DNA from: Mesorhizobium sp. M1D.F.Ca.ET.043.01.1.1
GTDB taxonomy: Bacteria; Pseudomonadota; Alphaproteobacteria; Rhizobiales; Rhizobiaceae
DNA length: 64,000 nucleotides
Assembly: GCF_003952385.1 (NCBI RefSeq)
Contig: NZ_CP034444.1
Span: 3,782,001-3,846,000, forward strand
Direction of reading: 5' to 3'
Under the pieces are notes generated by a model. The model made no database searches and was not told where the DNA came from. It saw nothing but the letters and a program-made list of their open reading frames with translations. Positions 1 through 64,000 of the stretch are shown here, piece by piece. The position numbers were made by a program, and so were the translations under genes. The number at the start of each line of letters is the position of its first letter. Position 1 is the stretch's first letter.

Positions 1-903
<903 letters not shown>

Positions 904-943
904 GTGAATGCCTCAAGTTGAATGGGCCGGTGCTGCTTTGTCA

Positions 944-975
944 AGCGCCTTCGGGCGCCTTCGGGCGCCTTCGGC
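944..975. repeat. Short tandem repeat (three units of about 11 bases)
   Basis: The unit gcgccttcggg is repeated three times, the last copy running into a short variant. It lies just upstream of the thiC riboswitch. No function is evident; it may be a slippage-prone tract. Confidence 0.7.
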
Positions 976-1923
976 CGGTGGCGACGTCCGGCGGCCGGCC
1001 GAGCGGAGAGCTCGCGCATGCATCGGGGACAAGTCACGCCCCGTAGACCAGGGCTGGAATGGCCAAAGTCTCATTCGCTTCGTGAAGGATGGAAAAACTG
1101 TATCGGCCATGTGCGTCGAGATCGACCGAGTAGCTCAGGCGGTCACGGATGTGGTTATCCTGGTCGAAGGCGACGATTTGCGGCTTCAGCGAGGTGATTT
1201 GCACCACGTCCAGGTAGATGGAGTTGCAGATATGATCTGGTCGTCGGGCTGGCAGGTGCAAGCGGCCGCTCTATTCAGGATGCGGCATCGGCGGCGTTCC
1301 CGATACCAATGATATCTTGCGGGCAACTTATGCAATCACCGGCTTCGTAAAACCCGACGGCGGCGGCCGTGTCCTGGCGCTGAGGATGTGCCGCTGTTCC
1401 AGCAGAGAAATCGCGTGGGCGCGGAGTTTTCGCTCTGCGAGGAAGAGTTGACGCAATCGTTTAGCTTGCTTGCAGTTCGTAGAGACCCGCCTTTGAAAGC
1501 AACTAAGCTATTGCATTGATATGTTGGTGCGCGATCGATCGCTACATAGCCGGCCGCCATTATCCGAGTATTGATCCGCCGGTGTTCGTGTTGCCGTATA
1601 TGGCAATCCCTGCGAGATCGTCGCGGCCGGATCGGCCGCACCCTCTAGTCATAAAAGGGGAAGCGACCGAGAATTCCGCTGCCGAAAACTTCTCTGGCTT
1701 GGCTATGCATGCGGTAGATGAGATCGCCGCCTACCGCGACCTGGTCGAGGAAGGCATCGACGCCCAGTTCGGACAGCCTGGTTATCGCAATGCGTTAGCG
1801 GCTCAGACTTGCGGTCTCGAGAGCGGCCTTTGGGGGTCACCTCTTTTTTGTTTCAGAGGTTGGAAGACGGCTGCTCGTTACCCAATAGAAATGGCGACTA
1901 CGGAACGCGATCGATCGCGGCCA
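976..1923. other. Stretch without a recognisable gene
   Basis: Open frames exist on both strands (for example a 75-codon minus frame at 1034-1261) but none shows a family signature, a good ribosome binding site and plausible codon use together. I see no RNA gene here. It looks like decayed accessory DNA. Confidence 0.5.
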
Positions 1924-2187
1924 TCAGGAAACACCTGTCTTCGGCTCAACCTCGACATGGCGTCCGATCGACCGCAGATATACAGCTATCTCGTCCATGA
2001 GATGATCGCGTTCGCCGTAGATCTCAGCAATCCTGCGCAGCTGTGGCTCGACGGACCTCCGTTGCGCCGGCGTCAAATCAGCATCGCCAAAGACATATCC
2101 CAAGTTGCCAATCGCGCAAATGTTGCAGCCGGCCTCCACAACTGCTTGCACGAATGCCGGAATGTCTTTTTCTTGCATAGTCTTCAT
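1924..2187 (-). CDS. Small conserved-looking hypothetical protein (87 aa)
   Basis: The frame starts MKTMQEKDIPAFVQAV and has the composition of a real, soluble, mainly helical protein, with a stretch VVEAGCNICAIGNLGY followed by an acidic, arginine-rich helical part. The ATG at 2187 has GAGAGG 6 bases upstream; extending further upstream gives an implausible arginine/proline-rich leader. Small proteins of this style occur in rhizobial symbiosis regions, but I cannot assign a function. Its surroundings are decayed DNA, so it may be a survivor or itself no longer expressed. Confidence 0.5.
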   Translation of the reverse strand: MKTMQEKDIPAFVQAVVEAGCNICAIGNLGYVFGDADLTPAQRRSVEPQLRRIAEIYGERDHLMDEIAVYLRSIGRHVEVEPKTGVS

Positions 2188-3249
2188 GTCGAACCTCTCG
2201 TGAATGGCGTGCTTGCGCGCCCATGCTGCCTTTTCAGCGTGTCCTCTGGGCGGCGCAAGCCTTGAGCGTAATTGTGCCGGGCAACCTCGACTATCCCGTC
2301 TGCCACGCTCTTTAGAGTCGGTGGGGTCTGGTGATTGCAGGCTGGGCCACTCAAAAGCCTGCAAGAAGAAAGTCATGGCGACCATTGCTCAAGATCGCGA
2401 GGGTGCGTGCAAGACCTTCCGTTGGCAGTCATGCACGCTCACCCAGCAACTGGGTATTGAGCAACTGGGTCTCACGTCGCGGGTCTCGTGTGCTTCACAG
2501 CCGAAAATAAGGTACCACCGTGGCTATTCTCAAGTGCAGGCTACCTCTTCAGGACACGGCGGAGTGCCTTCCGACGCACCCCTGGTGCAACGTGCGACCT
2601 AACGAGACACATCTCGTTCGCGTTCCCTCGACCTTTCTTCGTATTGCTGCTTGCCCTGCGATTTCAGGCCCTCTGCTAGCTTCTCGGCCGCTCTTTGGCC
2701 TGCAATGTCACTATTCAAGATCATATCCGACATCCCTGGATGGTCATAACCGTAATGCGCATGCAGTTTCCCTCACGAGCAGCGCCTATCCGTCGATTAG
2801 TTCGTCTTCCGGAACCCGAAGCCCTTTTTATCCGGCGTACCTATCCACCATTCAACCGGTATACCTTTCCCAACTTTGGCGGACCATTTACCTCAGGCAT
2901 GATCATCTCGCGTGACATTTTTTTTTGGCGCCATCATCGCACGTGGCATTTTCTAAAAACCAAGACGTGTCAATTTGTAAAATCAAGGATGCGGCCGCGC
3001 CCGTTGCGAGGATTTGCAGGTAGCTCTTCAGCCCCAACACGATGTGTGAGGCGGCGGTGGAAAAGGCAACCGACGGCGTCGACGCGTCCTTTGATGATCG
3101 CAAGCGATATGCTTCGTCGCGAGCCCAGATTGCGGTCTCGGGCACAAGGCGAGATCACAGTTCTGCGATCTGTGGTAACGCGAGCCCGCAAAGCGCCGCT
3201 GCGGCCACCGCTTTTGGAATCTGGACGAGATTCGTCGTCGTCTGAGATC
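2188..3249. other. Decayed stretch, no gene identified
   Basis: No frame on either strand carries a recognisable domain. A short direct repeat (agcaactgggt twice, spaced by four bases) lies near 2445-2475. The AT-richer patch around 2880-2985 differs in composition from its flanks. I see no convincing RNA gene. Confidence 0.45.
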
Positions 3250-3806
3250 AGTTGATCGAGCAGTTCGCGCGCGCGGGACGCGCTTGCGGTGCAGTCTCTC
3301 CCGCGAGCTCGCCCGTGACCTTCTCATCGACGACATCCGAGAGCTGCGCGGACGGCCCTATGACCTCGTCGCTGTCGCCGGCGGCTGGAAGCACCTGACA
3401 CGGCCGGCCTATGCCGATGCCATCCGCGCCTGCGGAAGCAGCGGGCGTGCCGTGGACCTGACGTGGTCGGACGTGCTGATGCTGATGTGCATCGGCACTT
3501 CCAGCCGATTACCCGCGCCGAATTGTCGTCGGTTTTCGGGAAGTAATCAGTCGCGACCTGATCGGCCATCTGCGGCACCGGCCTGATCGCGTCGAACCCG
3601 CGCAGTCCGACGCCCGGCGCTCCCTACACCTATGTGACGACAAAAGCGTCCTGCTCGAGTTCGGCCTCGACACGCTTCGCGATCTCCCGGACTGCGAGGC
3701 GCTCGAGGATGCCGGGCTGCTGAGCAGAGATGAGCTGCTTGCTGGTGAAATTATGCCAGAGTTGGCTAGTGGCCATGAGGATGCGGGTTTGGATACGGAG
3801 GAATAG
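3250..3806 (+). pseudogene. scpB-like chromosome-partition gene relic
   Basis: Translation of the first part gives DLLIDDIRELRGRPYDLVAVAGGWKHLTRPAYADAIRA read in two pieces, which is the winged-helix pattern of ScpB, the SMC-complex accessory subunit. After about residue 60 the match jumps to other frames: FQPITRAELSSVFGKEISRD, then LDTLRDLPDCEALEDAGLLS, ending in a stop at 3804-3806. At least two frameshifts and a missing N-terminus make it a relic. Extra scpB homologues are common on rhizobial plasmids and islands. The identification is from motif recall, not alignment. Confidence 0.7.
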
Positions 3807-3885
3807 CTTGGCGCTGCAGACGCTGTGGCCACCGGGCTTGCGAGTGCTTCCAGCTTTCCATAGCGAATCTAGCGCGCCCAAGGGC

Positions 3886-3913
3886 GTCCGAAATTTGTAG
3901 GCAAATTTCGGAC
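3886..3913. repeat. Perfect 12-bp inverted repeat, hairpin
   Basis: GTCCGAAATTTG, a four-base loop TAGG, then CAAATTTCGGAC. It lies 80 bases after the scpB relic stop. There is no T-run, so it is either a weak terminator, an operator or the end of a lost mobile element. The following stretch to 4314 has no gene I can recognise. Confidence 0.75.
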
Positions 3914-4314
3914 ATGGACACGGTCAGCGACGTCAAGCAGGCAGCGGTATGCGGCCTCTGCACCGCTGTCGCCCAAAAATTCGTGGCCATGGGCAAGCCC
4001 CACTTGAGACCCCCAGAGAGAACGCTCGTGAGCGATGGAAACGGTTTTGGTCCAAAGCTTGATACAGATGGCCTGCAGATGGGTGTAGGGTTTCAAAGCG
4101 CTCGAAGACGCGCCTTCGCAGAGTTAAAAGTCCGCGACGAACTCGTGTGTCGTTTGTCGCCAACTGCAAATTCGATAGTTAGCGCAATTATACTGCGCCG
4201 AGTCTGCCATCTCGAGCCCCAAGGGTTTGTGAGGCCTCTCGGCTCACCACCGCCTTTGCTAACCGCCGTGATTCCAAAGACGCGTGCCTTTACGGAGGGG
4301 GTCAAACGGCCTAT

Positions 4315-4341
4315 ATTATTCTTTATAAGGAGAAGAATAAT
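4315..4341. promoter_or_regulatory. Inverted repeat overlapping the antitoxin start codon
   Basis: ATTATTCTT at 4315-4323 and AAGAATAAT at 4333-4341 form a perfect 9-bp inverted repeat that encloses the AAGGAG ribosome binding site and runs into the ATG at 4340. Such a site fits an operator for self-repression by a toxin-antitoxin complex or an RNA hairpin hiding the ribosome binding site. Both roles are inferences. Confidence 0.6.
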
Positions 4342-4990
4342 GGGCACACTTGCTCGCATCTACACCCCCGCAGAGGCAGCCGCCGTCAGCGGGATAGGAA
4401 TCAAGGCCGTGCACAATGCGATCGACAAACGCATTGTCGATACTGTGCCAAGCACTGCTCGGCGCATCGGTGGGGTCGTCCGACGGGCATTGACCGGCGA
4501 GGATTTGCTGCGGCTCAAGCTTTGGTATGGCGTGGGTGCGACATTGCCCGCTGATCGTCGCTACCGCCTGTTCGAGGAAATCAAAGCTGCCCCAAGGGCC
4601 AAGACCGTAAGGGCCGACGACCTGCTGATCGTCGACGTCGCCGAGGCACGTAAACAGCTCAAAGCGCGCATCGTGGATCTTGATGAAGCGGAGGCCGCCA
4701 TCGGCCGCGTTAAAGGGGTGATGGGCGGAGAGCCTGTCTTCAAAGGAACCCGCATCCCTGTTCGTATGATCACGACGATGCTAGCGCAGGGCGCAGATGA
4801 AGCGGAGGTTCTGGAGGGATATCCGAAGCTAACGCCGCGCGTGATTGAGCTCGCCAGAATGTGGGTCGCCGCGCACCCGGTTCGTGGGCGGCCTAAGAAG
4901 CTGGTCGAGCAGGGCGTGAAAATAAAGTCGTCGAAGCGCGTGGTTTTGAAGGGCGACCCAGGTCCGTCGGCCAGGTCGAGACGCGTGTGA
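4340..4990 (+). CDS. DUF433-domain antitoxin
   Basis: The 216-residue product has an N-terminal helix-turn-helix-like part (IYTPAEAAAVSGIGIKAVHN, a MerR-type look) and a C-terminal DUF433 domain (about residues 125-180: GGEPVFKGTRIPV, EVLEGYPKLTP, MWVAAHP). DUF433 proteins are antitoxins of PIN-like DUF5615 toxins. The ATG at 4340 has AAGGAG 7 bases upstream; an earlier in-frame extension to 3914 lacks support. The toxin gene begins 4 bases after its stop, so the two form an operon. Regulation is probably by self-repression through the inverted repeat at the start. Confidence 0.85.
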   Translation: MGTLARIYTPAEAAAVSGIGIKAVHNAIDKRIVDTVPSTARRIGGVVRRALTGEDLLRLKLWYGVGATLPADRRYRLFEEIKAAPRAKTVRADDLLIVDVAEARKQLKARIVDLDEAEAAIGRVKGVMGGEPVFKGTRIPVRMITTMLAQGADEAEVLEGYPKLTPRVIELARMWVAAHPVRGRPKKLVEQGVKIKSSKRVVLKGDPGPSARSRRV

Positions 4991-4994
4991 CCTC

Positions 4995-5372
4995 GTGAGG
5001 TTTCTGATCGATGAGTGCCTGCACACGTCTCTGGTTGCGGTAGCCCAAGAACGCGGACATGAAGCAAACCACGTCAACTGGCTTGGGCTAAGCGGCGAAA
5101 CCGACTGGGACCTCATGCCGCTCATTATCGATGAGGATTTCACCTTCGTCACCAACAATGCTAAGGACTTCAGGAAGCTCTATGCCAAAGAACCGGTTCA
5201 CGCCGGCCTGATTATCGTCGTCCCTCAGGTCGGGCCTGAAAAACAGAGAGAGCTCTTCGATGCTCTCCTCGAGGATCTTGGCCCAGAGGAATTCCTGATT
5301 AATGAAGTTATCGAAATCGAGATCGAAAACGGCATTGCAATCGTAACACGATACGATCTGCCGTCGCCCTAG
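4995..5372 (+). CDS. DUF5615 PIN-like toxin
   Basis: The 125-residue protein begins with GTG (MRFLIDECLHTSL). It shows the DUF5615/Mut7-C-like PIN fold signature: an acidic residue in the first strand (LIDEC), then TDWDLMPLIIDEDF and VTNNAKDF, which supply the metal-binding acids of a presumed RNase. It follows the DUF433 antitoxin by 4 bases, the usual order for this type II pair. Likely role is genetic-element stabilisation or stress and phage response. The family assignment is solid; the target is unknown. Confidence 0.85.
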   Translation: MRFLIDECLHTSLVAVAQERGHEANHVNWLGLSGETDWDLMPLIIDEDFTFVTNNAKDFRKLYAKEPVHAGLIIVVPQVGPEKQRELFDALLEDLGPEEFLINEVIEIEIENGIAIVTRYDLPSP

Positions 5373-5393
5373 CTGAGGCTGCGCGATCTCCGC

Positions 5394-8027
5394 TTATGAC
5401 CGACCCGGTTGCCAGTCGCTCATCTGCAAAATGTTACCGCCGAGTTTTGCAAACGCGCGTTGGCGGCAGGAGAAAACGAGAATCTGCTGATCGTGTGATT
5501 GACGATGCAAAGCGTCGAACATGCGCTCGATGCGGTCGTCATCGGAATAAACCAAAGCGTCATCCAGGATAACCGGTGTGGGTCGGCCGTCGCGGGCAAG
5601 CAAACGGGCGAAGGCCAGACGTGTCAGAACCGAAAGCTGTTCTCGCATGCCGCCACTCAACCTATCGACATCCTCATCCTGACCATTGCGGCGAACGGTC
5701 TGTGGCAACAGTGTGTTCTCGTCGAACACTATGGAGATGTCATCGAATAGCAATCCAAGCAGCGGTCGCAGCTCGGACATGACCGGCTTCAGATAAAGAT
5801 CGCGTGCCGTCGAGCGCGCAGCGACCAGCGTCGTGCGCAGCCGGTCGAGGACGGCTTTTTCGAATTCGAAGCGTCTCGCTCGCTCTCCAGCGATTTCCAA
5901 TTTTTCTGTGGCCTCGCGCAAAGCTTCTTCCACCGCGTCGTCGGACCGAGTGCGAATATGGCCATTGAGATCGGCCAGGGTTACACGCAACTGACTTGCT
6001 TCCTGTGTGGCGGCATCCTGAACCGAACGGGCGCGGCGCAGAACGGCTTCAGCGCTGGTGAGATCGCGAGCGCCGTCGCGCAGGGGAGCAGCGCGCATTT
6101 CGGCCGCTTCGCGCAGCTTTTGTCGTGCGGTGGCCTCGGTGAGCAGCAAGCGCCCCTTTTCCTCGCGCGCTGCATCGGGTCCCAATATGACCTCGAGGCT
6201 GGTCAGTTCCGCCTGGATGGTGACATAAGCCGTCTCCGCAGCCATGACAGCCTCGTCGGCATGGCTGCGCAAAGGCAAGGCCTCGCGCACGCTGTTGCGT
6301 GTTGTCGCCACACGCTGCTCGGCTGCGGCATGATGTTGCCGGATCTGTTCTGGATCGACTTTGAGTTCGAGGTCCCCGGCCCCGAGGGCACTCAGACGAG
6401 CAAGCTCCTCGTGTAATTGCTGTATCCCCTTGGGCGCGAGATCGGCAAGTCGCTGACGCGCCAAGCCCAGTTCGGTAGCTTTGTCGCGCGCTTCCACTAG
6501 GCGCTGGCGTGCCGTCCTGAGGCTATCGACACCGAGGGACGCAAGCAGGCTGCGGTGCTTCGCTTCGGCGTCTTCGATGGTCCGGTCGGCCTGCTGCGGC
6601 CGATTCGATCGCAGGGTCAAGGCTCCGATGCCGGCAATATCCAGGCGTACGGTGCCAGCAAAGCTTTGGTCTTCTGCATGGGGCAAGGGCTTGGCATCGA
6701 TGGTCACCAAATCGGCGGCGCCGTCCCGGTATTCCATGCATAGCGTCGGCAGGGTTGCCAGGTGAGCTGCACGAAGGCTGGCGATCTCGATTTCGAGCGC
6801 CTGGAGTTGCTCGACAGCTTGTTCCGGCACCGCCAGCATCGCCAGTGCTGCCTCTCCATCTTCGATCTGGGTTCTGGCGACTTCGGCTTGTTTCAACCGG
6901 TTGTCCGAGCCGGCCAGTTGTTCGGCAGCGTCACGCGCCAAAAGAGTCGCATCCAGCCGCGCGAGCAATTCGCGTGCTTCGCGCTCTTCCAGTTCGGCTG
7001 CTTGAACTTCGCCCATCGCTTGTTCGTTTTCGGCAATGGCAGAAGCGCGCCGATCGAGAACCTCACTGCGGCGAAGCTGCGCAATCGTCGACTGCTGGCG
7101 CAAATCCGTGGCTCGTTTGAGCGCGGTCCGAAAACTATCGAGGGCCTGCTGCGCCGCGTCGTGGTGAATTGCGGCAAGGGCAGCTTCCGCCTCGGCGGCT
7201 TTCAAGGCTTCGCTGTGCGATTTGGCGGCCTCGACTGCGGCTTCCGCGGCCGAGATGGCTTCCCGCCGAGTGGCGCCTTCTTCGGGGTTTTCAAGCTCAG
7301 ACAGACGCGCCAACGCCATGCGCCGCTTGTCGAGCGAATCGCGCAGACCGGTGACTTCGGCGCTGAGACGCTGCTCGTCTTTCACCAGCTTGTCACGCTC
7401 GTCGAGCGCTGCCGCATAGAGACCGCCGCTCTTGGGACGCAGCGTTGACGTAACCAGGCTATAGAGTTCTTCTTCACATGCCGCGGCGATTTCGGCCATG
7501 CGTCGCCCGCCGGTCAGGGCTTCAACTTCCCCCTGAACCGAGGACAGTAGGCTTTCGCGCACGCGTTTTTCGCCGTCCTCCTCGCTTTTGCTGCGCCTTT
7601 CGATGCCGGTGACCCCTTGGCGAACCCAGAGCAATCCTGCCGGTCCTGCGCTTCCGCCATGGATTAGTTTGCCGATAAAGGCTTCGGCCTCATCGGCTTG
7701 AGCCAACAGTCGCCCGCCGTCGAGGTCAATAACGCTGGCCAGCCTGCCGCCATAAAACTGCTTGGCAAGTCGATAGCGTCCTTCTGAAGTGGTGATGTCG
7801 GCCTCCACCACCGGATTGCCCCCACTGTAAGGCCGCAACAGTCGCACGCCTTCGGGTGTGCCCGTGTGAGGCTGGAAAAAGAGTGCGTGCAGCGCTTCGA
7901 AGAAGGTTGATTTGCCGAACTCATTGACCGCGCAAAGCACGTTGACGCCGTCGCCGATGTTTTCGATGGCGACGCCTTGCCCGGCGAACCGTTTGACGTT
8001 GTGGAGCCGAAGGGCCGTAAGTTTCAT
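5394..8027 (-). CDS. Rad50/SbcC-like SMC ATPase
   Basis: The 877-residue product is an SMC-type ATPase. It starts MKLTALRLHNVKRF, with a Walker A variant AVNEFGKST near residue 38 (the usual first glycine is alanine), a long Ala/Glu/Arg-rich coiled-coil middle, the ABC signature LSGGMREQ near residue 790 and Walker B PVILDDALVYSDDDR near 825. The layout resembles YhaN/SbcC proteins that partner a Mre11-type nuclease. The ATG at 8027 overlaps the stop of the upstream nuclease gene (ATGA), so the two are translationally coupled. Together with the DUF4011 helicase upstream it forms a three-gene operon, probably for DNA-end processing in defence or repair. Confidence 0.85.
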   Translation of the reverse strand: MKLTALRLHNVKRFAGQGVAIENIGDGVNVLCAVNEFGKSTFFEALHALFFQPHTGTPEGVRLLRPYSGGNPVVEADITTSEGRYRLAKQFYGGRLASVIDLDGGRLLAQADEAEAFIGKLIHGGSAGPAGLLWVRQGVTGIERRSKSEEDGEKRVRESLLSSVQGEVEALTGGRRMAEIAAACEEELYSLVTSTLRPKSGGLYAAALDERDKLVKDEQRLSAEVTGLRDSLDKRRMALARLSELENPEEGATRREAISAAEAAVEAAKSHSEALKAAEAEAALAAIHHDAAQQALDSFRTALKRATDLRQQSTIAQLRRSEVLDRRASAIAENEQAMGEVQAAELEEREARELLARLDATLLARDAAEQLAGSDNRLKQAEVARTQIEDGEAALAMLAVPEQAVEQLQALEIEIASLRAAHLATLPTLCMEYRDGAADLVTIDAKPLPHAEDQSFAGTVRLDIAGIGALTLRSNRPQQADRTIEDAEAKHRSLLASLGVDSLRTARQRLVEARDKATELGLARQRLADLAPKGIQQLHEELARLSALGAGDLELKVDPEQIRQHHAAAEQRVATTRNSVREALPLRSHADEAVMAAETAYVTIQAELTSLEVILGPDAAREEKGRLLLTEATARQKLREAAEMRAAPLRDGARDLTSAEAVLRRARSVQDAATQEASQLRVTLADLNGHIRTRSDDAVEEALREATEKLEIAGERARRFEFEKAVLDRLRTTLVAARSTARDLYLKPVMSELRPLLGLLFDDISIVFDENTLLPQTVRRNGQDEDVDRLSGGMREQLSVLTRLAFARLLARDGRPTPVILDDALVYSDDDRIERMFDALHRQSHDQQILVFSCRQRAFAKLGGNILQMSDWQPGRS

Positions 8028-9148
8028 GATCCCATCGCCTCGCAATAGCTGAACAACCGAACCAGTGCTTCTCGCGATATGTCGCGTTCGACAGCCGACC
8101 GGGTTTCGTCGCTGCTTTCATCCAACAGTGCCTGCGCTGCCTCGCGAAGGGCACCAGAGCGGTCGATCCGATCCAAATCGCCACTTTCGCAGTCGGTCGC
8201 GAGCCCGTCCCCGTCCAGTTCCAGATAGGCGAAGTCGGGCGCGGCTACCGCGATCGCCGCTTGAAGGATCGTTCGCCCACTTAACCGCACCCGGCCAGAC
8301 GCGGCAATTCGCAGCAAAGTCTGACGCCGCAGATGAGCCGGTGGAAGCAACGCTTCAAATGCCGCGGCGCTGTCGTCGCCAGACAGCAGATGCAGGGGAG
8401 CGGTTTTCCAGGAAAAGCTAGCTGTTTCAACGGCCACGATCTCGGGCACGGCGCCAGGCCCGGCAATGGAAACGACAAGGGCCTGACCGGGTGTATCATG
8501 CTTGAAACGGTCAGGTTCGGGCGCACCGCTATAACGGCTGCGCTCATTGATGGTGACGGGTCCGTGCCAGTCGCCAAGTGCCAGATAATCGAGGCCGGCC
8601 TTAGTCGCGCGATCTGGTGCAATGACATCGGACGCTGCTGAATCTTCGGAAAAGTTCTGAATAGCGCCATGAGCAAGGCCGAGCCGGATGGCGCCTTGCG
8701 GCGTCGCGGCGCTGTTCATCCACTCGGTAAGGTCGCGACCGGGTCTGCGGGTGGTGCAAGGTGCAGGCAGCAGCGCCACGTCCGCGCCAATGGTCAGGGT
8801 TTCGGGCCGCGTCGCCAGCAGGACATTGTCCGGCACAACGCTGTCCGCTGCACTCCACAATTGATCAGCCAACAGGGAATCATGGTTGCCAGGCAGCAAT
8901 ATCCAGCGCAGAGGCGCGCTCTGGCTCATCTCGGCCATGGCCTGCCGCAACATCGCTGGAGTGGGCGTTTCGGTATCGAACGTATCGCCGGCCAGAAGTA
9001 TGGTGGATGCACCATGGACGCGTGCCTGCTCTGCCAGCCGGCTGATCGCGCCATGGCGCGCTTCACGGAGCCGCCCGCGCAGATCCTCTGGCATGTTGCC
9101 GAACCGCTTGCCGATATGAAGATCGGAGCTGTGGATGAATCGAAACAT
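8024..9148 (-). CDS. Mre11/SbcD-like DNA exonuclease
   Basis: The 374-residue protein begins MFRFIHSSDLHIGKRFG and carries the calcineurin-like nuclease motifs in order: SSDLHIG, LAGDTFD, LPGNHDS, LAHGA and LGDWHG. These bind the two metal ions used for phosphodiester cleavage. It is slightly shorter than typical SbcD proteins but has a C-terminal part after the nuclease domain. The start at 9148 lies 13 bases after the helicase stop, and its own stop overlaps the SbcC-like start. It should act with the downstream ATPase as an SbcCD-like complex, here linked to a helicase rather than standing alone as the housekeeping sbcDC pair. Confidence 0.88.
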   Translation of the reverse strand: MFRFIHSSDLHIGKRFGNMPEDLRGRLREARHGAISRLAEQARVHGASTILLAGDTFDTETPTPAMLRQAMAEMSQSAPLRWILLPGNHDSLLADQLWSAADSVVPDNVLLATRPETLTIGADVALLPAPCTTRRPGRDLTEWMNSAATPQGAIRLGLAHGAIQNFSEDSAASDVIAPDRATKAGLDYLALGDWHGPVTINERSRYSGAPEPDRFKHDTPGQALVVSIAGPGAVPEIVAVETASFSWKTAPLHLLSGDDSAAAFEALLPPAHLRRQTLLRIAASGRVRLSGRTILQAAIAVAAPDFAYLELDGDGLATDCESGDLDRIDRSGALREAAQALLDESSDETRSAVERDISREALVRLFSYCEAMGS

Positions 9149-9161
9149 GGAGTCTCCGAGA

Positions 9162-12100
9162 CTATGTCGATGCCAGGTTGCGCTGGGCGCGATCGATGGC
9201 TTCATCCAGCCGGGAGCGTGAAATCGCCGCAAGTCGCTCGACACCGAGCAGACGTGCAAGGTCGAGAGCGGGGTCGGACTGTTCCAGAATGTCCTCGTTC
9301 GCAACGACGACAGCGGCCAGCTCGGCGATTGGAATGTCGGCAATGGACCGGCGGGCATCGGCATCGAACGGCATGCGATAATCAAGCAGGTCGACCACCG
9401 TCCCTCTCTTCCATAGGAAGCTGCCGCTGGATTCTTCAGTTCTATCGAACTCGCGCAGATGCAGGTCGATCCGCTCCCGAATCTTGTTGCCCGTTCTGAG
9501 CCAGCCATGCGCCCGTGCGATGCGCTGCGCAAGGACGTCATCTCGCAGAGGTCCTTCCTGCTCGATCACCGCGTCGACCATGGACCGCAGCGTGCCTCGG
9601 TAGACGAAGTCATAAAACTGATCCGGGCTGGTGGAAAATCCGGTTAGATCAGTCAGGCGATAACGGCCGCCCGTCGGTACGGTATCATGCGTCGAATGCG
9701 CGGCCGCAGGCAAAATTCCTGCAGATGCCGATGGGCGCTCTCCCGTCGCGAGGGGAGCGGCGACAAGTTCTGGCTCTGATTTTATCGACGGATGTTCCGG
9801 TTCGCCGGCCGATGCTAGGTCTTCGGCTGGCAATGGGTCCATGGGGTCGACCTTATGTCCCATGTCCCAATGGATCGCGGCTTCACTTTCCTGTTGTTCA
9901 GCCTGTTTGCGACGGCTTTCCTCGAGCAGCGCGGCCAGGCTGGCATGAAGCCTCTCGGTGCAACCTTCGAGATCAAACCACCAATCGGTTGACCATACCC
10001 GGACAATGTTCCACCCGAGGCCGCGCAGGACCTGCTCGCGGACCTTGTCTCGATCTCGCGCCGTGGCAGAACTGTGATAGGTCGCGCCGTCGCATTCGAC
10101 CCCAGCCAGATAGGCGCCGGCGAGATCGGGATGCCGGATCCCTATATCCACTCGAAAGCCCGAAATGCCGACTTGAGGAACGATGGTCCATCCGCGCTTC
10201 TCAAGCTCGGCAGCGACGGCCTCCTCGAAAGGGGATTCCAGGGCTCCGACCGATCCGCGTTCCTGCGCTGGCAATGCCACAGCGCCGCGTTCGGCAAAAT
10301 CGAGAAAGGCTTTGAGATGCTGTACGCCGATCGCTTTGGTTCGGTTGGGGTCGATCTGGTCGGCGGCAAAACCTGAAAATACGATCAGTTCCTGCCGCGC
10401 ACGCGTCACCGCGACATTCAGCCGGCGTTCGCCGCCGTCCCGATTCAGCGCGCCGAAATCCATGCTGCGCTTGCCGGCATTATCTTGCGAAAAGGTGATC
10501 GAAAACAGGATTATGTCACGCTCGTCCCCTTGGACATTTTCCAGATTCTTGACGATGGCGGGCTCAATACGCTCGTCGGCAAAGAACCATTCAAGCTCCG
10601 GCTCTGTCTGGCGTGCCTTGTCGAAAAGGTCGAGGATGAGCGACTGCTGTTGCGCGTTGAAAGTGATGACTCCGAGCGTGGGTCGGTCCTTTTCCGGTAG
10701 GGCCAGCCAACGCCGCATCCTGCTGACCGCCTCGTCGGTTACCGCTTGGGCTTCGATTCGATTGGTGCGGCTTTTGCCACGGTCATAGATGCCGGTCGTG
10801 ATTTTTCGCAGCTGAACTGCCCGATCTTCCACCGTTGGCGAAGGGAATGTGATGAGCCGGTTCTGATAGTAGTGATGGTTGGAAAAGGCGATCAGCGACT
10901 CATTGCGGCTACGATAATGCCAGCGCAGGTCACGTACCGGGATGCCGGCCGCTTTGGCTTCGTCGAGAATGCTCTCAAGATCCTTTTCGTGTTCGACGAC
11001 TTCCTCGTCCTCCTCGTTGCGGCCAAAGAAATTGGTGGGCGGCAACTGCTTGGGATCGCCTACGATTATGGTTTGATGGGCTCGCGCGATGGCACCGACG
11101 GCGTCCCAGGTGGTGATCTGCGATGCTTCGTCGAAAATCACCACGTCGAACAGGGCTTGGTCGGGCGGTAGATATTGAGCGATTGAAAGAGGGGACATCA
11201 GCATGCACGGCGCGAGCTTGGCAAAGCTCGTCGGCATCGCGCCAATCATCTCGCGGATTGACCGGCTGGGCCGCTGCAATTCCATCTGATGGCGCAACAG
11301 GCCCAACTCGGAATTGCGCGGGACGCCTTGCACAGCCGGCAAACCATGAGCGATGGCACTGATGACGCGAAGGCTTGCTTGAGCGCGGACAAGATCGTCG
11401 ATTTCCCGGAAATCTTCGATGGCGTGCTCGTGCTGGAAGCGACGGAAATTCCGCAGCACCGGATCGGCATCCAGCGTGGCCGGCAGCCACCAGCGTACAT
11501 AGGCCAGGCGGAACGCGGATTGAGCTTCAGCTGGTCGCACTAGACCCGCCTCGATATCGTCGACCAACGCTCCCAGATTGTGACTGACAGCCCTGCGACG
11601 AATGCCGCACCACGAAGTCCAGTCCCGGAGAAGATGACGGGCGTCGAGCAAGTCTCCCATCGCAGTCGTCAATTCGGTCAGCGGGTTATCATGTTCTGCC
11701 CAAGAAGGCGTCTTTCCAGCAGGGATCGCAAATTGGGTCTTGGCAGCCTCGAATGCTGCAGAAGCCGCAAGGAAGCGGGCTGCCCCATAGCGCATCGTGC
11801 TATCTGCTGCACCGCTTCGCAGGCTCGGGGCGGTTGCTTGCAGGAGCGCTTTGAAATCCTCCGTGCCGAGGCCGGGCAGGCGTAGCGTCTGTCGAAGCCT
11901 TTCGGCCATCGAGAGTATCTGATCGATACGGTGGGTGTCGGTATCAAGTGCGGCAAATCCGATCGGCTTCCCAGATAGGATGTTGGCTTCGACAGTGGCC
12001 CGGCGGTCCTGCATCAGGCGCAACAGCAGCAAGTCGTGCTGAGGATCGGCTACCCCCTCTGTGACATAGCCTTGAAGCAGCTTCTGGACTTTGCGTTTGC

Positions 12101-15100
12101 CCAACTGACTGTTTGGCCAGAATGCAGAAGCGGCCTGCTGCCATTGCTGCTCTATGTCCTCCACCCGTATGCGCGCAACGGCAGCCTCGTCATAGCGGGC
12201 CGACAGGTCCTTGCGAGACTTGCGATAGTCTCCGATTGCCTCATTGAGAGTGGCGAGGGCTCCCCGCAACTGGGCGAAATCTCGATCAAAGACAATGCTG
12301 ACGTCATAGCCGGCACTGTCCTGGAGTGCCGCTGCTAGTTTTCGCAGCGCTTCGAGCTCCGCTTTTGACGCGTCGCCTTTGGCGCGCAGGCCGATGCTCA
12401 CCAGGAAGGCGTCGAGTGCGGTCGCTAGAACCTCGGACGCATTCTTGAGGGTCTTTGCCCCTTCGAGCAAATTGTCCTGCCAGCCTGACGTCCACTCGGT
12501 GACATCTATAAGACGCAAGACCGACCGCATCTCCACCGACTGAAATGCGAGACCTGTTTCGGCGGCAATATGCTCCAGCGCCAGCCGGTTTGCCTCGTCA
12601 TGGGAATCGCGCGATGGCCAGGACAATCTCGGAGCGTGCTGCCGCTTGTTCTTGAGAGCGATGCCGAGCGCCAGATAAGGCGTCAGACCATTGACATGGT
12701 GCCGATGCAGCGCTTCGACATAGGCATTCAGTTCGTCGCGACGGACGCGAAGCCGCTCGTTGATCGCAATCCACTCCGCTGCGTCCACGCGCACGCCGCT
12801 TTCCCAGCTGATCCTGAGCTGGGTGAGAAAGTTGCGTCGGTCCGCCTTGCTGGAATGGAGTTCGAGACAATGCGCGCCCAGGCCATGTTCGCGCAGGCGG
12901 CGATACACCACATCGAGCGCCGCCGTCTTCTCGGCCACAAACAGCACGGTTTTGCCAACTGAAAGACAGTTGGCAATCATGTTGGCAATGGTCTGGCTCT
13001 TGCCAGTGCCGGGAGGACCGATGATGACAAAATCGCGACCCTCAGCGGCGGCAAGACTTGCGGCGGTCTGTGAGGAGTCGGCCGGCAGCAGCAAAACCAT
13101 GTCGGACGGGGCATAGTGCCGGTCGAGTTCGCGCTCGTCGCGGAATGATGCGCCATTGCCCTCGAAAGCTATCTCCGGCGTGTCGATCAGATGGCGCACG
13201 ACACGGTTTTCGCGCAGCGCATCGGTACGCTCGACCAGATCCTTCCACATGAGAAACTTGGCGAAGGAAAAGGTCGACAGCGCCGTCTCGTCCACCACCT
13301 CCATGCCGGGGACGTCGCGCACTGCCTGGCGCATAAGACCGAGCAGCCTCGGCACATCAACGCCGCTTTCGTCCTCGGGCAGCTCACCGGAAAACTGTGG
13401 CAGTTTGAGCTCGAAGTCGCGTTCGAGAAACTGCAACAAGGTTGCGTTGAATCGCGGTTCATCTTCATGGAAGCGCAAGGTAAAATGCGATGTTGCGCTG
13501 CGGCGCTCGATTTTGACCGGTACGAGCAGCAATGGCGCGCGATAGCTGCGCTCGTCCTCGGCCTTCTTCTTCCAGCGCAGGAAGCCGACCGCCAGGAAGA
13601 GCGTATTCGCGCCGCCCTCGGCAAAATCGTTGCGCACTTGCCGGTAAAGATCGATCAGCCGGGATTCCAATTGACGCCCATCGAGCGTCGACGGGAGCTC
13701 GTCGCGCAGAAGCGCTTCCGCGGCAAAGCCACGCTGGAGGTCACGTCCGTGCACCTCGCGATAGAGGACAGCATCCCGCTCGCCCAGTGGATTCTGTTCG
13801 GGGAGCGAAATCAGCCGGATCGAAGCGCCTGCCATCAGACGGTCCTCGAGGTAGCCGACGTCAGTACAAAGAAACGGAATTGTCTTCTTGGAGTCCGGAA
13901 AATTGAGCAGGCGGTTCCGCAGTGTCAAATCGAGGAGCTTTTTCTGCCAGCGGTCGATCCGTCCGGCCGCTGTCGTCGGCTTTACCTCGACGATCTCGAC
14001 CGGCAGGGCTACCACGGCCGGTGCGGCTGGCAACGGCAACGCGATTTCGGTTGCCGCCTCTGCATCCACGCTGCGGCGCGTCGGTTCGTGCGAAGCAAGC
14101 GGTGTGATGCCGCCGCTGCGCGAGCGGCGTATATCGATGGCTGCGACAAAGGTGGCTACCTGCGTTTCGTCGAGCCGCTGTTCGATTGCGTGTTGGGCAG
14201 CCTCCAACGTCATCGCCGGCCGATGCGTCACGCCTGTCGTCTCAAACACGATGAGTTCGCGCGATGCCAGCGCCTTGCGGACCTCCATGGCATCGGGTTC
14301 AATGGCGTTGGCGAGCGTCCTTTGTGTCATCCAGACGCCGACGGCCGCGTGTCCCTGAAACATCAAAACGACGGGATGCAAGCCCGTCGCCTCCAGGGCG
14401 GACGCGAATAACAGACTGGTATCGAGACAGGTTGCCAGCTTTTCTGCCGTAATAATTGAGGGACGTCGAATTTTTTGGCCGCGGCTTTCGAAGCTCGCAG
14501 GTGGCTCTGCATAATGCAGCGATAGGCCAGCAATGGCCGAATAAATTGCGGCCGCCAGCATGAATGCGCGTTGCGGATTGCCGCTTTGATAGCCATCGAG
14601 GCTGGAAGGATGACCATGCGCTGCGAGCAGCTCCGCTGCGGAACGCAGCAGTCCTGCGATCGCCGGGTCGTTCGGCATGACGAATGCGGCGAGCAATTGC
14701 GCCATATCGACGACGCCACCCCATTCGTCGCGGGCAAGCAGGCGCACCGCAACGCGCTGCTCGGCCAGCACTGCGCCTCCTGAGGTTAGGCGCAACGTTA
14801 TCTCCCCGCGCTCAGCCTCGTTGAGACCGGCCAGATAGCCGGCGTCGAGATCGATTTTTCGATCGCTTAAGGGAAGCCGGTCGCCAGCAACGATCCGATC
14901 AATTGTCCAGCTTTTGGCGCGCAAAAAAGGGGGGTTCGATGTCAGCTCGAGAGTGCATTTTTCGAAACCCTGCTGGGTCGGGTTGTTGAGCGCGATAGAC
15001 CGGATCACCGGAATAGCATTTTGGAAGGACGCATATGTAAAGCTGGCGGCGATGTCCGCCACGACTTCTATTACGGGCGCGGCTGATATACCGGCAGCAT

Positions 15101-15125
15101 CGCCAGTCTCCGAACTCGTTTCCAT
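9162..15125 (-). CDS. Giant DUF4011-helicase-Vsr-like nuclease-DUF3320 protein
   Basis: The 1987-residue protein has, in order, a novel-looking N-terminal region with a transglutaminase-like middle (about 1-370); a DUF4011 block (RIDRWQKKLLDLTLRNRL, about 385); SF1 helicase Walker A GPPGTGKSQT (about 705) and Walker B VVIFDEASQ (about 1330) with GDPKQLPP just after; a Vsr/PD-(D/E)xK nuclease (FRVDIGI, GVECDGATYHSS, about 1675); and a DUF3320 region (about 1840). Proteins of this architecture have been reported as a single-gene anti-phage factor named hhe. METSSETG at 15125 is taken as start because longer starts add a non-homologous leader. It is the first gene of a minus-strand operon with the SbcD- and SbcC-like genes. 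Confidence 0.88.
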   Translation of the reverse strand: METSSETGDAAGISAAPVIEVVADIAASFTYASFQNAIPVIRSIALNNPTQQGFEKCTLELTSNPPFLRAKSWTIDRIVAGDRLPLSDRKIDLDAGYLAGLNEAERGEITLRLTSGGAVLAEQRVAVRLLARDEWGGVVDMAQLLAAFVMPNDPAIAGLLRSAAELLAAHGHPSSLDGYQSGNPQRAFMLAAAIYSAIAGLSLHYAEPPASFESRGQKIRRPSIITAEKLATCLDTSLLFASALEATGLHPVVLMFQGHAAVGVWMTQRTLANAIEPDAMEVRKALASRELIVFETTGVTHRPAMTLEAAQHAIEQRLDETQVATFVAAIDIRRSRSGGITPLASHEPTRRSVDAEAATEIALPLPAAPAVVALPVEIVEVKPTTAAGRIDRWQKKLLDLTLRNRLLNFPDSKKTIPFLCTDVGYLEDRLMAGASIRLISLPEQNPLGERDAVLYREVHGRDLQRGFAAEALLRDELPSTLDGRQLESRLIDLYRQVRNDFAEGGANTLFLAVGFLRWKKKAEDERSYRAPLLLVPVKIERRSATSHFTLRFHEDEPRFNATLLQFLERDFELKLPQFSGELPEDESGVDVPRLLGLMRQAVRDVPGMEVVDETALSTFSFAKFLMWKDLVERTDALRENRVVRHLIDTPEIAFEGNGASFRDERELDRHYAPSDMVLLLPADSSQTAASLAAAEGRDFVIIGPPGTGKSQTIANMIANCLSVGKTVLFVAEKTAALDVVYRRLREHGLGAHCLELHSSKADRRNFLTQLRISWESGVRVDAAEWIAINERLRVRRDELNAYVEALHRHHVNGLTPYLALGIALKNKRQHAPRLSWPSRDSHDEANRLALEHIAAETGLAFQSVEMRSVLRLIDVTEWTSGWQDNLLEGAKTLKNASEVLATALDAFLVSIGLRAKGDASKAELEALRKLAAALQDSAGYDVSIVFDRDFAQLRGALATLNEAIGDYRKSRKDLSARYDEAAVARIRVEDIEQQWQQAASAFWPNSQLGKRKVQKLLQGYVTEGVADPQHDLLLLRLMQDRRATVEANILSGKPIGFAALDTDTHRIDQILSMAERLRQTLRLPGLGTEDFKALLQATAPSLRSGAADSTMRYGAARFLAASAAFEAAKTQFAIPAGKTPSWAEHDNPLTELTTAMGDLLDARHLLRDWTSWCGIRRRAVSHNLGALVDDIEAGLVRPAEAQSAFRLAYVRWWLPATLDADPVLRNFRRFQHEHAIEDFREIDDLVRAQASLRVISAIAHGLPAVQGVPRNSELGLLRHQMELQRPSRSIREMIGAMPTSFAKLAPCMLMSPLSIAQYLPPDQALFDVVIFDEASQITTWDAVGAIARAHQTIIVGDPKQLPPTNFFGRNEEDEEVVEHEKDLESILDEAKAAGIPVRDLRWHYRSRNESLIAFSNHHYYQNRLITFPSPTVEDRAVQLRKITTGIYDRGKSRTNRIEAQAVTDEAVSRMRRWLALPEKDRPTLGVITFNAQQQSLILDLFDKARQTEPELEWFFADERIEPAIVKNLENVQGDERDIILFSITFSQDNAGKRSMDFGALNRDGGERRLNVAVTRARQELIVFSGFAADQIDPNRTKAIGVQHLKAFLDFAERGAVALPAQERGSVGALESPFEEAVAAELEKRGWTIVPQVGISGFRVDIGIRHPDLAGAYLAGVECDGATYHSSATARDRDKVREQVLRGLGWNIVRVWSTDWWFDLEGCTERLHASLAALLEESRRKQAEQQESEAAIHWDMGHKVDPMDPLPAEDLASAGEPEHPSIKSEPELVAAPLATGERPSASAGILPAAAHSTHDTVPTGGRYRLTDLTGFSTSPDQFYDFVYRGTLRSMVDAVIEQEGPLRDDVLAQRIARAHGWLRTGNKIRERIDLHLREFDRTEESSGSFLWKRGTVVDLLDYRMPFDADARRSIADIPIAELAAVVVANEDILEQSDPALDLARLLGVERLAAISRSRLDEAIDRAQRNLAST

Positions 15126-15796
15126 ACCCCATCCCCTATTTTCATTTACGATAGAACTTTGCCGCCAGAATTTGAAAGTAAATTCTCGGTATGGTCGCCG
15201 CTTATGTCCAGCAGCATAGATTTCTAAAAGTGTTACCGCCCAGATAACGGTCGAAATGGAGACAGGCGATAATCGGTCGTCACGATTGGAGGGGATCCAA
15301 AAGTCGCGGAAATCGGAGCGCCGGCGCACGCTGCTGAAACCCAAGACGGGCAGGACGTCATCCGCAAATGTGTGGCGGTCCGGGCGCCATGGACCAAGCG
15401 TTGCGCGCCTATCGCGAGCGCTGTCGTGGCGCCTATCGCGGACTCGGACCCAGCCCGACAGTGACGGCGAACCTCGATCGGCCTATCGGTGAGGCGGTCG
15501 AATTCCGCCCATAGACTATCGAAAGGCACGCACTTCCAGCTCTATCTCCTCGTACGCGTTGCCGGCTACCTAAATTCGTGCGCGCGGTCCAATGCCTTTG
15601 ATTGCTGATGTCGTTGTGGAGACGTTTGATCGCTGAAGCATTTGTTTGCTGACCTAGCGGCGCGGGGGGAGGTCATTTATTGGGTACATCTCCAGCACTC
15701 TATGTGCGATCGCGAGGAAAATTTGTCCAGACAAGCGAATTCATCGAATCTGGACTAATCAATAAGTATAATGATGGTAAGATTCGGGGGGCAGGA
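15126..15796. other. Divergent intergenic region between two defence-type genes
   Basis: This 670-base stretch separates the minus-strand helicase operon from the plus-strand ABC ATPase. Short open frames occur but none has a family signature. The AT-richer parts at 15130-15180 and 15740-15790 are where promoters for the two divergent units would be expected. Confidence 0.5.
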
Positions 15797-18481
15797 ATGG
15801 CCGAGGTTGGACTTTTGGAATGGGCGGATAAGCAGCCCGACTGGATTAGGGATGCCTTAAGAAGACACGCCGCGCGGCCGGGCTTCAACCTCGAGCAGGA
15901 GGATAAGGCCGGTGTAACAGCTCGGGTCCGCCACGTCGGTGGATTTACCGCTGATCTGCCCGAATGCTCTCCGCTCTCGGCGGAGCATTTGAGGGCCAAC
16001 AGTTCGAACGAGCCGCGCGCGGTGCTTTGCTCACTCGGCCCCGTCAAGCATTTGAACCGCCTCGCCGAAGAGCAGCAACTGCGTTTCGCCACCGATGGCA
16101 TCACCATTATCTACGGCGACAATGGAAGCGGAAAGAGCGGCTATTGCCGGATCGCGAAGAAGCTTTGCCGTAGTCTGACGGCGGATGATCTTCTTGGCAA
16201 CGTGTTCGAGATCGGCACCAAACCGCCAGCCGAAGTGCTTGTCCGGTTTCTCGAAGAGGGTGCTACGGAACCGACCCCCATAACCTGGAAGGACGGAACG
16301 CTGCCCCCCGCGTCAATTGCACGGATCTCCGTTTTCGACTCCGCGAACGCTCGCCTCTACGTCGATAAGCAAAACCGTATCGGTTTTCTGCCCGCAGCCA
16401 TCGCGCTTCTCGAAAGCCATGGACGTCACCGCACCGAGCTCGAAGCCGACTTCCGGGAAGAAATCAAAGCGATCGAAAAGAACCTAAAGACACCATTGCC
16501 GAGTGGGTACACAGCTGCCGGCGCGGTCGTAAAGCTGCTGGCTCGTCTCGAAATCAAGTCAAAGGACGTGATGCCTTCCGCAGCCGAAATCAAAAACCTC
16601 GCTGCCCTCTCAGAGCAGGACATGGCTGATCTCGCTGGCCTCGAACAGGCTCTGGCAAGCGACCCTTCAACGATGGCGACAAAGCGTCGGCGTGCCAAGG
16701 CGGCCTTGGAAAAACTGCTGACTGCATCTGAACAGATCGACGCGGCTCTCTCAGCGGCGGCCCTCGAGATTTATCGCAATCTATATGCAACAGCCGATTC
16801 TACAGCGCAGGCTGCACAACTTGCCGCCTCAGGAGCGTTCGCGACTATGCCGTTGAGCGGCGTTGGGCTTTCTCCCTGGCGGTATATGTTCGACCATGCA
16901 CGAGCCTATTTAGCGAGCGTCACTGGCATCGATCATCAGCACTTGCCAGATCAGGAAGGCGATCGTTGCATGCTCTGCCAGGAGCCGATGACGGCGGACG
17001 CCGCGGGGCGGATCCAATCCTTCAATGACTTCGTAACGGGCGCCGCAAATAAGGCGGCGCAAGTCGCATCTATTGCCCATGAAGAGGCCCTGCGCCAAAT
17101 CAAAGGACTCACCATTGCGACCGGGGAGGCGGTTGAGGCGGCTCTCGGAGAGTTTGGCGATCTGTCCGCCGCACGCAAGGCGATGGTGGCCCTGATCTCG
17201 GCATATTATGTCGAGGCAGGTAAAAGGCGTGATGCAATTGTCGTTGCGGCTGCGCTGTCCGAGTACGCTGCGTTCCCGCAACTTGCGGCGCCAGTTGCAT
17301 CGAAACTCCGAACGGAGGCGGAGGCGCTAGAGGCCGAAGCGCTGACGGACGACAAGGCAGCGGCCGACGACGGGAACCGCGCTACCGATCGAGCTCGTCG
17401 CGATACACTCAAGGATCGGAAAAAACTGGGCGACGATCTCACCATCGTTCTCGCGCGCTTGGCGAATCTCGAAGAGCGGCGCAAGCTTCTCTCATGCTGC
17501 GATGCTGTCGAAACAGGCTCGGTGTCACGGCAGATGACGTCGCTTCGACGAAGCCTCGTCATGCAGGATCTCGAAAAGCGCGTCGTCGCCGAGATTGAGA
17601 CTCTGGCGTTAACGCACATCCCGTTCGCAGTTAATGATCGTAGTCAAGATGGGCAGAGCTATTTCGAGGTCGGGCTCAACGCGGCAAAAGCGATCTCAAA
17701 CAGCAAGGTCTTAAGCGAAGGAGAGCAGCGCGCGCTTGCCCTGGCCTGTTTCTTAGCCGAGGTCGGAGGAGACACATCGCGTCAAGGCATGATCATCGAC
17801 GACCCCGTGTCATCTCTCGACCATGTTCGGATCAGGCGGGTCGCGGCAAGGCTCGTAAAAGAAGCGGCCACAGGACGTCAGATTATTATTTTCACCCATA
17901 ATCTTCTGTTCTTCAACGAGGTGGTTGACGCAGCTGCGCAGGCCAATCCGCCGATTCCCCTTGTTCGAAACTACATCAACAAGTCCGAATCTGCCGGTTT
18001 TGGCTTGATTAGCGAAACTGACGAGCCGTGGATCGCACAGTCTGTCACGAAGCGCATCGAGACTCTCAAGACGCGCCTGAAGAGCTTCGACGGCGCCACT
18101 GATTTCACCACCGATGCTTGGCGAAGGTCAGCGAAGGATTTCTACAGCGATCTTCGGGAAACCTGGGAGAGGCTCGTTGAAGAAATCCTGCTCGGTAAAG
18201 TCGTCGAGCGATTTAACAGCGATGTCAAGACACAGAGCCTGAAGGGTGTGGTGGTCGAGGACGAAGACCACAAGCGAATCTATTGGGCCATGAAGCGAGT
18301 TTCGGAGCGTTCTGGACATGACATGGCGTCCGCCAAGGCCATTCCAGTTCCAACACCAAACGATATGAAGAGCGATCTTGATGGAATTGACCAATATCGT
18401 ATCGACACCACCAAACGAAAAAAGGATGCCGAAAAGCGCCGGATTGAATTCGAACAGCCTCCCAAGGCGACTGTACTCTAG
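15797..18481 (+). CDS. RloC/PrrC-style ABC ATPase with HEPN-like C-terminus
   Basis: The 894-residue protein has Walker A GDNGSGKSGY (about residue 107), a coiled-coil middle with a CMLC zinc pair (about 391), the signature LSEGEQRALALA (about 640), Walker B MIIDDPVSSLD (about 665) and an H-loop IIIFTHN. This is the AAA_13/RloC pattern. The C-terminal helical part contains RVSERSGH at 834-841, an R-x6-H motif as found in HEPN RNases, following LRETWERLVEE. I infer a stress- or phage-activated RNase (anticodon-nuclease type). MAEVGLL at 15797 is chosen as start because of the purine-rich GGGGGGCAGGA before it. It is monocistronic and divergent from the helicase operon. Confidence 0.75.
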   Translation: MAEVGLLEWADKQPDWIRDALRRHAARPGFNLEQEDKAGVTARVRHVGGFTADLPECSPLSAEHLRANSSNEPRAVLCSLGPVKHLNRLAEEQQLRFATDGITIIYGDNGSGKSGYCRIAKKLCRSLTADDLLGNVFEIGTKPPAEVLVRFLEEGATEPTPITWKDGTLPPASIARISVFDSANARLYVDKQNRIGFLPAAIALLESHGRHRTELEADFREEIKAIEKNLKTPLPSGYTAAGAVVKLLARLEIKSKDVMPSAAEIKNLAALSEQDMADLAGLEQALASDPSTMATKRRRAKAALEKLLTASEQIDAALSAAALEIYRNLYATADSTAQAAQLAASGAFATMPLSGVGLSPWRYMFDHARAYLASVTGIDHQHLPDQEGDRCMLCQEPMTADAAGRIQSFNDFVTGAANKAAQVASIAHEEALRQIKGLTIATGEAVEAALGEFGDLSAARKAMVALISAYYVEAGKRRDAIVVAAALSEYAAFPQLAAPVASKLRTEAEALEAEALTDDKAAADDGNRATDRARRDTLKDRKKLGDDLTIVLARLANLEERRKLLSCCDAVETGSVSRQMTSLRRSLVMQDLEKRVVAEIETLALTHIPFAVNDRSQDGQSYFEVGLNAAKAISNSKVLSEGEQRALALACFLAEVGGDTSRQGMIIDDPVSSLDHVRIRRVAARLVKEAATGRQIIIFTHNLLFFNEVVDAAAQANPPIPLVRNYINKSESAGFGLISETDEPWIAQSVTKRIETLKTRLKSFDGATDFTTDAWRRSAKDFYSDLRETWERLVEEILLGKVVERFNSDVKTQSLKGVVVEDEDHKRIYWAMKRVSERSGHDMASAKAIPVPTPNDMKSDLDGIDQYRIDTTKRKKDAEKRRIEFEQPPKATVL

Positions 18482-18502
18482 CCTAATGACTATTGTCGTG
18501 TA

Positions 18503-18832
18503 TTACTGGCCCTCACTGGCTTCATCCTGCTGCGCATGCCGGTGTCCGCCTGCCGCGGGCGAAGCCGACGTGACGAGGAAGTATCGCGAGGGCGCCAAGC
18601 CATCAATGGCTGTGCGCTCGCTCTTCATCTTGGATTTCAGCGCCGAGAAGCCTGACCGCTGGTAGTGCTTCGCCTGCACAATGTCGCCGCCGGCAAGGGC
18701 ATGTCGACCATCCATCGCGTCGTCCGGTCCCTCGGGAAAGGCCTCGAAACGCTTGTCGATCTCGCGACCTACGAGGTCGCGGGCCAAATCCTCAAACTCG
18801 TTATGGGACAAACTCGAGAAATCATAAGCCAT
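18503..18832 (-). pseudogene. Mrr-like restriction endonuclease fragment
   Basis: The frame from MAYDFSSLSHNEFEDLARDL shows the N-terminal helix of Mrr-type nuclease domains, followed by EGPDDAMDGRHA, VQAKHY and RYFLVTSASP. The catalytic core E...D...QAK is visible, with a likely one-residue loss before QAK (family members read IIxQAKHY). After VTSA the frame runs into unrelated residues and stops, so the large C-terminal part normally present (often a STAND-type NTPase) is gone. It lies convergent to the ABC-HEPN gene and is a leftover of another defence gene. Confidence 0.65.
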
Positions 18833-19011
18833 GCGCCCAGATTGAGTGCCCATTTGGTGGGCAGACAAGCAACCGGGGGCACAATTGCGTCGTGCCTCTC
18901 CATTACCAACAAAAAGATAAACGCGCTTTCCAGGCGATGCGGTCGGATGATCGTTTCGCGCTTGGCAAAAGCGAACGGATTAGTCTATGGCTCTCGGCGG
19001 GGGGGCGAGTT

Positions 19012-20349
19012 ATGCGACGGGTGCGAATCCTTCAAGTAGGCGATATTCACTATCCGGATTGGCATCCTTCCTCTAGCAACATCGATGCCAAGGATAGCAA
19101 GTTCGCTCCGAAAATAACGCAGAAGCTACGCGCGTCTTCGCTGCGTGCCGTCTTGACGAAGCTTCGGCGGCTGACGACTTCGAAGCCCTTGGATTCGATC
19201 GCCTTCATGGGGGATTTCACGAGCCGTGGCGACAAGACTTTCATTGCTTCGGCATTCCAGCATTTCACGTTGCTCTGCCGCGCACAGGGGCGCAGTTCAA
19301 AGGCGCTTCCGTTGATATTCGTACCGGGAAATCACGATGTGAACCGTGATGACGCGCGCGAACTTGGACCGACTGAGAAATTCAGCGAAATGGCGAGTTT
19401 AGCCGCCCGCTTGGGTTGGCAGACCGTTCCCGTGGACCAACCCGTGCACTTCAGACTTCCGACAGGATCCGCAGGCGCAAACTTCATCCTCGTCAACACA
19501 GCGATAGGCAGTTGGGAGCTTCAGAACCTTCCCGCGTTCCTTCGTGATCGTCTCGAGGCACTCGGTCCTTCTACAGAACCTGTAGATCTCGGCTCGCCGG
19601 ACACCTCGGGACATTCGCCCGCGACACCTCCCAGCGATCCAGACAAGGAGGCGTCCGACGACGAGTATTACGGTCAGATGGACACGCCATACATCTCGCG
19701 TGAGATGCTTGCAGGCCTACAGGAATTGCTCCAGCAGCCCGACATGCGTTACGGCATCATGATCGGCCATCACAATCTGCTGCCACAAAAGACTCCGCGC
19801 ATTACGCCATACGCGGAGATGCTCAACAGCGGATTTGTCAGAACTCAGCTGCTGCAGGGCAACAAGCCTATCGTCTACCTGCATGGACACATACATGCCG
19901 ATCCGGTCGAGATCGTCAACGATCCAAGGTTTCCGGACGGCAAATTGATCTGCATCTCAGCACCAGAGATACAGTCAGGTTTCAATGAGCTCGTCTTCTT
20001 CACGACCGATCAGGGAGAGCTCGTCGGCATCCGACTTATACCCTACCGCACCAATGTCGCCGACGGGACGGTCATGGAAGGCGAACATTGCTTCATCTCG
20101 ACTATGTCCAACGGCAAGGCCTTTCTGAACAACGACACGTTTGACCTGATGCGCCGACTGCGCGACCATGCCACCAGGCGCGGGAATGGGTTACTCTTCT
20201 GGGACGAGATCACTGAGATTGCCGCCTCCGCCGAGCTCGGGCTAGATTTGGAAGACTCTCTTCTGATGCTCCAAGCGGCGCGCTTCGTCGAGATAGACGG
20301 CCTCACGAAGGCAAACTCGGCTTGGCGCATTAAGGTAAGGGACGAATAG
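19012..20349 (+). CDS. Calcineurin-like metallophosphoesterase, first gene of a three-gene operon
   Basis: The 445-residue product carries all metallophosphoesterase motifs: GDIHYPD (about 10), MGDFTSRG (about 66), PGNHDVN (about 105), IGHHN and HGHIHAD (about 290). A C-terminal extension of some 120 residues has a helical, winged-helix-like look. The ATG at 19012 follows GGGGGGCGAG. The next gene starts 2 bases after its stop and the third overlaps the second by ATGA, so the three must work together. Substrate is unknown; a nuclease or nucleotide phosphodiesterase role is plausible. The island setting suggests defence. Confidence 0.85.
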   Translation: MRRVRILQVGDIHYPDWHPSSSNIDAKDSKFAPKITQKLRASSLRAVLTKLRRLTTSKPLDSIAFMGDFTSRGDKTFIASAFQHFTLLCRAQGRSSKALPLIFVPGNHDVNRDDARELGPTEKFSEMASLAARLGWQTVPVDQPVHFRLPTGSAGANFILVNTAIGSWELQNLPAFLRDRLEALGPSTEPVDLGSPDTSGHSPATPPSDPDKEASDDEYYGQMDTPYISREMLAGLQELLQQPDMRYGIMIGHHNLLPQKTPRITPYAEMLNSGFVRTQLLQGNKPIVYLHGHIHADPVEIVNDPRFPDGKLICISAPEIQSGFNELVFFTTDQGELVGIRLIPYRTNVADGTVMEGEHCFISTMSNGKAFLNNDTFDLMRRLRDHATRRGNGLLFWDEITEIAASAELGLDLEDSLLMLQAARFVEIDGLTKANSAWRIKVRDE

Positions 20350-20351
20350 AG

Positions 20352-22418
20352 ATGGAGAATCCGTTCGGCCCCAACAGGATCGAGTACGAAAGTCGCCCGA
20401 TACTGTGGTTCAGTCAGAAGTCGGCCTTGATTTCTGCCGCCGCCAAGCCGGTCTTCGTCGCAGGGACGAGAGGCAGCGGCAAGACCAGTATTCTTCGCTC
20501 GCTTTCCACAGTTCATATCCTCGAAGACAAAAGTCTCGCGGACCAAGTCGGCAAGCTCGGCTGGTATGGCGTCTTCTTCCAGCTCAATGAGACATTTTCG
20601 CCCCTAATCGACAACGCGGTTCTGAACCTCATTCCGGAGCGGATACGCTTCGACACGGCCGCCGTGATCCCGCGGCAATTCGTAATCTTCTCTCACTATC
20701 TGGAGCTGAAGATAGTCGAACGCCTGCTCGAGAGCATCAGCCAGCTCAGACGCGACAGCCACTTGAAATACCGGGCCTCTGAAGATAGGGACGTCGCCTT
20801 GGCACTGCATCGCGAAGTGCTGCACTTCATACCCCAACCTGCCCGTCTCGACTTCTTCAGCATAGATGAGCTGCGGGGTGGGATAACCCGGTACGTCGAC
20901 GAATGCTTCAACGCGTTCTTCTTTGCCGCCGATGAGGGAGCGACCGGCTTCAGAGCGACAGACCCTGGCGCGATCATTAACAAGGTCGCGACCGCGATCA
21001 CCCCACTTTTAAATGGCCCATCTTTCGCCGGTGACAGGGCGCCCTTCTTCAAGATCCTGATTGACGACTGTGAGGCACTGACACCGCTCCAACAGCAGTT
21101 CCTGAACACCTTGGTGAGGAAGACGCGCGGCAATGTGAAATGGGTCCTCGCCTACATCGGCGGCCTTTACGACACGATCCGGACGATCATACCCGGCCAG
21201 TCGCTCTCGAATGCTGACCGGGACGTCGAGAATCTTGATTCAGTCGATCCGAGGGAGTTCGCCACGCTGTGCGAGAACGTGTCGTCGCTTCGGCTCTACT
21301 ATGCGCTTCCTGACCATCTGCGGAGTGATCTCAAGCGCAACGATGCGCTCAGCGCGTTTTCGCTCAAAAACCGGCTGGGGCGGCTTTCCGTCAATGACAT
21401 CATCGAGCGGGTTATCATATCGGGTCATTCCGAGGGCAGAGAAGAGCTTGTGGCACTCGCTGATGCAGCACGTGAATTCCTCTCCGTGAATTTGAGGACG
21501 GCGGATCAGCAGCAATTCCTTCTTGATCGAAAAGCGCGCCCTTATGCCGAAGGGCTGGCGCTCGCGCTCATGAACCCGGAAATCAAGCGCCGGCCCATGA
21601 GCAAGGCGGATGCTTCAAATCTGAAGAGGTCGATCGCCCGGAAACAGGGATGGGCTTTTCTGAAAGCGTGCCAGATGCTGCGTCTGCATGACTACCCGTA
21701 CGTAGGGCACCAGATCATCACATCATTGAGCGACGTCTGTATACGCGATTTCCTTGATATAATGGGAGAGATCTTCCGCCGCAGTGTTCCGAGTTCCAGT
21801 GATCCACGAAAACTGGTGGAATTCATCAACTCGGATTTACAGATTCATCTCGAACAGCAGAGACAGGCTGTGAACGCCGCCTCTCAACGGAAGCTTGATG
21901 GACTTCAGGCGCTTTCACATCCGTACGAAGAAGAGAGCGTGCGCATGGTGCGGGCGTTGGGTTACCTGACCGCTCGCCTCCAGACAGAGTTTGCCGAAGA
22001 AAATGCTCTAGGAACGACAGAGAGAGGCATTTTCAGGGTTGATCTAAAGGAAATGCGCTCGCTGGTGAACCGACTGGAGCAACCCAGCGGAAAACTGGAC
22101 GAGGTCCTGCGTCGGGCGGAAAGGGATGGGTTTATCCGGGAGGTCTCCGCCGCCGGCAACTTTGAGGTGGACCGCGCCGACCCCGCATCGAAGGAGATGC
22201 TGATCAGATTGCATCGGCGATTTGCACCTTACTTCGGGTTCTCCTATCGCGGCCCGTACGAAATCAACACAATCCCTGCGGCGCAGATGGTCGACCTGCT
22301 TTTTACCAGGCATCGGCTCCCAGAAGACTGGGCCGACTCGGTGTTTAAGGAGCTCGTCGCGCGGCCCGCACTCAAGACCGAATTCCAGCACTCGCTTTTC
22401 GAGAGCGATCTCGAATGA
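20352..22418 (+). CDS. ORC-CDC6/STAND-like P-loop ATPase, second gene of a three-gene operon
   Basis: The 688-residue protein opens MENPFGPNRIEYESRP and has Walker A GTRGSGKT at 38-45 and a Walker B-type LIDDCEAL at about 233-240 followed by a sensor-like region VKWVLAYIG. The rest is helical with a probable winged-helix part near 570-650 (LDEVLRRAERDGFIREV). This fits the ORC-CDC6/STAND group of regulatory ATPases that often serve as the sensing or switching module in bacterial defence operons. It begins 2 bases after the metallophosphoesterase stop and overlaps the next gene by 4 bases. Function is inferred from architecture only. Confidence 0.75.
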   Translation: MENPFGPNRIEYESRPILWFSQKSALISAAAKPVFVAGTRGSGKTSILRSLSTVHILEDKSLADQVGKLGWYGVFFQLNETFSPLIDNAVLNLIPERIRFDTAAVIPRQFVIFSHYLELKIVERLLESISQLRRDSHLKYRASEDRDVALALHREVLHFIPQPARLDFFSIDELRGGITRYVDECFNAFFFAADEGATGFRATDPGAIINKVATAITPLLNGPSFAGDRAPFFKILIDDCEALTPLQQQFLNTLVRKTRGNVKWVLAYIGGLYDTIRTIIPGQSLSNADRDVENLDSVDPREFATLCENVSSLRLYYALPDHLRSDLKRNDALSAFSLKNRLGRLSVNDIIERVIISGHSEGREELVALADAAREFLSVNLRTADQQQFLLDRKARPYAEGLALALMNPEIKRRPMSKADASNLKRSIARKQGWAFLKACQMLRLHDYPYVGHQIITSLSDVCIRDFLDIMGEIFRRSVPSSSDPRKLVEFINSDLQIHLEQQRQAVNAASQRKLDGLQALSHPYEEESVRMVRALGYLTARLQTEFAEENALGTTERGIFRVDLKEMRSLVNRLEQPSGKLDEVLRRAERDGFIREVSAAGNFEVDRADPASKEMLIRLHRRFAPYFGFSYRGPYEINTIPAAQMVDLLFTRHRLPEDWADSVFKELVARPALKTEFQHSLFESDLE

Positions 22419-23470
22419 CCGCTTCAACTGTCGAGTATCGAGTCTTCGGCCATCTGGCCGTCACTGAGAAGGCGAGAGATGCAGGTACCTGCGAAACGAT
22501 GGAGGCAGATATCGCGATCGTCGCGCTTGGATGGGAAACGCGTTTCGCCGCGTTCGAAAACCATCTTGACCTGAAGGTCGGCAAAATCGTGGTTCTGGAC
22601 TTTGCTCTGAAGGAAGCGAACGTCCCAGCCGTCGAAGAAAACCGGCGAAAGCTCATCGCTATGGGTACCCGATGGGGCGTCGAAGTGACTGCGATCACCC
22701 TCGAGCCTTCCATCGAGTATCAGAAGAACATCAATCTCCTCGATCACCTGCTCACTCAGATGGCCGCTTCATGTGGCTCATACGAAGGAAGCCTGCGGAA
22801 GGTTTTCGTCGAGTGCTCGACGATGCCGCGAATCTACATCCAATGGCTGATTGCGGTGGCATTCAAGAAAATGTCGATTCAGTCTCTCGAATTCGGGTAC
22901 GCCGAAGGTATCTACGGGAACGCGATCGGCAAAGAGGATTTTTCCAGCGGCTTGGACCGATACGTCACCGTCCCTCATCTTCAAGGCAGCGGAGGAATGG
23001 GCGAAGAGAAAGTCCTGCTCGTGGGGATCGGAGGAGATGCCGACGTATTCTACGGATTGATCGATATCGTCAGTCCGGAACGGATCTCGCTCCTCGTCCC
23101 AAGAAGCGAGAAGAATGCGCATATCGATGCTTTGCTCGATCAACAGGTGGCCAAGGTACGTGAAACCCACCGGCTCGAAGATGGCGAAGTTCGCGACATC
23201 CAGGCTTTCGGGCTGATGGCCCACCTCGATGCTTTCGAGACGTATCTCGACGGGTTCGGCTCGCGTGCGGTGGTGAACGTTTTTGTCAGCGGCCCGAAGG
23301 TTCAGGCCATCGCTGCTGCCGTGCTCGCCTGCTCCGACAGCCGCGTCCATCTCAAGGCACGAATTCCCACCTCCTATGCCCATCGTGAAGTCTCAGCGAA
23401 TGGGCGGTATCATATCTATAGGCTGATTGACCTGACATCCCCTGCCTGCAGCCTTCCCGGGACGTTCTGA
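22415..23470 (+). CDS. Unrecognised two-lobed protein, third gene of the operon
   Basis: I do not recognise this 351-residue family. It appears to have two Rossmann-like halves: the first with ADIAIVALGWETRF (about 31-44), KIVVLDFAL (57-65) and VFVECSTMPRIY (130-141); the second with KVLLVGIGGDAD (199-210), ISLLVPRSEKNA (224-235) and VVNVFVSGPK late on. Alternating hydrophobic strands followed by Gly/Ser-rich turns suggest nucleotide or small-molecule binding, possibly CARF-like, but this is conjecture. No membrane segment is visible. ATGA overlap with the ATPase shows co-translation, so it is probably the sensor or effector of the operon. Confidence 0.7.
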   Translation: MTASTVEYRVFGHLAVTEKARDAGTCETMEADIAIVALGWETRFAAFENHLDLKVGKIVVLDFALKEANVPAVEENRRKLIAMGTRWGVEVTAITLEPSIEYQKNINLLDHLLTQMAASCGSYEGSLRKVFVECSTMPRIYIQWLIAVAFKKMSIQSLEFGYAEGIYGNAIGKEDFSSGLDRYVTVPHLQGSGGMGEEKVLLVGIGGDADVFYGLIDIVSPERISLLVPRSEKNAHIDALLDQQVAKVRETHRLEDGEVRDIQAFGLMAHLDAFETYLDGFGSRAVVNVFVSGPKVQAIAAAVLACSDSRVHLKARIPTSYAHREVSANGRYHIYRLIDLTSPACSLPGTF

Positions 23471-23738
23471 CACGATCTTGCATTCGAGTAGCATCATGGT
23501 CCCAGTAGCCGTTCCGCCAAGCCTTCAGCGCATGTTCGTGTCGCCCGATCCGGTCGATGGGGGACTAATTCCCACTTAGAAGCTGCTCTACATCAGATCA
23601 GGGGAAATGCAGACTGGCAGAATTCCATAATTAGCGACTCAAAACATATACTCAGGCGAGACTGTTTAGCATAGAAATAGTGAGCGCTCTCCAATATGTT
23701 AGGCTCTGTCGCAGTAGCGCAACAAGCTCAGTCTTTGG

Positions 23739-23981
23739 ATGGGTGGTATGAGGATGAGACGACTGAATGTGTACAGGCTCAGTCATTTTATCGAGGCTCT
23801 CGTTTTTGTCGTAAGCGCGTTCGGTGCGACGTGGCTTACCAGCTTTGTGAACGCGCCATGGTGGGCATATGTGATTATAGCGGCCATCACTATGGGCATG
23901 TTCGTAGCCGTGCGTCGGGTCCTTTCTGAGCCGCAACGTATGGGACTCTTGGCACACAACTCGGCAGCGACCTCTGCGTGA
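23739..23981 (+). CDS. Small membrane protein (80 aa)
   Basis: The frame encodes a basic N-terminus (MRMRRLNVYRL) followed by two hydrophobic stretches, about 20-36 (IEALVFVVSAFGATWLT) and 40-58 (APWWAYVIIAAITMGMFVA), consistent with a two-pass inner-membrane protein. There is no close ribosome binding site for the ATG at 23739; MRMRR at 23748 is an alternative. No neighbouring gene suggests a role. The upstream 270 bases hold nothing I can identify. Confidence 0.45.
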   Translation: MGGMRMRRLNVYRLSHFIEALVFVVSAFGATWLTSFVNAPWWAYVIIAAITMGMFVAVRRVLSEPQRMGLLAHNSAATSA

Positions 23982-24076
23982 ACCCAGGCGCCTTGAAAAT
24001 GTCCCCGATGCGTCCGGATTTTTGGCGGTGATCTTCAATCAAATGCGATGAGCTGCAATTTCTGGCGACGGCCACG

Positions 24077-25135
24077 CTAAGGGCGGGCCTCCAGCACCAT
24101 GTTGAACGGTGTCTCCGCGGCGCGACGCAATCGCTTGAAGCCGCCGCCGGTCACAACCTTGCGCAGCCTCGCCTCACCGGCCTGGGCTCCAAGCGCGAGC
24201 CCGACTTCCTGCGACACGGATGCGGGCGTGCACACGAAAGTGGAAGCGGCATAGTAAACGCGGCCGACGGGATTGAGGTTCGCCGCCAGATGATCATGCG
24301 CGAACGGCTCGACGATCATCCACGTGCCGTCCGGCTTGAGCGATCCGTGGACATGGGTGGCGGCGCCCGTCGGGTCGCCCATGTCGTGAAGGCAATCGAA
24401 GAATGTGACGAGGTCATACGTTCCGGGATAGCTCTTGGCGGCCGCCACGTCGAACCGCGTGTTAACGCCGACGCCGGCTACCTCGGCCGCCTTGCGGGCG
24501 CGCTCAATCGAGGGGGCATGATAGTCGAAGCCGACGAAGCGCGAATTGGGGAAGGCCTGTGCCATGAGCACGGTCGATGCACCATGACCGCATCCAACAT
24601 CCGCGACGTCCACGCCGCGTTCGAGCTTCTCGACGACGCCCTCCAAGGCCGGCAGCCAGGAGTCGATCAGATTGGCATTGTAGCCTGGACGGAAGAACCG
24701 TTCCGTACCGCGAAACAGACACGCGCTATGATCGTGCCACCCGACGCCCTTGCCGGACTGGAATGCCTGCCTCACCTTTTCTTCATCGAGCCACAGCGCG
24801 GACAGGAACTCGAATGCGCCTGCCATGAAGGCCGGGCTGTCTTCATCAGCGAACACCAGCTCTTGCTCGGCGTTGAGATAGAATTTGTCGCTCGCTTCAT
24901 CGTAGTCGACGTAACCCGCCGCCGCCTGCCCGGAAAGCCATTCCCTTACGAGGCGTTCCTGGGTGCCGGTGCGTGTCGAAAGTTCGGCGGCCGTCATCTT
25001 GCCGCCTTCGCGCAATGCCTTAAACAGGCCGAGTCTGTCCCCCAGCAGGACTCCCGCGCCCGTTGCGATCGCACCGAGATCGCCGACCATTTTCCCCAAG
25101 AATGCGTCCAACTTTTCCTGATTCGCTTCAGACAT
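24077..25135 (-). CDS. Class I SAM-dependent methyltransferase with winged-helix N-terminus
   Basis: The 352-residue protein has an O-methyltransferase-type dimerisation/winged-helix domain at about 15-90 (GVLLGDRLGLFKALREG, TGTQERLVREWLSGQ) and a Rossmann methyltransferase domain with motif I DVGCGHGAST near 175 and FVGFDY as the acidic loop. The substrate is unknown; related proteins are annotated only as methyltransferases. The start MSEANQ at 25135 is preceded by GGGAG. It is monocistronic, with a decayed M16 peptidase fragment directly upstream on the same strand. Confidence 0.85.
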   Translation of the reverse strand: MSEANQEKLDAFLGKMVGDLGAIATGAGVLLGDRLGLFKALREGGKMTAAELSTRTGTQERLVREWLSGQAAAGYVDYDEASDKFYLNAEQELVFADEDSPAFMAGAFEFLSALWLDEEKVRQAFQSGKGVGWHDHSACLFRGTERFFRPGYNANLIDSWLPALEGVVEKLERGVDVADVGCGHGASTVLMAQAFPNSRFVGFDYHAPSIERARKAAEVAGVGVNTRFDVAAAKSYPGTYDLVTFFDCLHDMGDPTGAATHVHGSLKPDGTWMIVEPFAHDHLAANLNPVGRVYYAASTFVCTPASVSQEVGLALGAQAGEARLRKVVTGGGFKRLRRAAETPFNMVLEARP

Positions 25136-25164
25136 CTGAATCTCCCTTTGGGTTCAATCTCTCC

Positions 25165-25480
25165 AGGCGACGGAGCCGTGCTCGTCATGAGGCGCCTTGA
25201 GCATCAGATGCTCGAAGACATGCAGATATCCCCGGCGGCTCATCCGCGCTGCCGATCCTGCACCAGACCATATCGGTGACGAGCGGCGCGGTGGTCGGGA
25301 ATGACAGCCACCTCCATGCCGTTGAAAAGCAGGAAATCCGTCACTTTGCCCTCGTCGGTAACCGGCGGAGCCGGAGTGGTCGTCACCAGGGCAAGCCCTG
25401 TTGCAGCAGGTATCCTTGGGCAGCCTGTCAGAACATCGATGACTCCGGTTGTGGTGCCGGGGCGGGCGATCAGGGGCCAA
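25165..25480 (-). pseudogene. M16 (pitrilysin) peptidase N-terminal relic
   Basis: Reading the minus strand in pieces gives KVTDFLLFNGMEVAVIPDHRAP, then LVTDMVWCRIGSADEPPG, then HVFEHLMLKAP. This is the N-terminal block of zinc peptidases of family M16, including the inverted zinc motif HxxEH. Each piece lies in a different frame, so at least two indels have occurred, and nothing of the remaining protein is present downstream. It is a short decayed fragment. Confidence 0.7.
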
Positions 25481-26039
25481 GTGATTGTTCCGCGGCGGCT
25501 GTATGTTGTGGTAAGGTGATCATGCGAACTCTTGTTGGTCGGTCACGTGTTTTGCGGATGACCCGCATGTACTGTGCCAAATGAGAAAACCATTCAAACG
25601 CAATCCAGTAGATCTGACTGTATCCGACATTGTCGGAATTTGGACATCGCCGAACGCGAAGCGCTCGGGGCTTGTGACGATACTTGAGCGTGCTGCTTCG
25701 GAGGAGGGATGCGCCTCGAACCGGCCGCGAGGCCTTTTTCTGGCAACGGATATTCCGGCCGGGTTAGGCCGCGAGGAAAGCGACGGTGAATAAGAGGTAG
25801 AGGACCAACCGTTTTGAGCGGGTAGTTGCCGTGTTGCGCCCCCAGGCAAAGGCCAGCACCACGGAGCAGTATTTCTGGTGGCGATACTACATCGCCTTTA
25901 AGTGCCGGTTACCCGTTTTTACCCAGTTGGCCTGGTGCATTCAGAGCGAGGTCGTTGGAAACCGCTTATTGTGGCTATGAGCAAACTCGGGATGGAGGAG
26001 TGGACCCAAAAATTGGCAAAATGCCCCAGGGAGGATTAC
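25481..26039. other. Stretch without a recognisable gene
   Basis: Several short frames are open on both strands but none has a signature. The stretch lies between two relics and has the same patchy look; I see no RNA gene or clear repeat. Confidence 0.45.
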
Positions 26040-27040
26040 ATGGGTCGCTCATTCCCCGTACTCGTTACAGGTGCGCGTCGCTACGCAAACAGCTTGCTTT
26101 TGACTTGGCGTTTCTTGCCGTTTCGGCATCGCTCACTAATTCGGCCGCTGCCGACACCGTGAACTGGCGTCAATTCGAAGGGACCAGCATAACTTGGGCC
26201 TACGACATCCACCCCTATGCGGATGCTCTCGCTGCGCAACTTTCCGGAGTTCGAGAAGCTGACCCGGCATCAAGGTCACGCCGGAACTCTACCCAGACGA
26301 TTCTTACTGGAACAAGATGACGATCCAACTGACGACGAAGTCGCCAGCATGGGATGTGTTCGGCACTGGCATTCAGCCCGCGTAGGACCTCGCTCCGAGT
26401 GGCGCCTGCTGGACAAATACCTGAGTGATCCGAAGCTTACCGATGCTGGATACGACTACATTCGGACATGATCAAGAAGTGCGCGGCTCCTTCCTTCGCC
26501 AATGATAACTGGAACCAGGTCGTGGACGGCATCTCGTCCGGCCGCACCGCGATGACGATCGACTCAAAAATGTTCGGCTTCTGGAACGATGTTGCGGGGA
26601 AGCCGGCATCCGGCAAGATCGCCTTCGCTCCGCCGCTGCACGCACCGAGCGCCACGAGCTTGGATTCTGACATCTGGATCTGGGCTCTCGCCATGAACGC
26701 GGCTTCCGAAAAGAAGGGCACGGCCTGGCTGTTCATCCCGTGGGCCACCTCCAAGCAGGTGGCGCTCAAGGGTGCCCTTGCTGGCCAGCTCGTCAATCCG
26801 CCGCGCACGTCGACCTGGCAGGACGATACCTAGACTAAGTACGCTTCGCAGCCCGAGTTCAACAACTTCGTTGACAGCTTCAAAAAGATACAGGATCAAG
26901 CCGCGCTGGCTTTCACACCGCGTGTCGGCTTCGGCGAAGCCATGAACGCATGGGCCGTGGCGATGCAGAAGATGGCAAACGGCGATGACGTCGAGACGAC
27001 GTTGAGGGCGCTTGCCGAAGAAATCCGCACTGGCCTCTGA
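26040..27040 (+). pseudogene. ABC-transporter sugar-binding protein, frameshifted and interrupted
   Basis: A good ribosome binding site (GGGAGGATT) precedes ATG 26040. The pieces FLAVSASLTNSAAADTVNW (signal-peptide end), TSITWAYDIHPYADALAAQL, then KVTPELYPDDSYWNKMTIQL in another frame, then NQVVDGISSGRTAMTIDSKM and AEKKGTAWLFIPWATSKQVAL-like text in 26468-26833, then a TAG at 26831 and continuation EFNNFVDSFKKIQDQ to a final stop at 27038-27040, are those of a periplasmic carbohydrate-binding protein. At least two frameshifts and one stop are present. No permease or ATPase genes accompany it. Confidence 0.8.
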
Positions 27041-27047
27041 TCAAAAG

Positions 27048-27080
27048 GAACAGGGCAGTACTATTGCACTGCCCTGTTCC
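27048..27080 (+). terminator. Strong hairpin after the sugar-binding relic
   Basis: GGAACAGGGCAGT and ACTGCCCTGTTCC form a perfect 13-bp stem around an 8-base loop, beginning 7 bases after the stop of the broken sugar-binding gene. There is no long T-run, but the position is that of a transcription terminator or 3' stabilising hairpin. It survives intact although the gene is broken. Confidence 0.75.
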
Positions 27081-27297
27081 CGCCAACGGCGGAGATCACG
27101 CCGTGTCACCCCAAGCACTTAAACCCAGCGCTGCTTCGCCCGGCCGCGCCGACGATTTTTCTTGGCCGCCAAGGCGGCAGCCTGCGGCCGGGGCCACAAC
27201 CGAAACGACCACGGCGATCAGTCCGTAAGCTGCCCGGGGCAGCGGAAGGGCGGAAAGCGCCTTCAGGTGGCCGCACAAGTAGGGTCTCGAGACGGAC

Positions 27298-28752
27298 TCA
27301 GCGCGGCAGCACGCTCGATCCCATCAGCGCCTCATCGATGGCGCGCGCCGCCTGGCGGCCCTCGCGGATCGCCCAGACGACCAGCGACTGGCCGCGCCGC
27401 ACGTCGCCCGCCGCATAGAGCTTTTCGACGCTGGTCCTGTAGTCCCGGTCATTGGCCTCGACATTCTTCGAGCGGCGGCTGTCAATGGCGATCTTCATCT
27501 GGCCGGCCAGTTCCGACACCGGCCCGCGAGCGGCTGGCCCGGCAAAGCCGATGGCGATGAACGCGAGATCGGCACGAATGACGAATTCGCTGCCGGCGAT
27601 CGGCTTGCGCTTTTCGTCGACCTCGCAGCATTTGACCCCGGTCAGCTGGCCGTCTTCGCCGATGAACTCGAGCGTCGCCACCTGAAACTCGCGCTCGGCG
27701 CCTTCGGCCTGCGAGGACGAGGTGCGCATCTTGGTCGCCCAGTAGGGCCAGACCGAAAGCTTGTCTTCCTTTTCCGGCGGCTGCGGACGGATGTCGAGCT
27801 GGGTGACGCGGACCGCGCCCTGGCGGAAGGCGGTGCCGACGCAGTCGGACGCGGTATCGCCGCCGCCGACGACGACCACATGCTGGCCGCCGGCGAGGAT
27901 CGGATGCGACGGCCACGCCACCGACTGGATCGGTTCGCCGCCGACACGCCTGTTCTGCTGCACCAGATAGGGCATCGCGTCATGCACGCCGCCGAGATCG
28001 TCGCCGGGAATGCCGGCCGCGCGCGGCGTTTCGGAACCGCCGCAATAAAGCACCGCGTCATGTTCGGCGAGCAGCTCGGCAACCGGCTTGTCGACGCCGA
28101 CATTGACGCCGCAATGGAAGGTGACGCCCTCGCCCTGCATCTGCTCGATGCGCCGGTCGATATAGTGCTTCTCGATCTTGAAGTCGGGAATGCCGTAACG
28201 CATCAGCCCGCCGGGCCGGCTCTCGCGCTCATAGACATGGACGTCGTGGCCGGCGCGGCCGAGCTGCTGGGCAGCCGACATGCCGGCCGGGCCGGAGCCG
28301 ATGACGGCGACGCGCTTGCCGGTCTTCTTCTCCGGCGGATAGGGCCTGATATGGCCGGTCTCGTAAGCCTTGTCGGCGATCGCCTGCTCGACCGTCTTGA
28401 TGGCGACGGGAATGTCCTCGAGGTTCAGCGTGCAGGCTTCCTCGCAAGGTGCGGGGCAGATGCGGCCGGTGAATTCCGGGAAATTGTTGGTCGAATGCAG
28501 GTTGCGGATCGCATTGTCCCAGTCGCCATTGTAGACGAGGTCGTTCCAGTCCGGGATCTGGTTGTGGATGGGACAGCCCGTTGGCCCGTGGCAGAACGGA
28601 ATGCCGCAATCCATGCAGCGCGCGGCCTGTTTCTCGACCTCCTTGTCCGACATCGGCAGCGTGAATTCACGGAAATGCCGGATGCGGTCGGAGGCCGGCT
28701 GGTACTTGTGCACCTGCCGGTCGATTTCGAGAAAGCCTGTTACCTTGCCCAT
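27298..28752 (-). CDS. gltD: Glutamate synthase small subunit
   Basis: The 484-residue protein is the NADPH-binding beta subunit of glutamate synthase. It has the N-terminal 4Fe-4S cysteine region ([22 protein letters not shown]), the FAD-binding motif [17 protein letters not shown], the [12 protein letters not shown] block, the NADPH motif [12 protein letters not shown] and the C-terminal [27 protein letters not shown] at 28752 is preceded by AGGAG; an upstream extension is not conserved. It supplies electrons to GltB for making glutamate from glutamine and 2-oxoglutarate. No gltB is adjacent on either side, which is unusual: this copy is an orphan, perhaps moved or duplicated. Confidence 0.93.
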
Positions 28753-30286
<1,534 letters not shown>

Positions 30287-30595
30287 CCGTCTGAACAGGG
30301 TAAAGATGAAAACTTCGTATCGCCGCGGCCATATCGCGCTGCTTAACCGCCCCACAAAGCCTTATGATTTCCGAGAAGCAAGGCGAGTTGCGGGCTCGAG
30401 GCTTGGCCCGAAATCGAGGTCCTGCAGCGTGGCGCATGGCTCGAGTCGCTGCTCGTGGCCCCGCTGCAGCGGTACAGGTCCCCCACCGCCCCACCATCTC
30501 GCCCGCCCTGCACCTCGGATAGCGATCATTCACCGTTTGTTCATTATGATAGCGCACGATCATAACTGGACATGCTGGTAGCTCGTACATGCCTG
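30287..30595. other. Stretch without a recognisable gene
   Basis: The interval between the dioxygenase stop and the hairpin at 30596 holds no supported gene. Its short frames lack signatures. Confidence 0.4.
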
Positions 30596-30634
30596 AAGGC
30601 CCTGCGCGCCGACCCAGCGCCGGGGCCTTTTTAC
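30596..30634 (+). terminator. Candidate rho-independent terminator
   Basis: AAGGCCCTGCGC pairs with GCGCCGGGGCCTT (one mismatch or bulge) and is followed by a T-run. It is on the plus strand 310 bases after the dioxygenase stop. Confidence 0.55.
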
Positions 30635-31080
30635 TTCCGCAAAATCGATTCCAGCAACGCGGGCACTTCGCAGGATGTCGGAATCCCGCGCTTGCGATGA
30701 TACGCCGTACAGCGAATTGCGCGAGTCAAACGAATTTGGGTTTCTCAAATATAGAATCGTCGATACCGATCCTGATGGATCGAGCCTCGACGACGAAGTC
30801 AACCATCTTCAAACGGAATTATTCAACATTGCCGAGAGCTCCCGGTGTGCCGTCGAAGCCGACATTGGGGAGGTCAGCGGTCACCAACGATCATGGTGAT
30901 CGCCAGCATCTTTCGTATTCACATAACCGTCGGCCTTGTACTTTCCCGAGGCCATGACATGAGTGGGTCTTCCAAGCACCGATTTGGCCCGGTAGGATTT
31001 GCAGGGGGCGCGGACAAGCGGATGAACAAACGGAATGATGCCGGAAAACTGCGCGCGCCTGCTGGGATTTAGCCGACCGT

Positions 31081-31262
31081 CGATAGGAACATAGCCCTGG
31101 TCGACGGCTTTCTGAAGGGCAAGAGTTTCGCCGACCTGGCTCAGGAACATGGCTTGTCGACAACGAGGGTGCGCCAAATCATCGAGAAGGCCGATCGGCT
31201 CGTGGGCGGCGCATTCAGACCAAGACTGAAACGTCCAACGCCTCGCCTCGGTCCGATTTCAT
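31081..31262 (+). pseudogene. Fragment with a sigma-factor-like helix-turn-helix
   Basis: Between stops, the plus frame reads ALVDGFLKGKSFADLAQEHG and LSTTRVRQIIEKADRL, a region-4-type helix-turn-helix. There is no start codon or remaining domain. The flanking 30635-31080 and 31263-32084 hold only short frames without signatures. Confidence 0.4.
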
Positions 31263-32084
31263 GGTCGACTATCCCTATGTGTGCAAATGGCCGAGAAGCA
31301 CCGGCTGGGTAGCGTCACGCCGCATCATTCTTTGCGGAGCTGGAGCGCGCGGGATCGCTGGAGCGGCTGGTGAAAGCGGTTGCCGGGGCGCACAACACGT
31401 GAGCTGGCGCCTCGTGTGGCAAAAGGAGAGGGCGAGAGCCCATGGCCTGCAATGAAGCGATCAAGCATTGCGATCGTGGAACCAAGCTAGTCGACCATCC
31501 GGACCGCGGCCTTCAATGCCAGCTCGCCTTGGAATCGGCCTTCCAGGAATTGGCTGAGCGCGCAGCGGAATCCGGCTGGACCGAGGAGATAGCCACGCGC
31601 TCCTCGAACTCGCCGGCGCGCGCCTCAGGAGCGACTCCGCCAATGACAGACTGAGAGGACGATTAATCGTGCCAGGGCAACGAGAGAGCGGCAGGTTCAA
31701 GAAGCTTCGCCTGAACCGATAGGAACGTCGCTGCGCCAATAAAATTGGCGGTGAAGGCTGACCGCGGCCGAGTCGGGCAAGCGAGCGAAGTGCTGAAATA
31801 AGGGCGTGAGAATCCAAGACATCGTTTGTAGAGAGCATCGAGCTTCGCGAGATTGTGGTACAGGATCGACCGCAGGTGTTCTCGCAGCGCTCGCAGAACC
31901 CGGGATTCTTCCGCGGCACCCGCCAAGGCGAAGAACGGTCAGAGTTGCACGATAACGTTTAAAAGCGAGCCTTCCTCCGAAAGTCTGCGCGCGCAGTTCC
32001 ACGGTCCGATGCGCTTTCATAGCTATTCCAATCGCCGCGCCCATCCTCTCCCGGATCAGGTCCAGCGGGTCTGCAGTGCATGCG

Positions 32085-32291
32085 CCCCCAAAGTGGACGC
32101 CATTGGGCCGGGTGAACCGGGCTCGATTGCGCGCCGAAGGCCCGTTCCAGGCCCGGAAATCCGGGTCCGTCAGGGCGAGCGCGTGCGGGTCGAGGTAGAG
32201 AACGGCCTTGCCGAGAAAACGACCGTGCACTGGCATCGCGTGCGTGTGCCACATGCCATGGATGGCGTGCCTCACCTCACGCAGAAGCCCG
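32085..32291 (+). pseudogene. Multicopper oxidase N-terminal fragment
   Basis: The plus frame reads GPEIRVRQGERVRVEVENGL and TTVHWHRVRVPHAMDGVPH, the first cupredoxin domain of a multicopper oxidase with its HxH copper ligands (HWH). It ends abruptly where the antisense nodD relic begins (about 32295), so it is a recombination remnant. Confidence 0.75.
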
Positions 32292-32294
32292 CGA

Positions 32295-32518
32295 AAAGGC
32301 AACGGAAGATCTAGCATTTATGGGGGAAATGTTTTTTCGGAGTGCTTGACCCGCAGGAAGGGCAGGGCATGACTGCCTATCGCCCGACCCGGCCGGCCGC
32401 ACTCATGACCGGCTGGGCTCGGTTAATCCTGCATGCCGCGCCCATGAGGTTGCGCTCTGTCGGGAGTGCGTCGAGCACAACGACGAGATGTAGTTCACGA
32501 TCTTTGAAACGCGTGTCA
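32295..32518 (-). pseudogene. nodD relic 1 with large internal deletion
   Basis: On the minus strand the right half (32392-32518) reads LKDRELHLVVVLDALPTERN and INRAQPVMSAA, matching the NodD N-terminus, but the ATG has become ACG. At 32392 it jumps to text matching the far C-terminal part of the intact nodD (HSEKTFPP, stop, LDLPLPF; intact [15 protein letters not shown]). About 700 bases of nodD are thus missing. It lies divergently from the nodFE copy 1 nod box. Confidence 0.75.
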
Positions 32519-32520
32519 AC

Positions 32521-32569
32521 CATCCAAAGTGTGGATGCCTTTCATCGAAACAAACGATTTCATCAATGT
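32521..32569 (+). promoter_or_regulatory. nod box of nodFE copy 1
   Basis: CATCCAAAGTGTGGATG, a spacer, then CATCGAAACAAACGATTT match the two palindromic halves of the NodD-binding nod box. It points towards the nodA relic and nodF, with the nodD relic on its other side. Confidence 0.9.
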
Positions 32570-32619
32570 TCTGGAATCCTGCATGGGCAGAACAGAAACC
32601 GCCCGAAAGGAGATTTTTC

Positions 32620-32744
32620 ATGCGCTCTACCGGGCAGTGGAGTGCTGGGAAAGGGAGTTGCAACTGACCGGGTCCGACTTCTTCCGAGTCTATGGACAGA
32701 CTGGGAGACGCGCACGGTGTAGCGGCTCACATCGTCATACTGCA
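32620..32744 (+). pseudogene. nodA relic ahead of nodF copy 1
   Basis: A strong AAGGAG precedes ATGCGCTCTACC. The sequence then follows nodA in a shifted frame (CWERELQLTGSDFFRVYG, compare [20 protein letters not shown] in the intact gene), loses about 100 bases, and resumes at HGVAAHI. It is untranslatable as NodA but keeps the ribosome binding site. It shows that nodF-nodE once followed nodA directly. Confidence 0.85.
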
Positions 32745-32893
32745 CCTACGCCACACACCGGCCGGACCTGATCCGGCTTTATGAGCATTGGGCTTTGTCA
32801 GTTGCCCAAGCGTGATGGCTTTCGCGACGCGGCGCGCCTCAGGAACTGAGCCGCGTCCAGGTCGAAACGCGGGAAAGAAAGACAGGAAACAGA

Positions 32894-33175
32894 ATGGCCG
32901 ATCAATTCGCAACGGACGTCATTGCCCTGATCAAGAAACGCGCCGAGTCGGAGAGCGGTGAGGGAATGCCTGCGTCATTCGTCGGCGAGATAACAATCGC
33001 CACGGAACTGGACGCGCTCGGGTTTGATTCGCTGGGTTTGGCGGACGTCCTCTGGGATGTGGAGCAGGCCTACGGCATCAAGATCGACATGAACACGGCC
33101 GATGCCTGGTCCAATCTCAAGAATGTCGGCGACGTCGTGGAAGCCGTCCGCGGCTTGCTTGCGAAGGAGGCTTGA
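32894..33175 (+). CDS. nodF: Acyl carrier protein NodF (copy 1)
   Basis: NodF is the dedicated acyl carrier on which the special polyunsaturated chain of the Nod factor is built. The 93-residue protein has the phosphopantetheine site in [11 protein letters not shown] (serine near residue 44). The ATG follows ACAGGAAACAG. nodE begins at the next base after its stop, so the two form a unit under the nod box at 32521. The copy at 48686 differs by one residue (Ala26 here, Thr there). Confidence 0.95.
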
Positions 33176-34384
33176 ATGGACAGGCGCGTCGTTATCACCG
33201 GAGTGGGCGGCCTGTGCGGACTGGGCACCGACGCCGCCTCTATGTGGAAAGAGATGCGCGAAGGCCGCTCCGCCATCGGCCCGATCGCCAATTCCGAGCT
33301 TCATGACCTGGAGGGCATGACCGGCGCTGAGATCAAGGCGCTGCCCCAGCACGACATCAACCGGGGGCATCTCATCTCCATGGACCGCTTCAGCTTGCTC
33401 GCCGTGCTTGCAGCGCGCGAAGCCATGCGGCAGGCCGGACTTTCCTGGGACGAGGGGAATGCCCATCGCTTCGGCGCGACAGTGGGCGTCGGATTTACCG
33501 GTTCATACGCAACAGAACAAACTTACCGCTCACTGCTTTTGGGTAGCGCAATCCGTGCTGAACTCTTCACTGGAGTAAAGGTGATGCCCAGCGCCGCTTC
33601 CGTCCATCTTAGCTTGAGCCTCGGCTTGCGCGGGCCGGTCTTCGGGGTGACCTCCGCATGTGCCTCGGCCAACCATGCGATCGCCTCGGCGGTGGACCAG
33701 ATCAAGCTGGGCCGGGCCGACGTAATGGTTTCCGGAGGCAGCGACGCACCCTTCGCATGGGGCGTGCTGAAAGCATGGGAAGCAATGCGCGTGCTTTCAC
33801 CCGATACCTGCCGGCCCTTCTCCGCCGATAGGAAGGGCCTGGTGCTGGGCGAGGGTGCGGGCATGGCCGTGCTGGAAAGCTACGAGCATGCCACGAGGCG
33901 TGGTGCCACAATTCTTGCCGAGATCGCCGGCGTCGGCCTTTCCGCCGATGCCTTCCACATTGCCGCGCCATCTGTCGAGGGGCCAGCGTCGGCGATGCGC
34001 GCCTGCCTTGCCGATGCCGGGCTGAATGCCGAGGACGTCGACTACCTCAACGCGCACGGCACCGGTACCAAAAGCAATGATCAGACTGAAACGGCGGCGA
34101 TCAAGCGTGTGTTTGGAAACCACGCTTATTTGATGTCCATCTCTTCCACCAAGTCCACGCACGCGCATTGCCTCGGCGCAGCGAGCGCGCTTGAAATGAT
34201 CGCCTGCGTGATGGCAATCCAAGAGGACGTCGTGCCGCCGACCGCCAACTATCGCGAGCCAGATCCCGCTTGCGACCTCGACATCACACCCAATGTGCCG
34301 CGCGAGCGCAAGGTGCGCGTCGCCATGAGCAACGCCTTCGCCATGGGCGGTACGAACGCAGTTCTGGCATTCAGGCAGGTGTAG
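33176..34384 (+). CDS. nodE: Beta-ketoacyl synthase NodE (copy 1)
   Basis: NodE is a FabF-type condensing enzyme that with NodF decides the length and unsaturation of the Nod-factor acyl chain, a host-range trait. The 402-residue protein has the active-site cysteine in TSACASA (about 161), the His motifs [11 protein letters not shown] and [11 protein letters not shown], and the C-terminal [12 protein letters not shown]. It differs from copy 2 mainly in residues 64-70 (GHLISMD), W91 and 107-145 (FTGSYATEQ... to VHL), while nearly all the rest is identical. The changed patch coincides with the region that in FabF lines the acyl pocket at the dimer interface, so the two copies may prefer different chains. 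Confidence 0.95.
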
Positions 34385-34435
34385 AAGCCATGCAAGACGC
34401 CTCATTTGAGGTCACCTGTCGTATCTAGCTGCTTG

Positions 34436-34621
34436 CCGGACCACTATGTGAAGCGAGCGCTATTGGCTGCCTCTGCGATGCGGGAATTGGCAGCGGACGT
34501 CTCACGATCAAACAGGCATCTGCTTGTAGAATTCTTTTAATCGTGAAGCGGCGCGAGTGCGCTATCCGTTGAGGTGAGCAAGGCCGGCGCCCTGGGTGAG
34601 CGCTGGTGTCGGGTGGTGGAA
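34436..34621. other. Copy-A-specific interval after nodE
   Basis: About 185 bases separate the main repeat from a second, weaker shared segment. No gene is visible. In copy B the corresponding interval is only about 10 bases, so this is an insertion here or a deletion there. Confidence 0.5.
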
Positions 34622-34760
34622 AGTACAGGGGGAGCTGTGTGGCCCCCTCTTTCTCGGCCTCGACGATGTGCGAAGGAGCCTGTGCGGCGAACGGGCCGAC
34701 GCCCCAGGCTCAGAACCTGGGCGAACCTAACTCCCGCCAAAGGACAGCCCAGAGCTGGAT
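34622..34760. repeat. Degenerate downstream repeat, copy A
   Basis: Text such as tctcggcctcgacgatgtg, gcctgtgcggcgaa and ccaaaggacagcc is shared with 50237-50372, with many point differences. Its coding status is unclear; I see no domain. It extends the nodFE duplication beyond the near-identical core and looks older or less homogenised. Confidence 0.75.
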
Positions 34761-34830
34761 ACACGAAAGAGATACTGAACCCGCGAATCAGATTCTGATC
34801 AATCGTCGTGTCTGAGCTCCGCTCGGCTCT

Positions 34831-34935
34831 TACGGAGATAATCGCGCGGCCCGGCAACGGCCGCGCGTGCCGCGGGCGTGAGCTTTGCGCTTCGTCAGAA
34901 GTGCCTCGAGCGTGACGACGATAATTGACCAGCCA
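34831..34935 (-). pseudogene. nodD relic 3, beside the nodA nod box
   Basis: The sequence aligns to the 5' part of the intact nodD: acggagataatcgcgcggcc matches the intact gcggaaataatcgcgcagtc, and after a deletion of about 30 bases the match resumes through the segment coding for [13 protein letters not shown] (here LIIVVTLEALLTKRK). It has no usable start. Its position, divergent from nodA across a nod box, is the ancestral place of nodD. Confidence 0.7.
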
Positions 34936-34956
34936 TATGGAACGCATTCGCCCAGT

Positions 34957-35006
34957 TATCCAAAGCGTGGATACCTTTCATCTAAACAAAGGATTTTACC
35001 GTTTTT
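34957..35006 (+). promoter_or_regulatory. nod box of nodABC
   Basis: TATCCAAAGCGTGGATA, then CATCTAAACAAAGGATTTTACC, the two nod-box halves with normal spacing. It precedes nodA by about 230 bases, a leader that holds no other gene. Confidence 0.9.
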
Positions 35007-35237
35007 GCTGCAGGTCCCATAGAGGCGCTTCAAGTTGGAAAGATAGGTAGTTCCCATGGTTGCGTTGGATCCGAGGAGCATCATCTGGTGTGCGGGGCGC
35101 ACAAAGTCAGTCGCATCTGCATTACGGCTTGGTCTTTCGGCGGTCTCCACAAGTTACGCCCCGTTGGTGCGATGCCAATTATTTAACCAATGCTTGGACA
35201 TTTATCTCAACCAGACAGCTCCAAGGTGAGGTCTTCC

Positions 35238-35828
35238 ATGCGCCCGAATGTCGATTGGAAGTTGTGCTGGGAAAATGAGCTGCAACTGGCCGACCATGTC
35301 GAACTCTCCGACTTTTTTCGAAAGACCTATGGACGGACTGGCGCCTTCAACGCGGAGCCATTCGAAGGCGGCCGCAGTTGGGCCGGCGCGAGGCCGGAAT
35401 TCCGCGCAATCGGCTACGACGCGCATGGGGTAGCGGCTCACATCGGCATGCTGCGGCGCTTCATCAAAGTTGGCGAGGTCGACTTGATCGTCGCTGAATT
35501 GGGCCTGTACGCGGTTCGTCCGGATCTTGAAGGGCTCGGAATCGGTTTTTCGATGCGCGTGGCGTACCCAGTGCTCCATCAGTTGGGTGTTCCATTCGCT
35601 TTCGGCACGGTTCGGCACGCGCTGCGAAACCATGTCGAAAGATTCTGCAGAGCCGGCCTCGCGAACATTGTGTCGGGCGTTCGCGTACGATCGACCCGTC
35701 CAGATGTGCATCCCGACCTGCCGCCCACGCGCCTGGAAGACGTACTCGTGTTGGTTTCGCCGATCGGACGCTCGATGGACGAGTGGCCGTCCGGTACCCT
35801 GATCGACCGGAACGGTCCGGAACTATGA
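35238..35828 (+). CDS. nodA: N-acyltransferase NodA
   Basis: NodA transfers the fatty acyl chain to the free amino group of the deacetylated chitin oligomer. The 196-residue protein reads [50 protein letters not shown] and ends [13 protein letters not shown] (LIDRNGPEL), the family's conserved end. MRPNVDW at 35238 is chosen by homology; the frame is open further upstream without support. nodB begins inside its stop (ATGA). Confidence 0.96.
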
Positions 35829-36484
35829 AGCCTCTGGACTACATATGCGAAGGGCAGAGTGACAATGCCGATGGCACTGCAGAGCGCAGCGTCTATCTGA
35901 CGTTTGACGATGGTCCCAATTCATTTTTCACACCGCAGATACTCAATGTGCTGGCGCAACATCAGGTGACGGCGACCTTCTTCGTTGTTGGGGCCTACGC
36001 GGCCGACGAGCCGGAACTCGTTCGCCGAATTATTACAGACGGGCACGGTATAGCCAACCACACGATGACTCATCCGGACCTGGCCAAATGCGGGTCCGTC
36101 GAAGTCGACTGCCAGATAGTTGAGGCAAACAGAGTCATAGGGATGGCTTGCCCGCAGGCCATGGTTCGGTACTTTCGTGCACCGTATGGCATCTGGACCG
36201 AAGAAGTAATCGCTGCATCAGCGGGTGCGGCATTGGCGCCCGTCCATTGGTCCATTGATCCACGCGACTGGTCTCGCCCCGGCGTTGACGCCATCGTCGA
36301 CAGAGTGCTCGCCGATATCCGGCCGGGCGCAATCGTGCTGTTGCACGACGGGTGCGCTCCCGACGAATTGCAACCAGGCAATCAAGCCAGTCTGCGCGAC
36401 CAGACGGTGACAGCGTTGTCACGCCTAATTCCAGAATTGCACGGCCGCGGATTTGTAATCCGATCACTTCCTCAACACCCCTGA
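35825..36484 (+). CDS. nodB: Chitooligosaccharide deacetylase NodB
   Basis: NodB removes the acetyl group from the non-reducing end of the chitin oligomer so that NodA can acylate it. The 219-residue protein starts [10 protein letters not shown] and carries the polysaccharide deacetylase motifs TFDDGPN (catalytic base and metal Asp), NHTMTHPD (metal His pair), RAPYG and IVLLHDG. The start at 35825 overlaps the nodA stop by 4 bases; an in-frame extension upstream is not conserved. Confidence 0.96.
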
Positions 36485-36499
36485 ACAAACAGAGATCCT

Positions 36500-37825
36500 A
36501 TGGACCTTCTCACCACAGCCAGTACTGTTGCCGTTTCGTCTTATGCGGTGCTCTCGACTGTTTACAGAGGCATGCAAGCGGTCTACTCCCAACCGGAAAA
36601 TGTTACGCCGCCGTCGGAAAGCTTGTTCGGATCCGACCGTTGGCCGAGCGTGGATGTCATTATCCCCTGCTACAATGAGGACCCGCGCACACTCGCGGCG
36701 TGTTTAGCTTCCATTGCAAATCAAGATTACGCCGGAACATTTCAGGTCTATCTGGTTGACGACGGTTCTGGAAATCGTAATGCCGTCATCCCGGTACATC
36801 ACGCCTACGAGGGCGACCCGAGATTCAATTTCATTCTGCTCCGCGAGAATGTTGGCAAACGCAAGGCGCAGATCGCCGCCATCCGCCGCTCATCTGGAGA
36901 TTTCGTGCTCAGCGTCGACTCTGACACGACACTTGCGTCCGACGTCATCACAAAGCTTGCAGTAAAAATGCGGGATTCCATGGTCGGAGCGGCCATGGGC
37001 CAGCTGACGGCATACAACCGCAGCGACACTTGGTTGACCCGATTGATCGATATGGAATACTGGCTGGCTTGCAATGAGGAGCGCGCGGCGCAAGGTCGCT
37101 TTGGTGCGGTCATGTGCTGCTGCGGCCCATGTGCAATGTACCGCCGGTCTTGTCTCCTTTCTCTGCTGGATCAATACGAGACGCAGCTGTTCAGGGGGAA
37201 ACCAAGCGACTTCGGTGAAGACCGTCATCTTACGATCCTCATGCTGAAAGCAGGCTTTCGAACCGAGTACGTTCCAGGTGCCGTCGCGGCGACAGTCGTT
37301 CCGGACAAGATGGGACCTTATTTGCGCCAACAACTCCGCTGGGCACGAAGCACCTTCCGGGACACGATGCTTGCGCGAGGTCTACTGCGTGGCCTGGATC
37401 GCTATCTAACTTTGGATGTGATGGGAGAGAATCTCGGCCCATTGTTGCTCGGCATCGCGGTAGTAACGGCGCTCGGTGAGCTACTATTTTCACATACAGT
37501 AAATTGGTGGACGGTGCTGGCTATTGTCACGATGACCATAATCAGATCTACGGTGTTATCTTTCCGCACTCGGCAGCTTCGATTCATCGGCTATTCAATG
37601 CACGCGTTAATCAGGATATTCCTGTTGATCCCCTTGAAGGCTTACGCCCTGTGTACATTGAGCAATAGCGATTGGCTGTCGCGTAAAAGTGTTCCCCTGC
37701 CCAACAGGAGCACAAAGGAAATCACAAGCGCGATGCCGCTTGCCGGAGCAAATGCTGCGGGCAATTCTGGAATTGCGGAGTCACTTCATACTGCAGATCT
37801 TTCGCTCACAGCTGGTGAAGTCTGA
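36500..37825 (+). CDS. nodC: N-acetylglucosaminyltransferase NodC
   Basis: NodC is the membrane chitin-oligosaccharide synthase that builds the Nod-factor backbone. The 441-residue protein has an N-terminal membrane segment, the GT2 motifs VDDGSGN, SVDSD (DxD), GEDRHLT and QQLRWARS (QxxRW), and several C-terminal membrane segments ending at LCTLSNSDWLSR. Its tail is about 15 residues longer than in Sinorhizobium. It starts 15 bases after nodB and belongs to the nod-box operon. Confidence 0.96.
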   Translation: MDLLTTASTVAVSSYAVLSTVYRGMQAVYSQPENVTPPSESLFGSDRWPSVDVIIPCYNEDPRTLAACLASIANQDYAGTFQVYLVDDGSGNRNAVIPVHHAYEGDPRFNFILLRENVGKRKAQIAAIRRSSGDFVLSVDSDTTLASDVITKLAVKMRDSMVGAAMGQLTAYNRSDTWLTRLIDMEYWLACNEERAAQGRFGAVMCCCGPCAMYRRSCLLSLLDQYETQLFRGKPSDFGEDRHLTILMLKAGFRTEYVPGAVAATVVPDKMGPYLRQQLRWARSTFRDTMLARGLLRGLDRYLTLDVMGENLGPLLLGIAVVTALGELLFSHTVNWWTVLAIVTMTIIRSTVLSFRTRQLRFIGYSMHALIRIFLLIPLKAYALCTLSNSDWLSRKSVPLPNRSTKEITSAMPLAGANAAGNSGIAESLHTADLSLTAGEV

Positions 37826-37874
37826 CGGCCTTGCAGCGCCGAGTGACCGAGTAAGTTGTGTCAGTCGACACGGG

Positions 37875-37995
37875 GTGAAGCTTTCGAGTTACCTATGGTC
37901 AGAACGGGAACTATCTGGAAGCGACACGTGGCATCTTGACGTTATTCTTTGGCGGAAGCGATACACGCGTCGCTCCGGCCGCGACTTTCCAAAGG
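37875..37995 (+). pseudogene. Possible nodS relic between nodC and nodI
   Basis: From a GTG at 37875 the frame reads KLSSYLWSERELSGSDTWHL followed by DVILWRKRYTR. The pattern RELxxxDxWxLDxxxxxxxRxT resembles the start of NodS, the Nod-factor N-methyltransferase, which in strains with a nodABCSUIJ operon lies exactly here. The match then fades and no nodU sequence is seen. The identification is by memory of the family and is tentative. Confidence 0.4.
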
Positions 37996-38085
37996 TGCCA
38001 TCTCAAGGCGGTGGCCTGCTCTGAACCAGAATTCGCAAGTAAGCTGCCGGTGGCCAATCGGACTCATTCCGCTTGAGATAGACGC

Positions 38086-39000
38086 ATGTCCAATGTAGCA
38101 ATCGACCTTACCGGCGTAACCAAATTATTCGGAAACAAGCTCGTTGTGGACGGGCTGTCCTTCACCGTTGCATCGGGAGAGTGCTTCGGTCTGCTGGGGC
38201 CGAACGGCGCAGGCAAGAGCACGATTGCGCGTATGCTCCTCGGTATGACCCGGCCTGACGCGGGTGATATAACAGTCCTCGGTCTACCAGTGCCGGCACG
38301 CAGCCGCTTGGCCCGCAAGGGCATAGGCGTGGTCCCGCAGTTCGACAATCTCGACCTGGAATTTACGGTACGCGAGAACCTGTTGGTGTTCGGGCGCTAC
38401 TTCGGCATGAGTACAAGAGAGATCAACGCCGTCATCCCACGGCTCCTCGAGTTCGCTCGCCTTGAGAGCAAGGCGGATTCACGTGTCGGCCTGCTATCCG
38501 GCGGGATGAAGCGGCGCCTGACGCTGGCACGTGCTCTGATCAACGACCCCCAGTTGCTTGTGATGGATGAGCCCACGACCGGCCTCGACCCGCATGCCCG
38601 CCATCTGATCTGGGAGCGACTTCGTTTCCTGCTGGCGAGCGGAAAAACGATCATTTTGACCACCCATTTCATGGAAGAGGCTGAGCGGCTTTGTGATCGG
38701 CTGTGTGTTCTCGAGCGGGGACGCAAGATCGCCGAGGGCAGTCCTCATGCGCTGATCGACGAGTACATTGGGTGCAACGTGATCGAGATCTTCGGCGGCA
38801 ATCCACAGGAGCTGATTTCGCTGATCAGACCGTACGTTCAGCGTGTCGAGGTAAGCGGCGAGACGCTCTTTTGCTATGCGCCTGAGCCGGAGGATGTGCG
38901 CATCCAGCTTCGCGGTCGAGCGGGTCTGCGTATTCTAGAGCGTCCACCCAGTCTGGAGGACGTTTTCTTGAGGTTAACCGGACGTGAGATGGAGAAGTGA
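38086..39000 (+). CDS. nodI: Nod-factor export ABC ATPase NodI
   Basis: The 304-residue protein is the ATPase of the NodIJ exporter of lipochitooligosaccharides. It has Walker [10 protein letters not shown], signature LSGGMKRRL, Walker [13 protein letters not shown] and the H-loop [10 protein letters not shown], and ends with the NodI-type C-terminal domain. It lies 260 bases after nodC, a gap that includes the presumed nodS relic, and nodJ starts 3 bases after its stop. No separate nod box is visible, so it is probably read from the nodA promoter. Confidence 0.95.
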
Positions 39001-39003
39001 GCA

Positions 39004-39792
39004 ATGGGTGAACGTTTTGCGGCCGCTCTACCCGCCAACGCCTGGAACTGGATCGCGGTGTGGCGCCGCAATCATCTGGCATGGAAGAAGGTGGCATTTG
39101 CTTCAATGCTCGGCACCCTTGCTGATCCGATGATTTACCTTTTCGGGCTCGGCACTGGCCTTGGACTGTTGGTAGGCCGCATCGAAGGTGCATCCTACAT
39201 CGCCTTTCTGGCAGCCGGCATGGTTGCGACGAGCGCGATGACAGCATCAACCTTCGAAACAATTTACGCGGTTTTCGGTCGAATGCGCGATCAGGGCACT
39301 TGGGAAGCAATCCTGCACACACAACTTACCCTCGGCGACATCGTTCTCGGTGAATTGACCTGGGCAGCCACAAAGGCCTTTCTGGCCGGTACGACAATTG
39401 CGATTGTTGCCGCCGCGCTAGGTTATGCCGCGTGGACGTCGGTTCTCTACGTGCTGCCGGTCATCGCTCTCACCGGGTTCGCCTTTGCGAGCCTGGCCAT
39501 GCTCGTCATCGCGCTCGCGCCCAGTTATCACTATTTTATTTTCTATCAGACGCTTGTCATCACACCCATGCTGTTCCTTTCGGGCGCGGTTTTTCCAGTC
39601 GGCCAATTGCCAGGAGTGTTTCAGCAGATTGCGGCCTTCTCGCCGCTGGCGAATTCTATCGATCTAATCCGTCCGGTGATGCTCGGCCGCCTGGGCGACA
39701 ATGTAGGGCTGCATATAGGCGCACTTTGCATGTTCGCTGTATTGCCTTTTTTTCTGTCGGCTGGACTGTTTCATCGACGACTAATGCGTTGA
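39004..39792 (+). CDS. nodJ: Nod-factor export ABC permease NodJ
   Basis: The 262-residue protein is an ABC-2 type permease with about six membrane segments (for example [15 protein letters not shown] helices and [20 protein letters not shown]). Conserved features include [10 protein letters not shown] near the N-terminus and [14 protein letters not shown]. It partners NodI to export Nod factors. It directly follows nodI and ends before a 290-base interval without a recognised gene, which does carry a strong AAGGAGG in front of a 50-codon frame at 39831. Confidence 0.95.
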
Positions 39793-40081
39793 CGCTTACC
39801 TACGCCCATCAACGAGAAGGAGGTCCGCAATGCCGGATTGCAAACTGCCCCCAGCGGCCCGGAGGCATGCGTGTGCCAGGAATCGCGAGTGGTACAACAA
39901 CGCCGAAGCCGGGCGCCACCCAGCCGCTGCAGGCACGCGCCCATCTTCGCGACCACACCTCGGAGTACAGGCTGGGTGGTGAGGCGCGCGGACCCACCCG
40001 GAGCGTTCAAGCGATAGCAGCCAAGCTTCTTGTGCGCGTCCCCAGACCGTCGCGGCCATTATTTAGTTGGATACACATGCA
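39793..40081. other. nodJ-nodH interval
   Basis: A frame starting at ATG 39831 has AAGGAGG ahead of it and encodes a basic, proline-rich peptide of about 50 residues (MPDCKLPPAARRHACARNRE) without known family. It may be the stub of a lost nod gene. No nod box or other promoter is evident, so nodH is probably read through from nodJ. Confidence 0.4.
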
Positions 40082-40843
40082 ATGACCCACAACGAACCAA
40101 CTCCTGAGCCTTTTGTGATCCTTGCTATGCCAAGGACCGGAACACACTATTTAGAAGAATTGCTAAACGAGCATCCGACCGTTCTGAGTAACGGTGAGTT
40201 GCTAAACGAATATGATCCCAATTGGCCCAGCACGGATCGCCTGCTAGGCACGGATCGCGAGCTTCTTGAGCTTGCCTATGTGCGCTGCCCTATGCGCGAC
40301 TACAAGAATGTGACGCATCTTGGCTGCAAGATCAATGAACCTCAGTTTCGCGAGCGTCCAGCATTCTTTGCGGAATTAGCTCGTTGGCCAGCACTCAAGG
40401 TCATCCTCGTTGTTCGCCGAAACGTATTGGAATCGCTCCGATCCTTTGTGCAGGCCAGGGAAAGCGGTCAGTGGCTGAAGTTCAGCTCGGACAACGATAC
40501 CGCTCGGCCACCGAGCGTCAGGTTGTCAATCGCCGACTGTGAGGCTTATTTCAAAGCCGCCGACGATTTTCACGCTCGCGTTATGGACTCCTTCACGTCG
40601 ACCAACCTGCTTGTAATGGAATACGAGAGCCTACTTCACGAACCTGCCCAATGCTTGGGAGCGGTTTGGGATTTCCTGGGCGTTCCAGCGCTTGAGCCAT
40701 CAGATAACGCCATCTTGCAGCGCCAGGAAACGCGACCGCTTGATCAAACGGTGGAGAACTTTGACGAGTTGCGGATTCACTTCGCACGCGGACCTTATTC
40801 AAGATTTTTTGACCTCGGAGATTCAATGCGCTCCTACGCTTAA
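40082..40843 (+). CDS. nodH: Nod-factor sulfotransferase NodH
   Basis: NodH moves sulfate from PAPS to the reducing end of the Nod factor. The 253-residue protein begins MTHNEPTPEPFVILAMPRTG, where AMPRTGTHYLEELLNEHP is the 5'-phosphosulfate loop, and continues LKVILVVRRNVLESLRSFVQ (3'-phosphate binding) and RRQETRPLDQTVENFDELR-like text. It follows Sinorhizobium NodH closely from memory. An in-frame TTG at 40067 is less likely as start. nodPQ, which make PAPS, are not in the window. Confidence 0.94.
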   Translation: MTHNEPTPEPFVILAMPRTGTHYLEELLNEHPTVLSNGELLNEYDPNWPSTDRLLGTDRELLELAYVRCPMRDYKNVTHLGCKINEPQFRERPAFFAELARWPALKVILVVRRNVLESLRSFVQARESGQWLKFSSDNDTARPPSVRLSIADCEAYFKAADDFHARVMDSFTSTNLLVMEYESLLHEPAQCLGAVWDFLGVPALEPSDNAILQRQETRPLDQTVENFDELRIHFARGPYSRFFDLGDSMRSYA

Positions 40844-41120
40844 TCGCTTGTACCGCGTGCTCTGATGGGCGTGTAGGATATCCTGCAGTTTGCGCGCATT
40901 CCGTTCCAAAACTGACAAACCAAAGTCACCAAGGCAACCGGCAGTCGATCTGCGGCGAACATCAAAGGGCACGGGCGCAAGGCGACCTGGTCAATTCCCT
41001 CTCTGATGAAGCACTTCCTCAGACGCGATCTTTGGCGAGCCTCGAGTGCAGAATTCCGGCAAGGTGGAGGGTTCCAGTGCGCAACTGCACCAATCTCGCT
41101 GGACGGGACAGGCGTCCAGT
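40844..41120. other. nodH-dctA interval
   Basis: Open frames here lack signatures. The region ends in the sigma-54 promoter of dctA. I looked for NifA- or DctD-type upstream sites and found no perfect one. Confidence 0.45.
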
Positions 41121-41136
41121 TGGCACGGCGCTTGCT
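41121..41136 (+). promoter_or_regulatory. Sigma-54 promoter of dctA
   Basis: TGGCAC, five bases, TTGCT gives an exact -24/-12 element about 85 bases ahead of the dctA start. This agrees with control of dctA by RpoN with DctD or another enhancer-binding protein. Confidence 0.8.
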
Positions 41137-41220
41137 CCGAGATGACAGCAGCGCTCGACCGGAGCGCAGCATGGGAGAAGGAGGAGCCCCCACCCCGATC
41201 CGGTCAGGGAGAGAGAAACG

Positions 41221-42507
41221 ATGTTGGTTCCAAGAGTCCCCCGCGCGATCGCAGCGCCCCGCAAGCGCCATTTTGCCCGGACCTACGTGCAGGTACTTGC
41301 CGCCATGGTCCTTGGAGCCGCAATTGGCTACCTCTATCCGGAAACCGGCCAAAGCCTGAAGCCGCTCGGCGATGCCTTCATCAAAGTCATCAAGATGATT
41401 ATCGCACCTGTCATCTTCCTGACAATTGCGACCGGCATTGCCGGCATGAGCGATCTGCAGAAGGTCGGCCGAGTTGCCGCCAAGGCGATGGTTTATTTCC
41501 TTACCTTCTCGACGCTTGCACTCGTTGTCGGGCTGATTGTCGCGAATATCGTTCAGCCTGGCGCCGGCCTCAACATCGATCCGGCCTCGCTCGATGTCGA
41601 AGCCGTTAAGGGCTATGTGGCCACGGCTCACGAGCAGTCCGTGACCAGCTTCCTGATGAACATCATCCCGTCAACGATTGCCAGTGCCTTCGCGGAAGGC
41701 GACATCCTGCAAGTCTTGTTCTTCTCGGTCTTGTTCGGCATTGCTCTGGCGATGACCGGAGAGACGAGCAGGCCGGTCGTTACCTTTCTCCAGGCGCTCA
41801 CCGCCCCCATTTTTAAGCTCGTCGGCATTCTGATGAAGGCTGCACCCATCGGCGCCTTCGGCGCTATGGCCTTTACGATCGGCAAATACGGAATCGGTTC
41901 GGTGGCCAACCTCGCGATACTGGTCGCGACGTTCTATCTGACCGCCTTCCTCTTCGTGTTCGGGGTTCTCGGCGTGGTCTGCCGCTGCAACGGCTTCTCG
42001 ATCTTTTCTCTTGTCCGCTACATCAAGGACGAGCTGCTGCTTGTCCTGGCAACGTCCTCCTCGGAGGCCGCGCTGCCCTCGCTCATGGAGAAGATGGAGA
42101 AGGCCGGCGCCGCGCGTTCGGTCGTAAGTCTCGTCATCCCTACTGGATACTCATTCAATCTGGACGGCACCAATATCTACATGACGATCGCCGCCCTCTT
42201 CATCGCGCAGGCGACGAACACAGATTTGTCAATTGCCGATCAGATCCTCCTGCTGCTAATTGCGATGCTTTCCTCGAAGGGTGCGGCAGGCGTCACCGGC
42301 GCCGGCTTCATCACATTGGCCGCTACTCTGTCTGTCGTGCCGAGTGTTCCCGTTGCCGGAATGGCTCTAATTCTTGGCGTGGACCGCTTCATGTCGGAAT
42401 GCCGCGCGCTGACGAATTTAGTCGGTAATGCGGTGGCATCGCTCGTTGTCGCTCGCTGGGAAGGCGAATTGGACCAGTCCCGGATGGAAGCCGCTTTCCG
42501 CGGTTAG
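41221..42507 (+). CDS. dctA: C4-dicarboxylate transporter DctA
   Basis: DctA is the sodium or proton symporter that imports succinate, malate and fumarate, the carbon source of bacteroids. The 428-residue protein shows the glutamate/dicarboxylate carrier motifs: [48 protein letters not shown] and [15 protein letters not shown]. About eight membrane segments and two hairpins are expected. It has a sigma-54 promoter and sits inside the nod cluster without dctBD, so regulation must come from elsewhere. Confidence 0.95.
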
Positions 42508-42779
42508 GGTTACATCAAACGGGCTCCCCGCAAGCAAGCAATAGCGCGACGTGTAAGTCACGGCCTTCACAGCAGTCGAATTGCCGGCCTCCAAAGAGCG
42601 CTGGAAATAGTGTACTAACGCGGAGAGTAATACAACACCATGAAGCCCCTAAGCAAACGAACGGTTCACGGAAACTCATCTGGGTCCGCATGGAGCGCTG
42701 TTCGTCGAATGCGTTATCAACCGTGGGGTGTGGTAACTATTTCAGCTTGCCGCCCCAAGCCGTCGCGGGATCGCACCGG
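42508..42779. other. Interval between dctA and the LacI-type gene
   Basis: No gene is supported. The frame of the regulator is open through most of it, but family members begin at the ATG chosen below. Confidence 0.4.
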
Positions 42780-43841
42780 ATGACGGAGGACCGGCCGATC
42801 AGAATCGCTAGGGGAAAGCGCGTCACAATTGCCGATCTCGCCCGCGAAGCCGGAGTCAGCGTAGCAACAGTCGATCGGGTTCTGAACGTCCGCCTTCCGG
42901 TGCGAGAGGAGACCGCCCAGCGGGTCCATGCGGCCGCGCACGCGATCGGCTATCATGCTGCCGGTCTCATCAAACAGCGCTTGCAGCAGCACCTGCCGCA
43001 CTACAAGCTGGGCTTCATCTTGAGAAAACCTGCCCACGATTTTTACCAAGATTTCGCTCGCAATATTGAAGAGTCGGTCAGTATGGCTAAATCCTTCCAC
43101 GGCCTTCCGATCATCGAGTTCGCGCAGTCACATTTGCCGCGTGACCTGCTCCCGCTTCTTAAGGACCTTGGAAGCCGCTGCCAGGCGATCGCCATGGTGG
43201 CGGCCGATCACCCGAAAATCACAGCATCAGTCGAGGAGCTCAAGGCGAAAGGTATCCCGGTATTTTCGCTGTTATCCGACTTCGCCGATGGCGTGCGCGA
43301 GGGCTACATCGGCCTCAACAACAGCAAGGTCGGACGGACTGCCGCTTGGGTGTTTTCCAAGGCCGCAAAACGGCCCGGCAAGGTGGCGGTGTTTGTCGGA
43401 AGCCATCGCTTCCAGGCGCATGCGACGCGGGAAACGGCCTTTCGTGCCTATTTTCGTGAGAACGCGCCCAAATTCGAGGTGCTTGATCCGCTCGTGAACC
43501 TTGATGAACGGCAGCTCACTTACGAAAAATTGCTGGATCTTATGCAGCGGGAACCAGAGCTCGTCGGCTTCTATATGGCCGGCGGGGGTATAGAGGGAGC
43601 AATTTCCGCGCTCCGAGAAGAGGGGAGCGGTCAGGATCTCGTCGCGATCGTGAGTGAAATGACGCCGCAGTCACGTGGGGCGCTTGCGGATGACATCTTG
43701 ACGATGGCGGTCGGCACGCCAATGCGCCGACTTTGCCAGGAGCTGATAATGGCAATGGAGCGGGCCATCAAAGCCGGCGTCGCGGAGAGCCCGGGGCAGA
43801 CATTTCTGCCGTTCGACATTTATCTTCCGGAAAATATTTGA
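42780..43841 (+). CDS. LacI-family transcriptional regulator
   Basis: The 353-residue protein has a LacI helix-turn-helix (VTIADLAREAGVSVATVDRV and the hinge helix after it) and a periplasmic-binding-protein-like sensor domain from about residue 70 (YKLGFILRKPAHDFYQDFARN). The variation VDRVL instead of VSRVL is typical of a subgroup with sugar or cyclitol ligands. MTEDRPIRI at 42780 is chosen as start because the upstream text is not conserved in such proteins. The next gene, an isomerase-like TIM barrel, is its likely target. Confidence 0.88.
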   Translation: MTEDRPIRIARGKRVTIADLAREAGVSVATVDRVLNVRLPVREETAQRVHAAAHAIGYHAAGLIKQRLQQHLPHYKLGFILRKPAHDFYQDFARNIEESVSMAKSFHGLPIIEFAQSHLPRDLLPLLKDLGSRCQAIAMVAADHPKITASVEELKAKGIPVFSLLSDFADGVREGYIGLNNSKVGRTAAWVFSKAAKRPGKVAVFVGSHRFQAHATRETAFRAYFRENAPKFEVLDPLVNLDERQLTYEKLLDLMQREPELVGFYMAGGGIEGAISALREEGSGQDLVAIVSEMTPQSRGALADDILTMAVGTPMRRLCQELIMAMERAIKAGVAESPGQTFLPFDIYLPENI

Positions 43842-44005
43842 CCTTGATGGATTTCTATCATGAGCGCCCATTTTCCTTTCACCGATGAAAGGAAAGCTCG
43901 ATTGACTCGGCCGTCTCTGTCCGATCTGTGAACCGGCGTGGTTCCGTCTTGAAAGAAGCCGGATGCCGAAATGGCAGCCGCGCTTCATGGAAGGAAAGTC
44001 AAGCA

Positions 44006-44809
44006 ATGCGCCAGGTATCGCCCCGCTTTGCACTCGATCACATGGCGGCGCCCCGCCTTGACGTCAGTGCGCTTTTCGCGCTTGCCCGTGACCAAGGCCT
44101 GACCGACGTCCAAATCCGTTACCCTCATTTCAGCAATCCTGTCGCACGCGGCATTCCGGCTGCGGACGTTCGGTTTGCCGCTACCGAAGCGGGCGTCACG
44201 ATCATCTCTGTCAACGCCTTGCAGCGGTTCAACGACTGGACTCCAACGCGTCAGGCCGAGGCAAGCAACCTCGCCGATTATGCGACGGCGTGCGGGGCAG
44301 AGACGCTCGTGTTGGTGCCGGCCAACCGCAGCTCGTGGCCCACCAATAGCGAGCGCCAGGACAATCTTCGTTTCGCTCTAAACGAGATCAAGCCAATCCT
44401 CCAGTCGCGGGGTCTGATCGGTCTCATCGAGCCGCTGGGTTTCCGAACCTGCTCGCTTCGATCAAAGAAGGAAGCGGCCGAGGCCGTTGCCGCGGTTGAT
44501 GGCCAGTCCGTCTTTCGCCTCGTGCACGACACGTTCCACCACACCCTGGCCGGGGAGACATGCCTGTTCTGCGAGCTTACCGGCCTGGTGCACATTTCAA
44601 GCGTAAACGACCCGACCTTCTGGATTTACCCCGATCGCTTTCTTGCAGGTTCCGACAATGGCAGCCAGATTCAGGCGCTGCTGGATGGCGGCTACGCGGG
44701 ACCTTTCTCGTTCGAGCTGATCGAGGAAGTCCATTCTCTGGACGATCTCGCAGGCGCACTTGCCGCCAGCATCGACTTTATCCGGCGAGGGCTATTGTCG
44801 TCAAAGTAG
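44006..44809 (+). CDS. Xylose isomerase-like TIM-barrel protein (IolE/MocC type)
   Basis: The 267-residue protein is a sugar phosphate isomerase/epimerase-type TIM barrel with metal-binding residues in IGLIEPLGF (Glu), FRLVHDTFHH (Asp, His), VHISSV (His) and FSFELI (Glu). Relatives act in inositol or rhizopine breakdown (IolE, MocC). MRQVSPRF at 44006 follows GGAAGGAAAG. With the LacI-type gene upstream it may form a small catabolic unit for a nodule-derived cyclitol; this is inference. Confidence 0.78.
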   Translation: MRQVSPRFALDHMAAPRLDVSALFALARDQGLTDVQIRYPHFSNPVARGIPAADVRFAATEAGVTIISVNALQRFNDWTPTRQAEASNLADYATACGAETLVLVPANRSSWPTNSERQDNLRFALNEIKPILQSRGLIGLIEPLGFRTCSLRSKKEAAEAVAAVDGQSVFRLVHDTFHHTLAGETCLFCELTGLVHISSVNDPTFWIYPDRFLAGSDNGSQIQALLDGGYAGPFSFELIEEVHSLDDLAGALAASIDFIRRGLLSSK

Positions 44810-44857
44810 ATGGTGACAGGTGTAGTGACTATAGGTGCGCCTGAATTTTCCGAGGGT

Positions 44858-45775
44858 TCACAGCGGGGCAGCCATCCGAGATGCCTCCTGTATCATTATC
44901 TCCCGCATCCAGATGCTTGCCGGATCGCTATTGTGGAGGGCCGGCCATTGGAGGGTCTCGGTGAATGTGGGAAATGGCAGCGGAAGTTCGATAACCCGCA
45001 GGGGGAACGTTTTTTCGAAATGCCTGACCAGCCGTAAGGGCATGGTCGCTATACGAGCTGTGCCGGACACCATAGGTGGAATCATGCTGAAGCCCTGCAC
45101 GGCGACCTCGACACGTCTCTTAAGGCCATGCTCAAGCAAAAACCATTCCTCGATAGACGGCTTCATCGTACGCCCGAACCTGACCGCGACGTGCCTCATC
45201 GACATGTATCTCTCGAATGTAAGCTGCTGTGGCAGCTGCTTGTTTGTGGGACAGCCTACGCACACGAGCTTCTCGTCAAACAGCGCAATGCTTGAATGCA
45301 CACTCGACGTGAACATATCCGGTAGAATTAGAAAATCGACGTCACCGCGCCGGAGAAGCTCATCGGGGCTATCGTCGACAGGCAGCAGTTCGAAGCTGAC
45401 GGCGGGGGCTTCCCGTGAAATACGCTCCACAAGCTTTTCGAAAAACACGAGCGTGACGAAATCGGAAAGAATGATCCTGAAGAGGCGATCGGCTCGAGCT
45501 GGGTCAAACGGATCCGAAGAAATAATCGAGCACTGGATGTGCTGGAGAGCGTCGCGAACTGCGGGGGCAAATGCTGCCGCACGCGGGGTTAGAAATCGTT
45601 CGCGACCTCTTATCGTAAACAGTTCATCGCGGAAATAATCGCGCAGTCGGGCGACGGCCGCACTCATGGCGGGCTGACTCAGGTTGATCCTGCGTGCCGC
45701 CGCCGAGAGATTACGCTCCGTCAGGAGTGCGTCGAGCACAACGAGGAGATTTAGATCAAGTCCTTTGAAACGCAT
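44858..45775 (-). CDS. nodD: LysR-type nodulation regulator NodD
   Basis: NodD senses plant flavonoids and activates nod-box promoters. The 305-residue protein begins [20 protein letters not shown], with the LysR helix-turn-helix [20 protein letters not shown], and keeps NodD-specific blocks such as [10 protein letters not shown] and the ligand domain to [11 protein letters not shown]. The start at 45775 is set by homology. A nod box lies 10 bases upstream, pointing away from nodD. This is the only intact nodD here; three decayed copies sit at the other nod boxes. Confidence 0.95.
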
Positions 45776-45784
45776 GTCATCAGC

Positions 45785-45832
45785 CATCCATGGGATGGAT
45801 GCCTTTAACCGAAACAAACGACTTTAACAATT
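45785..45832 (+). promoter_or_regulatory. nod box divergent from nodD
   Basis: ATCCATGGGATGGATG, then AACCGAAACAAACGACTTTAAC, resembles the nod box but with two changed core positions. It points into 45832-46476, where no known nod gene remains. Confidence 0.8.
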
Positions 45833-46476
45833 TAGCATTCTTGCAATCTTTTGTCGCAAAAAGTTTATGATGGATGACGTTAAGGTCCGACATATGAGCC
45901 GCGTGATCTGCCGAAGCGAGCAATCGTTCGTACTGTGCAGGTCAGAGATTGGCAGTTTGAAACGCCGGGCCGATGGCGCCGGGCTATCAACCAGCGTCTT
46001 CGGCGGCCCCGACCTAGCTGGGCGTGGAATCTAATAGGGTGCACCTTTCCAGTCCGAGGCGACTGATGGGCGGTTTGATCCTAAGCTGCCGTGAGGCCTG
46101 TGCCAATTGTATCGGCGAGCCAATGCAGCAGTCCGGCAGCGTTTTTGAGAGCTGTTGTAGGCTCGGCCTAAGCCCATTGGCGCAAGCCTATCTGAACGAA
46201 GCGCTTGGCCTTGCCGCTATCCGGTATGTGATCTGTGGTGTCTTCTCGTCCTGCTGTTCTTGTTTTGGAACGCCCTTATGGTGAGCCCATCCGGGACGTG
46301 GGGCACCGGGAGCACAAAGGTGCAGGCAGGCCGTCAATAGACCGTGGGCTGAGAGCCCGAGCTCGTTACATGGCCGCCCCTGGCGACTTTCCCGGATGCG
46401 CTGCGAGCGCGGATCAGTAGATGTCGTGTTGCCCGCCAGCTCCCGTCTTTGACCGAGCCAAGAAGGAGGAACGGGC
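45833..46476. other. Region downstream of the nodD nod box, without a recognised gene
   Basis: A 46-codon frame from ATG 45894 (MSRVICRSEQSFVLCRS, to 46034) is the first frame after the nod box but has no known family and no strong ribosome binding site. The right end from about 46260 probably already belongs to the IS110-type element that follows. Confidence 0.45.
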
Positions 46477-47705
46477 ATGCTTATCATCGGACTGGATATT
46501 CACCGCGCCTTCGCCGAAGCAGTGGCATGGGAGGAGGGCAGGCTCAGGCGACTCGGCCGCGTCGACATGCGGCGCGATCTGCTGGCGGCGTTCGCCGCGA
46601 AGCTGTCGCCGAACGATGTCGGGGTGATCGAGGCCACCGGCAGCGCGACGTCCGCTGCAGCTGTGATTGCGCCGCATGTGAAGAAGGTGGGGATCGCCAA
46701 GCCGAAACAGGTGTTTATCGTTGCCTATGCCAAGATCAAAACGACGATCGACGCCGACGTTCTTGCGCAGCTCTATGCCAGCGGCTTCTTGCCAGAAGTC
46801 TGGATTGCGGACGAGCCGACGCAGGCTCTGCGTCGACAGGTGACACGGCGCAATCAGATTGTCCGACAGAGATCTCGATTGAAGAGCGTCATCCAGTCGA
46901 TCCTTCATAGCCACCTGATCCGTCCTGCCCGCATGCCGACCTGTGCGGCGCCAAGGGTCGGACCTGGTAATCGAGCAGGTCGTACCGCAGGACGAGCGCC
47001 TCGCGATCGATGGGCATCTGCGCGAGTTCGACCGATTGGGCGAAGACCTCCAGGTCATCGAACGCGATCTTGTCCGCTCGGCTCTCGAGGATGAAGGCGT
47101 GAAGCGGCTGATGACCATTCCCGGCGTCGACATCACCGTCGCGCTGGCGATGAAGGGCGGCGATCGGCGACGTGTCGCGCTTCGACGATCCGCAGAAGCT
47201 CGTGACCTATCTCGGGTTGAACCCAAGCGTCCAGCAGTCCGGCCAGGTCCGGCCTACCATGGGCGGATCACCAAGCAGGGCCGTGGTCATGCGCGCGGCA
47301 TGCTCGTCGAGGCGGCCTGGGCGGCCGCTCGTGCTCCCGGACCGTTGCGAGCCTTCTCCCTGCGGCGTGCGAGCCCGGCGCGGACAGCATGTCGCGGCCG
47401 TGGCAACCGCACGCAAACTCTCTGTCGTGATCTGTCATCTGTTGAGAAGGGCGAGAGTTACGCGTAGGCTCGACCCTCCCTGCATGCCAAGAAGCTTGCG
47501 CGATGTGGAACTCAAGGCCGGGAGCAAGGCTGTGCGCGGCCAAAAGGGAGCGCACGCCTACAACATAAAGAGCCACCGGGAAGAAGAGCGCCGCTGGGTG
47601 GAGCAGGCCGAGGGCGCCTATGCACGCCTCGTCGCCGGTTGGAACCCACGAGGTCCGAAGAGGGTAGGCACGGATGCCGCAAACCGGGCGCCCAGCTTGG
47701 CATAA
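46477..47705 (+). pseudogene. IS110/IS1111-family transposase, frameshifted
   Basis: Successive frames give MLIIGLDIHRAFAEAVAWEE, VIEATGSATSAAAVIAPHVK, then RLMTIPGVDITVALAM, then DPQKLVTYLGLNPSVQQSG, then YHGRITKQGRGHARGMLVEA, and finally RGQKGAHAYNIKSHREEERR. This is a DEDD transposase of the IS110 family, normally about 400 residues, broken by at least three frameshifts. The ATG at 46477 has AAGGAGGAA upstream. IS110 elements lack terminal inverted repeats, so the ends cannot be placed exactly; they lie roughly at 46260 and 47900. Confidence 0.88.
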
Positions 47706-47920
47706 GGGCTACGTGGCCTCAGGAAGCGTCGTCGCCAATGCAGACCATGGACGAATTCCCAGCCGATGCCGAGATGCCGGTCGACCGTGCCTGTCGCCGT
47801 CCGGTGATGCGATGCCCCCGAGCGGATGAGTTCGCCCCGGATGCTCCCGGTCACGACGCACGGGTTCGGGTTCCAAGGCGCTCAGTTTTGTTCGCGCCCA
47901 ATCGGTGTAGGACGCGGCAG
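47706..47920. other. Right flank of the IS110 remnant
   Basis: No gene is visible between the transposase relic and nodD relic 2. The border with nodD sequence is abrupt at about 47920. Confidence 0.4.
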
Positions 47921-48256
47921 AAAATACGAGCGTGACGAAATCGGGAAGAATGATCCTGAAGCGGCGATTCGGTAGAGCCGGGTCAAACTATCCGACGAAA
48001 TAAACGAGCACTGGATGGGCGGGAGAGCGTCGCGAACTGGAGGGCAAGAGCTCCCGGACGCAGCGTTAAGTTTGAATACCTCCGCGGACATGGTCGCGAG
48101 CTTATCGCGCAAATAATCGAGCAGCCGAGCGCCGGCCGCACTCATGACCGGCTGGGCTCGGTTAATCCTGCATGCCGCGCCCATGAGGTTGCGCTCTGTC
48201 GGGAGTGCGTCGAGCACAACGACGAGATGTAGTTCACGATCTTTGAAACGCGTGGT
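47921..48256 (-). pseudogene. nodD relic 2 (N-terminal third)
   Basis: The minus frame reads FKDRELHLVVVLDALPTERN and INRAQPVMSAAGARLLDYLR, then degrades with frameshifts but can be followed to the segment matching [10 protein letters not shown] of the intact nodD. The start codon is ACG. The remainder of the gene is gone, replaced by the IS110 remnant. Confidence 0.85.
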
Positions 48257-48260
48257 CAAC

Positions 48261-48310
48261 TATCCAAAGTGTGGATGCCTTTCATCGAAACAAACGATTT
48301 CATCAATGTT
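48261..48310 (+). promoter_or_regulatory. nod box of nodFE copy 2
   Basis: TATCCAAAGTGTGGATG, then CATCGAAACAAACGATTT: identical to the copy 1 nod box apart from the first base. Confidence 0.9.
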
Positions 48311-48411
48311 CTGGAATCCTGCATGGGCAGAAGCACCTGACGCACACCGATGCCCCCACTGCCTCATGGCGTGGCGAGCGTCTTAAGAAACCGCCCGAAA
48401 GGAGATTTTTC

Positions 48412-48536
48412 ATGCGCTCTACCGGGCAGTGGAGTGCTGGGAAAGGGAGTTGCAACTGACCGGGTCCGACTTCTTCCGAGCCTATGGACAGACTGGGAGA
48501 CGCGCACGGTGTAGCGGCTCACATCGTCATACTGCA
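48412..48536 (+). pseudogene. nodA relic ahead of nodF copy 2
   Basis: Same broken nodA remnant as at 32620, with one base change (gagcctatgg for gagtctatgg). The AAGGAG ribosome binding site is retained. Confidence 0.85.
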
Positions 48537-48685
48537 CCTACGCCACACACCGGCCGGACCTGATCCGGCTTTATGAGCATTGGGCTTTGTCAGTTGCCCA
48601 AGCGTGATGGCTTTCGCGACGCGGCGCGCCTCAGGAACTGAGCCGCGTCCAGGTCGAAACGCGGGAAAGAAAGACAGGAAACAGA

Positions 48686-48967
48686 ATGGCCGATCAATTC
48701 GCAACGGACGTCATTGCCCTGATCAAGAAACGCGCCGAGTCGGAGAGCGGTGAGGGAATGCCTACGTCATTCGTCGGCGAGATAACAATCGCCACGGAAC
48801 TGGACGCGCTCGGGTTTGATTCGCTGGGTTTGGCGGACGTCCTCTGGGATGTGGAGCAGGCCTACGGCATCAAGATCGACATGAACACGGCCGATGCCTG
48901 GTCCAATCTCAAGAATGTCGGCGACGTCGTGGAAGCCGTCCGCGGCTTGCTTGCGAAGGAGGCTTGA
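48686..48967 (+). CDS. nodF: Acyl carrier protein NodF (copy 2)
   Basis: The 93-residue acyl carrier is identical to copy 1 except for Thr at position 26 (Ala there). It has the phosphopantetheine site GFDSLGL and feeds NodE copy 2, whose ATG follows directly after its stop. It has its own nod box at 48261. Confidence 0.95.
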
Positions 48968-50176
48968 ATGGACAGGCGCGTCGTTATCACCGGAGTGGGC
49001 GGCCTGTGCGGACTGGGCACCGACGCCGCCTCTATGTGGAAAGAGATGCGCGAAGGCCGCTCCGCCATCGGCCCGATCGCCAATTCCGAGCTTCATGACC
49101 TGGAGGGCATGACCGGCGCTGAGATCAAGGCGCTGCCCCAGCACGACATCAATCGCAAGCAGTTCGTCTCCATGGCCCGCTTCAGCTTGCTCGCCGTGCT
49201 TGCAGCGCGCGAAGCCATGCGGCAGGCCGGACTTTCCTGCGACGAGGGGAATGCCCATCGCTTCGGCGCGACAGTGGGCGTCGGCGGCTTGGGCTGGGAT
49301 GTGATGGAGGAAACTTACCGGGCCCTCCTTTTGGACGGCGCGAGGCGAGTTGGCATCCTCGCTGTACCCAAAACGATGCCAAGCGCCGCCGCCGGCCAGG
49401 TGAGCTTGAGCCTCGGCTTGCGCGGGCCGGTCTTCGGGGTGACCTCCGCATGTGCCTCGGCCAACCATGCGATCGCCTCGGCGGTGGACCAGATCAAGCT
49501 GGGCCGGGCCGACGTAATGGTTTCCGGAGGCAGCGACGCACCCTTCGCATGGGGCGTGCTGAAAGCATGGGAAGCAATGCGCGTGCTTTCACCCGATACC
49601 TGCCGGCCCTTCTCCGCCGATAGGAAGGGCCTGGTGCTGGGCGAGGGTGCGGGCATGGCCGTGCTGGAAAGCTACGAGCATGCCACGAGGCGTGGTGCCA
49701 CAATTCTTGCCGAGATCGCCGGCGTCGGCCTTTCCGCCGATGCCTTCCACATTGCCGCGCCATCTGTCGAGGGGCCAGCGTCGGCGATGCGCGCCTGCCT
49801 TGCCGATGCCGGGCTGAATGCCGAGGACGTCGACTACCTCAACGCGCACGGCACCGGTACCAAAAGCAATGATCAGACTGAAACGGCGGCGATCAAGCGT
49901 GTGTTTGGAAACCACGCTTATTCGATGTCCATCTCTTCCACCAAGTCCACGCACGCGCATTGCCTCGGCGCAGCGAGCGCGCTTGAAATGATCGCCTGCG
50001 TGATGGCAATCCAAGAGGACGTCGTGCCGCCGACCGCCAACTATCGCGAGCCAGATCCCGCTTGCGACCTCGACATCACACCCAATGTGCCGCGCGAGCG
50101 CAAGGTGCGCGTCGCCATGAGCAACGCCTTCGCCATGGGCGGTACGAACGCAGTTCTGGCATTCAGGCAGGTGTAG
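48968..50176 (+). CDS. nodE: Beta-ketoacyl synthase NodE (copy 2)
   Basis: The 402-residue condensing enzyme retains the catalytic Cys-His-His set (TSACASA, AHGTGTK, THAHCLG). Relative to copy 1 it has KQFVSMA for GHLISMD at 64-70, Cys for Trp at 91, [20 protein letters not shown] with following residues for 107-145, and Ser for Leu about residue 320. The rest is identical. The localised replacement suggests recombination with another nodE allele followed or preceded by homogenisation of the flanks. Confidence 0.95.
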
Positions 50177-50236
50177 AAGCCATGCAAGACGCCTCATTTG
50201 AGGTCACCTGTCGTATCTAGCTGCTTGAGGGGCGGG

Positions 50237-50372
50237 GCATTGTGATACAGGGAGAGCTGTGGGGTCCCTCCTTCTCGGCCTCGACGATGTGGAAGGAGCC
50301 TGTGCGGCGAAACGGGCTAGACGCCCCCAGGCCCAGAACTTGGGCGAAACCAACTCCCACCAAAGGACAGCC
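50237..50372. repeat. Degenerate downstream repeat, copy B
   Basis: Counterpart of 34622-34760. Shared blocks include tctcggcctcgacgatgtg and ccaaaggacagcc. Confidence 0.75.
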
Positions 50373-50570
50373 GGTTTAGTAGCCGAACAATGAAACCTCG
50401 CTCGACGAGCCGCCGTCTCTACTGTCTCCGGCCTCACGCGGTTGAAGCGAACAGCGCAGCAGCTACTGTTCCGCACAACTCGGATGGCAATTGGGACAAG
50501 TCCGCACATGTCGTCACGTACGCTGAACGCCGCAGGTACAGCCAAACTGGGGCGGGGCGTTTCTGCCGTT

Positions 50571-50590
50571 TTGATAGAATTCTATCAAAC
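50571..50590. promoter_or_regulatory. 20-bp perfect palindrome upstream of nifA
   Basis: TTTGATAGAATTCTATCAAA is a perfect palindrome centred at 50580/50581, about 340 bases before the nifA start. It is an operator-like site for an unknown dimeric regulator. Its half-site resembles a FixK/FNR half (TTGAT) but the spacing of 8 bases is wrong for that family. Confidence 0.65.
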
Positions 50591-50600
50591 TGACAATTTT

Positions 50601-50618
50601 CCTTGCATAAATGCAAGG
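50601..50618. repeat. 18-bp perfect palindrome upstream of nifA
   Basis: CCTTGCATAAATGCAAGG lies 10 bases after the previous palindrome. It could be an operator or an RNA hairpin exposing or hiding the AAGGAG that overlaps its end. Confidence 0.6.
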
Positions 50619-50923
50619 AGAGCTCGGTTGACTCCCCTCCTTTCTTGTCAAGGATGAGTTTGCAGGCTGCGGTGCGGCAGAAGCCGGACAGAACAGCGAC
50701 CGGTCGAGTAAAGGCCTGCGCAAACCGCATATTGCGAGCGCCCGCGCGGAGGAAGACGCTCGTCCTGGTGAAAGGCAACGATGCTCAGGCGCCATTGCCA
50801 TTTGCCGAGGGCGTCCGCGCGCCGAAAATTTCGAAGCAACAAAGGTGAGATCGAGAATGATGATGACGAAATACAACACAGCTCACCGTCCAGTGCAGTT
50901 CTACCGGCGGGTGGCGGAGTGGG

Positions 50924-51982
50924 ATGGGCTGCCAAATGGAACGTAAAAAGATCAGCAAGGAGATGCTTGGCGATAGTCAGGCGCTGCGCAAGCTGCGTGA
51001 GCACCTTGTCAAGGTGGCCAAGGCGAAGACTACGGTCCTGTTGCGAGGTGAATCCGGAACCGGTAAGGAGCTGGTTGCCAAAGCCATTCACGAGCTCTCG
51101 CCTCGCGCCAAGCAGCCCTTCATCAAGGTCAATTGCGCGGCGCTCACCGAGACGCTTCTGGAATCTGACTTGTTCGGTCATGAGAAGGGTGCCTTCACCG
51201 ACGCGAGCAGTTTGCGCAAGGGGCGCTTTGAGGCTGCCGACAAAGGCACATTGTTTCTGGACGAGATTGGCGAAATATCAGGTTCGTTCCAGGCTAAGCT
51301 GCTGCGTGTCCTGCAGGAGCAGGAGTTTGAGCGCGTCGGCAGCAACCACACCATTAAAGTTGATGTTCGCGTGATTGCCGCAACGAACAGGGACTTGGAA
51401 ACGGCAGTTCAACGCAAGGAGTTCCGGCAAGACCTCTATTATCGCATCAACGTCGTCACTTTACGCGTGCCGGCATTGCGCGAAAGGCGAGGTGATATTC
51501 CGCTCTTGGCCGCTCAGTTTCTCAAGAATTTCAATACTGAGAATGATCACACGCTGACCTTCGCTCCCGAAGCGATTGAGGTGCTAATGAACTGCGAATT
51601 TCCAGGCAACATCCGAGAGCTCGAAAACTGCGTTCAACGGACGGCAGTTCTGGCGACGGGTCCATCAATCCTCAGAACTGACTTTGCCTGTTACGCGGAT
51701 CAGTGCTTGGCCGCGGCGCTGTGGAAGAACGGACCGCCGACGTCAGAGAAGTCGACTACGATCCAGCCTTCCGCCGCCTGTGCCGCCCCGCCCGTCGGCG
51801 ACGGGCAAGCGCCGATAGGCCCTGCCACGAGTCGTGGTAGGGTGCCCGATGCCGATACGGTCATTGCTGCCATGGAAAAGTGTGGCTGGGTGCAGGCAAA
51901 GGCGGCGCGCCTGCTCGGTTTGACCCCGCGCCAGATCGGCTACGTGCTGAGAAAACGCGGTATCGAGATCAAGCGTCTCTGA
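50924..51982 (+). CDS. nifA: NifA-type sigma-54 activator lacking its GAF domain
   Basis: NifA activates nif and fix promoters with RpoN. This 352-residue form begins within the usual interdomain linker (MERKKISKEMLGDSQALRKL), so the roughly 200-residue N-terminal GAF sensor is absent. The AAA+ domain is complete: Walker A GESGTGKE at 42-49, Walker B TLFLDEIGEI, RINVVTLRVPALRERRGD. The sigma-54 contact loop reads GAFTDA (89-94) rather than GAFTGA. The oxygen-sensing cysteines 224, 236, 256 and 261 keep the C-x11-C-x19-C-x4-C spacing, and the C-terminal helix-turn-helix is intact. ATG 50924 has GGAG close by. No GAF-coding remnant is seen upstream. Confidence 0.9.
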   Translation: MGCQMERKKISKEMLGDSQALRKLREHLVKVAKAKTTVLLRGESGTGKELVAKAIHELSPRAKQPFIKVNCAALTETLLESDLFGHEKGAFTDASSLRKGRFEAADKGTLFLDEIGEISGSFQAKLLRVLQEQEFERVGSNHTIKVDVRVIAATNRDLETAVQRKEFRQDLYYRINVVTLRVPALRERRGDIPLLAAQFLKNFNTENDHTLTFAPEAIEVLMNCEFPGNIRELENCVQRTAVLATGPSILRTDFACYADQCLAAALWKNGPPTSEKSTTIQPSAACAAPPVGDGQAPIGPATSRGRVPDADTVIAAMEKCGWVQAKAARLLGLTPRQIGYVLRKRGIEIKRL

Positions 51983-52154
51983 AACAACCCGCCGAGCAAG
52001 AGCTGGAGCAGGTCAAGCATTGGTGCTCTGGCGAGCCCATCGGCCAGGCTTACGAAGTGGGTGTGAACAGCGCTGCCAAGATTCCGGCCGTGTGCTTTCT
52101 ACCACGTAGTCATACTGGGGCTCTGCGACTGACAAACTAAAAAGGAGTAATCCT
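51983..52154. other. Interval after nifA
   Basis: No gene or clear terminator is visible. Confidence 0.4.
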
Positions 52155-52304
52155 ATGGCTAGTAACTTCGCTCTACACCGCAAGGCAAATCAATTCGACG
52201 TGCCTGGATCCAGAAATAATCGATGTATTATTGGTGACACGCCAGCATGCGTAGAGGCGACGCGCAGATCTCCGCTGGCGGGACCTGGTCGATACATTAG
52301 CTGA
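52155..52304 (+). CDS. Short frame (49 aa) with a strong ribosome binding site
   Basis: AAAAAGGAGTAATCCT precedes ATG 52155, a better initiation site than most genes here. The product (MASNFALHRKANQFDVPGSR and on) has no recognised family and no membrane segment. It may be the stub of a truncated gene whose start survived, or a genuine small protein. The following 260 bases to nodL hold no further gene. Confidence 0.3.
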   Translation: MASNFALHRKANQFDVPGSRNNRCIIGDTPACVEATRRSPLAGPGRYIS

Positions 52305-52564
52305 TGGCTTACCGCTCGATATCACGCAATCTGAGATGGGCATGAAAGTGAGTTCGACCGCTGGACAGTTGCCGACCTCGTCAGGTATTGGCCCCTGCGA
52401 CCGGTTGATCTGCGATATCCAAATTCGCGGAAGTTGGTCGAGACGAAACTGTCGCCCCGGCTCGTGACCGACCGCGCGCCCGGCAAGACCGAGTTACAAA
52501 GTTGCCGAGGCAGTTTGATGTGCGTTCCTGCATCACTGTACGGGACACGACCTGACGGGAGACT

Positions 52565-53131
52565 ATGATGCGTAGCCAAAAAGAAAAGATGCTCGCAGGC
52601 GAGTTTTACAATGCGGCGGATCCGGAGATCCAAGCTGACCTGTTGGCCACCGGGGCTTGGCTCAAGCGGTACAATGATACGCTGGGGCAGACCACGGGGC
52701 ATTGGCATGAGCTTTTGTCCGAGCGGCTGGGAGAGGTTGGGCGCGGAACGGTCATCCGTCCGCCCTTTTTTTGCGACTACGGATTCAATATCCGCATTGG
52801 AGCCAATGCCTACATCAACTTCAACTGCGTTATTCTTGACGTGGTAGAGGTCAAAATCGGGCAAGGAACGGCAATTGGGCCTGCTGTGCAGATTTATACC
52901 GCCGATCATCCACATGATGCCGAGCAGCGGCAGGCCGGCCTGCAGGTCGGGCGTCCTGTTCACATTGGCAGCCGTGTCTGGATCGGCGGTGGAGCAATCA
53001 TTCTGCCTGGCGTCACGATTGGTGATAATGCAGTGGTAGGCGCTGGCTGCGTGGTCACACGAGATGTTCCCGCCGGGGCAAAGGTAGTGGGAATTCCTGC
53101 TCGCGTGGCCGACCCACATAAACAGGCATAA
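52565..53131 (+). CDS. nodL: Nod-factor O-acetyltransferase NodL
   Basis: NodL acetylates the 6-O position of the non-reducing sugar of the Nod factor. The 188-residue protein has the maltose/NodL acetyltransferase N-terminus (KEKMLAGEFYNAADPEIQAD) followed by left-handed beta-helix hexapeptide repeats with FFCDYGFNIRIGANAYINFN, IYTADHPHD (catalytic His) and IGGGAIILPGVTIGDNAVVG. The start follows GGGAGACT. No convincing nod box lies upstream. Other maltose-type acetyltransferases are similar, but the setting supports NodL. Confidence 0.88.
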   Translation: MMRSQKEKMLAGEFYNAADPEIQADLLATGAWLKRYNDTLGQTTGHWHELLSERLGEVGRGTVIRPPFFCDYGFNIRIGANAYINFNCVILDVVEVKIGQGTAIGPAVQIYTADHPHDAEQRQAGLQVGRPVHIGSRVWIGGGAIILPGVTIGDNAVVGAGCVVTRDVPAGAKVVGIPARVADPHKQA

Positions 53132-53438
53132 TCAACCTCGTTGACCCTGGAGGTGCATGCGAACTGTCGAAACTGTGCCGAATTTTTGTCGAAGCCATTG
53201 AGCGCTGCATATGTTGTCGCGACTCGGGCGCTTCAGTTCTTTTGCCACGGGGGTCACAAGATCATGTGCGTAATGCCGCCGCAACGTGCTCACGTCCCGC
53301 AGCAGCGGACCCTTTCACATCGCCCAACGAATTCAGAGCCTACGTTGTGCTGCCACTAGCATTACTACTCACGAATGTATTCCCAACTGAGTTTTCGCCC
53401 TTGGAGGCAAGCAGCGACTCACCAGCAATCGCCGGCCA
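53132..53438. other. Stretch between nodL and the SIR2-like gene
   Basis: About 300 bases between convergent genes; short frames without signatures and no clear terminator hairpin. Confidence 0.45.
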
Positions 53439-54332
53439 TTAATCCTGGCTAGCATCGACCCCGACGAGGCGAGCCGCGGCGTTGCGGATCGGCATGTCGA
53501 TGACCGTGATTGCGCCTTCGGCAAGGAAACGACGTTCGTTTCTGGTCAGCGTAGCCGAATCGATCACCGCAAAATGTGGGCCAGTGGAGCGCTTCATCAG
53601 CTGTCTGGCATATGTGCGCAGCATCTGATCGTTGAAGCGGCAGCCCACGAAGAAAAAACCCCGGTTGACGCGCCGTTGCTTCACCGCGTCCGGGATCGGC
53701 GTCTGGATATCAATTTCGGTTAGGACTTCGACGTAATCGGAATCAGCCACGAGGAAGTTTGCCGCCGGCCTGACGCTGCCGTGCGGCGCATAGAGCACCG
53801 TCCTAGCCACTTGTTCGGCCTCGAGTTCTGTTCCTGACAAATCGTAAGTTCTCGTCCAGATGTTACCGATTCCGGTCGCGCGCGTCGTTCCTTGTATCTC
53901 GACAACGTCTGTTTGGCCGGCCTCTGCAAGGGCTGCTCGCATGGCGCCATCGTACCAGCTGTCGATGATGACAGACAGTTGAAGGGTTGCGAGCCAGGCG
54001 TGAAGAACGGTCGGCTCGGCGGGGGCTGCGAATATCTCCGCCATCCACGCTTGGAGAGTCCGACGATGTCGGCGCTGCTCGATAAACTGCGCGACCGACC
54101 ACATATTGGTGCGAATCCTGGAAGGGGCAGGCGCCCGCTTGTTGAGGGCCGCGGCGACATCTTCAGGGGTGCAAGGTACAGGTGATTCCGGTGGGTTAAG
54201 CTGCAGAAGACCAGGACCGAGATAGGGGATCACTCGATCGGCCTTGAGAGCGCCGTTCAGCAGGTCAATCAGTTTTTTGGCAAAACTGCCCCGGACGACG
54301 ACGAGATGGTCCCAGCTCAGCATCGTGTTCAT
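53439..54332 (-). CDS. SIR2-like domain protein at the end of the nif operon
   Basis: The 297-residue protein has the layout of bacterial SIR2_2 domains: RVIPYLGPGLL (NAD-binding loop), LHAWLATLQLSVIIDSWYDG, VLYAPHGSV (a possible catalytic His) and FFFVGCRFNDQMLR. Genes of this kind are often found after nifZ-nifT in rhizobia, where their role is not known to me. ATG 54332 has GAGAGG 9 bases upstream. It follows nifT by 34 bases, so it is probably co-transcribed from the nifB promoter. Confidence 0.75.
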   Translation of the reverse strand: MNTMLSWDHLVVVRGSFAKKLIDLLNGALKADRVIPYLGPGLLQLNPPESPVPCTPEDVAAALNKRAPAPSRIRTNMWSVAQFIEQRRHRRTLQAWMAEIFAAPAEPTVLHAWLATLQLSVIIDSWYDGAMRAALAEAGQTDVVEIQGTTRATGIGNIWTRTYDLSGTELEAEQVARTVLYAPHGSVRPAANFLVADSDYVEVLTEIDIQTPIPDAVKQRRVNRGFFFVGCRFNDQMLRTYARQLMKRSTGPHFAVIDSATLTRNERRFLAEGAITVIDMPIRNAAARLVGVDASQD

Positions 54333-54366
54333 ACGCGTTTCCTCTCCGCCACTGAACCCACCGGCA

Positions 54367-54579
54367 TCAGGCCCCGTCGGAAATCTTCATCGCCTCGACG
54401 GTGATCGGCAAACGCGTGTCGCGCGGAAGGTCGGGCAGCATGAGCCGCCAACCGTTCCTGAGCGTCACGGTCCCGCCCCATAAGTCAGCGTTCTCAATCT
54501 CGGTGATCGGCTCTTCGAGATCCTTCTTGGGGACATAAGCCGACAAGCCAGTAGCGGTCCTGCGAATCATTACTTTCAT
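54367..54579 (-). CDS. nifT: NifT/FixU protein
   Basis: The 70-residue protein reads MKVMIRRTATGLSAYVPKKD and GGTVTLRNGWRLMLPD, the small conserved NifT/FixU family linked to nitrogenase maturation. It overlaps the nifZ stop by 4 bases (ATGA). The family's exact role is unsettled. Confidence 0.93.
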   Translation of the reverse strand: MKVMIRRTATGLSAYVPKKDLEEPITEIENADLWGGTVTLRNGWRLMLPDLPRDTRLPITVEAMKISDGA

Positions 54580-54905
54580 CCGGCTGTTCCCCCGTTGGAA
54601 ATGCCTTCAGCTCCGCAGGGAACCTCGACTTTGTCGAGGCTAATGAGTTCGCGCGCTCGCATGCCGACGACCGTGCCACGATCGATCCATTCGACCGCAT
54701 AGATGAAGAATTGCTGGAGAAAGGTTCCAATGTCGCGCACGTAGCCTTCGTCGCCCTTCCGCACGAGGTTTTCGCCGATCTCCTTGCCGGGATAGGTGCC
54801 GTCGTTTTTTATGTGGCGTATCGCACGGACCCGCTCACCCTGCATGAACCGTGGCGGTCTGCCGATTTCGACCTCCTGTTCGCGTCTGGACCACATGCTG
54901 TCCAT
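54576..54905 (-). CDS. nifZ: Nitrogenase maturation protein NifZ
   Basis: The 109-residue protein has the NifZ core RFMQGERVRAIRHIKNDGTY, GDEGYVRDIGTFLQ and YAVEWIDRGTVVGMRARELI. NifZ helps form the P-cluster of the MoFe protein. The start at 54905 (MDSMW) is likely; MWSRR three codons on is an alternative. It is co-transcribed with nifB and fdxN upstream and nifT downstream. Confidence 0.93.
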   Translation of the reverse strand: MDSMWSRREQEVEIGRPPRFMQGERVRAIRHIKNDGTYPGKEIGENLVRKGDEGYVRDIGTFLQQFFIYAVEWIDRGTVVGMRARELISLDKVEVPCGAEGISNGGTAG

Positions 54906-54981
54906 TCCTTTCTCGAGGCTTTTGTTGTGGTCGCGGGTTGCAGGCGTCGTCGTGCGGCGAACCCGACCGTTTCGGTAGGAA

Positions 54982-55176
54982 TCAAGCGGGAACGCAGGTT
55001 TTCGGTACCGGACAGACCGACACGCATTGCTGCGTATCGAAGGCCTCCTTGCATTCGGTGCACTTGTTTGGATCGATCACATAGGCGTCGCCCTTGAACT
55101 TGATCGCTTCCGAAGGACATTCGAACTCGCAGGCCCCGCATTGGGTACATTGGGATGCGATGATCTTTAAAGCCAT
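54982..55176 (-). CDS. fdxN: 2[4Fe-4S] ferredoxin FdxN
   Basis: The 64-residue protein has two cluster motifs, [11 protein letters not shown] with a following CP, and [18 protein letters not shown] with the enlarged loop between second and third cysteines typical of nif-linked ferredoxins. It is the presumed electron donor for nitrogenase or NifB in bacteroids. It lies 29 bases after nifB. Confidence 0.95.
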
Positions 55177-55205
55177 TCTAACTCCTGGTTATCGGACGAG
55201 ACGGC

Positions 55206-56687
55206 TCAGGCCGTCGCCGCTAGTGGTCTGATCCCAAACTCTGCCGCGTAAAGTGCGCTGACTGCGGTCTCGATGTAGTCATGGCCATAGGCGTCGGTTA
55301 CGCGCAGTCCAGCTCGCGAGAGTTGTTCCTTCGGGCGATTTCCGATCTTGGCGCATAGCACTATGTGTATGCCTTCGAGCGCTGCGATGACGCCCTCGAG
55401 GATGGCGTCTTCGCCCCCGCCTCCGAGGCAATACCGCTCGACCTTCCGATGCCCGACCAAGCTGATCCCTCTAGGCGAGACTTCATAAACCTGGAATTCC
55501 TTCGCGTGGCCGAAGTGTTCGTTGACCCGTCCACCTCCCTTAGTGGCCACCGCAACCAGAAGCGACTTTTCGGAGTCTGTTGCCTTGACCATACCGATGG
55601 CCTCGCTCCTCGCCGCCTCATGATCACGGCGCTCGTGTGCGACCACCTGCCGATAGGCCTGACGCTTGCCAGCATCGTAGGCGACATCGTCGGGAATCCC
55701 GTCCAGCGTGAATTCCTGGCCACGATCTTCACCGAGCAGGCCGACAGCATCTGCCCGGCACTGCCGGCAGTGGCGCATCAACTTGGCGCCACCTTCAAGT
55801 CGATCCTGAAGAGCCATCATCTCCATTGCCGTTGGGCCGCGCTGCCCGATGAGTCCGTAGTGGGTACCGTGCGCCGGGTCCGAAATCAGAGGCATCACGT
55901 TGTGCAGAAACGCGCCCCGCTCCCTGACCATTTTGTTCACCTCAAACAGGTGCTGGTCGTTCACTCCAGGAATCATCACCGAGTTGATTTTGGTGAGGAT
56001 GCCGCGCGCGCTCAGCATCTCCAGGCCCAGCATCTGCCGCGCGTGCAAGATTCGAGCGGCTTCGATGCCGAAGTAGCGGCGATTTTCATAAAAGATCCAT
56101 GGATAGATCTTCGCGCCGACTTCCGGGTCGACCATGTTGATGGTGACCGTCACGTGATCAACATTCATTTCGGCAAGCTCGGCGACATGGTCCGGCAGCA
56201 CGAGCCCATTAGTGGAGACGCACAGCTTTATGTCGGGGATTTCCCTGATGACGCGGTCGAGCGTTGCCTTCGTTTTCTCCCAATCGTAACAGGCATCCCC
56301 CGGCCCAGCGATGCCAAGAACCGAAAGCTGCGGAACTTTGTTGGCAACGGCGATGACCTTGCGTAGCGCTTGGTCGGGCGTCAACTTCTCAGACACAACA
56401 CCAGGCCGGCTCTCGTTGGCGCAATCGTATTTGCGATTGCAATAGTTGCACTGGACATTGCAAGCCGGCGCGACCGCCACATGCATACGCGCGAAATAAT
56501 GATGCGCTTCCTCCGAAAAGCAGGGGTGATCCTTGATCCTTTCCCAAATAGCCGGATCCCCTTCGCCCGGGCTGGTCGGCGACGAGCCGTAGGAGGACGA
56601 TGCGCAGCCACCGGATTTCGCGGCTGCCAGAAAACCCTCGGATGTCGTGCTAGTCGGCCCCTCAATCGAAACTGTCGGTGAGGACAT
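55206..56687 (-). CDS. nifB: Nitrogenase cofactor biosynthesis radical SAM protein NifB
   Basis: NifB makes the 8Fe-9S-C core (NifB-co) of the FeMo cofactor. The 493-residue protein has the radical SAM motif CNVQCNYC with the preceding MHVAVAPA, the block VLGIAGPGDACYD, ISDPAHGTHYG, MRHCRQCRADAVG, and a C-terminal NafY/NifX-like domain (from about 390: LLVAVATKGGGRVNEHFGHA). MSSPTVSIEG at 56687 has GGAG upstream; a longer frame is unsupported. It is driven by the sigma-54 promoter at 56725. Confidence 0.96.
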   Translation of the reverse strand: MSSPTVSIEGPTSTTSEGFLAAAKSGGCASSSYGSSPTSPGEGDPAIWERIKDHPCFSEEAHHYFARMHVAVAPACNVQCNYCNRKYDCANESRPGVVSEKLTPDQALRKVIAVANKVPQLSVLGIAGPGDACYDWEKTKATLDRVIREIPDIKLCVSTNGLVLPDHVAELAEMNVDHVTVTINMVDPEVGAKIYPWIFYENRRYFGIEAARILHARQMLGLEMLSARGILTKINSVMIPGVNDQHLFEVNKMVRERGAFLHNVMPLISDPAHGTHYGLIGQRGPTAMEMMALQDRLEGGAKLMRHCRQCRADAVGLLGEDRGQEFTLDGIPDDVAYDAGKRQAYRQVVAHERRDHEAARSEAIGMVKATDSEKSLLVAVATKGGGRVNEHFGHAKEFQVYEVSPRGISLVGHRKVERYCLGGGGEDAILEGVIAALEGIHIVLCAKIGNRPKEQLSRAGLRVTDAYGHDYIETAVSALYAAEFGIRPLAATA

Positions 56688-56724
56688 CAAACGGCTCCGT
56701 TGCTGGTAACGTCGCGGTTCAAGG

Positions 56725-56741
56725 TGCAAGAGCCATACCAA
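56725..56741 (-). promoter_or_regulatory. Sigma-54 promoter of nifB
   Basis: On the minus strand TTGGTAT, five bases, TTGCA matches the -24/-12 consensus with the GG and GC pairs 10 bases apart. It is about 40 bases before the nifB start. Confidence 0.8.
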
Positions 56742-56783
56742 CTGAAAAAAGCGGCTTCAGTTCACTATTCGGGTCGATATCGC

Positions 56784-56809
56784 ATTGTGTCAGGCCGGCG
56801 CGACACAAT
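56784..56809. promoter_or_regulatory. 26-bp palindrome between the nifB promoter and its NifA site
   Basis: ATTGTGTC, ten bases, GACACAAT is a perfect 8-bp inverted repeat. It contains TGT and ACA arms but with 12 or 14 bases between them rather than the 10 of a NifA site. It may bind another regulator or a NifA variant. Confidence 0.6.
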
Positions 56810-56811
56810 TT

Positions 56812-56827
56812 TGTCCTGCTTGCGACA
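56812..56827 (-). promoter_or_regulatory. NifA upstream activating sequence of nifB
   Basis: TGT, ten bases (CCTGCTTGCG), ACA is an exact NifA binding site about 75 bases upstream of the -24 element. Confidence 0.75.
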
Positions 56828-56934
56828 GTGCAAGTCCAAATCCGTTCAGAAGCACGAAGCACTCCTTGTCGCGCACAGGGCGCGCAAGACCACTGGCCTG
56901 ACGATTGGCTCATCAGGCTCTTAGAATTTCCTTC

Positions 56935-57330
56935 ACCTCGATACTATGCCGGCGTATCGCCTAGCCGACTTGTCGCAGCTTGAGGCCGAGAATTCGAGCC
57001 GCATTAGCCTGAACCCAGCCGGCCTTCTCCATTGTGTCGATCAGCCGTCACGCTCCGTCCGCCGCGGTCTCAGCCCCCGTCCGGCCGTATCGTTAGAATC
57101 GCAAGTGGCTATCTCGTGTTCAGGGGGCGCCGATGCGCCGAACCGGCATCGTGCTGGCCCGTGAGAGCTCGTCGATGACATTGCCACGTTCCGAAAGATT
57201 GGTTCCTTCCAGAGGAGAACGCCAAGCACGCAGTTCTCCGGCTCGGACGTTGCCGGGGAAATAGCATTGCGAGATCAGCTCAACTGCCGACGGCGCAAAG
57301 CCATGGTTCTCCATATTTCAAGGGTAAGCG
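56935..57330 (-). pseudogene. nifA relic at the canonical fixX-nifB position
   Basis: Minus-strand pieces read FAPSAVELISQCYFPGNVR, then in another frame PENCV, and at the end LIDTMEKAGWVQANAARILG LKLRQVG followed by a stop where NifA continues YALRRHG. The pieces are the last part of the AAA+ domain and the helix-turn-helix. The GAF and most of the AAA+ domain are missing, replaced by IS66 and hydrolase sequence. It cannot make a working NifA. Confidence 0.88.
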
Positions 57331-57439
57331 CTGTGTCCTTCCAGGAGGACCCGCGATCTGTGGGCCTGCCGATTCTGAGGTGGATCGGAGATCGGCTTGT
57401 GTCTGAACTTGAACTTACGATTGACCCTGAGCGGCAGCC

Positions 57440-57701
57440 TCGGCGTTTTCGAGGGTGATCAACGGCGCTGTTGGTCGGCGGCATTGGTCGATGGACGACA
57501 AGGCACGGAGTCATTCCGAGACCCTGGAGCCGACGCGGTGATCTCGGAGGTTGCCCGGCGCTACGGGCTGCGGCCGCGGCGGAACGCTCGCAAGCTTGCG
57601 ACGTCGGCAGGACAGGCCACTCCCGCCTAGTGGTTTCGGTGGCGCCACCGGAACGACCCGTTGGGCCTATCCGTGCACCAGAGCTCAAGGCCACGGCCTG
57701 A
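57440..57701 (+). pseudogene. IS66-family orfA (TnpA) fragment
   Basis: In two frames the plus strand reads VFEGDQRRCWSAALV, ESFRDPGADAVISEVARRYG LRPR, ARKLATSAGQATPA and VSVAPPERPVGPIRAPELKA, the small helix-turn-helix OrfA of IS66-type elements. Indels break the frame. No tnpB or tnpC follows. It lies antisense inside what was the nifA gene and probably marks the event that broke it. Confidence 0.75.
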
Positions 57702-57732
57702 GAATCGGCCGCCGCTCACCCTACTTGGTTCC

Positions 57733-58444
57733 TCAGCCGACTGCGCTAAGAAGGAGAGCAACTTCCGTCGGCGCGAGGATCATTGCGTCGTGGCCAGTGG
57801 CGAGTTCCTGCCACGCCCAGCCATCCTGCTTCGCGACCCATTCTCGCGCTCCCGCCATCGGCGGGTGGAGTGGATTAGTGCAGACGACATAGGTTCGGGG
57901 TCTGCCGTTGCCGAGCGGGTGCTCGAGCTTAAGTCCGCTTTCGTAGGTGCCTGCCGGATGCGGTGTTATCCGGCGCCGCACCCAGTCCGTGAGCGAGTGT
58001 CCCTCGGGAATGCCGAATGCTGTTGGCGGCGGAGTCGGCATGAAGATACCCCGTCCTTCCTCCGCAACCAATTTTCGACGGGCCGCGACGATGTCGGGGG
58101 GCATGGTGCTGAATACACTTTGACCGCTCTCGACGATGGCGCTGTCGAGATAAACGAGATGGCTGATATGGTCGGGTATCCGGTCGGCGGCGCCGGTGAT
58201 GCTGATGCCGCCTAGACTGTGACCGACAAGGATCACATCGCTCAGCTCTTCCGTCACAATGTGGTTGACGATGTCGGTCACGAATGTGTCGGGCGTGATG
58301 TCCTTGCACAGCAAACGTGCGCGTTCGCCGACACCTGGTCGGCGTGGTCACGTGGCATCCCATCTTGCGAAGATTGGCAGCCACGTCCCGCCAACACCAT
58401 CCGCCATGCCAGGCACCATGCACTAGCACATACGTCTTTGCCAT
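57733..58444 (-). pseudogene. Alpha/beta hydrolase (esterase type), frameshifted
   Basis: The start MAKTYVLVHGAWHGGWCWRD is typical of small alpha/beta hydrolases of the salicylate-esterase/hydroxynitrile-lyase-like group. After PTR the frame must shift by one base to continue GVGERARLLCKDITPDTFVT. The rest is intact, with the nucleophile in GHSLGG, the acid region and the catalytic His in ATGHDAM, ending at 57733. One indel near residue 37 separates the two frames; it is either a recent pseudogene or a sequencing error. It has no known link with nitrogen fixation and was inserted between fixX and nifB. Confidence 0.8.
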
Positions 58445-58709
58445 GGGTTGTGCCGTTCCACTTGCTCACCGGCCGTTGTGGCTGCCATCCGGCACGATGG
58501 CCGGGCGTTGTCCCAAAGGGGCTCGACCACGTGACCGGTGGTAAGTCCGGCGCACAGGGCAGCGCCGTGGCCTGAGGACACCGCTAACGAGTCAAGGAAA
58601 TTTGAATTGCGAAAGGCCAATATTCACTAGCTCTTTGCAAGTGGATGGAGAGGCTCATGGTGTGCCGCAGTTGCTCGCTGCCGGCATGCTCTTGGCACGG
58701 TCCGGCTGA
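58445..58709. other. Interval between fixX and the hydrolase
   Basis: No gene recognised; nifA N-terminal coding sequence would be expected here in the ancestral order but I cannot find any. Confidence 0.4.
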
Positions 58710-59009
58710 TCATCCGAACTTGAACAGGACACCAAAGCCGCCGCGCGGATAGTTCCACTCGATGTCGCCGCCTTTCTCGCACAATATCCGGCAGGTGCCG
58801 CATTCCATGCAGCCGTCGGCGGTGATCTCGACTTGACCCTTGTCATTCAACTCATAGCATTTCGCCGGACAGACGTAGGTCAACGCAAGCAAGTTCGCGC
58901 TTGGCTTGTCGTGCGGTCGCACTATAATATGGGGGCGGCCGGAATCGACCAGATAGCGGTTCTGGTAAAGTTTGTCCTCGACACGAACCTTCGTCACTGC
59001 GATCGTCAT
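58710..59009 (-). CDS. fixX: Ferredoxin-like protein FixX
   Basis: The 99-residue protein has one CPAKCYEL motif and a cluster region [11 protein letters not shown], ending in [15 protein letters not shown], exactly the FixX pattern. It serves with FixABC in electron bifurcation towards nitrogenase. It starts 12 bases after the fixC stop. Confidence 0.95.
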
Positions 59010-59021
59010 CTTGTACCCTCT

Positions 59022-60326
59022 TCAGCGCCATGCCAATGCCAGGCGGACCGCGTCGCTGACCAACCCCCAGCGCGAGCGCGCGTTGATGAAGGCGGCCGTG
59101 GTGTTCTTTTCCTTCTCGATCTTCGGCGTGCCGTCGACACGCATGAAGTTCTGAGCGGCATGCGACATCAGCCGCGGATAGCTGTCAAAAAAGTTGCTGG
59201 AATTGGTGTGGAGCAAGGCTGGCATGTCCTTGTATTTCTTAAGATCCTTGATCACAAAGGAGTCATCCAGCATCGTCTTGTAGAGCGCAAGGTTCGCTTT
59301 GGTCATAGGACCGTTGCGGCTTTTGACTTTGATGATCGCCTCAGCCGCGACACGACCCGAGGTCATGGCAAGGTTCGAACCCTCACGGTGAATGGCATTG
59401 TTCAGTTGCGCTGCGTCGCCGACGATGACCCAACCGTCGCCGAAGAGCTGCGGAATGGCCTTGTAACCACCTTCGGGGATAAGATGGGCGGCATATTCTT
59501 TCACCTCCGAGCCAGCGATCAGCGGCCGGATCGAAGGATGGTTTTTCATCGCATCCAGGAGGGCGGACGGGCTCTCCATCGTCGCGGCGAAATCCGAGAC
59601 CAGGCAGCCGATGCCGAGTGATATCGACTCCTTGTTGGTGTAAAGGAAGCCGAGCCCGGCCATGCTGCGAGAGATCGTGCCCACGGCCTCGATTACGCAG
59701 CCTTCATCGCCCTTGACCCCGAACCGCTGGCCAATGACCTCTTCGGGCAAGAAATGCATTTCCTTGACGGCAAGCGCCACGGTCTCCGGCTTCGGCATCT
59801 CGCGCAGGCCTGCGCGAGTGCCAAGCAATCCCGACACCCCTTCTGCGAGAACGACCACATTCGCGAAGACCACTCCGCCAGCCCGGTCTGTGCGGACGCC
59901 GATCACCTTGCCATTGCCATCACGGACGAGTTCCGTCGCGGTCGTCTCACACAGGACCGTCGCGCCAGCCTCGCGCACCTTGCGGGAAAACCATTTGTCG
60001 AACTGGGCGCGAATGATCGTGTAGCGGTTGGGTTTCGCCTCATTGAAGTCGTCCGACCGGTAATGAATTCCGGTGTGAGACGTGTCGTCCAACACCCAAA
60101 GTCGCTGTTCGACCAGGTGCCGCTCGAGGGGCGCATCATCCCGGAAGTCCGGGATGATCTTCTCCAGCATGTTCGCGTACATTATGGCACCCTGGACGTT
60201 CTTAGAGCCCGGATATTCCCCGCGCTCCAACTGCAGTACCTTCAGCCCCTGGCTTGCCAAAGTGTAAGCAGCTGCGTTTCCAGACATGCCGGCTCCGACC
60301 ACTATGGCATCGAATTGTTCAATCAT
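59022..60326 (-). CDS. fixC: Flavoprotein-quinone oxidoreductase FixC
   Basis: The 434-residue protein has an N-terminal FAD-binding [14 protein letters not shown] motif, [26 protein letters not shown] and the [19 protein letters not shown] block of the ETF-quinone oxidoreductase family. With FixABX it couples NADH oxidation to reduction of quinone and a low-potential ferredoxin. MIEQFDAIV at 60326 is the start; GGGAGAGG precedes it. Confidence 0.96.
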
Positions 60327-60336
60327 GTCCTCTCCC

Positions 60337-61446
60337 TCAACTCGCAAGCTTGTCTCGACTGTGCGGCGACAGCCGCCGGGTGAAGGCTTCCGTCAGTGCG
60401 GGCAGGAAGCGGATTGCATCCGTGACGATCCCGAGGTGGGCGAACTCGAAAATCGGCGCGTTCGGATCGGTGTTGATCGCGACGATGAGATCGGCCCCCT
60501 CGACCCCAACTCGGTGCTGGATGGCGCCGGAAATTCCGGCCGCGATGTAAAGCTTCGGTCGAATGGTCTTGCCAGTTTGTCCAATCTGTCGATCAGCCGG
60601 CATCCAGCCCTTCTGGACCAAGGGGCGCGAACAGCCATGCTCGGCGCCGATCGCTCGGGCAAGATTCTTCACAAGCTGAAGGTTCTCCGCCGCTCCGAGA
60701 CCGAGGCCTCCCGCAACCACGACATCCGCATAGGCAAGATTTGCCATTGCCGACTGGTTATCCGGTAGGAAGCCGAGGACTTTGGTGACGATATCGTCCT
60801 CAACGAGCGACAGCTTGTGCCGCATGACACGCCCGACCGGCTTATCCACCCGTTGCGGCATAGGCATGACCCTTGGTCGCACCGTCGCCATTTGCGGCCG
60901 GTAATTTAGTGTATAGATCGTACACAACAATGAGCCACCAAAAGTCGGACGGGTCGCGGCGAGTGAACCGTCGGAATCTACATCAAGTTCGGTGCAGTCG
61001 GCCGTGAGCCCCGTCTGCAGGGTCGTCGCTACCGAGCCTGCAAGATCCCTGCCCAGTGTGGTCGCGCCGAGAAGGAGGATTTCGGGTTTATGGGTATTGA
61101 CCAGATCCGTGAGCGCCTTGGCGAACGGCTCGTTCCGGTAGTCGGCGAGCGGCGGCGCATCGACGATGTAGACAAGATCCGCCCCGTAAGCGAAGGCCTC
61201 GGCAACAGCGTCCTCGACCATCTCGCCCGGCGGTCCCAGCACGACGCCCGCGAGCTGGACTTCAAGCTTGTCGGCCAATTTGCGGCCTTCGCCCAGCAGT
61301 TCGAATGATACAGGATGCACATTGCCGCGTTCGAGCTCGAGGAAGACCCACACGTGCCGGTAGTCTTTGAAATGGTCGGGAAGTTCTTTCTTTACACCGG
61401 CACGGCCGGGGGCAATGCGAGGGGTGGTTTGGCTTGCGGTCGACAT
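60337..61446 (-). CDS. fixB: Electron transfer flavoprotein alpha subunit FixB
   Basis: The 369-residue protein has the ETF-alpha N-terminal domain ([20 protein letters not shown]) and the C-terminal FAD-binding part ([45 protein letters not shown]). It pairs with Fix[10 protein letters not shown] at 61446 has AGGAG upstream; the longer frame overlaps fixA and is not needed. The gene ends 10 bases before fixC begins. Confidence 0.96.
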
Positions 61447-61462
61447 TTTCTGCTCCTGGCCG

Positions 61463-62314
61463 TCACGTGCCGCTGTTGAAGGCCAGCTCATGTTCCAGCG
61501 CCGGCCGGCGGGTTAAGATATCGGCGATGAGTTCATCGGCTATGTCCTGCAAGCCCCTTTCCGCGGTGTCGATCTGCGCCGCCCTTTCTGCCCGTGCGGT
61601 GGGGGCGAAAACACGCTTGACGACTGTAGGCGAGCCACGCAGACCGCACCGGGTGAGATCGTCAATGCCGGCGTCGGCTGCAGTCCACTTCACGACTTGC
61701 CTGCGCGCCGCGCACAGAGCCTGCTGGAGCGAGCCCCGGCGGATTTCGTTGGTGTCTTCCAGCATGGTAATGAGGCAAGGGAGTCTGCTCTTCAGCAACT
61801 GGGTGCCGCCTTCGGCGCGACGCGCGACTTCGATCTCTCGCGTATCGAGATCGATGGAGGCAATCTTCGCGACATAGGTAAGTTGCGATAAATCTAGGCG
61901 CTTGGCTATGCCCGGTCCGACCTGGGCGGTATCGCCGTCAATCGTCTGCTTGCCGGTGAAGACGATGTCCGGCCTGCCGAAAGTCTCCCCAATTTTTGCG
62001 ATTGCTTGCGAAAGAGCAAAGGAAGTCGCCAGCGTATCGGATCCGGCAAAATAGCGGTCCGTCAAGAGAACTGCTCGGTCAGCACCGTAACCGAGCGCCT
62101 TTCGCAGCGAGTCCTCCGCCATGGGCGGACCCATTGTGAGCACAGTAACCTCGCCACCATGAACGTCGCGCAGTTTGAGCGCTTCTTCGAGGGCGAACAG
62201 GTCGTAAGGATTGATGATGGTCGGAACACCCTGACGCATGATCGTGTTCGTCACCGGGTGCACGCGGATCTGTGCCGAATCCGGCACCTGCTTGATGCAG
62301 ATTACGATATGCAT
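61463..62314 (-). CDS. fixA: Electron transfer flavoprotein beta subunit FixA
   Basis: The 283-residue protein starts [20 protein letters not shown] and has the ETF-beta blocks [31 protein letters not shown] and [18 protein letters not shown]. It is the first gene of fixABCX. The start at 62314 is set by family homology; the open frame continues upstream through the promoter. Confidence 0.96.
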
Positions 62315-62371
62315 TGGCGGTTTCTCTAAGCTCCCAGTCCGGATTCGTGCTTGGCGGTTCGCCTCATTGCC

Positions 62372-62389
62372 TGCATCGTTCATGCCAAG
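62372..62389 (-). promoter_or_regulatory. Sigma-54 promoter of fixABCX
   Basis: On the minus strand TTGGCATG, four bases, ATGCA has GG and GC spaced by 10 bases as required. The T before GC is changed to A. It is about 60 bases before fixA. Confidence 0.7.
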
Positions 62390-62458
62390 TCGTCTTCCTG
62401 CCTCTATTCCAGAAGGTGGCTTCGTTTGCTTCCGAGGAGGCGTCATGAGGACTGGATT

Positions 62459-62474
62459 TGTCGACTTCTCGACA
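62459..62474 (-). promoter_or_regulatory. NifA upstream activating sequence of fixABCX
   Basis: TGT, ten bases (CGACTTCTCG), ACA, about 70-75 bases upstream of the -24 element. Confidence 0.7.
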
Positions 62475-62502
62475 TTGTCGCGTCGCAGCCGTGTCGGGCT
62501 CA

Positions 62503-62880
62503 TTACTTTCCGAACCGCTTCAGTGCAGAGTCGAGCGGGACGAAGGCGCGGCCAGGTGCGGGACATATGTTTGGATCGTGGTCCCTTAGCACCTTGAACA
62601 CACGTTGCGTGAGCGGCGAGGAAGTCGCGAAATCTTCGTAGGCGCGTTCCAGCTTGGCGCGCACCCGCGCGGCGATTACCTGGTTAGGCAGACCGGAGAA
62701 ATCTTCTTCGGCAAGGTATTGGCCCACGCGCTTCATGATATGGAGCCGCGAGACATTCATCACTTTCGGGTCGTAGGAGACGCCAAGGCAGGCGAAGAAG
62801 TCCTCCGCGGCCGACAGGCCCTTCAGTCGCGCTAGGATATCGGTGCGATCGATCGGGCGGCTATCAGCGGAGCAGTTCAT
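62503..62880 (-). CDS. nifW: Nitrogenase-stabilising protein NifW
   Basis: The 125-residue protein has the NifW pattern: LARLKGLSAAEDFFACLGVS, YDPKVMNVSRLHIMKRVGQY and a C-terminal FKVLRDHDPNICPAPGRAFV. NifW protects or assists maturation of the MoFe protein. It lies between nifS and fixA in the same orientation, the usual Mesorhizobium order. Confidence 0.94.
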   Translation of the reverse strand: MNCSADSRPIDRTDILARLKGLSAAEDFFACLGVSYDPKVMNVSRLHIMKRVGQYLAEEDFSGLPNQVIAARVRAKLERAYEDFATSSPLTQRVFKVLRDHDPNICPAPGRAFVPLDSALKRFGK

Positions 62881-63060
62881 TGTATTCTCCCGGCGCGTAA
62901 TTGTGGTGTCGATGCATTGGTGACATTGCTGACGGCGTGCCGACCTCTGGCACGGCGGCTGGGCAAGAGACTTGGCGATCTCAAGCTTTTCTGAAGTGGT
63001 GAAGGCGACCCCGAGTTTGACTGCTCTCCATTGCGCAGGGTCGTCACGTTGAGGAAGACC
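62881..63060. other. nifS-nifW interval
   Basis: No gene or clear promoter element is visible; nifW is probably read through from nifS. Confidence 0.4.
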
Positions 63061-64000
63061 TCACGGCTCGTCGGCTATTGTGCCGCTCGGACCCGGGCCG
63101 GAATGAAGCTGTTCTGCACCTCGCCCGCACAGTCCAGCACTGGGAACGGCCCGTAGCTTCTCGGTGATCGCAGGCAGGACCTCAAGCACGCGGTCTACGT
63201 CATCTTCGCCGTTGTCACGCGACAAGGAGAAGCGGACTGCCCCACATGCCGCGTTCATAGCGATCAGAACATGGCTCGGTTCCAGTGAGCCAGAGGCACA
63301 GGCGGACCCGGCGGAACAGGCGATTCCCAGCCGGCTCAGGACAATTGGAATTGCATCGCCTTCGATACCTTCGAATCCAATGTTTGCAGTGTTTGGCAAT
63401 CGCTCTTGCGGATCGCCGTTGATGGATGTGTTTGGGATGCGCTGGATGATCCCGTTCTCAAGGCGGTCGCGCAACCATTTTATTCGTTTTGTCTCGTCCA
63501 TGAATTTCAAGGCGAGTTCGGCCGCCATGCCCAGTCCGACTATGCCGGGTGTGTTTTCAGTGCCTGCACGCCGGTCGCGCTCTTGGTGCCCACCCTTGAT
63601 CATGGAGGAGAAGCGCACGCCACGTCTTACATAAAGCGCGCCTATCCCCTTTGGACCATGCAGCTTGTGGGCGGAGAGCGACAGCATGTCGATCGCGGTC
63701 GATTTCAGCTCAATCGGAAGCCTTCCGACCGCCTGCACTGCATCAGTGTGGAAAAGCGCGCCGACTTCCCTGGCTAGATCGGCAAGCTTAACCACGGGAA
63801 AGATCGTACCGGTCTCATTGTTCGCCCACATTATCGAGACGATTGCCACTTGTGGAGTGAGAGCGGTTCTGTAGGCGTCCAGGTCGAGCCGGCCGTGGTG
63901 ATCGACTGGGATAATGTGCACCTTGACGCCGCGCGTCTTTTCAAGGTGCGCGCACAACTTCAGAACGGCCGGATGTTCAACCGCGGAAGTCACTATTTCC
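63061..64000 (-). CDS. nifS: Cysteine desulfurase NifS (N-terminus outside the window)
   Basis: NifS supplies sulfur for nitrogenase Fe-S clusters. The visible part (more than 310 residues) has VTSAVEHPAV, IVSIMWANNETGTIFPV, the PLP lysine in LSAHKLHGPKG, GGHQERDRRAGTENTPGIVG and the catalytic cysteine loop ACSAGSACASGS. The frame is open to the right edge, so the first 80 or so residues are missing. Its C-terminus extends some 25 residues beyond the usual end. Confidence 0.94.
   Translation of the reverse strand, partial: EIVTSAVEHPAVLKLCAHLEKTRGVKVHIIPVDHHGRLDLDAYRTALTPQVAIVSIMWANNETGTIFPVVKLADLAREVGALFHTDAVQAVGRLPIELKSTAIDMLSLSAHKLHGPKGIGALYVRRGVRFSSMIKGGHQERDRRAGTENTPGIVGLGMAAELALKFMDETKRIKWLRDRLENGIIQRIPNTSINGDPQERLPNTANIGFEGIEGDAIPIVLSRLGIACSAGSACASGSLEPSHVLIAMNAACGAVRFSLSRDNGEDDVDRVLEVLPAITEKLRAVPSAGLCGRGAEQLHSGPGPSGTIADEP

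Follow-up and report, generated by a model that had tools for sequence, protein, structure and literature searches.

The locus described here raises the question of why a single strain should carry two NodE proteins that are almost identical along most of their length and sharply different in two short patches. It lies in a stretch of 64,000 nucleotides, C1:3782001-3846000, from Mesorhizobium sp. M1D.F.Ca.ET.043.01.1.1, the whole of which was analysed and is referred to as the window. The symbiosis island of this Mesorhizobium carries two nodFE units in the same orientation, 15,792 bases apart (Table 1). The strain is termed chickpea-type, since 'Ca' in the strain codes of many close Mesorhizobium relatives is presumed to stand for Cicer arietinum. 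The patches are designated P1 and P2, their copy 1 versions class A and their copy 2 versions class B.

Table 1. Features of the two nodFE units and their surroundings (positions in the window; copy 2 is in register with copy 1 at an offset of 15,792).
Feature	Positions	Strand	Remarks
nodFE unit 1	32392..34435	+	94.5% match to 48131-50227, with an indel; upstream of nodABC
Nod-box-like promoter, unit 1	32522..32567	+	46 bases identical in both units
nodF copy 1, acyl carrier protein	32894..33175	+	ACP-family matches all below cut-off
nodE copy 1, class A patch (Phe107)	33176..34384	+	402 aa
Patch P1 copy 1, codons 62-70	33359..33385	+	8/27 bases differ; aligns to FabF contacts K65/R68/K69
Between patches, codons 71-105	33386..33490 (copy 2: 49178-49282)	+	1/105 differs; homogenised
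Patch P2 copy 1, codons 106-145	33491..33610	+	49/120 bases differ; aligns to FabF gate I108 and contacts 127-132
nodA, nodB, nodC	35190..37825	+	downstream of copy 1; all three above NCBIfam cut-off
nodFE unit 2	48131..50227	+	upstream of nifA
Nod-box-like promoter, unit 2	48262..48307	+	same 46 bases as unit 1
nodF copy 2	48686..48967	+	offset 15792; A27T is the sole nodF change
nodE copy 2, class B patch (Gly107)	48968..50176	+	402 aa
Patch P1 copy 2	49151..49177	+	in-register partner of 33359..33385
Patch P2 copy 2	49283..49402	+	in-register partner of 33491..33610
nifA	50924..51982	+	downstream of copy 2; TIGR01817, 552 bits against a cut-off of 529

The near-identical core of the two units is 1,842 bases long (32594-34435). 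Near-identity extends past nodE, across nodF and, beyond an indel, the nod-box-like promoter, while the adjoining downstream sequences (34624-34749 against 50246-50372) are only 88% identical; this points to a duplication that predates the sameness of its core. Both promoters (putative NodD sites) were called with a nod-box consensus that we assume to apply, and a 37-base nod-box core pattern was found to precede both units in 7/7 other single-contig genomes scanned. Remnants resembling the nodD region (45655-45831) were also observed before the nodFE units (32394-32567 and 48170-48300) and before nodA (34865-34998). The open reading frame (ORF) at 40067-40843, which we take to be NodH, had no match in NCBIfam, and its DNA is 75.6% identical to an S. 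numidicum gene annotated 'sulfotransferase'; that at 52565-53131, presumably NodL, scored below the cut-offs of its best NCBIfam families. Elsewhere in the window, an ORC-CDC6-like ATPase (PF24389, E = 9.6e-78) in the region 20352-23470 overlaps the start of a 351-amino-acid ORF which has no Pfam match, and a SIR2_2-domain protein is encoded on the reverse strand (53439-54332) between the nodL-like gene and a radical-SAM ORF which we assume to be nifB-like.

NodE is the beta-ketoacyl-ACP synthase of nodulation. Both copies scored above the Pfam gathering scores for the beta-ketoacyl synthase domains PF00109 and PF02801, and residues C162, H294 and H331, which align to C163, H303 and H340 of FabF, were present in both copies across the 10 genomes aligned. 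Each nodE gene forms an operon with nodF behind a nod-box-like promoter in the nod cluster, and both proteins scored below the cut-off of the FabF equivalog TIGR03150 (414.2 and 434.6 against 493.75 bits). A third NodE-like synthase, 71% identical to copy 1, was observed on the chromosome of the same strain (G000:C1:3129318-3130514, L003); matches of about 71-74% were found in many other Mesorhizobium genomes, among the matches listed.

With the copies in register, 58 nucleotide differences were counted from 33361 to 33610, against three (at 32689, 32972 and 34131) across the rest of the core, and the only difference in the stretch between P1 and P2 is at 33448 (W91C). The first-pass annotation had described abrupt borders at the DNA level and proteins that are the same except at residues 64-70, 91 and 107-145. 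Both descriptions proved correct (5/7 residues change in 64-70 and 23/39 in 107-145), save that L319S (34131) was absent from its list. In total, 30 of the 402 residues differ, and the patches, with 49 residues, account for 28 of these. Silent and replacement changes are intermixed within the patches, as diverged homologous sequence would show; by the NG86 method, P1 and P2 together had a dN of 0.43 and a dS of about 1.07, with a flank dS of 0.0, and flank dS in the other 12 nodE pairs was 0.42-0.86 (the larger values being rough because of saturation). The split between the copy 1 and copy 2 patches is a deep one.

A total of 146 Mesorhizobium genomes, that of the window (G000) included, were searched for the pair. 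Among the matches listed, at least 19 genomes had two nodE copies with at least 91% identity to copy 1 and some 15-16 kb apart, and six further genomes had one copy; stretches of 18 genomes were examined beside the window. Class A was at position 1 and class B at position 2 in all eight single-contig genomes with both copies (G000, G068, G075, G077, G047, G099, G074 and G076). The same arrangement was observed in drafts G114 and G125, whose paralogue counts are as in G099. Both nodE frames were open, with intact catalytic residues, in the 10 genomes aligned, eight of which are single-contig.

Nine other drafts (loci L119, L120, L121, L126 and L129-L133) showed one patch class twice, four of them with class A, three with class B and two with a class A P1 joined to a class B P2. 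A run of N or a contig end was found at most 60 bases from the repeat unit in 9/9 of these, compared to 0/2 of the drafts with both classes, and they look like collapsed assemblies of the repeat. As all nine break at the repeat, they were not accepted as genuine conversions, although the breaks do not disprove that reading. Drafts of this kind are a trap for surveys of nodE diversity, in which one of the two versions may be hidden. Two further drafts may be natural copy-1-only strains. In M. wenxiniae (G145, L161:15997-17299), copy 2 is class B at 56/58 sites but is frameshifted, carries a tandem duplication of 94 bases and reaches its first stop at codon 333, and in the metagenome-assembled genome (MAG) G089 (L139) about 205 bases of unit 2 are left, with no nodFE at position 2. 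The earlier claim that both types are kept in one strain is borne out by the eight single-contig genomes and not by these two drafts.

Five haplotypes (G000, G047, G099, G074 and G076) were compared at both positions; the other three single-contig genomes share the paralogue counts of G000. Fixed differences between position 1 and position 2 were found at 54 of 147 ungapped patch sites and at 0 of 1693 sites outside (Fisher test, P = 1.6e-64, a value that is descriptive only since neighbouring sites are not independent), and none of the 105 sites of codons 71-105, between the patches, was fixed. Six sites (nodE coordinates -473, -111, -33, 279, 522 and 897) vary among strains and agree in both copies of every strain, site 279 being located between the two patches; further variants outside the patches are common to both copies in some of the five haplotypes. 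Copy 1 of G076 carries variants of its own copy 2 (54, 442, 786 and 1113), which copy 1 of G074 does not have. Homogenisation is incomplete in G074, whose copies have 33 differences outside the patches (12 upstream, 3 in nodF, and 5, 2 and 11 in the three nodE flank segments). Outside the patches the copies group by strain and inside them by position, a firm pattern of concerted evolution, and there is strong support for gene conversion having made the two genes alike outside P1 and P2. Gene conversion, which had been proposed at first pass, is thus well supported for this pair, as the force that homogenised what lies outside the patches rather than as a demonstrated source of the patch.

Trees were built from 48 of 86 nodE sequences (one of 87 was dropped due to an internal stop), the patch trees resting on 147 bases. 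In the patch tree, copy 1 grouped with R. ruizarguesonis (pea type), S. medicae, R. sullae, M. ciceri biserrulae and M. metallidurans, together with one copy each from M. amorphae, M. caraganae and M. temperatum; support for this class A list, which was picked after the patch tree had been viewed, was 95/89.7. Copy 2 was placed outside class A, next to an Astragalus Mesorhizobium with weak support (56). The flank tree united the chickpea-type copies in one clade (100), within which they were mixed by strain. Approximately unbiased (AU) tests rejected both copies as one clade on the patch data (p-AU = 0.0025) and, on the flank data, a copy-1 clade (P = 0.00034), a copy-2 clade (P = 0.00069) and copy 1 with class A (P = 9.7e-7). 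The grouping of all chickpea-type copies with class A gave P = 0.24 on the flank data, so that the shared NodE body may or may not stem from class A.

The comparison with other rhizobial NodE that the first-pass annotation had proposed for finding donors was carried out on the 86 nodE sequences, which come from loci of 80 of 207 relatives, so that unsampled donors are possible. No near-identical donor of codons 106-145 was present among them; the best identities outside the chickpea type were 72% for copy 1 and 78% for copy 2, and the two copies are 59% identical to each other in this segment. In 72,556 plasmid records there was no closer match to the patch DNA among the best 25 of 156 matching records per search.

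The NodE copies were aligned with E. coli FabF; in the region concerned the alignment needs a single gap, of one residue. E. coli FabF (KAS II) is of the same fold family, has the same Cys-His-His residues and aligns at the gate and docking positions; it differs from NodE at gate residues F202 and F400, which are L198 and M390 in both copies. By this alignment, the FabF gate residue Ile108 corresponds to NodE residue 107, which is Phe in copy 1 and Gly in copy 2. Nine of the 12 carrier-protein contacts of FabF listed in the text available from PMC7138838 would fall in the patches, and seven of them differ between the copies (residues 64, 67, 126, 128, 129, 130 and 131; hypergeometric P = 3.9e-6 over the whole protein and 0.007 within codons 62-145). 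The patch had earlier been placed near the acyl pocket; the alignment agrees as far as the gate is concerned, and the patches appear to cover carrier-protein contacts as well. An AlphaFold model of copy 1, made from 26 sequences, had a mean pLDDT of 34.3 and was set aside. Diversity was also assessed in 37 NodE proteins (collapsed at 98% from 52 sequences, neither chickpea-type nor chromosomal), in which mean pairwise difference was 0.38 in P2 and 0.35 in P1, compared to 0.21 between the patches, 0.22 before and 0.15 after them; P2 was the most variable 40-residue window of 362.

Residue 107 is Phe in two pea-type NodE proteins and in M. huakuii 7653R, Leu in S. meliloti 1021, and Gly in two clover-type proteins, N. 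galegae HAMBI 1141, an Onobrychis strain and an Oxytropis strain. Clover strains make C20 chains, and M. huakuii makes C18:4. The patch is not the only determinant of the acyl chain, because differences between pea-type and S. meliloti NodE are no denser in the patches (6/49) than outside (45/353; P = 1.0), though the acyl chains of the two differ; NodA must accept the chain as well. In the portions of the sources available, the Nod factor of a pea strain is given as C18:4 (PMC6479807) and that of N. galegae HAMBI 1174 as C20:3 (PMC4085339), each being a different strain from the one whose NodE was compared. R. tropici CIAT 899 has nodEF, and its Nod factors are described, in the part of the source available, as being without alpha,beta-unsaturated chains (PMC9048898).

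The explanation that we favour, and consider probable, is that two acyl-specificity modules are kept apart by selection on one near-identical NodE body. Two old NodE classes would have joined one symbiosis island, bringing separate nodF genes and nod boxes with them. The gate residue is Phe in class A, like that of pea-type NodE, and Gly in class B, like that of clover-type, Galega and Oxytropis NodE. Repeated conversion between the units would then have erased nearly all differences within a strain from the promoter, nodF and most of nodE, and codons 62-70 and 106-145 would have stayed distinct as one module, comprising the carrier-protein docking surface and the acyl-pocket gate. Selection most likely removes conversions that merge the patches, because the two enzymes most likely make different Nod-factor acyl chains; this is the best reading of where the patches lie and of their persistence. 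Two fatty-chain specificities, as suggested at first pass, are strongly predicted on sequence grounds, and our guess would be polyunsaturated chains that reach C18 at most with Phe107 and C20 at most with Gly107.

The same pattern might arise in the absence of selection if recombination homogenised the units wherever homology allowed and the patches were too divergent for conversion tracts. Strong divergence can by itself stop such tracts, P2 differs at 41% and P1 at 30% of bases, and the patch edges look partly eroded (copy 2 of G000 has Asn62 and Phe66, compared to Asp62 and Leu66 in other class B haplotypes). However, P1 is just 27 bases long, with eight mismatches and homogenised sequence on either side. 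That the surviving divergence coincides with docking and gate positions and with the most variable window of the family also speaks against a simple block, but only in part, as a block would keep the most-diverged regions. In a tract model that ignores heterology, the chance of a conversion covering site 279 and sparing both patches ranged from 2.4% (mean tract of 300 bases) to 39% (mean of 50). This course of events was considered unlikely, but it is a serious rival to selection. The proposal of the first-pass annotation, a recent duplication after which a foreign patch was imported into one copy by gene conversion (allele replacement), fits the sharp borders and the mosaic gene. It is also consistent with the flank tree, which separates copy 1 from class A, so that copy 1 holds class A sequence in its patches alone. 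Yet a single imported tract would have included the 105 homogenised bases that separate P1 from P2, the variants common to both copies within strains imply later conversion in any case, and the 88% continuation just beyond the repeat suggests an old duplication; with no close donor among the nodE sequences or the best-matching plasmid records, an import of this kind seems rather improbable.

It is more doubtful still that one copy is idle or decaying and that the Nod factor is the same whichever patch is present. The disrupted copy 2 of the M. wenxiniae draft and its loss from MAG G089 are what such decay might produce, but the open frames and intact catalytic residues of the genomes aligned, and the same nod-box-like promoter before both units, argue against it. 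Drafts clearly mishandle this repeat; an assembly chimera in the window itself was nevertheless ruled out to near certainty, as the window lies within a single 7.13-Mb contig and its arrangement is shown by seven further single-contig assemblies too.

If selection does keep the two modules apart, the pair would be a natural domain swap in which chain choice is pinned to docking and gate; chimera work has reportedly narrowed this choice to the NodE central domain. A near-isogenic pair within one strain makes the chain-choosing residues testable, and lets the contest between selection and gene conversion be studied in a signalling gene that a bacterium carries on a mobile island. A bolder proposal, towards which we do not quite lean, is that chickpea mesorhizobia are two-signal strains, in which 49-residue modules kept distinct despite conversion yield a C18-type and a C20-type family of Nod factors, with residue 107 as the main switch.

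Among known systems, one of the closest is that of Rhizobium leguminosarum biovars viciae and trifolii, in which the central domain of NodE is said to set acyl hydrophobicity and host range (work attributed to Bloemberg et al., 1995). As in the window, the gate residue is F107 in one of these biovars and G107 in the other, and residues differ more often within the patches (21/49) than elsewhere (72/353; P = 0.001). In R. leguminosarum, however, the two types occur in separate strains and differ along the whole gene, whereas in the window both occur in one strain on a near-identical body. M. amorphae, M. caraganae and M. temperatum (from Astragalus and Caragana) resemble the window in having two NodE proteins in the nod cluster, with Phe and Gly at residue 107 (Val and Gly in M. 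temperatum). Unlike the window's pair, theirs are not homogenised but diverged along the whole gene, with an identity of 82-87% across the three flank segments and of 74-75% for P2, and their nodFE pairs (L134, L135 and L144) are 2.4-4.3 kb apart rather than 15,792 bases. The Val107 copy of M. temperatum is the closer to nodABC, as is the class A copy in the window; judging by gene order, in stretches which end before nodABC, the Phe107 copy would likewise be the closer in M. amorphae and M. caraganae. Multiple nodE copies are mentioned for R. yanglingense in the part of the source available (PMC5702008). Concerted evolution with a protected segment was not reported for any nodulation gene in the titles and abstract openings searched. 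Such gene pairs occur in animals and among bacterial surface genes, and the NodE pair is like them in that the paralogues are alike within a genome except for one functional segment.
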